41,495 bases of DNA from Candidatus Cloacimonadota bacterium (GTDB lineage: Bacteria; Cloacimonadota; Cloacimonadia; Cloacimonadales; TCS61). Positions within the stretch are counted from its first letter, which is position 1. The number at the start of each line of letters is the position of its first letter. The stretch covers positions 1-41,495 of the forward strand of contig JABGOP010000014.1 of the NCBI GenBank assembly GCA_018645365.1. The letters run 5' to 3'. Positions 1 to 41,495 of this stretch are shown here, in pieces. Position numbers and translations under genes: made by a program. Below the pieces are notes generated by a model. That model saw nothing but the letters and a program-made list of their open reading frames with translations, was not told where the DNA came from and ran no database searches.

Positions 1-401
1 CCCTTTTTGACTGAAATAGTTAGTTATCTCGTCACAAATGGTGCAACAAATAGAGGTGATTGTATCTCTTTCTCATTTTTGGTTAGTTAGAAAGAGGAAC
101 ACAACAAACCAACCAACAAGCCAATCAATACTTTTTTCTTTAAACTAAAAAACATCTCTCCCTCCTAATAGGTTTCTTACTTATTAGACTGAAAAGATGT
201 TATTTCTTGTACTGGCTTTGGGTTAACTTGTTATTTTGCTATGTGTTATCCTCGTGGGAATTGAAGATTCTTTCTACTAAGTTTTCTTGCAGATTACCCT
301 TCTTGAGTGGTTTTAACTTATTTAATGCTTCTTGCTTGGAGAAAGTGCGGAGTGGTTAGTTGCACCAGTTGTTTATGATATTATGAGTGTTGTGAAAAAA
401 A
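1..401. other. Gene-poor, structured region
   Basis: No conventional gene is visible in these 400 bases. Several inverted repeats are: 66-73 with 89-96 (8 bp, CTCTTTCT/AGAAAGAG), and 151-157 with 195-201 enclosing 165-170 with 182-187. On the minus strand there is a possible 22-codon hydrophobic peptide (87-155) and a start-less open frame (239-355) that reads like protein. The region lies immediately 3' of the tRNA-Arg gene, a common site for integration scars, but no attachment repeat of the tRNA end was found in it. Confidence 0.5.
87..155 (-). CDS. Possible small hydrophobic peptide (22 aa)
   Basis: An ATG at 155-153 is preceded by a perfect AGGAGG (166-161) at a spacing of 5 nt, much stronger than most ribosome binding sites in this window. 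The peptide starts MFFSLKKKVLIGLLVGLLC and ends after three more residues at a TAA (89-87). It has a lysine patch, then a hydrophobic run and a cysteine, so it resembles a membrane peptide or a lipoprotein signal that stops at once. In the transcript the start codon and part of the SD are paired: 201-195 with 157-151, and 187-182 with 170-165. The frame after the TAA also reads plausibly for about 20 codons, so a gene broken by a nonsense change is an alternative. Function is not assigned. A type I toxin-like peptide is one guess. Confidence 0.3.
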   Translation of the reverse strand: MFFSLKKKVLIGLLVGLLCSSF

Positions 402-478
402 TGGTACCCCCGAGCCGATTCGAACGGCTGACCTTTTCCTTAGGAGGGAACTGCTCTATCCAGCTGAGCTACGGGGGC
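402..478 (-). tRNA. tRNA-Arg (anticodon CCT)
   Basis: The minus strand folds as a full cloverleaf: acceptor GCCCCCG/CGGGGGT, D arm GCTC...GAGC, anticodon loop CTCCTAA (anticodon CCT, reading AGG), T arm AGCCG-TTCGAAT-CGGCT, discriminator A and an encoded CCA (404-402). The first pair of the anticodon stem is a G-A mismatch and the first acceptor pair is G-U. A run of seven T follows the CCA on the transcribed strand and may serve in termination. Confidence 0.95.
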
Positions 479-487
479 AACTCGTGA

Positions 488-516
488 AACATTTTTTGGG
501 ATGGTTTGCGTGTCAA
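488..516 (-). promoter_or_regulatory. Promoter of tRNA-Arg
   Basis: On the minus strand a perfect TTGACA (516-511) is followed after exactly 17 nt by AATGTT (493-488), a weak -10. The tRNA begins 9 nt further on. The -35 and spacing are good; the -10 matches TATAAT at only three positions. Confidence 0.55.
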
Positions 517-634
517 GTTTTTAGCAATAACAAATATTTATACTCACAGTAAAATTGAATTTGTGATTTTTACTTTACAACATTATTCCATTAAAAAAAA
601 TGCACTATCTTTGAAAAATAGATAAGGAGATAAT

Positions 635-2191
635 ATGAAGGTTTCCGAAAAAATAGTAGATCTCGAGAAGAGAGAACAGAAAGTTAGAGAGATGGGTGGC
701 GAAATTCGTGTCGAAAAGCACCGCAACAAAGGTAAGCTGACGGCTCGCGAACGCCTCACTATTCTTTTTGATGAAGGTACATTTAGGGAAATAGATATGT
801 TCGTGAAACATCGTTCCACCAACTTTGGCATGGAAAAAGTGGAAATCCCGTCCGACGGTGTGGTTACAGGTCACGGCTTGGTCAATGGCAGACCGATTTT
901 TGCCTATTCACAAGATTTTACTTCGCGGGGTGGTTCACTCGGCGAGAAACACGCAGCCAAAATTACCAAAGTGATGGATTTGGCAATGAAAGCCGGTATT
1001 CCCATTGTGGGAATTAATGATTCTGGTGGTGCACGCGTGGAAGAAGGCATTGATGCTTTGAAGGGTTACGGTGATATATTTTTTCGTAACTCCCGCGCTT
1101 CTGGCGTAATCCCACAAATCTCTGTAATTATGGGACCTTGTGCAGGGGGTGCTGTTTATTCGCCTGCGATGACAGACTTTATCTTCATGGTCAAAGAGAA
1201 GAGCTATATGTTCATCACGGGACCGAGCGTAATCGAGACCGTAACGGGTGAAAAAACAACTTTTGAAGAGTTGGGCGGTGCGATGACGCATAACAGTAAA
1301 AGCGGAAATGCCCATTTTCTCTGTGAAAGTGATGAAGATGCCCTCGAACAAGTTAAAAAAATGTTAGAATTTTTACCAAATAACAATATGGAAGATCCGC
1401 CCAATTTGAATCTCGGTGATGACCCCAAAAGAATTTGTGAAAACTTAGATACCATTATTCCAGATGATCCCAAAGCTGGATACGATATGAAAGAGGTAAT
1501 CCAAACGATTGTAGATGATGGTGATTTCTTTGAACCGCACGAGTTTTTTGCCCAAAATGCACTCATCGGTTTTGCCCGATTAAACGGGCGACCAGTCGGA
1601 ATTATTGCCAACCAACCAATGTTTTTGGCGGGCTGTCTCGATATCAATGCATCCGATAAGATTTCTCGTTTTATTCGGTTTTGCGATGCGTTTAACTTCC
1701 CAATTATTACTTTCGTGGATGTGCCGGGATATTTGCCAGGTACAGATCAAGAGTGGGGTGGTGTAATTCGGCACGGTGCAAAATTGTTGTGGAGTTATGC
1801 GGAAGCAACTGTCCCCAAAATAACCGTTACAACCAGAAAGAGCTACGGTGGTGCTTACATCGCGATGAGCTCGCAACACCTTGGGGCAGACATGTTGTTT
1901 GCGTGGCCATCTGCTCAAATTGCTGTGATGGGTGCTTCGGGAGCGGTAAATATTGTGGCGTCATACCGCAAACAAATGAAGGAGTCCGATGACCCCGAAA
2001 AGAAGCGTGCAGAACTAATCGCCGAATATGAAAATGCATTTAATACGCCGTATATTGCAGCCGAGCGAGGCTATCTTGACGCTATCATAAAGCCTAGTGA
2101 AACACGCATTCGCCTCATTGATGCTCTCGAGATTATGGCAACGAAACGCGAAGTGCTTCCACCTAAGAAGCACGGAAACATTCCACAATAG
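635..2191 (+). CDS. Acyl-CoA carboxyltransferase (MmdA/PccB, 12S-type)
   Basis: This is a 518-residue biotin-dependent carboxyltransferase of the crotonase fold, the usual size for methylmalonyl-CoA decarboxylase alpha, propionyl-CoA carboxylase beta and the 12S subunit of transcarboxylase. Two oxyanion-hole glycine loops are visible: GPCAGGAVYSPA (about 167-178) and GGAYIAMSS (from 405), plus DSGGARVEEG at 129. Its chemistry is transfer of carboxyl between methylmalonyl-CoA (or another acyl-CoA) and biotin. No biotin carboxylase gene is nearby; the next large gene carries a pyruvate-type carboxyltransferase and biotin domain, which favours carboxyl transfer from methylmalonyl-CoA over ATP-driven propionyl-CoA carboxylation. 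The ATG at 635 has an AAGGAG at 624-629. TATCTTTG at 606-613 fits the Bacteroidota TAnnTTTG promoter element, but whether this organism uses it is unknown. Confidence 0.9.
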   Translation: MKVSEKIVDLEKREQKVREMGGEIRVEKHRNKGKLTARERLTILFDEGTFREIDMFVKHRSTNFGMEKVEIPSDGVVTGHGLVNGRPIFAYSQDFTSRGGSLGEKHAAKITKVMDLAMKAGIPIVGINDSGGARVEEGIDALKGYGDIFFRNSRASGVIPQISVIMGPCAGGAVYSPAMTDFIFMVKEKSYMFITGPSVIETVTGEKTTFEELGGAMTHNSKSGNAHFLCESDEDALEQVKKMLEFLPNNNMEDPPNLNLGDDPKRICENLDTIIPDDPKAGYDMKEVIQTIVDDGDFFEPHEFFAQNALIGFARLNGRPVGIIANQPMFLAGCLDINASDKISRFIRFCDAFNFPIITFVDVPGYLPGTDQEWGGVIRHGAKLLWSYAEATVPKITVTTRKSYGGAYIAMSSQHLGADMLFAWPSAQIAVMGASGAVNIVASYRKQMKESDDPEKKRAELIAEYENAFNTPYIAAERGYLDAIIKPSETRIRLIDALEIMATKREVLPPKKHGNIPQ

Positions 2192-2205
2192 ATTGGTGAA
2201 ACATA

Positions 2206-2364
2206 ATGAAGAACAAAGAAAAGAAGTTGAAAGCTGCCATTTTGGGAGTACTCAAATTCATCCAAAGAAATAAACAGAAAAAAGAAAACTTATGGGCAAA
2301 ATCTGGTCGTAAGATGGCGATGAAAAATCGTGAAATGGTACAACGAAGAGGAAGTAGATATTAA
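2206..2364 (+). CDS. Small basic protein, possible carboxylase epsilon-like subunit (52 aa)
   Basis: A 52-codon frame lies 14 nt after the 12S-type subunit and 46 nt before the 5S-type subunit. It starts MKNKEKKLKAAILGVLKF and ends with a motif spaced as W-x3-G-R-x2-M-x3-N-R-x3-Q-R-R. From memory, short proteins with a similar N-terminal helix and a W...GR..M..R...R tail occur beside acyl-CoA carboxylase and methylmalonyl-CoA decarboxylase genes, and Veillonella has a 55-residue epsilon subunit that stabilises its complex. That homology is inferred from position and motif, not aligned. The ribosome binding site (GGTGAAAC) is weak, suggesting coupling to the upstream gene. The high lysine and arginine content could fit a docking peptide. 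Confidence 0.6.
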   Translation: MKNKEKKLKAAILGVLKFIQRNKQKKENLWAKSGRKMAMKNREMVQRRGSRY

Positions 2365-2410
2365 ATTTCTACATTGTTAGATGAAAAGTAATGTCAAAAA
2401 GAGAGGATAA

Positions 2411-4309
2411 ATGAAAATGGATAATCACGGCATTTTAGAAATGACAAAAATGAATTACGATACAAATCGTCCGAACGCGAAAAACCCGATTAAAATTCAG
2501 GATGTAAGCCTGCGTGATGGGCATCAAAGTATATTTGCGACGCGTGGCAGAACGGAAGATATGATTCCAGTTGCGAAAATGTTGGACGAAGTTGGTTTTT
2601 ACTCGCTAGAAGCGTGGGGTGGTGCCACATTTGATGTGATGCACCGTTTTTTGAACGAAGACCCGTGGGAACGCATTCGCACCTTGAAGAAACACATCAC
2701 AAAGACGCCACTTTCGATGTTGCTTCGTGGTCAAAACTTGGTGGGATACCGCAATTATGCAGATGATGTGGTAGAAGCATTTGTGCAGCGTGCTTGTGAT
2801 AATGGTATCGACATTTTCCGTATTTTTGACGCCTTGAATGATTTTCGTAATTTCGAGACAGCAGTCAAAATTGTGAAGAAAAATGGTAAGCACTTCCAAG
2901 GGACAATTTGCTATTCGCTCACCGAGCCGCGTATGGGTGGCGAAACTTATAATATCGACTATTATCTCGAAAAAGCTAAGCAATTGGAAAAGATGGGCGC
3001 AGACAGTATTTGCATCAAAGATATGGCAGGACTTATCGCACCCTACGACGCATATAATTTAATTGTAGCACTGAAAAAACAGACGGACATTCCGCTTCAT
3101 TTACACACTCATTTCACTTCTGGAATGGCAGATCTCACACTTTTGAAAGCGATCGAAGCTGGCGTGGACATCATCGATACATGTATGTCACCATACGCAT
3201 ATCGCACTTCCCATCCAGCGGTGGAACCGCTTGTTATTTCACTCTTGGGAACAAATCGCGATAGCGGGTTCGACATTAATAAACTGGCGGAAATTTCCAA
3301 AAAAATGGAAGAGGTTATTCCCAAATATAAACACCTTCTCGATGATACCAAAAATGCGATTATCGACATTAATGTGATATTACACCAAACGCCGGGCGGA
3401 ATGCTTTCTAACTTGGTAAACCAACTCCGACAAATGGATGCACTCGATAAATTGAATGATGTTTTTGAGGCACTTCCAAAGGTGAGAAAAGAGCTTGGGC
3501 AGGTGCCACTCGTAACGCCAACGAGCCAAATTGTGGGTACGCAAACGGTGAATAATGTGCTTTTCGATGAAGATGAGAGCTATACAAACATTACGGAGCA
3601 AGTGAAAGACCTTTGTTTTGGACTTTATGGAAAGACGACGCTGCCGATTGATGAAGCCGTGCAGAAGAAAGCATTACAGAATTATCCGCGTGGTGAAAAA
3701 CCAATTTCGGTGCGTCCTGGTGATACACTGAAAGCAGAAATGCCACAAGTTCACGCCGATTTCAAAGATTTAGCTAAAGATATGGATGATGAAGTTCTCT
3801 GTGCACTTTATCCAGTTACTGGTAAGCGTTTCCTCAAATGGAAATACGGCTTGGCAGAGGTTCCTGCCGATGTAAAGCCAAAAACAATGACAGAGGTGGA
3901 AGCCACCAACGAATTGGTGCAAAAAGCACTTTCTGGTAAATTGACCGATAAAACTGATGCCCCCGACAAGCCAGCCAATGCACAAGCCTTCGATGTTTTC
4001 GTGGATGGTGAGTATTTTAAAGTGGAAGTAGCTGATAGTGTTTCCCGCCAGAAAAGCGGTAAAAAAAAGAAAGCTAAAAAAGCAGAAGTTGTGAGCGGAA
4101 ACGATATCGTTGCCCCAATTCCCGGTATGATTGTGGAATTTAAGAAAAAAGTTGGTGATGAAGTGAAAGTTGGTGAAACTATTGTCGTTTTGGAAGCGAT
4201 GAAAATGTTCAATAACTTAGACGCAAAAGTAGATGGCGTCATTAAAGAGATAAAATTTGACACTGGCGATTCCGTTGCAAAAGGTGACGTGATTGTGGAA
4301 ATAGGTTAA
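2411..4309 (+). CDS. Pyruvate/oxaloacetate carboxyltransferase with C-terminal biotin domain (OadA-like, 5S+1.3S)
   Basis: This 632-residue protein has an HMGL-like TIM-barrel carboxyltransferase domain (about 25-300), a PYC/OADA conserved domain (about 315-500), a low-complexity Lys/Ala linker (about 540-560) and a C-terminal biotinyl domain. Active-site signs are DVSLRDGHQS (31-40), Lys203 in SICIKDMAG, the likely carbamylated metal ligand, and His232/His234 in LHLHTH. The biotin-accepting lysine is Lys598 in EAMKM. The domain transfers carboxyl between biotin and pyruvate/oxaloacetate. No membrane beta subunit (OadB) follows, so a sodium-pumping oxaloacetate decarboxylase is not supported here. 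Together with the gene at 635 it resembles the 12S, 5S and 1.3S parts of Propionibacterium transcarboxylase. SD AGAGAGGA precedes the ATG. Confidence 0.88.
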   Translation: MKMDNHGILEMTKMNYDTNRPNAKNPIKIQDVSLRDGHQSIFATRGRTEDMIPVAKMLDEVGFYSLEAWGGATFDVMHRFLNEDPWERIRTLKKHITKTPLSMLLRGQNLVGYRNYADDVVEAFVQRACDNGIDIFRIFDALNDFRNFETAVKIVKKNGKHFQGTICYSLTEPRMGGETYNIDYYLEKAKQLEKMGADSICIKDMAGLIAPYDAYNLIVALKKQTDIPLHLHTHFTSGMADLTLLKAIEAGVDIIDTCMSPYAYRTSHPAVEPLVISLLGTNRDSGFDINKLAEISKKMEEVIPKYKHLLDDTKNAIIDINVILHQTPGGMLSNLVNQLRQMDALDKLNDVFEALPKVRKELGQVPLVTPTSQIVGTQTVNNVLFDEDESYTNITEQVKDLCFGLYGKTTLPIDEAVQKKALQNYPRGEKPISVRPGDTLKAEMPQVHADFKDLAKDMDDEVLCALYPVTGKRFLKWKYGLAEVPADVKPKTMTEVEATNELVQKALSGKLTDKTDAPDKPANAQAFDVFVDGEYFKVEVADSVSRQKSGKKKKAKKAEVVSGNDIVAPIPGMIVEFKKKVGDEVKVGETIVVLEAMKMFNNLDAKVDGVIKEIKFDTGDSVAKGDVIVEIG

Positions 4310-4321
4310 AATAATGAGCTA

Positions 4322-4355
4322 AAAGCACCGACTTTTTGAGTCGGTGCTTTTTTTT
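4322..4355 (+). terminator. Rho-independent terminator
   Basis: A perfect 12-bp stem (4322-4333 with 4339-4350, core GCACCGACT/AGTCGGTGC), a 5-nt loop and a T run to 4355. It ends the carboxyltransferase operon and separates it from the convergent acetyltransferase gene. Confidence 0.93.
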
Positions 4356-4370
4356 GAGCCATTTAACAGC

Positions 4371-4868
4371 TTACGCTTTTATTTTCAAACCATAATACAA
4401 ATGGTCAAAGAGTGTTCCGTTAAGATTAACTACTTTTGGGAGTTTACCCCATTTGACGAATCCAAATTTTTCCATTAGTTTGATGCTTGCTAAATTTCCT
4501 TCAATAATAATTGCGAATAAATTATTAATTTGGAGTTTATCACACATTTTAATCGCGTGCAGAATCAGGTTTGTGGCTATTTTTTTACGATGGTAATTTG
4601 AATGAACATAATAGCTAATCTCTGCAGTATGTTGCAAAGCTTCTCGTCCCGCCCGGTACGCACTAATGGATAAATAACCAACAATTTTGTTGTCAATTTG
4701 AGCCACTATAATTGGGTATTTATGGTCTGGATGAGCGTCAAACCAAGTTTGGCGATTTTTTGGGGTTACGAAAGATGTGTCAGCAGTTTTTCCACCAAGC
4801 GCAATTGCTTGATTGTAGATTTCTAGTAATTCTGGTAAATCTTTTGTTTTTGCAATTCGAATGTTCAT
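4371..4868 (-). CDS. GNAT N-acetyltransferase, phosphinothricin acetyltransferase-like
   Basis: A 165-residue protein of the GNAT fold. It opens with the typical beta1-alpha1 start MNIRIAKTKDLPELLEIYNQ and has the AEISYYVHSNYHRKKIATNL block (82-101), where the acetyl-CoA pyrophosphate loop lies; the usual Gly-x-Gly/Ala is changed to KKIAT. Length and the NQAI, FDAHP and GRxAxxHTAEISYYV elements are like the Pat/Bar/MddA group that acetylates phosphinothricin, methionine sulfoximine or related amino acids. The true substrate cannot be read from sequence. It is the last gene of a three-gene minus-strand set, 8 nt after lpxK. Confidence 0.82.
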   Translation of the reverse strand: MNIRIAKTKDLPELLEIYNQAIALGGKTADTSFVTPKNRQTWFDAHPDHKYPIIVAQIDNKIVGYLSISAYRAGREALQHTAEISYYVHSNYHRKKIATNLILHAIKMCDKLQINNLFAIIIEGNLASIKLMEKFGFVKWGKLPKVVNLNGTLFDHLYYGLKIKA

Positions 4869-4876
4869 GATGTCGT

Positions 4877-5857
4877 TTACAGCTGGAAATCTTCTTTAAA
4901 TTTTAGTTCAACTTCTACGACAACAAGTGGCAGATGATGTTTGATAAAGCGTAATTTTGCAAAATCTTTTTCGGTGGTGAGAACGTAGTCGTATTCGCTA
5001 ATTTTCAATTTTTGATAATCATAATGATCGGGAAATGCGTAATGTTTTTCAAATCTTAAACCGCAGTTTAGGATAGTTTTTTCAAATGATTTTGGTGTGC
5101 CAATTGCAGAGAGTAGGGCTATTCTTTTATTTTGCAAGTCACTCTTTAAAATATTATTTCCATTTTGATTTGTAAAGTTTTTCACATCGTATTTTGTGCG
5201 TAAGGTTGGTTTTTTATATTTGGTGATTTGGGTTGGAATTTCGCCATCACCATTGTAGATGATGTAATCAGCATATTTGAGGGCAGAAAGTGGTTCACGC
5301 AAGAAACCAGCAGGCAAAACAAACCCGTTACCAAGTTTGGTAATGCTATTGAAAACGATAAAATCTAAATCTTTTTTTACCTTCAAGTTTTGGAAGGAGT
5401 CGTCGAGAATAATGTAATCTAAATCGGGAAATTTTGCAAGCAGGAGTTCAATTGATTTCTGGCGATTCTTTCCGGCTACAACGGGAATATTGGGTAATTT
5501 TTCAGCGAGTAAAAAAGGTTCGTCACCCGCATCTTTGGCAAAATCAAAAATCTGTTCTCGATCTGAAATAATGCGAACTGTTTTTTCAAATTCACCTTTG
5601 TAACCGCGGTGAGAAATGGCAACTTTTTTTCTTTTTGTAATAAAATATTTGGCAAGATAAATAGTTACAGGAGTTTTTCCGCTGCCACCGCTAACGATAT
5701 TCCCCACGCTGATAATTTTACATTTTGCTTTGAATTTAGGGAAAATTATTTTTCTGCGAATAATTTGTAAAAAAGAAAACTTCCACGCAAGTGGTAATAA
5801 AAGATATGATAGAAGAGAACGATTTAATAAGTGTCTTTCAATTAAATTTTGCATCAA
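4877..5857 (-). CDS. lpxK: Tetraacyldisaccharide 4'-kinase (LpxK)
   Basis: LpxK phosphorylates the 4' position of the lipid A disaccharide precursor at the inner membrane. The 326-residue length and N-terminal hydrophobic helix (about 15-35) are typical, and the P-loop reads NIVSGGSGKTPV (53-64; family form VGN..GGTGKTP). Further family elements are SHRGYKGE, the DAGDEP motif and ILDDSFQN. Its presence shows a lipid A-bearing outer membrane. The start ATG overlaps the stop of the adenosyltransferase gene by 4 nt (ATGA), so the two are probably translationally coupled. The usual heptosyl/Kdo neighbours are absent. Confidence 0.93.
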   Translation of the reverse strand: MMQNLIERHLLNRSLLSYLLLPLAWKFSFLQIIRRKIIFPKFKAKCKIISVGNIVSGGSGKTPVTIYLAKYFITKRKKVAISHRGYKGEFEKTVRIISDREQIFDFAKDAGDEPFLLAEKLPNIPVVAGKNRQKSIELLLAKFPDLDYIILDDSFQNLKVKKDLDFIVFNSITKLGNGFVLPAGFLREPLSALKYADYIIYNGDGEIPTQITKYKKPTLRTKYDVKNFTNQNGNNILKSDLQNKRIALLSAIGTPKSFEKTILNCGLRFEKHYAFPDHYDYQKLKISEYDYVLTTEKDFAKLRFIKHHLPLVVVEVELKFKEDFQL

Positions 5858-6357
5858 AACTCAATTCCTTTTCTCGCTGGAATTCCTTTTGCAAAATAGT
5901 GTTTAATTTCTTTCATTTCGGTTACGAGGTCAGCTTTTGCTAAAACCTCTTTTGATGCGTGTCGTCCTGTCATCACGATTTCAGCATTTGTTGTTAACTC
6001 CATCAATTCGAGTTGTTTTTCCACAGGTAAAAGTTTCCAACTCACAGCTACATTAATTTCGTCGATGATGATTAAATCGTATTTTTTGGAATTAATGGCA
6101 TCTTTCGTCTTTTGAAATGCTTTTTCCGCTTCTTCAAAATCTGTTTTAGTCGGAGTTTTGAGATTAACAAATTCTTTTGTACCAAATTGGAAAATGTCAA
6201 TATTTGAGAAGTTTTTTAAAAACAAAATTTCACCAAAAGCTGCATTTTTCATCAGCTGGATTAGGCAAACCTTATTGCCTCGCCCTAGCGTGCGAATTGC
6301 CAATCCAATTGCTGCAGTCGTCTTACCTTTTCCATTGCCAGTGTAAATTTGCACCAT
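5854..6357 (-). CDS. cobO: Cob(I)alamin adenosyltransferase (CobO/BtuR type)
   Basis: A 167-residue P-loop enzyme that moves the 5'-deoxyadenosyl group of ATP to cob(I)alamin, making coenzyme B12. The P-loop GNGKGKTTAA is at 7-16, followed by GLAIRTLGRG and the Walker B-like IIIDEINVA; GRHASKE near the C-terminus is also characteristic. Adenosylcobalamin is the cofactor of methylmalonyl-CoA mutase, which fits the methylmalonyl-CoA carboxyl-transfer genes at 635-4309. It is the first gene of the minus-strand set, with a GAGAGGG ribosome binding site before the ATG. The divergent gene at 6471 shares the intergenic region holding the inverted repeat at 6402-6430. Confidence 0.92.
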   Translation of the reverse strand: MVQIYTGNGKGKTTAAIGLAIRTLGRGNKVCLIQLMKNAAFGEILFLKNFSNIDIFQFGTKEFVNLKTPTKTDFEEAEKAFQKTKDAINSKKYDLIIIDEINVAVSWKLLPVEKQLELMELTTNAEIVMTGRHASKEVLAKADLVTEMKEIKHYFAKGIPARKGIEF

Positions 6358-6401
6358 AAAACCCTCTCAATTTTTCATCCAACCTGAAATATTAGATGCA
6401 G

Positions 6402-6430
6402 TTTGATGTCAAATAAAAATTGACATTAAA
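6402..6430. promoter_or_regulatory. Inverted repeat / divergent -35 pair
   Basis: Arms TTTGATGTCAA (6402-6412) and TTGACATTAAA (6420-6430) are complementary at 10 of 11 positions around a 7-nt spacer. Each arm contains TTGACA on one strand, so the dyad may be two back-to-back -35 boxes, a regulator operator, or both. No good -10 box was found at 17 nt in either direction (ACTTTT at 6443 on the plus strand). Confidence 0.4.
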
Positions 6431-6470
6431 GGGATAATTGGAACTTTTGCACTCACGAAATGGAGAGTTT

Positions 6471-7472
6471 ATGAAGAAAGATAAAAAGTTCGATTTTGGA
6501 CCGTATTTATACATTTTACCGGCAGCGATTATTATTATCGTTTTTCGATTAGTGCCTATAATTTTGTCGTTTATTGTTAGTTTTTATGAATGGACGATAA
6601 CGGGTCCAGGTGAGTTTATTGGTTTTGCAAATTATTTAGAAATGTTGCGTGATGGCGAGTTTTGGCAGTCACTTTTGAATACCCTAAATTTGGTGGTTTT
6701 TGTAGTGCCGATTAGCTTAATTTTATCACTTGTTTTTGCTAACTTTTTAAATGGAATTACAAAATTAAAGAGTTTGTTTCGTTCAATTTATTTTATTCCA
6801 ACCGTTACTTCAATGGTGGCTATTTCGATTGTTTGGAAGATAATTTTCAATCAACAAACAGGTTTGGCAAATTTTTTTCTGACAAAATTCGGTTTCGATC
6901 CGATGGGTTGGTTAGCAGAAAGCCGTGGTGTTTTTGATTTATTTCTCTCTAATTTTGGGTTAGATTTTTCGGCTTTTATTAGCGGTATTTCAAATGCAAT
7001 TGGTGTAAATTACCATACGATTTATTTAATTTTTGGGGGACCATCTCTGGCACTTTTTTGTATTATTGTTGTGACTATTTGGAAGGGGCTTGGTTACAAT
7101 ACAATCATCTACTTGGCTGGTTTGCAGAATATTCCAAAGGTCTATTATGAAGCAGCTGATATTGACGGAGCTGGCAAAATTAAGCAGTTTTTCAAAATTA
7201 CTTGGCACCTTGTTTCACCGACCACTTTTTATGTTTTGATGATGACGACGATCGTTACCTTTCAGGTTTTTTCTCAAATTTACTTGATGACGGGACCACC
7301 AATTGGTGGACCACTAGGGACGACAAAAGTAATCGTTTATTTCTTGTTTGATAAAGGTTTTGGCGAGAGTAATAATTTAAGTTATGCGAGTGCGGTTGCG
7401 CTTGTGTTGTTTGGCATAATTTTAAGTCTGACATTGTGGCAGAAAAAAATGGAAAAGAAAGTGCACTATTAG
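6471..7472 (+). CDS. ABC sugar-type permease, MalF/UgpA family
   Basis: A 333-residue inner-membrane permease of a carbohydrate-type ABC importer. After a short basic start (MKKDKKFDFG) there is TM1, and later the binding-protein-dependent transport domain. The EAA loop, which docks on the ATPase, reads EAADIDGAG (227-235) followed by KIKQFFKITW. The start was set at ATG 6471, which has GGAGA at 6462-6466; an in-frame TTG at 6438 has no better site. It is 3 nt from the second permease, with which it forms the heterodimeric channel. Neither the substrate-binding lipoprotein nor the ATPase gene is in this window, so the substrate is unknown. Confidence 0.9.
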   Translation: MKKDKKFDFGPYLYILPAAIIIIVFRLVPIILSFIVSFYEWTITGPGEFIGFANYLEMLRDGEFWQSLLNTLNLVVFVVPISLILSLVFANFLNGITKLKSLFRSIYFIPTVTSMVAISIVWKIIFNQQTGLANFFLTKFGFDPMGWLAESRGVFDLFLSNFGLDFSAFISGISNAIGVNYHTIYLIFGGPSLALFCIIVVTIWKGLGYNTIIYLAGLQNIPKVYYEAADIDGAGKIKQFFKITWHLVSPTTFYVLMMTTIVTFQVFSQIYLMTGPPIGGPLGTTKVIVYFLFDKGFGESNNLSYASAVALVLFGIILSLTLWQKKMEKKVHY

Positions 7473-7475
7473 GAT

Positions 7476-8453
7476 ATGATGATGAAAAAAACAATAACTT
7501 ACACGATTTTGTCAATTTGCGGATTGTTGATGATTATTCCATTTATTTGGATGTTGACCACTTCGGTAAAATCTCAATTAGAGGTAAATAAAGGTAATGT
7601 TGGCTTTTTGCCGATTGAAAACTACAAAGTTTATTTTGATGGCGAAAATGAATATTTGGTAACGGTTGTCAAAACGGTTGGTGATAGTGCAATAGTGCAT
7701 CTTTTTGATGAAAAAATGGTGCGCATAGCAACCTACAAAAAAATAGCAAGTAACCAAATTACAGAAAAAAAAGAGTTTAAGTTACACTTTGAAAATTTCA
7801 CGAATGCTTTCAATAAAGTGCCGTTCAAACGCTATTTTTTCAACACTTTGTTCGTTTCTTTTTCGGTTGTAATTGGCGTTCTCATTACTGGTTCATTGGC
7901 AGCTTATGCGTTTGCAACAATGCGTTTTAAGGGGCGTGACTTCATCTTTTATCTTTTCATCAGTATGATGATGGTGCCACAACCAGTTTACCTCATTCCA
8001 TCTTATGTTTTGCTAAATCATCTCGGTTGGATCGATACATATCAAGCTTTGATAATTCCGTGGATTGCCAATATTTTCACGATATTTTTGCTTCGTCAAC
8101 AGTTCAAAACAATACCATCAGCCCTTTTTGACGCAGCTCGAATTGATGGTTGTGGCAGATTTCGTACTTTGTGGACACTTGTTTTACCGCTTTCAAAATC
8201 GGTGATTGTGACTTCTGCTATCTTTGGATTTATCGGAAGTTGGAACAGCTTTATGTGGCCACTTGTGATGACCGATAGTCCAGAAATTCGCGTTTTACAA
8301 GTTGGATTGAGTTACTTTTCACAAGAATCTTCTGCCCAGACTTCGCTTTTGATGGCAGCATCTACTTTTAGTATTTTGCCGTTAGTTTTGCTTTTTCTGA
8401 TTTTGCAAAAACAAATTATTGCCAGTTTTGCATCGAGTGGTTTGAAGGGTTAA
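7476..8453 (+). CDS. ABC sugar-type permease, MalG/UgpE family
   Basis: A 325-residue partner permease. TM1 spans about 5-27 and the transport domain begins near residue 115. The EAA-like loop is DAARIDGCG (219-227), followed by RFRTLWTLVLPLSK, and the family's GSWNSFMWPLV stretch comes after it. Between TM1 and TM2 lies an extra polar segment of about 70 residues (about 38-110) that most MalG-type permeases lack; it should face the periplasm. Two further in-frame ATGs follow the first within 6 nt, so the exact start is uncertain. It is followed after 1 nt by the P-loop kinase gene. Confidence 0.9.
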   Translation: MMMKKTITYTILSICGLLMIIPFIWMLTTSVKSQLEVNKGNVGFLPIENYKVYFDGENEYLVTVVKTVGDSAIVHLFDEKMVRIATYKKIASNQITEKKEFKLHFENFTNAFNKVPFKRYFFNTLFVSFSVVIGVLITGSLAAYAFATMRFKGRDFIFYLFISMMMVPQPVYLIPSYVLLNHLGWIDTYQALIIPWIANIFTIFLLRQQFKTIPSALFDAARIDGCGRFRTLWTLVLPLSKSVIVTSAIFGFIGSWNSFMWPLVMTDSPEIRVLQVGLSYFSQESSAQTSLLMAASTFSILPLVLLFLILQKQIIASFASSGLKG

Positions 8454-8454
8454 A

Positions 8455-8976
8455 ATGAAAAGAATTTTAATCATCGGTAACGGTGGTTCGGGAAAATCTA
8501 CATTTGCCAAAAAGCTTCATCAAAAATTGAATCTTGAATTGATTCATTTAGATAATTTGTTTTGGAAACCAAATTGGATACAAACACCTAAATTGGAATG
8601 GCATAATGTTGTTCAAGAGCTTATTCAAAAGGAAAAGTGGATAATTGACGGAAATTTTAATAGTACTCTCGAAATGAGAATTAAAAGAGCTGATACAATT
8701 ATTTTTTTTGATATGAAGCGGAAAACTTGTTTGTGGAATGCGACAAAAAGAATAATTAAAGGAAAATATTTTAAGGTTGAGCGAAACGATATAACAAAAG
8801 GTTGTAATGAAAAGTTTGATACAGAATTTTTTCGCTGGATTTGGAATTATAATAAAAAAGTCCGACCACGTTATCTGGATTTATTGAATTCATTGAAAGA
8901 TGAAAAACAAGTTATAATTTTTAGAGATTATAAAGACCGAGATAGTTTTTTAGCTAAATTGCAAAAGGAGAATTGA
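8455..8976 (+). CDS. P-loop kinase, adenylate kinase/FlaR-like
   Basis: A 173-residue P-loop NTPase. Walker A is GNGGSGKST (8-16), then LIHLDNLFWKPNW, the acidic/aromatic segment typical of the small kinases often annotated as 'DNA topology modulation protein FlaR' or adenylate kinase-like ATPase, and later an arginine-rich lid (about 95-135). The natural phosphate acceptor of this family is poorly known. It is one nucleotide from the upstream permease stop and its own stop overlaps the ribosome binding region of the acetyltransferase gene, so it is co-transcribed, but no functional link to sugar transport is evident. Confidence 0.75.
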   Translation: MKRILIIGNGGSGKSTFAKKLHQKLNLELIHLDNLFWKPNWIQTPKLEWHNVVQELIQKEKWIIDGNFNSTLEMRIKRADTIIFFDMKRKTCLWNATKRIIKGKYFKVERNDITKGCNEKFDTEFFRWIWNYNKKVRPRYLDLLNSLKDEKQVIIFRDYKDRDSFLAKLQKEN

Positions 8977-8978
8977 AT

Positions 8979-9935
8979 ATGTTAAAAATTAGAAAATTTG
9001 ATTTTTCAGAAAGGGATTATGAGGATTTTATCAAAATAAATGATGCAATTTGGCCAGACCAAAAAGAGACAGTTGAGCAATTAAAATTTGCTGATAAAAT
9101 TCGTGATAAAAAATCGGAACATCAGAGATTTATTGTTGAATTTGACAATTTAGTTGTTGCAAAAATGACAGTTTCAAAAGCTATTTATACAACTACAAAA
9201 GGGAAATATTACTTTAATATTGAAGTTTTACCAGAATTTCAAAGACAAGGAATTGGCACAAAACTTTATGAAAAGATGCTTGCAATCGTGATGCCGAAAA
9301 ATCTGCAAAAGTTATCAACCTATTCGCGTGAAGATAAAAAAAACGGAATTGCTTTTTTTGAAAAAAATGGATTTAAAATGGTTTTACGAGATCCTGTTTC
9401 AGAGCTTGATTTGATGAAGTTTGATTTTAGTAAATTTCAAAAAGATATTGATTTTGTAGAACAACAGAATATTAAGTTAATTCCACTTTCAGAAATTATG
9501 AAAACAGATGAAAATTGGCAACAAAAATTGTATCAACTCGATATTCAAATTGAAGCAGATATGCCAACGACAGATCCATTTAAAGCTCCGCCTTTTGAAA
9601 AATGGAAGAAAAGCCATTTAGAAAACCCACAGTTTTATCCGAAGGGTTGCATTATTGCGGTGGATAATGGCGAATTTGTTGGATTGAGTATGTTGGCAAA
9701 AGTACTTTCCGATAAAACTAAAATGGAAGTCTGGTCAACGGGCGTATTGCGAACTCATCGTCGCCGTAAAATTGCCACTGCCCTAAAAGTGTTGGCACAG
9801 CGAAAGGCGATAGGGTACGGTGCAAAAACAATTATTACCGATAATGAAGAAAATAATCCGATGTACCAAATTAACCTAAAATTAGGATTTGAACCGAAGC
9901 CAGCTTGGTTGTCATTTGAAAAGACAAATTTATAA
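8979..9935 (+). CDS. Tandem GNAT N-acetyltransferase
   Basis: This 318-residue protein carries two GNAT domains. The first (about 3-150) has VLPEFQRQGIGTKLYEKM, with the Q-x-x-G-I-G acetyl-CoA loop, and FFEKNGFK. The second (about 155-318) has VLRTHRRRKIATALKVLA, YGAKTIITDNEENNPMY and the LKLGFEP ending. The double-domain layout is like the mycothiol-synthase-type and related tandem acetyltransferases; the substrate is unknown. The ATG at 8979 was chosen over an upstream TTG because AAGGAG (8965-8970) sits 8 nt before it. It is the last gene of the permease operon. Confidence 0.82.
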   Translation: MLKIRKFDFSERDYEDFIKINDAIWPDQKETVEQLKFADKIRDKKSEHQRFIVEFDNLVVAKMTVSKAIYTTTKGKYYFNIEVLPEFQRQGIGTKLYEKMLAIVMPKNLQKLSTYSREDKKNGIAFFEKNGFKMVLRDPVSELDLMKFDFSKFQKDIDFVEQQNIKLIPLSEIMKTDENWQQKLYQLDIQIEADMPTTDPFKAPPFEKWKKSHLENPQFYPKGCIIAVDNGEFVGLSMLAKVLSDKTKMEVWSTGVLRTHRRRKIATALKVLAQRKAIGYGAKTIITDNEENNPMYQINLKLGFEPKPAWLSFEKTNL

Positions 9936-9950
9936 AAATCTTGACTCAGC

Positions 9951-10145
9951 AAGCCTCGAAATAAGTTTGTCTCAGTTGAATTAGATAATGTAACGGAAAA
10001 CGAAGCAACCCGCTTCTACCTTACGGTTTCTGCGATTGTAGAATACTTGTTAAGGTCGTGCTGAATCTCTTTTAGAAGAGAATTTGACTTGTAGCGGGTG
10101 GTATATCCACTCGTTTTTTTTATGCGCAGAAATAAGGAGGAGTTT
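9951..10145 (+). promoter_or_regulatory. infC leader with putative attenuator
   Basis: The 210 nt before infC hold no gene but much structure. GAAGC/GCTTC (10002-10006 with 10012-10016) and TCTCTT/AAGAGA hairpins lie upstream. A terminator-like stem AGCGGGTGG/CCACTCGTT (10093-10101 with 10107-10115) follows, with a 5-nt loop and 8 T (10114-10121), just 25 nt before the start codon. ACCCGCT at 10008-10014 is the exact complement of AGCGGGT at 10093-10099, so an alternative pairing would break the terminator. This is the logic of the L20 leader of Firmicutes infC-rpmI-rplT operons. No convincing -35/-10 pair was found, although TTGACT occurs near the 5' end. Confidence 0.6.
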
Positions 10146-10745
10146 ATTTCAATACGGTATCGAAGAGGTAGGGCTAGAACAAACCCAAAACCGAAAAAAG
10201 AAAGAGTTAACAGACAGATTAGCGTGAGTAGCGTTAGATTGATTTCTGAGACTGGTAAGCAAGTTGGCGTGGTTTCCACCACGGAAGCTTTGAATTTGGC
10301 AAATCGCGCAGGATTAGACTTGGTAGAAATTTCACCGAATGCTAACCCGCCAGTTTGTAAGATTTTGGATTTTGGACAATACTATTATCAGAAAGAACGA
10401 AAAATGCGTGATGCTCGTAAGCATCAACACATTGTTCAGGTAAAAGAGGTGAAATTTACACCTTCAACAGATAATCATGATTTAGAATTCAAATTGAAAC
10501 ACGCTTTGAAATTTTTGAAGCAACATCATAAAGTTAAGTTTACGATTTGGTTTAGAGGGCGACAATTGGCTCACAAAGATATTGGTCAGAACCTTTTGGA
10601 TAAAGTTTTGGAAGAATTGAAACCAATCATCGAGGTGGAGGGAAGACCAGTAAGTGCGGGCAGAACGCTTTCTATTACTGTTTCACCACATCGAGATATT
10701 GATAAACTAATCGAAGATTTTGAAAATAAAACGAAAGAGGAATAG
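10146..10745 (+). CDS. infC: Translation initiation factor IF-3 (ATT start)
   Basis: IF-3 binds the 30S subunit, prevents premature 50S joining and checks start-codon and tRNA-fMet pairing. The 199-residue product has the family landmarks NRQI...VRLI at the N-terminus, [25 protein letters not shown], and the C-terminal domain with [19 protein letters not shown] and an [10 protein letters not shown] segment. The start is taken as ATT at 10146, because AAGGAGG (10134-10140) sits 5 nt before it. The upstream ATG at 10122 abuts the terminator T run and has no SD, and a GTG at 10098 lies in the terminator stem. An AUU start is the known autoregulatory device of infC in E. coli. rpmI follows after 10 nt. 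Confidence 0.92.
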
Positions 10746-10755
10746 AGAGGTAATA

Positions 10756-10950
10756 ATGCCAAAGTTGAAGACAAGAAAAGGAGTTGCGAAAAGATTCAAA
10801 GTAACTGCTAAAGGGAAATTGAAAAGAGCTCACGCTTTTAAGGGTCACATTTTGACCAAAAAAAGCGCGAAAAGAAAACGCAATTTGCGACAAGCTGGAT
10901 TGGTTCATGCAGCTGATGAAAAACGAATGAAGAAAATGTTGGGAATGTAG
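10756..10950 (+). CDS. rpmI: 50S ribosomal protein L35
   Basis: A 64-residue, very basic protein of normal L35 length. It starts [20 protein letters not shown] and has the family's [23 protein letters not shown] segment. L35 binds 23S rRNA in the large subunit. The ATG at 10756 follows GAGAGGT; an in-frame ATG 36 nt upstream lies inside the end of infC and is not used. The gene sits in the universal infC-rpmI-rplT order. Confidence 0.97.
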
Positions 10951-10962
10951 AGGAGATTTGAT

Positions 10963-11316
10963 ATGCCAAGATCAACAAATAATGTAGCAGCAAAAAGACG
11001 CAGAAAAAAATATTTGAGAGCCGCCAAAGGTTATGTGGGCGGAAGAAGTAAACTTTATCGTACAGCCAGACAAGCAGTTGAAAAAGGTTGGTTATACGCT
11101 TACCGTGATAGACGTACCAAAAAACGTGAAATTAGAAAATTATGGATTATCCGTATCAACGCAGCAGCGAGAATGCACGAGCTTTCTTACAGCAGATTCA
11201 TTAGTGGTTTGAAAAAACTAAATGTTGAAATCAACAGAAAAGCTTTAGCTCACCTTGCATTTCACGATATGGATGCGTTCAAAGCATTCTGTGATTTAGT
11301 GAAAAACCAAAAATAA
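10963..11316 (+). CDS. rplT: 50S ribosomal protein L20
   Basis: A 117-residue L20, essential for early 50S assembly and the autorepressor of this operon in several bacteria. It shows the N-terminal basic extension ([19 protein letters not shown]), the [23 protein letters not shown] block and the [25 protein letters not shown]-terminal domain. SD GAGGAGA lies before the ATG. If the leader at 9951-10145 is an attenuator, L20 is the natural candidate for the ligand that stabilises the terminator form. Confidence 0.97.
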
Positions 11317-11331
11317 TTTTTTGGGAAAACA

Positions 11332-12348
11332 GTGAAAGAACAGTTACAAAGTATTTTTGAATCAGCAAAAGTTGAGATTGCAGAGGCAAAATCGATTCAC
11401 GATTTGCAACAGATGAAATCAAAATATGTCGGTAAAAAAAGTGTTTTGAATGGACTTCTGAAACAAATCGGCACTCTCTCAAAAGAGGAGCGTCCGAAAT
11501 TTGGGCAAATTGTGAATATCGCGAAAGCCGACCTTTCAAAATTGATTGAAGCACGCGAAAATGAGATAAAAGAACTCGATTATTTGGCGAAGATTGAATC
11601 TGAAAAAATAGATTTGACGATGCCAAGCCGCAAACGCACAAGCGGCTCGCTTCATCCCATTACGAAAGTGATTCAGGAGATTGAAGATATTTTCATTTCG
11701 ATGGGTTTTGAAGTGGCGATGGGTCCAGATATTGAGGATGAATTTCATAATTTTGATGCACTTAATACTCCAAAAGACCATCCAGCACGTGATTTATCAG
11801 ATACTTTTTACATCGATAATGATGTGCTGTTACGAACGCAAAGCTCAACAGTTCAAGTTCGCGTGATGGAAAATCACAAACCACCGATAAAAATTATTTC
11901 GTTGGGTAACTGTTATCGTAACGAAAATGATGCTTCCCACTCACCAATGTTTCATCAGGTGGAAGCACTTGTCGTTGATGAAGGAATTAACTTTGCAGAT
12001 TTACACAATATGTTGAATACTTTTGTGAAAAAGATGTTTGGTGAAAAAATTGAATCGCGTATTCGACCACATTTTTTCCCATTTACCGAACCGAGTGCAG
12101 AAATTGACATCGTTTGCGTGAAGTGTTACGGAAAAGGTTGCAACCTTTGTAAGGGTAGCGGTTGGTTAGAAATGGGCGGAGCCGGTTTGGTCGACCCAAA
12201 TGTGTTCGATAAATTAGGCATCGACTCGGAAAAATATACCGGTTATGCTTTTGGTTTGGGTATTGATAGAATCACGATGTTGAAATATAAAATTCCTGAT
12301 ATGAGATTATTATTTGAAAATGACATTCGCTTTTTAAAGCAATTTTAA
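11332..12348 (+). CDS. pheS: Phenylalanyl-tRNA synthetase alpha subunit
   Basis: The catalytic chain of the heterotetrameric PheRS charges tRNA-Phe with phenylalanine in the cytoplasm. At 338 residues it has the N-terminal coiled coil (about 1-85) and class II motifs: HPARDLSDTFYI, SHSPMFHQVEALVVDE (motif 2 region) and the motif 3 FGLGIDRITML. A four-cysteine knuckle (CVKC...GCNLCKGSGW) before motif 3 is like that of Bacillus-type PheS. The start codon is GTG at 11332, with a weak GGGA upstream. It is 15 nt after rplT and 2 nt before pheT, with no terminator between, so it probably shares transcripts with the ribosomal genes. Confidence 0.96.
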   Translation: MKEQLQSIFESAKVEIAEAKSIHDLQQMKSKYVGKKSVLNGLLKQIGTLSKEERPKFGQIVNIAKADLSKLIEARENEIKELDYLAKIESEKIDLTMPSRKRTSGSLHPITKVIQEIEDIFISMGFEVAMGPDIEDEFHNFDALNTPKDHPARDLSDTFYIDNDVLLRTQSSTVQVRVMENHKPPIKIISLGNCYRNENDASHSPMFHQVEALVVDEGINFADLHNMLNTFVKKMFGEKIESRIRPHFFPFTEPSAEIDIVCVKCYGKGCNLCKGSGWLEMGGAGLVDPNVFDKLGIDSEKYTGYAFGLGIDRITMLKYKIPDMRLLFENDIRFLKQF

Positions 12349-12350
12349 TT

Positions 12351-14726
12351 ATGAAAATAAGCTATAGTTGGCTCAAAAATTATGTAAATTTAGATTTGTC
12401 GGCAACCGAGCTGGAAGATAAGTTAACATTTTCTGGAATTGAGGTTGAAGCTGTCGAAAATATCGGTGAAAGTGAAATTATCGTCGCTAAAATTTTGGAA
12501 AGAAGTCAACATCCAAATGCAGATAAACTTTCTGTTTGTAAGGTAGATGACGGCAAAAAAATAGTGCAAGTTGTTTGTGGTGCTCCAAATTGTGATACTG
12601 GCAATACGATTGCTTTTGCACCATTAAATTCAAAAATAGGTGACTTCAAAATCAAAAAAGTGAAACTTCGTGGTGAAGAATCTTGCGGAATGATTTGCTC
12701 CGAAAAAGAATTGGGTCTTTCCAAAAATCACGAAGGCATCATGGTTTTACCAAATGATGCACCGCTGGGCAAAAACTTATTTGAATACCTAAATTTTAAA
12801 GATACTTGTTTTGATGTTGAAATTACGCCAAACCGTCCTGACCTTTTAGGGATAATCGGAGTTGCTCGCGATATGGCAGCGGTAATGTCGCTTCCGCTAA
12901 ATTTGCCGAAAATTGGAGTTGTTGCTCAAAAAGAAAAAATTGAAACGCAACTTTTTCTCCAAAATGATGTCGCAAGTTTATGCACACGCTATACTGTTCG
13001 TTTAATCAAAAATGTCAAAATCGGCGAAAGTCCAAAATGGTTGAAAGAACGCCTTTTATCGGTTGGTTTACGACCGATAAATAATGTGGTTGACATCACT
13101 AATTTTGTCATGATGGAATTTGGTCATCCACTGCACGCTTTTGATTTTGCCAAAATTAAAGGGCAAAAAATCATCATCAGAAATGCAAATGAAGGTGAAA
13201 AATTTGAAGCCCTCGATGAAAAAAAATATGATTTAAAAAATACGGATATTGTCATTGCGGACACCGAAAAAGCAATTGCACTTGCCGGTGTGATTGGTGG
13301 TGTAAATTCACAAATCACCGCAGAAACGGCCGATATTGTTTTGGAAGTTGCTAACTTTAATTATAGCAGCATTCGCAATACACGCAAAAGATTAGTAATT
13401 TCGACCGATTCATCTTATCGATTTGAACGCAATATTGCTGATGAAAGTGTGAAAATCGTCAGCGATCGTGCTACGCAATTAATTTTGGAAATTGCTGGCG
13501 GTGAACTTTTTGATGGAATTTTAGATTCATATCCAAATCCACAAAAATCGACAACAATCGAGTTGCGTAAATCGAGAGTTGAAAAACTTTTGGCGATAGA
13601 AATTTCAAAAGAGAAAATTGCCGAATATTTGCAAAAACTCGGATTAAAATTGCTTGCTGAAAAGGATGATGTCCAAATTTATGAAATCCCACCGTATCGC
13701 AAAGATTTGACTCGTGAAATTGATTTAATTGAAGAGATTATCAGACTTTACGGCTATAATAAACGAAAATCTAATTTGCAATTGCAAAGAATTATGAATA
13801 AAAAGGAATTTTACAATCGCAGATTGGTGAAAAATGGTTTGGTTGAGAACGGATTTTCAGAAGTGAAAAATTGGAATTTTGATGATCCAGCAAATTTAGA
13901 TAAACTCAAAATTGCTGAAAATGACCAACGCCGTAATTTTGTGATGTTGAAAAATCCGCTTGGCAGTAGTTTTTCGATAATGCGCTCCACCCTCATTCCA
14001 GCACTTCTTAAAAACGCGTTATTCAATGTGCATCACGGTCAAAAAGATTTGAAGATTTTTGAATTTGCCAAAATTTTTACTCGAAAAGAGCAAAAGTTAG
14101 CAAACGAAAAATGGACTGTTGCTGGTTTAATGACTGGGAAATTGCACCCAACTTTTTGGAAAGAAAAAGAGCAAAAATTAGATTTTTTTGATTTGAAAGG
14201 TGTGGTGGAAGAAATTTTTGAAAGGTTGAACATTAGTGGCTTACAATATCGTGAAAGCACAGAAAAATTTTATCAACCCAATTTTGCACTCGGCATCAAA
14301 TTTGCCGGAAAAGAGGTTGGTAGTTTTGGAAAATTAGACGAAAAAATTGCTGTAAATTTTGACATCGAACAAGAGATTTTTGCTTTTGAGTTAAAATTGG
14401 ATACGATTCTGAATTTAAATATTCAAACAAAGTTTAAGGAAATTCCGAAATTTCCACCAATTTTACGCGATATTTCGTTCTTAATTTCAGAGAATTTTAA
14501 TTATACCGAAATTATCAAATCGATTCAAAAAGCGGATAAAACTATTCGTAAAATCGAATTATTTGATGAGTTTAAAGGTAAAAATATTCCAAAAGGAAAA
14601 AGAAGTTTAACTTTTAGTTTGGTGTTTTCTTCAGATGAAAAAACGCTAACAGATGATTTTATCGTGAATGTGATGAACACTGTTATAAAAATTTTGCAGA
14701 AGAAATATCAAATTGAGATGAGGTAA
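12351..14726 (+). CDS. pheT: Phenylalanyl-tRNA synthetase beta subunit
   Basis: A 791-residue PheT of bacterial type. Domain order: B1, then the EMAP/OB-fold tRNA-binding domain (about 42-150, with HPNADKLSVCKVDDG and CGAPNC), the B3/B4 editing domain (about 210-385, with NNVVDITNFVMMEFGHPLHAFD), B5 (about 400-475), a class II-like core lacking catalysis, and the C-terminal FDX-ACB anticodon-binding domain (about 700-790, with FPPILRDISFLI). The ATG at 12351 lies 2 nt after pheS. It pairs with PheS and removes mischarged Tyr-tRNA-Phe. Confidence 0.96.
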   Translation: MKISYSWLKNYVNLDLSATELEDKLTFSGIEVEAVENIGESEIIVAKILERSQHPNADKLSVCKVDDGKKIVQVVCGAPNCDTGNTIAFAPLNSKIGDFKIKKVKLRGEESCGMICSEKELGLSKNHEGIMVLPNDAPLGKNLFEYLNFKDTCFDVEITPNRPDLLGIIGVARDMAAVMSLPLNLPKIGVVAQKEKIETQLFLQNDVASLCTRYTVRLIKNVKIGESPKWLKERLLSVGLRPINNVVDITNFVMMEFGHPLHAFDFAKIKGQKIIIRNANEGEKFEALDEKKYDLKNTDIVIADTEKAIALAGVIGGVNSQITAETADIVLEVANFNYSSIRNTRKRLVISTDSSYRFERNIADESVKIVSDRATQLILEIAGGELFDGILDSYPNPQKSTTIELRKSRVEKLLAIEISKEKIAEYLQKLGLKLLAEKDDVQIYEIPPYRKDLTREIDLIEEIIRLYGYNKRKSNLQLQRIMNKKEFYNRRLVKNGLVENGFSEVKNWNFDDPANLDKLKIAENDQRRNFVMLKNPLGSSFSIMRSTLIPALLKNALFNVHHGQKDLKIFEFAKIFTRKEQKLANEKWTVAGLMTGKLHPTFWKEKEQKLDFFDLKGVVEEIFERLNISGLQYRESTEKFYQPNFALGIKFAGKEVGSFGKLDEKIAVNFDIEQEIFAFELKLDTILNLNIQTKFKEIPKFPPILRDISFLISENFNYTEIIKSIQKADKTIRKIELFDEFKGKNIPKGKRSLTFSLVFSSDEKTLTDDFIVNVMNTVIKILQKKYQIEMR

Positions 14727-14728
14727 AA

Positions 14729-15052
14729 ATGGAAGAAAGACAAAATTTAAGCTTGGAAGAGAAAATCCAAAAATTAGTAAATGGTTACACTTCGTTGAAA
14801 TCGAATTATGCTGATTTACAAATGCAACGCAACGAACTTCAACGAAAATATGACGAACTCCTAAATTCACAAAGTAGCAGTAATTCTGAACTTTCAGATT
14901 TGAGAATGCAAACTCAGCAACAAACTACCCAAATTGAAAATTTACAACAAGAAGTTGCAGATTTACGCGAAAAAATAGGAAATCAGCAGAAAAGTATGGA
15001 CAGTGCGTCTTCAAAAGTGGACAATCTTTTTGACCAAATAGATTTACTGTAA
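14729..15052 (+). CDS. Small coiled-coil protein, ZapB-like by position
   Basis: A 107-residue protein that is almost entirely predicted coiled coil: heptad-like Leu/Met/Ile spacing runs from about residue 8 to 100, rich in Gln, Glu and Asn, with no membrane segment or signal. It starts 2 nt after pheT and ends 3 or 6 nt before zapA. A coiled-coil gene directly before zapA is common in diderm bacteria, and E. coli ZapB is a similar short coiled coil that works with ZapA at the Z ring. Sequence identity to ZapB was not established, so a divisome role is inferred from length, fold and position only. Confidence 0.7.
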   Translation: MEERQNLSLEEKIQKLVNGYTSLKSNYADLQMQRNELQRKYDELLNSQSSSNSELSDLRMQTQQQTTQIENLQQEVADLREKIGNQQKSMDSASSKVDNLFDQIDLL

Positions 15053-15058
15053 ATTGTG

Positions 15059-15325
15059 ATGAACTCGGTTGAAATAGAGATTTTAGGTAAGAAATATTTT
15101 TTCAAGACGGAAAATCCTGAGAAACTGAAAAAAACTGCCACATATCTCAAAGAGCAATTGGAGAAAATGAACGAGAAATACAATACTGTTGACCAGCATA
15201 AGCTGTTTGTTCTTTATGCGTTACGGTTGACGGAACAGTATTTCGAAAATGAAAATGTTAACGAAAAGTTAACGGTGGAATTAGATAACATCGCCAAATT
15301 AATGGTTGATGTAGAAATTAAATAA
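15059..15325 (+). CDS. zapA: Cell division protein ZapA
   Basis: An 88-residue ZapA. The N-terminal globular part has the family pattern VEIEILGKKYFFKTENPEKLKKTATYL, followed by a long C-terminal coiled coil with LFVLYALRLTEQYF. ZapA binds FtsZ and bundles its filaments. Two overlapping start codons are possible, GTG at 15056 and ATG at 15059; the ATG was taken. The gene directly precedes the 6S RNA candidate, the same neighbour relation as zapA-ssrS in many bacteria. Confidence 0.85.
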   Translation: MNSVEIEILGKKYFFKTENPEKLKKTATYLKEQLEKMNEKYNTVDQHKLFVLYALRLTEQYFENENVNEKLTVELDNIAKLMVDVEIK

Positions 15326-15493
15326 TTCCTGCGATATTAGTGATATTATTTTGTTTTCAGAACTAAGAAATAATCGGGAGTAGAACGGTTTGTGGCACAC
15401 CAGCCGAATGCGATTCGGACTTGTAAAATAGATTGGTGAAACACCCACTTTGAAGGTGGTTTCCGAAAACAATAATACACGGTATCGCGGGTT
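15326..15493 (+). ncRNA. ssrS: 6S RNA candidate
   Basis: The 186-nt gap between zapA and rny folds as a long, interrupted hairpin of about 168 nt. The ends pair, CCTGCGATA (15328-15336) with TATCGCGGG (15483-15491). A second stem follows, TATTATTTTGTTTTC (15344-15358) with GAAAACAATAATA (15465-15477). After a large unpaired central region comes an apical hairpin CCGAAT-GCG-ATTCGG, and a small hairpin CCAC/GTGG lies on the 3' side. This closing stem, central bubble, 3'-side hairpin and apical arm is the 6S RNA architecture, which mimics an open promoter and sequesters housekeeping RNA polymerase. Position after zapA is the classical ssrS location. A covariance-model search was not possible here. 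Confidence 0.75.
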
Positions 15494-15511
15494 ATAAACA
15501 AAGGAGAAATT

Positions 15512-17086
15512 GTGGATAACTTAATAAATGTTGCGATTGGTTTGGGAATTGGAATTTTTTTTACAGCAGTTATTGTGATTATTATAAATCAGGTAAAAAA
15601 GACAGCCGATAACAAGAATATTATCAAATCAAATGACCTTGCCAAAAAAATTCTATCCGACGCAAAAGATGAAGGAAAACAATTAAGAAAAGAGATTGTT
15701 TTAGAGGCAAAAGAAAAATGGCATCAAGAACAAAAAGGTTATGAAAAAGAGATTAACTCTCGTAAAAAAGAGATTTACGAATTAGAAAAAGAATACAATC
15801 GTCGAGTTTCAAAATTGGATCAACGTATTGATAATCTTGACAAAAGAGAAGGAAATCTTCAAACTTTTGAAGCAACCTTAAATCAGAAAAAAGATGAATT
15901 GGAATCGGCAAAAGAAAAATTAGAAGGTTTAATCGAAAAAGAAAATACAAAACTTTCTGAGATTGCTAAACTTTCTCGTGAAGAAGCGGTTCAAATTTTG
16001 AAAAATAACTTGAAAAACAAAGCACGAAATGAAGCGGCAAAAGAGATTCGTGAAATCGTGGAAAAAACAAAAAAAGAAGCAGATAATGTGGCTTCTGGTA
16101 TTATCGCAACTGCTATTCAGCGTGTTGCGGTGGATTATGCCTCCGAATCGACAGTTTCTGTTGTTTCATTGCCAGATGATGAGATGAAGGGTCGCATTAT
16201 TGGTCGTGAAGGACGAAATATCCGAGCATTTGAAAATGTTTCTGGTATCGATTTGATTGTTGACGACACACCGGAAGCTGTTGTACTTTCTGGTTTCGAC
16301 CCAGTGCGTCGTGAAATTGCACGCTTAGCACTCGAAAAACTTATTTCTGACGGCAGAATTCATCCAGGTAGAATTGAGCATGTCATCAAAAAAACTCAAA
16401 AAGAAATGGATGCAAATTTGATTAAAATTGGTGAAAAAGCTTGTATGGATGTGAATATTCACAACCTTTCATCAAACATTGTTAAACTAATTGGAAGGTT
16501 GCAATATCGCACAAGTTACGGTCAAAATATTTTGAAGCATTCTTTGGAAGCCGCTTGGGTTTGTGGAATTATGGCGGCAGAGCTTGGTTTGGACCAAGAC
16601 ATTGCACGCCGTGCTGGTTTTTTGCATGATTTAGGGAAAGCAGTTGATCACGAATTAGATGGTTCACACGCCAAATTGGGTGCAGATATTGCTCGCAAAA
16701 ATGGCGAAAGTAAAATAATTGTTAATTCTATCGAAGCGCATCACGAAGAAGTTGAATATCAAAGTGTTTATGCTGTTCTTACGCAGGTTGCCGATGCTGT
16801 TTCTGGTGCGAGACCTGGTGCTCGACGAGAAATTTTGGAAACTTATATGAAGCGTCTCAATCAAATGGAAGAGATTGCAAATTCAATCGAAGGTGTGACG
16901 AAATCTTACGCCATTCAAGCAGGTAGAGAGTTGCGAATTATCGTTGATGCGAATGTCGTCAAAGATAATCAAACAGCTTTTATCGCCTCCGACATTGCGG
17001 CAAAAATAGAGAAAGAGATGCAGTATCCTGGTCAAATAAAAGTGATGGTTATTAGGGAAATGCGACAAACAGCGATAGCGAAATGA
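15512..17086 (+). CDS. rny: Ribonuclease Y
   Basis: A 524-residue endoribonuclease that starts mRNA decay at the membrane. Parts in order: N-terminal transmembrane helix (about 4-26), long charged coiled coil (about 30-200), KH domain with MKGRIIGREGRNIRAFE (about 225-245), and HD domain with the metal-binding HDLGKAVDHE and EAHHEEVE. Length and order are those of Bacillus subtilis RNase Y. The start is GTG at 15512 after AAAGGAG. The gene begins about 20 nt beyond the 6S RNA candidate and overlaps the downstream phosphodiesterase gene by 4 nt, the conserved rny-ymdB pairing. Confidence 0.96.
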   Translation: MDNLINVAIGLGIGIFFTAVIVIIINQVKKTADNKNIIKSNDLAKKILSDAKDEGKQLRKEIVLEAKEKWHQEQKGYEKEINSRKKEIYELEKEYNRRVSKLDQRIDNLDKREGNLQTFEATLNQKKDELESAKEKLEGLIEKENTKLSEIAKLSREEAVQILKNNLKNKARNEAAKEIREIVEKTKKEADNVASGIIATAIQRVAVDYASESTVSVVSLPDDEMKGRIIGREGRNIRAFENVSGIDLIVDDTPEAVVLSGFDPVRREIARLALEKLISDGRIHPGRIEHVIKKTQKEMDANLIKIGEKACMDVNIHNLSSNIVKLIGRLQYRTSYGQNILKHSLEAAWVCGIMAAELGLDQDIARRAGFLHDLGKAVDHELDGSHAKLGADIARKNGESKIIVNSIEAHHEEVEYQSVYAVLTQVADAVSGARPGARREILETYMKRLNQMEEIANSIEGVTKSYAIQAGRELRIIVDANVVKDNQTAFIASDIAAKIEKEMQYPGQIKVMVIREMRQTAIAK

Positions 17087-17865
17087 TAAATATTTTATTT
17101 ATTGGCGATATTTTTGGAAAACCTGGACGAGATCTAGTCAGGGAGCAACTTCCAAAACTAAAGGAAGAATTTGCAATTGATGTTTGTATCGCCAACGGCG
17201 AAAACATTGCGAGTGGTCGTGGCATTACCCAAAAAACAGCGGAACAATTATTTGATGCTGGCGTGGATGTTTTTACGAGCGGAAATCACCTTTGGGATAA
17301 AAAAGAATCATTTGATTTTCTGAAAGAAGAGAAACGCATTGTAAAACCGCTTAATTTTCCTGAAACTGCGATTGGTTCAAGATATTGTGTTCACACCACA
17401 AAAAGTGGCGAGAAAATTGTGATTTTAGCTTTAATTGGGCAAGTCTTTATGTCGCCCGCAAATTCACCATTTTCCACTTTTGAAAATATTTTGCCTGAGT
17501 TACAGCAAATTTCCAAGAATATCATTGTGGATTTTCACGCGGAAGCAACCGCAGAAAAACGAGCTTTTGGCTTTTTTGCCGATGGAAAAATTAGTGCGAT
17601 GTTTGGGACACATACTCACATCCAAACAGCCGATGAAGAAATTTTGCCAAACGGAATCGCTTACATTACGGATGTGGGAATGACTGGTCCGCACAATTCG
17701 GTAATCGGAATGAAAAAAGAGATAATTATCGAAAAAATTTTTACGGGAATGCCGAAAAGATTTGAGGTTGCAAAAGATGGTTTGCAGTTAAATGCAGTTT
17801 ACGTTCAGTTAGATGAACAAACTGGTAAAGCACAAAAGATTACGAGAATTAAGAGGCATTTTTAG
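17083..17865 (+). CDS. YmdB-family metallophosphoesterase (2',3'-cyclic phosphodiesterase)
   Basis: A 260-residue member of the YmdB/TIGR00282 calcineurin-like family. Metal-site motifs are visible in order: FIGDIFGKPGR (6-16), ANGENIASGRGIT, FTSGNHLWDKKE, VDFHAEATAEKRAFG, GTHTHIQTADEEILPNG and TDVGMTGPHNSVIGM. In Bacillus the homologue hydrolyses cyclic nucleotides and affects biofilm and RNA levels, and it is encoded beside rny, as here (ATGA overlap of 4 nt). Its stop overlaps the folD start by one base. Confidence 0.92.
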   Translation: MINILFIGDIFGKPGRDLVREQLPKLKEEFAIDVCIANGENIASGRGITQKTAEQLFDAGVDVFTSGNHLWDKKESFDFLKEEKRIVKPLNFPETAIGSRYCVHTTKSGEKIVILALIGQVFMSPANSPFSTFENILPELQQISKNIIVDFHAEATAEKRAFGFFADGKISAMFGTHTHIQTADEEILPNGIAYITDVGMTGPHNSVIGMKKEIIIEKIFTGMPKRFEVAKDGLQLNAVYVQLDEQTGKAQKITRIKRHF

Positions 17866-18728
17866 TGGATAAAATTTTGAAAGGATTACCCGTCTCTAGA
17901 AAAATTTACGCAAGAATTAAGGAACAAATTGCTCGCGAAAAATTGAACCCGAAATTAGTAATTATTTTTGTGGGAAATGATCCAGCTGCTGATTACTATG
18001 TCAAAATGCTCGAAAAAAAAAGCAAAAAAATCGGCATTTTAGCCGAAACGATAAAACTAGGTTCTGCGGTTACCCAAACCGATTTTTTGCAGATTTTGAG
18101 TAAATTAAATAATGACGAAGCAGTGAATGGTATTATGATTCAAAAGCCGCTCCCAGCTCAAATTGATGAAACAATGATCAACAATTTTATCAATCCGCAA
18201 AAAGATGTGGACGCTTTTCATCCGCTTAATCTCGGTAAAATGCTTCTCAATGAAGATGCCTTCATACCTTGCACGCCGGCAGCTGTTTTGGAGATGTTAA
18301 AATTTTATGAAATTACTACGAATGGCAAAAATGTTGTGATTTTAGGTAGGAGCAATGTGGTGGGAAAACCGTTGGCAAATTTATTGTTGCGCAAGGATGA
18401 AACTGGAAATGCAACGGTTACAATTTGCCATAGCAGAACAAAAAATTTGAAAAAAATTACTCAAAATGCTGATATCTTAATTGCAGCGATTGGTCGTCCA
18501 GAGTTTGTTTCACAAGAGATGATAAACGAAGGTGTGATTATTATCGATGTTGGCGTTAATCAGATTGTAACTGACAAAGACACAACAGCTTATGTGGGAG
18601 ATGTGAACTACGATGATTGTTTAAATAAGAGCTCCTTTATAACACCCGTTCCGGGTGGAGTAGGAACAGTTACGACCGCAAAATTATTGCAAAATGTAGT
18701 TAAAGCAGTTGAATTTCAAAAAATGTGA
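17865..18728 (+). CDS. folD: Methylenetetrahydrofolate dehydrogenase/cyclohydrolase FolD
   Basis: This 287-residue bifunctional enzyme interconverts 5,10-methylene-THF, 5,10-methenyl-THF and 10-formyl-THF with NAD(P). Catalytic-domain elements are YVKMLEKKSKKIGI (with the conserved Lys), GIMIQKPLPAQID and DVDAFHPLNLGKM. The Rossmann part has VILGRSNVVGKPLANLL, and the C-terminal signature is PVPGGVGTVTTAKLL. The start is GTG at 17865, sharing a base with the preceding TAG. It is the last gene of the zapA-to-folD run. Confidence 0.96.
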   Translation: MDKILKGLPVSRKIYARIKEQIAREKLNPKLVIIFVGNDPAADYYVKMLEKKSKKIGILAETIKLGSAVTQTDFLQILSKLNNDEAVNGIMIQKPLPAQIDETMINNFINPQKDVDAFHPLNLGKMLLNEDAFIPCTPAAVLEMLKFYEITTNGKNVVILGRSNVVGKPLANLLLRKDETGNATVTICHSRTKNLKKITQNADILIAAIGRPEFVSQEMINEGVIIIDVGVNQIVTDKDTTAYVGDVNYDDCLNKSSFITPVPGGVGTVTTAKLLQNVVKAVEFQKM

Positions 18729-18803
18729 AATAATTATGTTGACGAATAATAAAGCCCAAAACAAATGGAAAAAACTAAAATTAAATAGATTTCGGAGGAG
18801 TGG

Positions 18804-21182
18804 ATGTTTAAGATGAGATATGTATTATTGATTGTTTTATTGTTGAGTTTAGTGTTTATTTTTAGCGCGTGCGGTAGAAAGGGTGAGTTGTCTATTAACG
18901 AACTGCCGGTAGTTGAAATTACATCTTATGAAGGTGATACAACCAGTGTTGATTTATCTGTTATCAGTTTTCAGCAAAAAATTTATTGGTCAGGGTATGA
19001 CCCTGATGGTGTGGTAGAAGGTTATGCTTTTAGAATTATTGGCGAAAATGAAAATCCAATCACAACACCTTGGCACGATGTAATTGTGGAAGATGCCGAA
19101 AACCCAGACGAGAATGGCTGGATATATCATTATTTGCCCGGTGCAGATGAAAGTACTCCACTTGCAGAAACAGAAGCAAGATCAATCTGGACAGACCAAG
19201 TCTATGCTGTGATAAATTTTCCAGCAAATTTAGATGGTGATAGTTTAACAACAACAAGCATCTTTGAAATTAAGTGTGTTGATAGCGACGGTGATGAATC
19301 GGCTGTTGTTAGAAAATACTATCAGGCTATTTCCAATAAACCTACTTGCAATGGTAACTCGAGTCAAGGCACGATTAATGGAAAAAATATTGGAACAGGC
19401 ATTGTATTTAATTTTAAAATAGGTGATAACGACCAATTTATTGAAGGTGATAAAGCTGCCTATTTTGATTTTAAATTAGAAAAAATAGATCAAAACGGTG
19501 AAGTAATTCCTGTGGAAGAAGGTGGTTACCCTGACAATCCTAGTGACCCAGATGGTGGTTGGTGGACAACAAATGGACAGAACAATATTCATGATTACTT
19601 TGTTTGTCTTGACGATGAAAATGGAACAAGGCCAGCACTTCTTTTAAATTCAGTAACCGCACATGATTCAACAAGATTAATCTCAAAAGCAATTGATTTA
19701 GCTGGAATTGAGTCTGACGAAAGCATAACTACCTTTTTTGTGAAAGAAGGCTTTTACCCAGGCACCCTAATTTATAGTGGGCTTTATCAACCAGGGCATA
19801 GTCAAAGTAACGACATATTGGCTCTTGGTAGAAATCATTTTACCGTTTATAATACAATGAACCAAGTGATTCCAAGCGTATATACTTCGGAAGGTGAGCG
19901 CTTTTCTACACATATGTGGGTAGACAAGAATGGAGAGCTTACCTGCCTTTACAGTGTTGATTTGAAAATTTATATGCATTGGGGCTATTATGGTGAATAT
20001 GAACAGAGTAATCCGAATTTAGTGAAAAAGTCTTTTATTTTTGATGAAGAAACAGGCACTAATTACTTTACCGAAATAAAATATTTTGATGTACGGCTCG
20101 ACGGTGAGGCTTTCTATTATGCACCACTTCCGTCTGAAGAAAATAATTTTGTTGATCCAGATGGAACCGAATGGCTTAGAATCCCGGCTAACCATGACAT
20201 CGCACAAAATGTTATTGTGACTGGGCTTGAACCAGGTACCCACAGATTTGAAGTTCGTGCAGTAGATTTACAAAATGTTGCTGATGAGACGCCTTCAAAC
20301 CTAATTTTTAAGGTAATACTGCCGATTATAGCCGAAGAAAAAGAGGGGATTTTAGTGTTAGATGATACACGGAGTCATAATATGTATTCTCCAGAAGCAT
20401 ATGTTGATTCGCTCTACTCAACAGATTATTATTTCCAGAATTATGATGGGACTGTTGATGTGTTTGATAGATTAGAACTTAATGCTAGTGCATGGAATGG
20501 TATTTCTGTGCCCAATAGAGAGCATGTTTTTTCTCCAACGGATCTTCAAAACTATAAAACGGTAATTTATTTTTCAGATCGCCCAACCGATGCGAGCAAC
20601 TTTGAAAAAGAATATAACCCATTGTATTTATATCTTCGTGGTGGCGGAAATCTAATTCTTAGTGGTGGAGCAAATTTAAATGGCGTGACATCCGATTTAG
20701 CAAGAATACCCATTTTAGATACTTATTTTGGAATTCAAACAGATGAAGAAGATGCGATTGTGGCACACAACAATGTTTGGGTAACGGGAGCAAATGGTAA
20801 ACGATATTTTGTTAATGCCGTGAATAATGGAAGTGGTGAAAATATATCTATTTTAGAACCTCATTTCAATGATTATGTTACCGATAATCCGAATCCACTA
20901 ATTGACGATACTACTCTTGCGATTGCACCTGTTTCATATTTCAACAAAGACCTTTTGCGGGATGGTGTTGAGGCTATTTACACATTTGGATGTAAGGCGT
21001 ATGGAGATGGTAATATCGCTCCAACAGAAGCCGGATATAATTTTTTGATTGAGCAACCAGTCGCAATCAAGAAACAAACAAACGAAAGCAAATGTTATCT
21101 TTTTGGATTTCCGCTTTCATATATGAATCCGGCTGATGTGGAAACGATGTTGATGCAAATTATAGATGAGATTGAAAAATAG
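18804..21182 (+). CDS. Large lipoprotein, unknown function (792 aa)
   Basis: The protein starts with a lipoprotein signal peptide ending in a lipobox, FSAC, with the modified cysteine at about residue 23. The mature part is acidic. Residues 30-330 look like beta-sandwich modules (GYDPDGVVEGYAFRI, VKCVDSDGDES), and another FN3-like module with GLEPGTHRFEVRAVD lies near 455-505. From about 515 a new domain begins (EGILVLDDTRSHNMYS, TVIYFSDRPTD, YLRGGGNLILSGG, GIQTDEEDAI), reminiscent of the class I glutamine-amidotransferase-like fold, with no catalytic assignment. GGAGGAG lies 3 nt before the ATG. The next gene, 11 nt downstream, encodes another large lipoprotein, so the two likely work together on the cell surface or in the periplasm. 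Confidence 0.8.
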   Translation: MFKMRYVLLIVLLLSLVFIFSACGRKGELSINELPVVEITSYEGDTTSVDLSVISFQQKIYWSGYDPDGVVEGYAFRIIGENENPITTPWHDVIVEDAENPDENGWIYHYLPGADESTPLAETEARSIWTDQVYAVINFPANLDGDSLTTTSIFEIKCVDSDGDESAVVRKYYQAISNKPTCNGNSSQGTINGKNIGTGIVFNFKIGDNDQFIEGDKAAYFDFKLEKIDQNGEVIPVEEGGYPDNPSDPDGGWWTTNGQNNIHDYFVCLDDENGTRPALLLNSVTAHDSTRLISKAIDLAGIESDESITTFFVKEGFYPGTLIYSGLYQPGHSQSNDILALGRNHFTVYNTMNQVIPSVYTSEGERFSTHMWVDKNGELTCLYSVDLKIYMHWGYYGEYEQSNPNLVKKSFIFDEETGTNYFTEIKYFDVRLDGEAFYYAPLPSEENNFVDPDGTEWLRIPANHDIAQNVIVTGLEPGTHRFEVRAVDLQNVADETPSNLIFKVILPIIAEEKEGILVLDDTRSHNMYSPEAYVDSLYSTDYYFQNYDGTVDVFDRLELNASAWNGISVPNREHVFSPTDLQNYKTVIYFSDRPTDASNFEKEYNPLYLYLRGGGNLILSGGANLNGVTSDLARIPILDTYFGIQTDEEDAIVAHNNVWVTGANGKRYFVNAVNNGSGENISILEPHFNDYVTDNPNPLIDDTTLAIAPVSYFNKDLLRDGVEAIYTFGCKAYGDGNIAPTEAGYNFLIEQPVAIKKQTNESKCYLFGFPLSYMNPADVETMLMQIIDEIEK

Positions 21183-21193
21183 GTGGAGGAATT

Positions 21194-24100
21194 ATGAAAA
21201 AATACTATAATAATCTAATTGTTGTTGTTTTAATGTTTTCATTGCTGTTGATTTTTGGTTGCGAGGAAAAGCAAGTTACAGATCCAGATTCAAATGATGA
21301 TGTTGCAAACTTTGATGATGTTGATGTGGTTTTAATAGATTCTTGGGATAGATATGAAATAATAGATGCGGCAAAATCAATTAAGCAGAAGAAGGGTGAT
21401 TTCTACGATAGAGAACGGGATCTTTTTCTTGTGGAAGAATCTTTTCTTACAATAAACAATCATGAAATCATTTTTCAAGATACAACTTATTCTTCAAATT
21501 TGGAAGAGTTAGGGAGTATCCACATGACAGATAACCAAATGTTTGTTGTAACTGTTTTGGGAGACACGGTTTACCATTATGATTATTTTTACAACAATGA
21601 TTCAAAAGCGTTGTGGTTAAGAGAAGAAATAAGTGCTGATAATTTTTTGGCTGTTGATCCAACTATTGTGGATACGGTTTGGCAAGATACAGTAAGTTAT
21701 TCGATAAGTACAGATGATTATTTGTTGTTGTTTGTGCATAATCAAGGACCGAGCGTAGAGCTTAAAAATCCATTACAAAATCAATCTATTCCAGAAGATG
21801 AAGAAGAAGGTGTGCAAATCCCTGTAAACACAGATTTAGAGATTGATTTTAAATGGATAAGTACAGCTGCTACTGAATATATTCTTCAAGTTAGAGAAGA
21901 TGGCTACTTTGATGACACAGCGGGATTTGTAATTGATACACTTCTAACAGAAACTGTATCCGCTGGTTCACCCGTAAGCTACACTCATTCTGAAAAGTTT
22001 AATAACTTCACAACCTATTTTTGGAGAGTGAAAGCTGATAATTCTGGTTGGAGTGAAATCTGGAATTTTGAGACGAAGGACATTGTCAATCTAGATATTC
22101 CAAGCAATAATGAATCTGTCTGCAAAAAACCAACCTTACAATGGGATGAATTTGAAGGAGCTACAAATTACACTCTTTTCATAGACACTACGGCAACATT
22201 TAGTGGTGAGGTTTTAGAAATTGAAACAAATGAAACAGAATATTCGATTGTAGATTATCTCATAAGTGGGAAAACATATTACTGGAAAGTATTGGCTGAT
22301 AATGCGATAAATGCTAACCTAGAAGAACATTGGAGTGATTTTCGCCAGTTTAAGATTGAAAAAAGCGTTACCTTGACTACCCCAGAGAATGATGCATTTC
22401 AAGTTGATGTTCCAGTTACATTTGAGTGGGAAACACTCGATAATGCTCAAACTTTTACAATTCAAATTTCGGGAAATGCTCCATTGGTAGGCGACAATGA
22501 ATTGGAATATTTTGAAGAAGAAGATATTTTGATTGAAGAAGTCGTGACTGAAGCTTCTTTTATTGACGCAGAGATACTAAATTCTAACGGTAGATATTAT
22601 TGGCGCGTTCTTAGTGATGTAGCTACGGAATGGTGTGAGGTGGATAGCTTTTTGACTAACAACAGCGTTTTGTTAACGAGTCCGATAAATGCAGCTTCAA
22701 ACTTGGGAACAATTCTTAATTATAATTGGCAAGATTTTGATGGTGCAGATGAATACACTTTACAAGTTGCAACAGATAATATTTTTGATAATGTCGTGAT
22801 TGAAGAAATAATTACGAATTCCAATAGTATTCCAGTTTATGAATTAGATTCTGGTTTAGAGTATTATTGGAAAGTACTAGCAGATAATGCAGACGGTAAT
22901 TGGAGTGAAGTTTGGTCTTTTACCACTGTGGATATTTCTAATAATGTTGTTCTGTCTGAACCAGTTAACGATACCATAGATGTTGCCTTATTATCGAATT
23001 TAAGATGGGATGATGGGGATGCTAACTATTGCCATATTCAGCTTTCAGATACAGAATCTTTCGATGATTTAATTGTGAATAAAATAGTAGAAAACAATAA
23101 TTACACATTGAAGGAAGATGAAGATGAGATGCTAACGCTAAATTCTGCGTACTATTGGCGAGTTTGCAGTGATTTAGAAAATTGGAGCGAGACTTGGTCG
23201 TTTACCACCACCACGGGAGTTCCTTTTGATTTAGGAGCAAGTGTCAACGTTGAAACACCGAATAAGATTGATTTAATTTGGAAATGTAATTTGGGTACAC
23301 AAACTTCATATCGTTTGGAATGTTCTTTAGATGGGATAGATTGGGAAGAAGTCGAAGAAGTAGATGCTGATATGATAGAATTAACATATTCTGATTTGAG
23401 TAAAGAATTAGATACGACCTATTATTACCGTGTTCGTTCTGAAAACCCAGAAGGTTTTAGTGATTATTCAGCAACCATTGAAATTACAACTCCTGGATTT
23501 GTAGTTGAAAATTTACCGATTTTGAAAGATGTTGAAAATGGCATTTTCGAAATGGGGAGTATAAATGGAAATGAAGATGAAATGCCATTACGAGAAATCA
23601 CATTGACGAATAACTTCCAAATTGCGGAAACTGAAATAACAAATGCTCAATATTGCGAATTACTAAATTGGGCGTTGGGTAAAGGCAAAATAAAAGGTAT
23701 CTTAAGCAATGATTTAAATTATGCCAATAATGCCATTCAGTTTGAAACGATGTTGGATTCGACAAATACAGATTGTCAACTGAACTATCGTAGTAGTGAA
23801 GAGATATTTGAAGTTGTAAATGAAATGGATAATCATCCAATTACAGCTGTAACTTGGTATGGAGCGGCGGCTTATTCGAATTGGCTAAGTGAAGTAACTG
23901 CCAATTCAGCTCTTTACACTATTTCTGCATCGCCAATGTGGAGTTGTGATACTTATGGTGATGTTGGTTATCGTCTTCCAACCGAAGCAGAATGGGAATT
24001 TGCAGCAATTGGTGGGAATAATAGTAGTAATTATCTCTATAGCGGAAGTGATGCGATAGAAGATGTGGCATGGTACATTGTGAATTGTGATGGTATTCAA

Positions 24101-24379
24101 CCCGTCAAGATTTTGGCAGGTAACGAACTTAATATTTATGATATGAGTGGAAATTTGTGGGAATGGTGTAATGATTATTACAGCGAATATAATCCAGATG
24201 AAACCGAAAATCCAGAAGTAATTACAGGTGGTTATCCGTTCAGAAAAGTGATTCGTGGTGGAAGTTTGGAGTTTGGAGAGTCATATCATCGAAGTACAAA
24301 TAGGTCTAGCTGTAAAGCAAGTTTAGATTACGGCAGAGTAAATACATCAATCGGTTTTAGAGTTGTATTGATTGATTAA
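21194..24379 (+). CDS. Lipoprotein with Ig/FN3-like modules and C-terminal FGE/SUMF1-type domain
   Basis: A 1061-residue lipoprotein whose signal ends in IFGC (Cys23). After an acidic N-terminal region, five beta-sandwich modules of about 90-100 residues each end in a W-[SC]-[ED] motif (Trp at 286, 380, 480, 570 and 664) followed by an aromatic and a short linker. A typical FN3 domain follows (about 675-770), and then an FGE/SUMF1-type fold (about 780-1058) with MGSINGNEDEM, YRLPTEAEWEFAA, YDMSGNLWEWCND, VIRGGS and the GFRVV end. Such domains are often non-enzymatic binding folds in secreted proteins. Codons in the C-terminal segment do not show the NNY pattern seen in the gene at 35867. A strong terminator follows. 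Confidence 0.87.
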   Translation: MKKYYNNLIVVVLMFSLLLIFGCEEKQVTDPDSNDDVANFDDVDVVLIDSWDRYEIIDAAKSIKQKKGDFYDRERDLFLVEESFLTINNHEIIFQDTTYSSNLEELGSIHMTDNQMFVVTVLGDTVYHYDYFYNNDSKALWLREEISADNFLAVDPTIVDTVWQDTVSYSISTDDYLLLFVHNQGPSVELKNPLQNQSIPEDEEEGVQIPVNTDLEIDFKWISTAATEYILQVREDGYFDDTAGFVIDTLLTETVSAGSPVSYTHSEKFNNFTTYFWRVKADNSGWSEIWNFETKDIVNLDIPSNNESVCKKPTLQWDEFEGATNYTLFIDTTATFSGEVLEIETNETEYSIVDYLISGKTYYWKVLADNAINANLEEHWSDFRQFKIEKSVTLTTPENDAFQVDVPVTFEWETLDNAQTFTIQISGNAPLVGDNELEYFEEEDILIEEVVTEASFIDAEILNSNGRYYWRVLSDVATEWCEVDSFLTNNSVLLTSPINAASNLGTILNYNWQDFDGADEYTLQVATDNIFDNVVIEEIITNSNSIPVYELDSGLEYYWKVLADNADGNWSEVWSFTTVDISNNVVLSEPVNDTIDVALLSNLRWDDGDANYCHIQLSDTESFDDLIVNKIVENNNYTLKEDEDEMLTLNSAYYWRVCSDLENWSETWSFTTTTGVPFDLGASVNVETPNKIDLIWKCNLGTQTSYRLECSLDGIDWEEVEEVDADMIELTYSDLSKELDTTYYYRVRSENPEGFSDYSATIEITTPGFVVENLPILKDVENGIFEMGSINGNEDEMPLREITLTNNFQIAETEITNAQYCELLNWALGKGKIKGILSNDLNYANNAIQFETMLDSTNTDCQLNYRSSEEIFEVVNEMDNHPITAVTWYGAAAYSNWLSEVTANSALYTISASPMWSCDTYGDVGYRLPTEAEWEFAAIGGNNSSNYLYSGSDAIEDVAWYIVNCDGIQPVKILAGNELNIYDMSGNLWEWCNDYYSEYNPDETENPEVITGGYPFRKVIRGGSLEFGESYHRSTNRSSCKASLDYGRVNTSIGFRVVLID

Positions 24380-24400
24380 TAAATTTGTTTCAAAAACAAA

Positions 24401-24433
24401 AAACAGCACCAAAAAAATTGGTGCTGTTTTTTT
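24401..24433. terminator. Bidirectional rho-independent terminator
   Basis: A 12-bp stem (24401-24412 with 24418-24429, core CAGCACCAA/TTGGTGCTG), a 5-nt loop, T run to 24433 on the plus strand and an A run before the stem that gives a T run on the minus strand. It sits between two convergent genes and can serve both. Confidence 0.92.
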
Positions 24434-25544
24434 ATTGTAAGTTATCGTATTTTTGTTTAAATTCTTTCACGGTGTCAAAAATAGCATTCACTAATTTTAT
24501 TTGATATGCTGTTTTTAATAATTTCTGTTCTTCAATTTTATTACTCATAAAACCAAGCTCAACCAAAATGGAAGGCATAAAAGCTCCACGCAAAACATAA
24601 AAATTGGCTTGCTTTACGCCTCGATCGACACATTGCATCTTAGCGATCAACTTTTTTTGTAGTAAATAACTTATTTCAGAACTTTCATTCAAATGTTCAA
24701 CTTGTGCCATATCAGCTAAAATAAAAGCCAGTTCATCATATTTTTGCATCGCTTCTTCGCCGCCTTCATATTTATAAACAACTTCATTTTCCAAAGCTTC
24801 CACTGCTCGTGCTTCATCAGTTTTAGCAGTCGAAAGATAAAATGTTTCTATGCCACTCGCATTTTTATTTGGATGTGCGTTGCAATGAAGTGAAATGAAC
24901 AAATCTGCATTTTCTTTGTTAGCAAAATCGGTGCGTTCTTGAAGTGTTACATATTCATCTTTATCACGCGTGATTAGTACTTTTACATCCAATTCTTTCA
25001 TTAATTTTTTTTGCAGTATTTTGGCTACAGAAAGAACTATGTCTTTCTCAAAATGTTTTTTTGAAAATCCGATAGCACCAGGATCTTTACCTCCGTGACC
25101 AGGATCAATTACAATCGTGTTGATACCAAAATTAACGGGTGGATTAGCGATGATAATTCCATTTTTGAAAATAATTTCAGGATAAATTAAAGGCATTATT
25201 TTCTTGATAAATTGAAGGGGGATTAGATATTTATTTTCGTTTTGAATGATTTTGTCTGGTAAATTGTAGATTTTATTTTGATGTTTCAAATAGTTAGAAT
25301 CGAGTAAAAAAATAAGTTGTTTTTGGTAAATTTCCAAAAACAATTTTCTTTCTAAAATTTTTACGGAAATTTTTGATTTCAATGCTTTATTGAGTTCAAA
25401 AATATTGAAATATTCAACATTATCAACAAATTCAGTTTTGATGATTTCCGAAGCTAAATTTTCATTAAATTTTATTTCGACATCTGCTCCAAGAAACCCA
25501 AAAATACAAACTAAAAGAGAAAGGAAAATTATTTTTTTCATCAC
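24432..25544 (-). CDS. N-acetylmuramoyl-L-alanine amidase (AmiC type)
   Basis: A 370-residue exported peptidoglycan hydrolase that cleaves the MurNAc-L-Ala bond. A signal peptide (about 1-20, ending GFLGAD) is followed by an N-terminal domain of about 110 residues resembling the copper amine oxidase N-like/AMIN-type region. The Amidase_3 catalytic domain (about 140-362) has VIDPGHGGKDPGA (zinc His), a Glu in HFEKDIVL, SLHCNAHPN (zinc His) and the catalytic Glu in VELGFMSN. Usual roles are daughter cell separation and wall remodelling. Its start overlaps the MFS transporter stop by 4 nt, so both are in one minus-strand operon. Confidence 0.93.
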   Translation of the reverse strand: MMKKIIFLSLLVCIFGFLGADVEIKFNENLASEIIKTEFVDNVEYFNIFELNKALKSKISVKILERKLFLEIYQKQLIFLLDSNYLKHQNKIYNLPDKIIQNENKYLIPLQFIKKIMPLIYPEIIFKNGIIIANPPVNFGINTIVIDPGHGGKDPGAIGFSKKHFEKDIVLSVAKILQKKLMKELDVKVLITRDKDEYVTLQERTDFANKENADLFISLHCNAHPNKNASGIETFYLSTAKTDEARAVEALENEVVYKYEGGEEAMQKYDELAFILADMAQVEHLNESSEISYLLQKKLIAKMQCVDRGVKQANFYVLRGAFMPSILVELGFMSNKIEEQKLLKTAYQIKLVNAIFDTVKEFKQKYDNLQ

Positions 25545-26836
25545 ACACCTACTGGAAAGATTTTTCTTAAATTATGTAAAATAAATTTCATTTTACGCGG
25601 ATATTTTATCTTTTTGTCGGCCATTTTGAAGTAGTGCGAAATGCTCAAAATGGAAGCTGTCCAAAACATCAAAATAGAGACACCAAAAACAACTTTAATA
25701 CCGAAAAATTTCAAAATAAAATAACCCATAAATGGAAAGATAATCCCGCGTAATCCCGTCAAAGTAACATGCACGCTTTGATACATCGAGACATCGTCAT
25801 CTTTGGCAAAAAAGAGGGAACTGATACTCCATGAAATAACCATGCCAGACATCGCAATGCCAAAAATGAGAAAGGCAAAATAGACAATGTAGTTTGCGTA
25901 AATTGTTCCAACGAAAAAAGTGGAAATCAATAAAACTACTGGATATAATCCCAATATGAAAAAAGTGATTGAAGCAAATTTAACTGGATTTTGGCGATTG
26001 TGAATGATGCCGGCAACAGGTGCTAAAAATAGAATTCCAATTTGTGAAATTACTCCTTTGGCAAGAAATATTTGCGAATAAGTCATCTCTAAATTTTCTA
26101 CTAAATATTTTGGAATAGCCGGTAAAATCATCATAAATCCAATTCCATAAATGAAAAAGTTTCGCTGAAAAATGGCGAAATCTCTATTTTTCTTCAAAAT
26201 TTCAATGCTACGGTAAATAGGGGAAAAAATTAATTGCCTAAATTTTAGAGGTGTTTCGATGTATTTTTTATTTTTTAACTTTATCGAAGCGAGAAAAACT
26301 GAACTGATGAAACCAGCAATACCAGCAAACATCAAGAGATAGCGAAATAAATCTTCATTTTGATCTAACATTTTTCCAGCAAAATAACTGAAAATAATTG
26401 AAACAAGCGTAACAATACTAGCGGCATAACCAAAAAATTTTCCACGATTTTTTTCGGTAATGTTGTGCTGATAAATTGCATTTTGGGCTGGACTTAGCAG
26501 TGCATTGAACGAAAAAACAATAATCATAATGAACAGAAATTGGTAGTAATCGTGTACCCAAAGCATTAGAATAAGTGATAATCTGCCAATAAAACCGATG
26601 AGTAGGAAGAAAACAGACAAACTTTTTGAATGCTCCAAAAGTTTTCCCCACCAAATTGAAAATAAGTTTGATAATGGCCACAGCATCGTCAAAATGGTGA
26701 TTTGCCAGTCCATTGTGTCGAGCGCTTTTTTTGCTAATCCATCTTGAATATTAAATACAGTCATCACAAAACCGTGAAAAAAAGCGGTTATTAAAAGCAT
26801 TAAAAAAGTTTTTTTTTCCAAGTCGTTTATTCTCAT
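25541..26836 (-). CDS. MFS transporter
   Basis: A 431-residue major facilitator protein with about 12 hydrophobic helices and a basic loop after TM6. The start was set at the ATG at 26836 because TGGAGA (rc of 26841-26846) sits 4 nt upstream; a longer frame from 26884 has no ribosome binding site. Family-level features are a basic loop after the second helix and an amphipathic central loop; no substrate signature was recognised. Closest in feel to the unknown-substrate MFS_1 group. The amidase gene overlaps its stop, raising the idea of muropeptide handling, but this is only contextual. Confidence 0.82.
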   Translation of the reverse strand: MRINDLEKKTFLMLLITAFFHGFVMTVFNIQDGLAKKALDTMDWQITILTMLWPLSNLFSIWWGKLLEHSKSLSVFFLLIGFIGRLSLILMLWVHDYYQFLFIMIIVFSFNALLSPAQNAIYQHNITEKNRGKFFGYAASIVTLVSIIFSYFAGKMLDQNEDLFRYLLMFAGIAGFISSVFLASIKLKNKKYIETPLKFRQLIFSPIYRSIEILKKNRDFAIFQRNFFIYGIGFMMILPAIPKYLVENLEMTYSQIFLAKGVISQIGILFLAPVAGIIHNRQNPVKFASITFFILGLYPVVLLISTFFVGTIYANYIVYFAFLIFGIAMSGMVISWSISSLFFAKDDDVSMYQSVHVTLTGLRGIIFPFMGYFILKFFGIKVVFGVSILMFWTASILSISHYFKMADKKIKYPRKMKFILHNLRKIFPVGV

Positions 26837-26996
26837 AAAATCTCCATCTTCGGCGAATTCTATTTGTAAGAAAAATTTGTCCATAAAAATTATTGTATTG
26901 CAAACTTGTTCTCAAAAAAAACTTGCTTCATAATGTTAAATATTAAATCTGACATTCAAGTAATTGTGAAGAATAAAATATAATTTAGGAGAGTTT

Positions 26997-28316
26997 ATGT
27001 CACTTAAAAGCTTTCACGGTGGGATTCATCCGCCTGATTTTAAACAGTATTCAAAAGATGCTTCTATCGAAGTAATGTCACCGCCAGCAAAAGTGGTGAT
27101 TCCACTTTCGCAACACATCGGTGCACCCGCAAAACCGATTGTGAAAATCGGCGATGAAGTTTTAGTTGGACAAAAAATTGCGGAAGCTGGTGGATTTGTT
27201 TCGATCTCGATGCACGCTTCAATTTCTGGTAAAATTACGAAAATTGGAAAATTTAATCATCCAGCCGGAATGATGAGCAACGCCATCGAAATTACGGGAG
27301 ATGGTGAAGATAAATGGATTGAGCTGGTTGATGAGAAAGACTATACTCAACTTTCAGTTGACGAAATCAAGAAACGCATTGCGGATGCTGGCGTTTGCGG
27401 AATGGGCGGTGCAGGTTTTCCGACGCACGTAAAACTTTCGCCACCTGCCGAAAAACCGATTGATACTGTTATTTTGAACGGCGTTGAATGCGAACCTTAT
27501 TTGACGGCTGATTATCGTGTAATGTTAGAAAATTCAGCAGAAATTTTGGCTGGTTTGAAAATTTTCATGAAAACAGTTTCAGCAAAAAATGGTGTAATTG
27601 GTATTGAGGCGAATAAGCCAGATGCCATCAAAATATTCAAGCAATTGGTGAAAAACGAAGCAAATATTTCTGTGGTTAACTTGAAATTAAAATATCCACA
27701 AGGTGCTGAAAAACAACTAATTTATGCTGCCACAAAACGGAAAGTGCCAAATAAGGGTGGCTTGCCGATGGATGTGAAGGTTGTAGTTCAAAATGTGGGA
27801 ACAGCGATTGCGGTTTACGAAGCTGTTCGCTACAAAAAACCACTAGTTGAAAGAGTGATAACCGTCAGCGGAAAAATCGTCAAAAGTCCAAAAAATTTGA
27901 AAGCAAGAGTTGGCACATTTTATTCCGAACTTTTGGAAAAATGTGATGGCACAACAGCTGAAATTGGCAAAGTTATTTCTGGTGGACCGATGATGGGATT
28001 TGCAGTTTCATCACTCGAAATCCCAATGGCAAAAACAAGTTCTGGCGTGCTTTTATTCGACGAAAAAGAAGCACATAACGATGCGGAAAGTGTCTGTCTT
28101 CGTTGTGGTCGGTGTGTCGATGTTTGCCCGCTCGATTTGGTGCCGAGTTTAATCGTGCATAATGTGCGTTATGAAGATTGGGAAACTGCGGAAAAATACG
28201 GCACGATGGATTGTATGAAATGCGGTAGTTGTGTGTATGTTTGCCCATCTCACATCAAATTAATTCAATGGATAGATATTGGTAAAATGAAAATAAATGA
28301 GCTGAGAAGAAAGTAG
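26997..28316 (+). CDS. rnfC: Rnf complex subunit RnfC
   Basis: RnfC is the peripheral subunit of the ferredoxin:NAD+ oxidoreductase that exchanges electrons with NADH while the complex moves Na+ or H+ across the membrane. The 439 residues start with the family signature GGIHPPDFK, then a barrel-sandwich part, the NADH/FMN-binding domain with GMGGAGFPTHVKL and NGVECEPYLTADYR, a SLBB domain, and two 4Fe-4S motifs, CLRCGRCVDVCP (from Cys367) and CMKCGSCVYVCP (from Cys406). There is no long Ala/Lys tail of the proteobacterial kind. It is the first gene of a six-gene cluster in the order C-D-G-E-A-B, with AGGAGAG before the ATG. Confidence 0.96.
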   Translation: MSLKSFHGGIHPPDFKQYSKDASIEVMSPPAKVVIPLSQHIGAPAKPIVKIGDEVLVGQKIAEAGGFVSISMHASISGKITKIGKFNHPAGMMSNAIEITGDGEDKWIELVDEKDYTQLSVDEIKKRIADAGVCGMGGAGFPTHVKLSPPAEKPIDTVILNGVECEPYLTADYRVMLENSAEILAGLKIFMKTVSAKNGVIGIEANKPDAIKIFKQLVKNEANISVVNLKLKYPQGAEKQLIYAATKRKVPNKGGLPMDVKVVVQNVGTAIAVYEAVRYKKPLVERVITVSGKIVKSPKNLKARVGTFYSELLEKCDGTTAEIGKVISGGPMMGFAVSSLEIPMAKTSSGVLLFDEKEAHNDAESVCLRCGRCVDVCPLDLVPSLIVHNVRYEDWETAEKYGTMDCMKCGSCVYVCPSHIKLIQWIDIGKMKINELRRK

Positions 28317-28374
28317 ATTTTGGGTTCTCATTTTAGGTAAATATGAAAAATTTTAAAATTATTTTGGAGGATAT

Positions 28375-29442
28375 ATGAACAGTGTTTATGCTGTTTCGGC
28401 GGCACCGCACATCAAACAGAAAATTTCGGTTAACTCTGTAATGTGGCAAGTTGTATTGGCGTTGGTACCGGCACTTTTGGTAGGAATTTTCTTTTTTGGG
28501 ATACAGTCACTTTTACTGACGCTTTATTCGATTGTAGCAGCAGTTGCGACGGAAGGAATTATTCAAAAAATGAGAAAAATTCCAATCACAGTAAGTGATG
28601 GAAGTGCAGTGGTAACTGGTGTTTTGGTGGCTTTTAACATAAATGTTGCGGCACCTTGGTGGTTACCAGTGATTGGTTCTGTTTTTGCGATTGCGATTGG
28701 TAAGCAAATTTTCGGCGGTTTAGGCTTCAATATTTTTAACCCTGCCCTCTTAGGAAGAGCATTTTTGGTGGCATCTTGGCCAACTTTAATGACGGCTGGT
28801 TGGACGAAAACGCAACCACTTTGGAATACATTTCAAAGTTCGATAAACGGACTACAAAACATCTCATCAAAGGTTCCAGATGCAATTACCGCAGCTACAC
28901 CGCTCGGGGTGGCGAAAGCTCTTCGAGATACAACGCTAGTTTCATCTGAAATTGCAAATTCAGTGATGAACGATTTAACAAGTTCCAAAACAATTTTCGA
29001 ATTATTTTTGGGAAACATTGGTGGTGTAATTGGTGAAGTTAGTGCGGCGGCTCTTCTTCTGGGGGCGGCTTATTTAGCCTGGAAACACATTATAGAATGG
29101 CGTATTCCAGTTAGTTTTATTGGTACAGTTGCAGTTCTCACTTTTACATTTGGTGGAATAAATGGCATTTTTTCTGCCTCGATAATGTTGCCAATTTTCC
29201 ATATATTTTCGGGTGGACTCATTTTGGGTGCATTTTTTATGGCAACCGATATGGTTACATCGCCCGTTACGAAAAAAGGAAGAATTTACTTCGGCATTGG
29301 TTGCGGTGTGATAACCGTAGTAATTCGTCTTGTGGGTGGTTACCCCGAAGGCGTTTCGTATTCAATTTTATTGATGAACATTATTGTGCCACTGCTCGAT
29401 AAATACACAGTTCCTAAAAGTTTTGGTGAGGTAAAAAAATGA
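28375..29442 (+). CDS. rnfD: Rnf complex subunit RnfD
   Basis: A 355-residue membrane subunit with about nine or ten helices. The covalent-flavin site is visible as DAITAATPLG (169-178), with Thr175 as the expected FMN-bearing residue. GFNIFNPALLGRAF and the late ATDMVTSPVTKKGR segment are also family features. The gene follows rnfC after 58 nt with its own GGAGG, and its stop overlaps the rnfG start by 4 nt. It works in the membrane electron path between the iron-sulfur subunits and RnfG. Confidence 0.96.
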   Translation: MNSVYAVSAAPHIKQKISVNSVMWQVVLALVPALLVGIFFFGIQSLLLTLYSIVAAVATEGIIQKMRKIPITVSDGSAVVTGVLVAFNINVAAPWWLPVIGSVFAIAIGKQIFGGLGFNIFNPALLGRAFLVASWPTLMTAGWTKTQPLWNTFQSSINGLQNISSKVPDAITAATPLGVAKALRDTTLVSSEIANSVMNDLTSSKTIFELFLGNIGGVIGEVSAAALLLGAAYLAWKHIIEWRIPVSFIGTVAVLTFTFGGINGIFSASIMLPIFHIFSGGLILGAFFMATDMVTSPVTKKGRIYFGIGCGVITVVIRLVGGYPEGVSYSILLMNIIVPLLDKYTVPKSFGEVKK

Positions 29443-30041
29443 AATATTACATAAAATTAGGACTAATTCTATTTGTTATTACTGCAATTGCAAGTGGTAT
29501 TTTGGCTTTTTTGAATGGTAAAACACAACCAATCATTGAGGAAAACCAAGTGCAAGCCCAGATTAATGCTCGTTTAGATGTTCTTTCTGCAGCTGGTTTT
29601 TTTGTAGAAGATTCCATCAAAATCGCCAAAAAACAAGATGCTAACCCCTTGAAAATACAAAAAGAAGTCAGTGAAAATTGGTTCAAATATTTTCGTGGAT
29701 TTGATGCTGACTCATTGTTAATTGGGTACACTTTTGTTGCTTCACTTTATGGGTACAGTAGCGAGGTGCAAACAATGGTGGGAGTTGACACAAATTTAGT
29801 AGTAAAGAAAATAAAAATTATCTCGCAAGCCGAAACGCCTGGTTTGGGTGCAAATTGCGTGAAAGAAGATTTTCAAAAACAATTTGATGGAAAATCGGAA
29901 AAACAACTGGCAGTCGATAAAGATGGTGGTGAAATTGAAAGCATTACTGGTGCAACCATTACGACGAGAACAATTGCTAATTCTATAAAAATTGGATTAA
30001 ATCATCTTTCCAAATCTGTGGAAATTGAGGAGGTTGACTAA
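29439..30041 (+). CDS. rnfG: Rnf complex subunit RnfG
   Basis: A 200-residue subunit anchored by one N-terminal helix (about 5-24) with an extracytoplasmic FMN-binding domain. The flavinylation motif E-x-x-T-G-A-T is at 167-173 (ESITGAT), so Thr173 should carry covalent FMN. AETPGLGANC precedes it, as in RnfG/NqrC. An ApbE-type flavin transferase would be needed, and none is in this window. It overlaps rnfD by 4 nt and shares one base with the rnfE start. Confidence 0.95.
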   Translation: MKYYIKLGLILFVITAIASGILAFLNGKTQPIIEENQVQAQINARLDVLSAAGFFVEDSIKIAKKQDANPLKIQKEVSENWFKYFRGFDADSLLIGYTFVASLYGYSSEVQTMVGVDTNLVVKKIKIISQAETPGLGANCVKEDFQKQFDGKSEKQLAVDKDGGEIESITGATITTRTIANSIKIGLNHLSKSVEIEEVD

Positions 30042-30622
30042 TGTTGAGGGAATTTACAAAAGGTTTTATCAAAGAGAATCCTGTTTTCGTGATGGCACTT
30101 GGTCTTTGCCCTACTCTTGCGGTTACTTCATCTGTTGTAAACGCAATTGGAATGGGTTTGGCAGCGACATTTGTCTTGGTTTTTTCCAATATTATTATCT
30201 CGCTCATTAAAGATTTTATTCCCACAAAAATTAGAATTCCGGCGTACATTGTGGTAATTGCATCTTTTGTTACAATCGTCGATATGGTGATGCACGCTTA
30301 TTTACCAGCGATTCACAAAAGTTTGGGGCTGTTCATTCCGTTGATTGTGGTGAATTGCATTATTTTAGGTCGTGCTGAAGCATTTGCAAGCAAGAATAAT
30401 GTTTTGAAATCTATTCTCGATGGTTTTGGAATGGGTTTTGGTTTTACGTTTGCGCTGGTTGTAATTGGTGGAATTCGTGAAGTTTTGGGAGCTGGTCAGT
30501 TTCTTGGAATGAATGTGATGTGGACTTCGTATAAACCGATGTTAGTAGCGATTTTAGCACCCGGAGCGTTCATCGTTATGGGACTTTTGATGGGGTTGAT
30601 GAATCTCAAAAAGAAGAAATAG
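30041..30622 (+). CDS. rnfE: Rnf complex subunit RnfE
   Basis: A 193-residue, six-helix membrane protein of the RnfA/RnfE/NqrD/NqrE family. It carries the paired, inverted half-repeats that bind a 2Fe-2S cluster between cysteines: GLCPTLAVT near the N-terminus and VVNCIILGRAEAFA in the second half. The ATG shares a base with the rnfG stop, and GGAGG lies upstream. It forms the membrane core with RnfA. Confidence 0.95.
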   Translation: MLREFTKGFIKENPVFVMALGLCPTLAVTSSVVNAIGMGLAATFVLVFSNIIISLIKDFIPTKIRIPAYIVVIASFVTIVDMVMHAYLPAIHKSLGLFIPLIVVNCIILGRAEAFASKNNVLKSILDGFGMGFGFTFALVVIGGIREVLGAGQFLGMNVMWTSYKPMLVAILAPGAFIVMGLLMGLMNLKKKK

Positions 30623-30631
30623 GAGAGAGAA

Positions 30632-31219
30632 ATGAATTATTTTACACAAATATTTGCGTTAGCAATAGCTGCGATATTCGTTCAAAACTTTGTTTTGATG
30701 AAGTTTTTGGGACTCTGCCCCTACATTGGTGTTTCCAAAAAATTAGATTCTGCACTCGGTATGGGAATGGCTGTTATTTTCGTGATGACAATGGCATCTG
30801 TTTTTACATGGCTCATTCAAACTTATTTGCTCATTCCGTTTAGATTGGAATATTTGCAAACTATAGCGTTTATTCTCACGATTGCTTCGTTGGTGCAGTT
30901 AGTCGAGATGATTATTCAGAAAACAGCACCAGCACTATACAAATCGCTCGGTGTATTTTTGCCACTTATTACCACAAATTGTGCGGTTTTGGGTGTGGCA
31001 ATTTTGAATGTTCAGTCAGAATACAATTTTATTGGAGCTATTTTGAACGGTCTTTTTGCCGGGGTTGGCTTTACGCTTGTTTTAGTGATGATGGCTGGCG
31101 TTCGTGAAAGGTTGGACAAAGCGGAAGTTCCACCTGCAATGAAAGGAATGCCCATCGCAATGATAATCGCCGGTGGAATGGCACTCGCATTTCTTGGTTT
31201 TGCCGGGTTGAAATTTTAG
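30632..31219 (+). CDS. rnfA: Rnf complex subunit RnfA
   Basis: A 195-residue, six-helix partner of RnfE, with the matching elements FVQNFVLMKFLGLCPYIGVS and TTNCAVLGVAIL around the cluster-binding cysteines. AGGAGAG lies before the ATG. It is 8 nt ahead of rnfB. Together RnfA and RnfE hold the intramembrane 2Fe-2S centre through which electrons cross the bilayer. Confidence 0.95.
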   Translation: MNYFTQIFALAIAAIFVQNFVLMKFLGLCPYIGVSKKLDSALGMGMAVIFVMTMASVFTWLIQTYLLIPFRLEYLQTIAFILTIASLVQLVEMIIQKTAPALYKSLGVFLPLITTNCAVLGVAILNVQSEYNFIGAILNGLFAGVGFTLVLVMMAGVRERLDKAEVPPAMKGMPIAMIIAGGMALAFLGFAGLKF

Positions 31220-31227
31220 GAGGAAAA

Positions 31228-32106
31228 ATGTTGATATATTCGATAATAATTTTGGGTTCACTCGGGCTTCTTTACGGTCTTGGCTTGGCATTTGCTTCCA
31301 AAAAATTTCATGTTCATGTAGATCCTAAAATAGAACAAATTAATGAAGCTTTACCAAGTGCAAATTGTAGCGCTTGTGCATTTCCAGGTTGTTCTGCGTA
31401 CGCAGAAGCAATTGTTGTCAAAGGTGTGGACATTAATTTGTGTGCACCAGGTGGTGACGATGCTATTCAGCAAATTGCTGGAATTATGGGTTTGGAAGCG
31501 ACTTCTGCAAACAAAAAAGTAGCTGTAATTCACTGTCAAAGTGGTGGGAAAGACAACACATTTTATCGCTACGATTACCAAGGAATTCAAAGTTGTAAAG
31601 CGGCGATTGCACTTTCTGACGGTCCGAATCTTTGTAAATACGGTTGTGTTTACCAATATGATTGTGTGCGTTCGTGTAAATTCGATGCGATGAGCGTTGA
31701 TGACAACGGTATGATTCATGTAGATAAAGAAAAATGCACTGGTTGTGGAGCATGCGTAGTTGCGTGTCCTCGCGATTTAATAGAATTAGTTTCAGATAAA
31801 AAACGCGTTCATATTTTATGCACATCTCACGATAAAGGTGCAGAATCACGCAAAAGTTGTGGTAATAAAACTGCTTGTATCGCGTGCACACTGTGCGTGA
31901 AAAAATGCCCGAAAGATGCAATTTATATGGATAATAATTTAGCAATTATCGATTACGATAAATGTGTGAACTGTGGTATCTGTGCAGATGTTTGTCCAAC
32001 GAGTGCAATTTTCGATCCACTTAAAGAAGTACGTGCCCAAAGAAAAGCCGCGGCTGCCAAAAAGAAAGCGGAAGCAGCGAAAAAATTGGAAGCACAAAAA
32101 GAATAA
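31228..32106 (+). CDS. rnfB: Rnf complex subunit RnfB, polyferredoxin
   Basis: RnfB takes electrons from or gives them to soluble ferredoxin. The 292 residues have one N-terminal membrane helix (about 2-22), the 4Fe-4S motif NCSACAFPGCSAYAEAI, a CKYGC...DCVRSC cluster segment, and three further CxxCxxCxxxCP motifs (CTGCGACVVACP, CIACTLCVKKCP, CVNCGICADVCP). The C-terminus is a lysine/alanine-rich tail of about 28 residues with no cluster motif. SD AGGAGG precedes the ATG. It closes the rnfCDGEAB cluster, the order seen in Acetobacterium and Clostridium. Confidence 0.95.
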   Translation: MLIYSIIILGSLGLLYGLGLAFASKKFHVHVDPKIEQINEALPSANCSACAFPGCSAYAEAIVVKGVDINLCAPGGDDAIQQIAGIMGLEATSANKKVAVIHCQSGGKDNTFYRYDYQGIQSCKAAIALSDGPNLCKYGCVYQYDCVRSCKFDAMSVDDNGMIHVDKEKCTGCGACVVACPRDLIELVSDKKRVHILCTSHDKGAESRKSCGNKTACIACTLCVKKCPKDAIYMDNNLAIIDYDKCVNCGICADVCPTSAIFDPLKEVRAQRKAAAAKKKAEAAKKLEAQKE

Positions 32107-32111
32107 ATAAG

Positions 32112-32738
32112 ATGAGCTTTTTCGATTCGATAAAAGAGAATTATTTTCGTACGAAAGGACAAAAATATCTCGTAAAACGAAAAATCGAAAAAGCTTATTC
32201 TTTTTTTCAAAAAGCTTTATTAATTAACAGTTCACCCGAAAACTTATTCAATATTTCTGTCAGTTTGATGTCGCTCCAAAAATTTGCGGAAGCAGAAAAA
32301 TATTTGCAAAAAAATCTTGAAAATCATCCCCACAACGAACTAAATTTATTGGCTTTGGCTGAATGCGAAATGATGTTGCGTAAATGGAATGATGCTATCA
32401 AAATTTATCAAAAACTTGTCGAGATAAACCCTCAAAAAAAAACTAAATTGCAACTTGCAAAAAATATAGAGCAACGTGAGAATTACGTGAAATCAAAAGA
32501 ACTTTTAACGGTCGCAATAACGCTAAAAAAAGATTTTAGTAAATCATTGAAATTGCTCAAAGAAGCAAATAAGCTTGCACCGCAAAATGCTTACATTTTA
32601 CACAATATTGGCGCTAAATATTTTTCACAAAAAGATTGGCAAAATGCCGAGAAATATTTTATGAAAGCGTTTCAAATCAATAAAAATAATAAAAATTTCC
32701 AAAATAGTTTAGCAAAGGTAAAGCAAAAATTACGATGA
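32112..32738 (+). CDS. TPR-repeat protein
   Basis: A 208-residue protein built of tetratricopeptide-like helices (about 5-6 repeats; clear examples are YLQKNLENHPHNELNLLALAECE and YILHNIGAKYFSQKDWQNAEKYF). No signal peptide or membrane segment is seen, so it is probably cytoplasmic. It starts 5 nt after rnfB and overlaps smpB by 4 nt, so it could be co-transcribed with either. TPR proteins bind partner proteins; the partner is unknown. Confidence 0.8.
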   Translation: MSFFDSIKENYFRTKGQKYLVKRKIEKAYSFFQKALLINSSPENLFNISVSLMSLQKFAEAEKYLQKNLENHPHNELNLLALAECEMMLRKWNDAIKIYQKLVEINPQKKTKLQLAKNIEQRENYVKSKELLTVAITLKKDFSKSLKLLKEANKLAPQNAYILHNIGAKYFSQKDWQNAEKYFMKAFQINKNNKNFQNSLAKVKQKLR

Positions 32739-33178
32739 CAAAATTTCAAAATAAAAAGGCAAGATTTAACTTTTTTTTCATCTCCGAAATAGAAACAGGA
32801 ATTGTGCTGAAGGGAACAGAAATAAAATCAATTCGAGCTGGAAAACTGAGTTTCAAAGACAGCTACGCCAGAATTGAAAATGATGAAATTTGGCTCTACA
32901 ATTTGCACATCAGCATTTACGAAGAGGGCAGTATTTTTAATCATGTGCCAGAACGAAAACGGAAATTATTGCTCCACAAAAGAGAGATAAAGAAAATGAA
33001 AAAACAGGTTGAAGAAAAAGGTTTGACGCTGGTGCCGAAAACTTTATTCATCAACAAAAATAATCTCGTGAAGGTGATTTTGACGGTTGCAAAAGGTAAA
33101 AAACGGTTTGATAAACGAGACGATATTAAGCAAAAAGATGTCGCGAGAGAATTGCAAAGAACAGAAAAAATGAGATAA
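32735..33178 (+). CDS. smpB: SsrA-binding protein SmpB
   Basis: A 147-residue SmpB, which carries tmRNA into stalled ribosomes. Family features: NKKARFNFFFISEIETGIVLKGTEIKSIR with the conserved G-T-E-x-K-S-x-R, then KDSYARIENDEIWLYNLHIS, and the basic C-terminal tail KRFDKRDDIKQKD. The ATG lies within the last codons of the TPR gene. The tmRNA gene was not found in this window. Confidence 0.96.
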   Translation: MTKFQNKKARFNFFFISEIETGIVLKGTEIKSIRAGKLSFKDSYARIENDEIWLYNLHISIYEEGSIFNHVPERKRKLLLHKREIKKMKKQVEEKGLTLVPKTLFINKNNLVKVILTVAKGKKRFDKRDDIKQKDVARELQRTEKMR

Positions 33179-33188
33179 AAGAGGGAAA

Positions 33189-34439
33189 ATGAAAATCGCT
33201 ATTATTGGTTTTGGTGCCGCCGCCATTGGCTTCATCGAGAAGATGAAAGATTCAAACCACGAAATTCACATTTTTGAAAAAAGTAAAGACATCTATTCGT
33301 CGAGTATTTCTGGCATTCGTGCTGACGGAAAATTATTTATCTCAGAAGAGATGGGTGGAAACATTGCTGTTGATGTGGATTTGCAGAAAAAACTGGTGGA
33401 ATTCTACCTTTCCAAAACAGAAAATGGGCAATATGAAGAGGGCAAATCCTTCCGCAATGAGATGTACTATAAAAAATTTTATGAACAAGGTTTTCAACCG
33501 ATTGTCGCCGACTTTTTTCACATTGGAACCGACCAATTAGAACAGGTTTTATACAATATTTATGAGGATTACAAAAAACGACAAAACATCTATTTTCATT
33601 TTAATAACAAAATAAATAACATCACTTCTATCGCTGGGAAAATTATTTTGGATAACGAAGAAGCATTTGATAAAGTGGTGATTGCGGTTGGCAGAAGTGG
33701 TCATAAACTCATCAAAAAAATTATCACAAAATTCCCAGATTTGGTAACGGATAACACAAAGGTAGATTTGGGTGTGCGTTTCGAATTGCCGACCCACATT
33801 GTGAAAGAATTGAACGATGAAATGTATGAATTTAAAGTAAAATACAAATCGAAAACGGGTTACATTGTGCGTACTTTTTGCAATAATCCAAATGGTTTTG
33901 TGGTTACCGAAAATTACGGTGATTTTGCCACAGTGAATGGTCATTCCAAATTGAAAGAGAAATCTCAAAACACGAATTTTGCCATTTTGACAACAATAAA
34001 TTTTACTGAACCTTTCGATGATCCAATTGGTTATGGTTCTCACATTGCCCAGCTTACCAATATTTTGGCAGGTGAAAATAAGGTGATTTTGCAGACTTAC
34101 CGCAATTTCAAAAATTCCAAACGCACCAAACATTTGTATCGTGTTCAACCCACTTTGAATAAGAATGAATACATTTTGGGCGACATAAATTTAGCATTTC
34201 CACGCCGTATTGCCGAAAGTATTATCGATTTTATTGAAAATTTGGACAAGGTTGTGCCGGGGGTTGCCAATAATGATAATCTTCTTTATGCTCCTGAAAT
34301 TAAGTTCTATTCAAATATTTTAGATAATCAGAAATTTGAAAATTTGAAGTTTATTGGAGATTGTTCGGGTGCAACGCGTTCCATTATTTATGCCACTGCA
34401 CACGGTTGGCTAATGGCGGAAGAGATGATTGCGGATTAA
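33189..34439 (+). CDS. FAD-dependent dehydrogenase (COG2509-like)
   Basis: A 416-residue flavoprotein. The N-terminal dinucleotide motif is IAIIGFGAAAIGFIEKM (3-19), followed after 13 residues by an acidic FEKS end of the second strand. KVVIAVGRSGH marks the second FAD contact, and FIGDCSGATRSIIYATAHGW near the C-terminus is the GD motif with the following helix. The layout is that of uncharacterised FAD-dependent dehydrogenases grouped with BaiN/HI0933-like proteins. The substrate is unknown. GAGGGA precedes the ATG, and a bidirectional terminator follows. Confidence 0.82.
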   Translation: MKIAIIGFGAAAIGFIEKMKDSNHEIHIFEKSKDIYSSSISGIRADGKLFISEEMGGNIAVDVDLQKKLVEFYLSKTENGQYEEGKSFRNEMYYKKFYEQGFQPIVADFFHIGTDQLEQVLYNIYEDYKKRQNIYFHFNNKINNITSIAGKIILDNEEAFDKVVIAVGRSGHKLIKKIITKFPDLVTDNTKVDLGVRFELPTHIVKELNDEMYEFKVKYKSKTGYIVRTFCNNPNGFVVTENYGDFATVNGHSKLKEKSQNTNFAILTTINFTEPFDDPIGYGSHIAQLTNILAGENKVILQTYRNFKNSKRTKHLYRVQPTLNKNEYILGDINLAFPRRIAESIIDFIENLDKVVPGVANNDNLLYAPEIKFYSNILDNQKFENLKFIGDCSGATRSIIYATAHGWLMAEEMIAD

Positions 34440-34460
34440 AAATTACAGACTGAATAAAAT

Positions 34461-34497
34461 AAAAGCTCACTATGAATAGCGAGCTTTTACTTTTTTT
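34461..34497. terminator. Bidirectional rho-independent terminator
   Basis: Stem AAAAGCTC/GAGCTTTT (34461-34468 with 34481-34488), continued by CTA/TAG with a TGAA loop after one mismatch, then T runs to 34497. The reverse strand also ends in a T-rich run, so it can serve both the FAD-protein gene and bioY. Confidence 0.85.
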
Positions 34498-34500
34498 AAA

Positions 34501-35076
34501 TTATTTTTTCAACAGTTTCCAACCAGTTGGCAAAATGCCGACAGCAAGAGCTATTTTTACTAAATCTCCAACTACAAACGGTACAAATCCCACTTGAATT
34601 GCTTTTGAAATTCCACCCACAAAGTGTGCAAGCCAATTAATTCCCAAAAGATAGATAGATAAACTTGCGATTAACATCGAGATAGCTGTCTTTGTAAAAC
34701 TGCGATCCCAACCGCGTTCTGCCAAATAGCCAACAATGAATGCCGCCAAAACAAATCCCAAAAGATAGCCACCCGTTGGTCCCAAAAGATAGGCAACTCC
34801 ACTTCCACCTTTCGCGAAAACAGGCATACCAATTGCACCTTCTGCGATGTAGGCGAGTACAGTTGCGGCTCCGCGTTTACTGCCAAAAAGTGTTCCCAAT
34901 AACAGAACCACAAGGGTTTGAAGCGTTATTGGCACAGGGCTGATTGGTAACAATACCGAAGTCTTTGCCGAAAGCGTTAGTAATACAGACCCGACAAATA
35001 CGAGTGCAATGTTGTAGAAGATACTTCGTATTTTTGTGCTCGGTTGCAGAAGTTCTACATAAGTTGAATGCGTCAT
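34501..35076 (-). CDS. bioY: Biotin transporter BioY
   Basis: A 191-residue S component of an ECF-type biotin importer. Six helices are visible, with the family elements PISPVPITLQTLVVLLLGTLFG and GGSGVAYLLGPTGGYLLGF. The start was placed at ATG 35076, where TGGAGG (rc of 35081-35086) is 4 nt upstream; a longer reading from 35241 lacks an SD and overlaps the divergent gene. Biotin uptake fits the biotinylated carboxyltransferase at 2411. No EcfA/EcfT genes are nearby. Confidence 0.93.
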   Translation of the reverse strand: MTHSTYVELLQPSTKIRSIFYNIALVFVGSVLLTLSAKTSVLLPISPVPITLQTLVVLLLGTLFGSKRGAATVLAYIAEGAIGMPVFAKGGSGVAYLLGPTGGYLLGFVLAAFIVGYLAERGWDRSFTKTAISMLIASLSIYLLGINWLAHFVGGISKAIQVGFVPFVVGDLVKIALAVGILPTGWKLLKK

Positions 35077-35199
35077 AAATCCTCCAATTATTTTTTTGAC
35101 GACAAAAAAAATAGGGATATTTAATTGACAACAATTTACATTTTGAAACTTGGTGACTTGTATTTTGCAGTGAAGTTTAACCGTAAAATAGGAGGAAAG

Positions 35200-35847
35200 A
35201 TGAAAAGATTTTGGCTTAGCATTTTGCTTATTATTATTCAATTGACCTTTGCTCTCTGGGTTAGTTCTTTTTTGGAAGCTGACGCAAAAATTCCATCACA
35301 TTGGAATTTCAGAGGGGAGGTTGATGGTTACTCTGGAAAGTGGGTAGGTTTGTTTTTGTTTGCTGGCATCAATATTTTGGTATTGTTACTGATGGTTTTT
35401 ATGCCACATTATTCACCGAGATACAAAAATGCACCGCAAAAATTTAATGAAATTATACCACGCTTAACCAATATTTTGATTTTGTTTTTCGCACTAATTC
35501 ACATCTATACTTTGGCGATTAGTGCAGGATTTTTACAAATGAACATCAACTTTATCCTGTATTTGATGGGGATAATGTTTATTATGATTGGCAATATTTT
35601 GCCAAAATTACCATCAAACTTTTTTGCAGGAATAAAAGTGCCTTGGACGCTTACCTCCGAAGAAAATTGGCAGAAAACACATAAGTTTGCGGGTTACACA
35701 TTTTCCTTTGCAGGTCTGTTGATGATAATTATTCCCATAATTTGGCAAAATAAGCCAAATGTGTTTCCCGTAGTTTTTTACCTGATGCTATTTTTTACCC
35801 TTTGCCCGATTTTGTATTCGTTTATTTTGTTTAAAAATCAGCGTTGA
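35200..35847 (+). CDS. DUF1648/SdpI-family membrane protein
   Basis: A 215-residue membrane protein with about six helices. After TM1 comes the DUF1648 signature AKIPSHWNFRGEVDGYSGKW, and the second half has the SdpI-like stretch FFAGIKVPWTLTSEENWQKTHKFAG. In Bacillus, SdpI gives immunity against the SdpC toxin and senses it; most relatives have no known role. The start was set at ATG 35200, which has AGGAGGA upstream; an in-frame ATG at 35125 has no ribosome binding site. It lies divergent to bioY and 19 nt before the FGE-domain gene. Confidence 0.83.
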   Translation: MKRFWLSILLIIIQLTFALWVSSFLEADAKIPSHWNFRGEVDGYSGKWVGLFLFAGINILVLLLMVFMPHYSPRYKNAPQKFNEIIPRLTNILILFFALIHIYTLAISAGFLQMNINFILYLMGIMFIMIGNILPKLPSNFFAGIKVPWTLTSEENWQKTHKFAGYTFSFAGLLMIIIPIIWQNKPNVFPVVFYLMLFFTLCPILYSFILFKNQR

Positions 35848-35866
35848 ATTAAAAAGGAGAAGTAAA

Positions 35867-36847
35867 ATGAAGAAGATAATTTTATTTTTACTATTGATTT
35901 TGGGCAACTCTCTCTCTGCCCAGCAAATTACCAATTTAAAGCAAACCATAGAAAATAGCAGAATTATAATAAATTACGATTTAATTGGTGATGCCGATAA
36001 AACATACGACATTAGTATTACCGCCACAAAAGATGGCGAAACCATTACCCCAAACCCAAAAATGCTTGGATTTGATTACGGAAGCGTAACACCTGGTAAA
36101 GAGAAGAAAATTTGGTGGGTACCAGCTTTGGAGGGCAGAGGCTGGGATGCAGAAGGTTGGGTATTTAACCTGAAAGTAGCATACAATTTTTGCGATATGG
36201 TTTTTGTAAAGGGTGGCACATTCAAAATGGGCGACAGTTATGGCAGTAGCGATGAAAAACCAGTTCATACGGTTACGGTGGGCGATTTTTACATTGGCAA
36301 ATACGAGGTAACCCAAGCAGAGTGGAAGGCGGTAATGGGCAATAACCCGAGTAAATTTAAAGGCGATGATTTACCTGTTGCAAATGTAAGCTGGAACGAT
36401 ATTCAAAAGTTTTTGAAAAAGCTCAACAAACTGACGGGATATACTTACCGCTTACCCACGGAAGCAGAGTGGGAATACGCCGCACGCGGTGGTAACAAAA
36501 GTAAAGGTTACAAATATGCAGGTAGCAATGATGTTGACAAAGTAGCTTGGCACTATGCTAATAGCGGAAATAAAACCCACCCAGTAGGCACAAAACAACC
36601 GAACGAACTCGGTATTTATGATATGAGCGGGAATGTGTGGGAATGGTGTAACGATTGGTATTACGAAAAGTATTACAAAATCAGCCCAACGAACAACCCC
36701 ACTGGTCTCTTAAGAGGCGAGCAACGTGTTTTGCGTAGCGGTTCTTGGAACTACAGTAATTACGGTTGTCGTGTCGCGGATCGCAGTCTCAATTATCCGC
36801 CCAGTAGCTATAGCTATTCCGGGTTTCGTCTCGTGAGGGCTTTTTAA
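35867..36847 (+). CDS. Secreted FGE/SUMF1-type protein with DGR-like variable C-terminus
   Basis: A 326-residue exported protein. A signal peptide (about 1-19, ending LSAQ) is followed by a short beta-rich domain (about 20-108) and an FGE/SUMF1-type domain (about 110-326) with FVKGGTFKMGD, YEVTQAEWKAVMG, YRLPTEAEWEYAARGG, YDMSGNVWEWCNDW and a GFRLVRAF end. Residues 295-318, between GSW and GFRLV, are almost all encoded by codons ending in C or T (22 of 24) with scattered first and second bases. This is what adenine mutagenesis of AAY codons produces. Flanks (CGGGTTTCGTCTCGTGAGG-like, GC-rich) and a hairpin 8 nt past the stop fit a DGR target. C-type-lectin-like and FGE folds are the usual DGR receptors. 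The reverse transcriptase and template repeat are not in the window. Confidence 0.85.
   Translation: MKKIILFLLLILGNSLSAQQITNLKQTIENSRIIINYDLIGDADKTYDISITATKDGETITPNPKMLGFDYGSVTPGKEKKIWWVPALEGRGWDAEGWVFNLKVAYNFCDMVFVKGGTFKMGDSYGSSDEKPVHTVTVGDFYIGKYEVTQAEWKAVMGNNPSKFKGDDLPVANVSWNDIQKFLKKLNKLTGYTYRLPTEAEWEYAARGGNKSKGYKYAGSNDVDKVAWHYANSGNKTHPVGTKQPNELGIYDMSGNVWEWCNDWYYEKYYKISPTNNPTGLLRGEQRVLRSGSWNYSNYGCRVADRSLNYPPSSYSYSGFRLVRAF
36746..36844 (+). other. Putative DGR variable region
   Basis: Covers the codons from TGG (36746) to the end of the FGE gene. Codons 36749-36820 include TAC, AGT, AAT, TAC, GGT, GAT, CGC, CTC and TCC; all are reachable from AAC or AAT by changing A only, and only GCG and CCG end otherwise. 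The 3' constant part GGGTTTCGTCTCGTGAGG would be the mutagenic-homing initiation segment. No second copy was found in the window. Confidence 0.5.
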
Positions 36848-36854
36848 TTTTTTG

Positions 36855-36878
36855 TTTCTTTTTTCGGGAAAAAAGAAA
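36855..36878. repeat. Hairpin 3' of the putative variable region
   Basis: A perfect 10-bp stem (36855-36864 with 36869-36878, TTTCTTTTTT/AAAAAAGAAA) with a 4-nt CGGG loop, starting 8 nt past the stop of the FGE gene. A short stem with 4-nt loop just behind the variable region is a known target-site element of DGRs. It could also act as a weak terminator, though the stem is all A/T except one pair. Confidence 0.6.
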
Positions 36879-36892
36879 ATCGTTTTTTAATT

Positions 36893-36940
36893 CCCCTCTA
36901 AAAAGAGGGGTGGATTGCGAAGCAAGACGGGGTGTGTTGT
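36893..36940. repeat. REP-like palindromic element
   Basis: Stem CCCCTCT/AGAGGGG (36893-36899 with 36904-36910) with an AAAA loop, followed by a mini-hairpin TTGC-GAA-GCAA and GACGGGGTGTGTTGTG. From memory, the combination of a CCCCTCT-type palindrome with GGGGTGTGT is common between genes of Bacteroidota and relatives, resembling REP elements moved by RAYT transposases. Copy number in this genome is unknown. Confidence 0.45.
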
Positions 36941-36947
36941 GCACTTA

Positions 36948-37134
36948 AAAGTGGATTCCTCTCCTCGTAAACGCGGTTTATCAGCAGATAAAGTGGATTC
37001 CTTTCCTCGTGAATGCGGTTTCTACGCAAAGAAAGTGGATTCCTCTCCTCGTGAACGCGGTTTATCAGCAGATAAAGTGGATTCCTCTCCTCGTAAATGC
37101 GGTTTATCAGCAGATAAAGTGGATTCCTTTCTCG
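36948..37134. repeat. 42-bp tandem repeat, 4.5 copies
   Basis: Head-to-tail units at 36948-36989, 36990-37031, 37032-37073 and 37074-37115, and a partial copy to 37134. Each begins AAAGTGGATTCCTCTCCTCG and the units differ at a few positions; the second is the most diverged. The unit length is a multiple of three and one frame is open through all copies (KVDSSPR.RGLSAD), but that frame has only a TTG start without SD. There are no spacers, so it is not a CRISPR array. The interval 36848-37230 holds no convincing gene. Confidence 0.9.
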
Positions 37135-37152
37135 GAGAGGTGATTAGATTAA

Positions 37153-37172
37153 CCCCCTGCTTCAGCTGGGGG
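37153..37172. repeat. GC-rich hairpin
   Basis: CCCCC/GGGGG (37153-37157 with 37168-37172), a T-T mismatch, then GC/GC closing a TTCA loop. It lies just after the tandem repeat and may be the far end of the repeat element that begins at 36893. No T run follows. Confidence 0.55.
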
Positions 37173-37194
37173 AATGAAGATAGAAAAGGATAAA

Positions 37195-37212
37195 AAACCG
37201 TTTCAACGGTTT
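37195..37212. promoter_or_regulatory. Perfect inverted repeat before the KilA-N gene
   Basis: AAACCGT/ACGGTTT (37195-37201 with 37206-37212) around TTCA, ending 18 nt before the KilA-N start codon. It may be an operator or an mRNA hairpin just upstream of the AGGAGA site; a remnant of a terminator is less likely since only TATAAAA follows. Confidence 0.4.
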
Positions 37213-37230
37213 ATAAAATAGGAGAAAAGA

Positions 37231-38103
37231 ATGAGTAAAACAAAGTTGAAAGTTAATGATTTGGAAATTGTTTTTTATTCCGAAAAAGAAAATGAATTTA
37301 TTTCTCTTACTGATATGGCAAAATTTAGAGATCCGCAAAGAACAAATTATATCATTCAAAACTGGATGAGAACGAGAAGTACAATTGAATTTATCGGACT
37401 TTGGGAACAACTTCATAATCCGAATTTTAAAAGCATCGAATTCGATGCCTTTAAAAATGAGGCAGGCTCAAATAGTTTTACTCTCACTCCCAAAAAGTGG
37501 ATTGAAGCAACAAACGCAATTGGGATAAATTCCAAAGCAGGTCGTTACGGTGGAACTTATGCTCACAAAGACATTGCTTTTGAATTTGCTTCTTGGATTA
37601 GTCCGACTTTCAAACTTTATCTAATCAAAGATTATCAACGCATAAAAGAGATTGAAACAAACCAATATAATTTGGAATGGAATGTAAAACGACTTTTGAG
37701 CAAAACAAATTATCTGATTCAAACAGATGCTGTTAAAAATTATATTTTACCGAAAATTAATTATGAAAGTGATAAACAATGGCTAATTTATGCAGAAGAA
37801 GCAGACCTCTTGAATGTTGCTCTTTTTGGTTGCACTGCCAAAGATTGGAGAAATTCCAACTCGAAATTTGCAGAAAAGAAAATGAATATTCGCGATATTG
37901 CTTGCATCAATGAGCTTGCTGTTCTTTCTAATCTGGAAAGTATGAATGCAGATATGATTAGAGAAAACATTGGGAAAAATGAACGATTTCTAAAACTTAA
38001 AGCTGTTGCAAAGTACCAAATTGAAATTCTGAATGAAAATAATTATCTGAAAACTATCAAAAAGAAATCCGAAGAAACTTATATAAATGAACAAAAAAAA
38101 TAA
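37231..38103 (+). CDS. KilA-N domain protein
   Basis: A 290-residue protein with an N-terminal KilA-N-type DNA-binding domain (about 15-125: FISLTDMAKFRD, NYIIQNWMRTRSTIEFIGLWE, FTLTPKKWIEATNAIGINSKAGRYGGTYAHKDIAFEFASWISP) and a C-terminal helical region (about 135-290). KilA-N proteins come from phages and nucleocytoplasmic viruses and are scattered in bacterial accessory regions. The GGTYAHKDIAFEFASWISPxFKLYLIKDYQR block is the canonical family end. It probably binds DNA. No integrase, capsid or other phage gene is near, so it is a solitary accessory gene between the repeat interval and the caspase gene, 20 nt before the latter. A ribosome binding site, AGGAGA, precedes the ATG. Confidence 0.87.
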   Translation: MSKTKLKVNDLEIVFYSEKENEFISLTDMAKFRDPQRTNYIIQNWMRTRSTIEFIGLWEQLHNPNFKSIEFDAFKNEAGSNSFTLTPKKWIEATNAIGINSKAGRYGGTYAHKDIAFEFASWISPTFKLYLIKDYQRIKEIETNQYNLEWNVKRLLSKTNYLIQTDAVKNYILPKINYESDKQWLIYAEEADLLNVALFGCTAKDWRNSNSKFAEKKMNIRDIACINELAVLSNLESMNADMIRENIGKNERFLKLKAVAKYQIEILNENNYLKTIKKKSEETYINEQKK

Positions 38104-38123
38104 TAAATAAAATAGGAGAAAAA

Positions 38124-40319
38124 ATGAAAAAATTGATTTTGGTTGTGGTCTTAATTTTAACCTCAATTTTATTTGCAGAAGATATTTACGAGCAAATTCA
38201 ACAATTGAAGCAATTTCAACAGTTAGAGTTTGACGCATCGTTCCAAGAAAAAGAGCGAGATACAAAAATTAAAGAAATCACCACCTCGCCCAGAGGTGAG
38301 TTCGAGACTACCGCAATGTACAATAAACGCAAAAAAGATGCAGGTAGGATAGCAGAAGAAATTCGCACCGAATACGCTGGTAAAATAGCCGATGTAAAAC
38401 GGAAGTTTGATAATTGTCAACGCGAGATAGAAAATGAAATCTTGCAACTTGTAGCGAGTAGCCGAGAAGATGTGGAGTGTAAATTTACAGTTGGTAAATA
38501 CGATGCGGATAATGCAAATTTTACGATAATAATGAGTGAAACAAATAAGACCTATCGAGTAAATGTTCCGCTTTCATTAGCCCAAAATTTCAAACAAAAT
38601 GCAAATAAGCTGAGGGCAATCGGGCAACGGCAACTTACCGAAAATGGTAATTGGGAATACTTTAATTGGCAGATAAATTTTAGCGGGCAAACATTTGCTT
38701 TTGGCGAAACAAAGGGGAAATCATCAAACTTTGTGGCTTCTACCACGAATGTAATTCCACCCAACTTGAGTGTGCAACTTGCTTTTAGCGAGCCTTCTGG
38801 CGATGATAGATTGGATGCGGAAGAGACCGCTGAACTTGTGGTAACCATAAAAAATAAAGGTGCAGGTTCTGCTTTTGGGGTGGAAATTTTGTGTAATCTA
38901 TCGGGTTCTTACGCGGTGAATTATCCCAAATCTGTTTATATCGGTGAAATTCCGTCAAACCAGAGTCGCACCAGAAGGTTAAAATTTTCAGCTTCGGAAA
39001 GTGTAAGTTCTGGTGAAGTTGCGGTTTCTTTGCAGTTCCAAGAGTTAAATCATTTTGAACCGAATGACCAAAAAATTGCGTTTGAGACAGAAGCATTAAT
39101 TCCGCCAAAATTAGCCATTGTGGATATTGGTATCGATGATTGGAGTAAAAATGCTAAAATAGAAACAGGCGAAACTGTTTCTATCACGGTGCGTATTCAG
39201 AATTTGGGTAATGGTTCTGCGGATAATGTGAAAGCAAAAATCAATAATGAAAGTGCGAATGTTTTCTTTTTTGGAGATTCGCAGGAAAATTTCAATCTCG
39301 GTACTCTTGCTCCTGGTGAGTTTAAGGATTTTTCGTTTGATTTAGTTTCCAATAAAAAGGCAAAAGAGATGCCAATTTCGGTAACAGTTACGGAAAGTCG
39401 TGGTAGATTTGGCGTTTCAAACTACTCTCTCGATTTAGCGTTCAATCAAGTTCAGCAAAGTGTTGGCGAGATGATGGTGGTCGGGAAATATGAACAGAAA
39501 GATAATTTTGAAGTAGCAACGGGGCTTTCTATCGACATTGAAAAAAATATTCCGCAAGCTAAAAATATGAATGAAGATGCACTTGCGATAATTTTTGGGA
39601 TAGAGCAGTATAAAAATGTCTCTAATGTTACATTTGCCAAACGCGATGCATCTATTATGAAAGAGTATTTTGTGAAAACTTTGGGCATTCCCGCCAATCA
39701 AATTTATTTCCAAACAGATGACGATGTGGGTAAGGCAGAATTTGATAAAGTGTTTTCCAAAAATGGCTGGTTGGATAAACGCACTTCGGCAGAGACGGAT
39801 ATTTTTATCTATTTTGCAGGACACGGTGCTCCAGATATCAAGGAAAAGAGCGCCTATTTAATTCCGTATGATGGCGATCCAAATTATGCATCGCAGACGG
39901 GTTTCTCCATTGATGAAATGTATGCTGGCTTGAATAAATTGAACGCAAAGTCTGTAACCGTTTTTATCGATGCTTGTTTTAGTGGTGCAAATCGTGAAAG
40001 TGAAATGTTGCTTGCCGATGCTCGCCCTATTTCCGTTGAAGTAGAATGTCCATCTGCTTACGGCATCAATGTTTTTAGTGCTTCGAGTGGCTCGCAAATT
40101 TCATCTGCATATCCGCAGAAAAAACACGGACTTTTTACCTACTTTCTTTTGAAGGGAATGCAGGGTGAAGCCGATGCCAATAGTGATAGAAAAATTACAG
40201 TTGGTGAACTTGGAAATTATGTAAATGAAAAAGTATCTCGACAGGCAGGTTTTTTGGATAGAGAGCAAACTCCCCAATTGCAAAGTATTCAGAAAGATGA
40301 AGTGCTGATTAAATTTTAG
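38124..40319 (+). CDS. Exported caspase-like (peptidase C14) protein with CARDB-like domains
   Basis: A 731-residue protein with a signal peptide (about 1-18, ending LFAED). Next come a charged coiled-coil region (about 20-110), a small beta domain (about 110-210), two CARDB/Ig-like repeats (about 215-330 and 330-440, both with AETAELVVTIKNKGAGSA-type motifs), and a C-terminal caspase-fold peptidase (about 475-731). Catalytic residues are His567 in YFAGHGAP and Cys618 in FIDACFSGA, preceded by AIIFGIEQYKNV and AKRDASIMKEYF, typical of metacaspase-like proteases. Metacaspase relatives cut after Arg or Lys; specificity here is not known. Its export is unusual relative to cytoplasmic caspases of defence systems. 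The DUF4384 lipoprotein gene follows after 8 nt. Confidence 0.9.
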   Translation: MKKLILVVVLILTSILFAEDIYEQIQQLKQFQQLEFDASFQEKERDTKIKEITTSPRGEFETTAMYNKRKKDAGRIAEEIRTEYAGKIADVKRKFDNCQREIENEILQLVASSREDVECKFTVGKYDADNANFTIIMSETNKTYRVNVPLSLAQNFKQNANKLRAIGQRQLTENGNWEYFNWQINFSGQTFAFGETKGKSSNFVASTTNVIPPNLSVQLAFSEPSGDDRLDAEETAELVVTIKNKGAGSAFGVEILCNLSGSYAVNYPKSVYIGEIPSNQSRTRRLKFSASESVSSGEVAVSLQFQELNHFEPNDQKIAFETEALIPPKLAIVDIGIDDWSKNAKIETGETVSITVRIQNLGNGSADNVKAKINNESANVFFFGDSQENFNLGTLAPGEFKDFSFDLVSNKKAKEMPISVTVTESRGRFGVSNYSLDLAFNQVQQSVGEMMVVGKYEQKDNFEVATGLSIDIEKNIPQAKNMNEDALAIIFGIEQYKNVSNVTFAKRDASIMKEYFVKTLGIPANQIYFQTDDDVGKAEFDKVFSKNGWLDKRTSAETDIFIYFAGHGAPDIKEKSAYLIPYDGDPNYASQTGFSIDEMYAGLNKLNAKSVTVFIDACFSGANRESEMLLADARPISVEVECPSAYGINVFSASSGSQISSAYPQKKHGLFTYFLLKGMQGEADANSDRKITVGELGNYVNEKVSRQAGFLDREQTPQLQSIQKDEVLIKF

Positions 40320-40327
40320 GAGAAAGA

Positions 40328-41188
40328 ATGAAAAAATTGATCTTAATTTCAACCTTGATTTTGTTGTTTTTGGCTTGTTCGCAAAATGTAACAGTTGATA
40401 AATCACCGCAAGAAGTCAAAATTATCAATCCAATCAAAAATCAATTAACACCGATAAATAGCGAATGGGTGGAGGTTACAACTTCTGTGCAAATTCACGA
40501 TGATATTACAAAAACGGAAGCACGCGAAAAAGCAATGCAAAATGCGTGTGTAATGGCACTGGAATATTTTGGCGTTGAAGTAGATAACAGAACACTTCTC
40601 ATTAATGCAGAGTCAAATTTTAAAACTAATATCAATCATTTTTCCGAAATTACCAAATTGACCACTAACGGGATTATTTTGGGTAAAGAAATTTTGGATG
40701 ATAGCGTTATAACCGTTGGCAATAATAGCTATCAAACCATCAAAATGAAGATAAAGGTGGGTAAACAAAAGGGTGAAAAAGATCCGTATTTTCGAATGGA
40801 AGCACAACTAAATCGTGATCAATTTAAGGAAAACGATTTTGTGGAAATCAGTATCAAGCCGACGATAGATTGTTATGTAACAGTGTTTTACATTGCTTCC
40901 GATGAAAGCGTGGGTACCATTTTCCCAAATTGTATAAGTGAAGATAATTTCGTAAAAGCGAATGAAATTCTGCAACTTCCAGAAGAAGGCGTAAATTTTA
41001 AAGTAACTTTATTGCCAAACAGAACAGAAGATACCGAAATGATAAAAATAATCGCCACCAAAAAACCGCTTAATTTTCAGGTAAATGACGATTTTAAAAC
41101 GGCGTTCGAAGCACTTCAAAATTGGATTGTTACCATTCCGCGTCACGAAATAACGGAAACTGATTTGCAATATTATATTTATAAATAA
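40328..41188 (+). CDS. DUF4384 lipoprotein
   Basis: A 286-residue lipoprotein; its signal ends in LFLACS with Cys17 as the lipidated residue. Residues about 45-150 look like an LPP20/FlgT-type module (TKTEAREKAMQNACVMALEYFG), common in outer-membrane lipoproteins. About 155-285 matches DUF4384 (AQLNRDQFKENDFVEISIKPTIDCYVTVFYIASDESVGTIFPN). DUF4384 domains often lie next to or fused with caspase-like proteases, which fits the upstream gene. The two are 8 nt apart and surely co-transcribed. Function is unknown; a membrane-anchored partner or substrate of the protease is a reasonable idea. Confidence 0.85.
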   Translation: MKKLILISTLILLFLACSQNVTVDKSPQEVKIINPIKNQLTPINSEWVEVTTSVQIHDDITKTEAREKAMQNACVMALEYFGVEVDNRTLLINAESNFKTNINHFSEITKLTTNGIILGKEILDDSVITVGNNSYQTIKMKIKVGKQKGEKDPYFRMEAQLNRDQFKENDFVEISIKPTIDCYVTVFYIASDESVGTIFPNCISEDNFVKANEILQLPEEGVNFKVTLLPNRTEDTEMIKIIATKKPLNFQVNDDFKTAFEALQNWIVTIPRHEITETDLQYYIYK

Positions 41189-41440
41189 ATTATTCAGCTA
41201 GGTTTCGTAATTCCATATTTTTAGAAAGGAATATTTTGGTTAAACCTTAGTGTGCTCGACTCAACCCTAACTCCTTAAAAATCATAATAATACAAAATAA
41301 TATTAAAAATAATTTGACAGATAAACCGTTAATTTGAATTTGACAAACCCCGAGTGGGGAATTGGTAGCAAAAAAAATCGTAGCTACTGTAAAATGAAGC
41401 CTTTAGATAAGGTTTTGGATCTTTTAGTTTAGGAGGAAAA
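41189..41440 (+). promoter_or_regulatory. tuf upstream region
   Basis: 252 nt with no gene. Two perfect TTGACA hexamers occur 26 nt apart (41314-41319 and 41340-41345), neither followed by a good -10 at 16-18 nt. CCCC-GAGT-GGGG (41348-41359) and GTAGC/GCTAC (41365-41369 with 41383-41387) can form small hairpins. AGGAGG at 41431-41436 is the tuf ribosome binding site. AGGTTT/AAACCT with ATTCC/GGAAT inside (about 41213-41261) gives a weak hairpin after the DUF4384 gene. Confidence 0.4.
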
Positions 41441-41495
41441 ATGGCTAAGGAAAAATTTGAAAGAAGTAAACCGCATGTTAATGTAGGAACTATTG
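41441..41495 (+). CDS. tuf: Elongation factor Tu, 5' end only
   Basis: The last 55 nt encode MAKEKFERSKPHVNVGTI, the invariant beginning of EF-Tu, running off the window. A strong AGGAGG lies 4 nt before the ATG. EF-Tu delivers aminoacyl-tRNA to the ribosome. This marks a return from accessory genes to a core translation locus. Confidence 0.95.
   Translation, partial: MAKEKFERSKPHVNVGTI

Follow-up and report, generated by a model that had tools for sequence, protein, structure and literature searches.

The L20 leader, an RNA element preceding infC-rpmI-rplT, is reported from Firmicutes with Thermotogales as the exception, as far as the cited passages go (PMC6097659, PMC3766115), and the passages on Bacillus subtilis describe a terminator that is promoted by L20 binding (PMC10931766, PMC6097659). 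In the excerpted account of a deltaproteobacterial L20 r-leader, two G-C pairs and an AA dimer are said to copy 23S rRNA (PMC7247131). In Escherichia coli, by the passage cited, L20 controls translation of rpmI-rplT and not infC (PMC10931766). Here we describe a leader upstream of infC in a Candidatus Cloacimonadota bacterium, within a stretch of 41,495 nucleotides that we refer to as the window. We read it as an L20-responsive transcription attenuator of infC-rpmI-rplT that is related to the Firmicutes L20 leader but has diverged from it, a reading to which we give a probability of roughly 0.87.

An earlier note, made from the letters of the window, had proposed an attenuator of infC-rpmI-rplT with mutually exclusive hairpins at this site, and both its conservation and the compensatory changes seen across 55 leaders bear the proposal out. 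The elements of the leader and operon are as follows.

9941..9946, + strand: -35-like box TTGACT, presumed promoter of the infC operon (conserved TTGAC upstream of P1)
9991..10124, + strand: whole leader element (match to the Cloacimonadota leader model R1; the RF00558 match is 9991-10128)
9999..10000, + strand: conserved AA ahead of P1, which may belong to the L20 site (conservation in 55 sequences)
10002..10016, + strand: hairpin P1, GAAGC / GCTTC with loop AACCC (pairing and covariation)
10008..10014, + strand: antiterminator 5' strand ACCCGCT, the P1 loop and part of the P1 3' arm (complementarity, covariation)
10018..10056, + strand: helix H2 (pairing and covariation); lower part ACCTTA 10018-10023 with TAAGGT 10051-10056, upper part 10028-10030 with 10041-10043
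10093..10099, + strand: antiterminator 3' strand AGCGGGT, which is the terminator 5' arm (complementarity, covariation)
10093..10121, + strand: intrinsic terminator, stem-loop 10093-10115 and T tract 10114-10121 (terminator scan)
10134..10140, + strand: Shine-Dalgarno sequence AAGGAGG of infC (sequence)
10146..10745, + strand: infC (IF3), presumed ATT start (Pfam IF3_N, IF3_C)
10756..10950, + strand: rpmI (L35) (Pfam Ribosomal_L35p)
10963..11316, + strand: rplT (L20), presumed regulator (Pfam Ribosomal_L20)

The terminator-like stem recognized in the earlier note was recovered by a terminator scan as 9 pairs closing a 5-nt loop, followed by a T run (TTTTTTTT, 8 T, the last at 10121); it ends 25 nt before the infC start, a distance that is valid if the start is the ATT at 10146. 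The exact complementarity between ACCCGCT and the 5' arm of this terminator was likewise found at the positions given there. Of 2000 dinucleotide-shuffled versions of 9951-10092, 7 contained an exact ACCCGCT, and covariation in the 55 leaders is consistent with the proposed competition with the terminator. P1, the terminator, and a version of H2 all appear in the fold predicted for 9951-10145, which has a stability of -52.6 kcal/mol (z -2.25; 3 of 200 shuffles equally stable).

Downstream of the leader, the gene order is infC, rpmI, rplT, and pheS, with pheT also downstream. The infC start in the window seems to be the ATT at 10146, and the GTG at 10098 that appears in a mechanical list of open reading frames lies inside the terminator. 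In E. coli, IF3 restricts its own synthesis through the AUU start codon of infC, which the nonstandard ATT start in the window resembles. Among 72 infC start regions, 55 have no in-frame ATG, GTG, or TTG 3 to 11 nt past the Shine-Dalgarno sequence and carry ATT, ATA, or ATC instead. Farther on, downstream of infC-pheT, the window contains a 6S RNA (15323-15497; 50.6 bits, over the Rfam cutoff).

To place the leader in its phylum, 59 Cloacimonadota genomes were surveyed, with infC found in 56 (the window's own genome counted); 55 infC leaders were fully readable, and the remaining contig stops within the leader. P1, H2, and the terminator are kept in all 55 full leaders of the window's order, with compensatory changes. 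The terminator was placed by script in 54 of the 55 and by hand in L062, and segment ends were set by hand in two. A leader model built from 19 of the 55 (R1) recovers all 55 at E ≤ 0.05. It gives one match in the window's genome (9991..10124, 107.3 bits, E 2.2e-18), a score that is not independent of the model, as L001 is one of its building sequences. At E ≤ 0.01, 91 of 124 genomes of the phylum have an R1 match, always a single one, adjacency to infC being confirmed for the 55 leaders and for L076-L082. Of ten further stretches, seven contain infC; the other three (L083-L085) are weak RF00558 matches from genomes in which no infC was found (G031, G026, and G047). Across the 55 sequences, one A of the AA before P1 is invariant and the other is conserved in at least 90%, and two C-G pairs of H2 never vary. 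No 23S match was found in the window's genome.

The earlier note had suggested a covariance analysis in related genomes, and compensatory changes in the pairing partners are indeed present. Pairs were counted on a model-fitted alignment because the first MAFFT alignment of all 55 leaders places P1 or H2 off by one base in several rows. The fitted alignment contains one chance antisense row of L004 and is biased towards P1 and H2 by construction; the antiterminator pairs are absent from its model. On this alignment, P1 is paired in 100% of cells, with both-side changes in three of five pairs, and H2 in 98.7% and 97.4% of cells, with both-side changes in five of nine pairs. P1 and H2 together form standard pairs in 99.0% of cells and have 8 of 14 pairs changed on both sides, a result that 0 of 500 shuffles matched on any of five measures (slid structures, 23 to 56%). 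The antiterminator is paired in 92.9% of cells, against 40 to 63% for slid versions. Its both-side-changed cells number 21, with 0 of 500 shuffles as high; significance is not reached by the count of pairs changed on both sides (79 of 500 shuffles as high) or by the count of pair types (132 of 500).

We also compared partners by an alignment-free measure, the energy of the duplex that the terminator 5' arm forms with the loop and 3' arm of P1. Matched partners average -11.7 kcal/mol versus -10.0 kcal/mol when permuted over all cross pairs, and equally good permutations were obtained in 0 of 20,000 trials overall and in 2 of 20,000 within families. Compensated examples include loop CUCGC with terminator GCGAG (L029, L049) and loop UCCGC with terminator GCGGA (L014, L050, L051). 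Judged by sequence comparison, the attenuator is real. In L067 and L068 (family f9), loop complementarity is lost (-4.0 and -1.7 kcal/mol) and P1 and the terminator are retained; these two leaders may be controlled differently. In L052, L053, L058, and L059, complementarity between loop and terminator is weak in the tested register and may be shifted.

The earlier note had seen no obvious match to the Firmicutes RNA and had proposed the L20 leader model as a check. This part of its account does not stand: RF00558 (L20_leader) aligns end to end, over model positions 1-127 of 127, at 9991-10128, with a score of 37.0 bits and an E value of 1.2e-5 (permissive search of 601 bases, 9800-10400), below the curated cutoff of 58.7 bits. 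That cutoff is reached in 0 of the 59 Cloacimonadota genomes, and so standard annotation would miss the leader RNA; at normal thresholds, Rfam reports nothing at the window leader. Of the 59 genomes, 26 have an RF00558 match at E ≤ 1e-5, in each case directly upstream of infC (positions compared by hand); in two other phyla, 0 of 346 genomes have such a match beside infC. In the phylum of an Omnitrophica locus, 2 of 145 genomes have a match at this threshold, neither beside infC, and in that of an Anaerolineae locus, 0 of 201 do. The two Omnitrophica-phylum matches (L102, L103) were treated as chance because infC, rplT, and pheS are absent there. Neither R1 nor L20_leader matches at 10 infC loci of other phyla; the control genomes giving an L20_leader signal are those of Thermotoga maritima, B. 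subtilis, and Lactococcus lactis. Because the curated score is missed, we do not file the leader under RF00558 proper; most likely, it works like that family and is related to it.

Relatedness is the point on which the strongest rival differs. The earlier note had suggested that this may be an independent version. In that case, an attenuator built on the same plan would have had its own origin in Cloacimonadota, and its likeness to the Firmicutes form would reflect convergence, each of the two copying the L20 site of 23S rRNA; the mechanism would be unchanged. Such an origin would fit the missed cutoff in all 59 genomes, the lack of matches beside infC in the 346 genomes and at the 10 other loci, and the occurrence elsewhere of differently structured L20 leaders, as described in the cited passage (PMC7247131). 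Against it, the match spans the whole model, the P1 sequence GAAGC-ACCCGCUUC included, and the Rfam consensus allows the same alternative pairing. The full-length alignment and the confinement of infC-adjacent matches to Cloacimonadota in this comparison (26 of 59 versus 0 of 346) make an independent origin less likely than the note proposed; we consider it improbable, though still a serious competitor.

For a diverged relative of the L20 leader, the expected course of events would be as follows. RNA polymerase would start near 9976 and make P1, H2, and then the linker. Without free L20, P1 would open, and its loop and 3' arm (ACCCGCU) would pair with the terminator 5' arm; the antiterminator so formed would allow readthrough into infC-rpmI-rplT. 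When L20 exceeds the capacity of 23S rRNA, it would bind the P1-H2 junction and keep P1 shut, blocking the antiterminator and freeing the terminator to yield a leader transcript of about 145 nt ending near 10121. For this leader, we infer from these comparisons which promoter is used, that L20 binds, and which way the control runs.

Predicted stabilities, compared in 48 of the 55 leaders (7 were left out), are consistent with this order of events. With the nascent RNA truncated just past the 5' arm of the terminator, the antiterminator equals or exceeds the P1 fold in stability in all 48 leaders; its advantage averages 5.6 kcal/mol and is only 0.3 kcal/mol in the window. In the full leader, P1 plus terminator is favored in 43 of 48 (mean, 5.5 kcal/mol), and the antiterminator is still favored in the other 5. 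On these figures, a ligand holding P1 closed would be expected to induce termination.

That ligand might be something other than L20. Because pheS-pheT lie downstream, with pheS directly after rplT, the switch could answer another signal, such as tRNA(Phe) or a leader peptide. We regard this as very unlikely: the window has no T-box match at the gathering threshold (and none up to E 5 in 9800-10400) and no match to amino acid leaders, no further Rfam family matched at the leader, the elements that are conserved correspond to those of L20 leaders, and informal reading of the aligned leaders revealed no conserved reading frame.

The L20 attenuator also depends on where transcription begins, and the earlier note had held that full-length transcripts must read through the terminator, naming a start downstream of 10121 as a finding that would count against it. 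What is conserved lies upstream of the terminator instead: in all 52 leaders for which the sequence extends far enough, TTGAC occurs in the stretch 75 to 30 nt before P1 (52 of 52, where shuffles predict 3.5), at distances to P1 of 37 to 72 nt. Given this box, the infC operon very probably starts upstream of P1, with the terminator on the path of its transcripts, and we infer a start near 9976 in the window. A standard sigma-70 scan of the window leader gave no promoter; the pattern suggests a promoter type that differs from the plain sigma-70 consensus. A T-rich block often lies about 17 to 20 nt past the TTGAC box. That the stem is merely the terminator of the upstream acetyltransferase gene, which reads in the same direction and stops 66 nt short of P1, with an infC promoter between 10121 and 10146, is the least credible reading of all, for the leader goes together with infC, the longest frame upstream lies on the other strand in 21 of the 35 leaders examined (mechanical frames), and the sole conserved promoter box found is upstream of P1.

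An attenuator of this kind may exist in a second form. Family f13 belongs to the same class as the window and to another order, and P1, H2, and the terminator are present in 15 of 15 leaders read (L077-L079, L087-L098). P1 is mostly GGAAC..GUUCC-like, and its hairpin complements the apical loop of the terminator, mostly 7 nt long, rather than the terminator arm. Examples are AACUGCUG/CAGCAGUU in L077, AACUGCG/CGCAGUU in L087, AACUGUG/CACAGUU in L091, AACGG/CCGUU in L096, CAGUGG/CCACUG in L097, and ACCGUG/CACGGU in L098. Over the 11 distinct pairs of the 15, run lengths sum to 69 versus 49.9 when permuted, and 0 of 20,000 permutations were equal. Three f13 leaders match RF00558 at 27.7 to 30.2 bits; in family f12, the leader is absent in the one genome read (L086). 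Our tentative view, held at somewhat less than even odds, is that Cloacimonadota hold two forms of L20 attenuator, with f13 using a loop-loop contact in place of strand exchange, so that the partner has moved along the terminator and the switch is kept. The f13 form would then be a natural experiment on how an attenuator changes its competing partner. Such an apical-loop arrangement is described in none of the cited passages.

Relative to the cited passages, an L20-type leader is new for Cloacimonadota, which are not among the phyla named there (PMC6097659, PMC3766115); none of the matches listed from the open-license PMC literature joins the L20 leader with Cloacimonadota. The leader is present in every fully read case of the sampled order, in an uncultured phylum, and yet falls below standard thresholds, so that ribosomal protein attenuation is probably undercounted. 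Its covarying loop/terminator pairing leads to direct predictions for mutants.

Compared with E. coli L20 control, the window shares the regulator protein, and its infC and rpmI are only 10 nt apart. With the deltaproteobacterial L20 r-leader, it shares the predicted ligand, whereas scaffold and regulated gene differ as listed in the cited passage (PMC7247131); the conserved AA and two invariant C-G pairs of the window are candidate equivalents of the residues described there. From the Firmicutes L20 leader, the Cloacimonadota leader differs in its score (37.0 bits against a cutoff of 58.7) and in an H2 with its own conserved inner part, CGGUUUC / GAAUACUUGU. The two share the site before infC-rpmI-rplT, a hairpin with an ACCCG loop, a second helix, a terminator with a T tract, the alternative pairing of loop and terminator, and a covariance model match from end to end.
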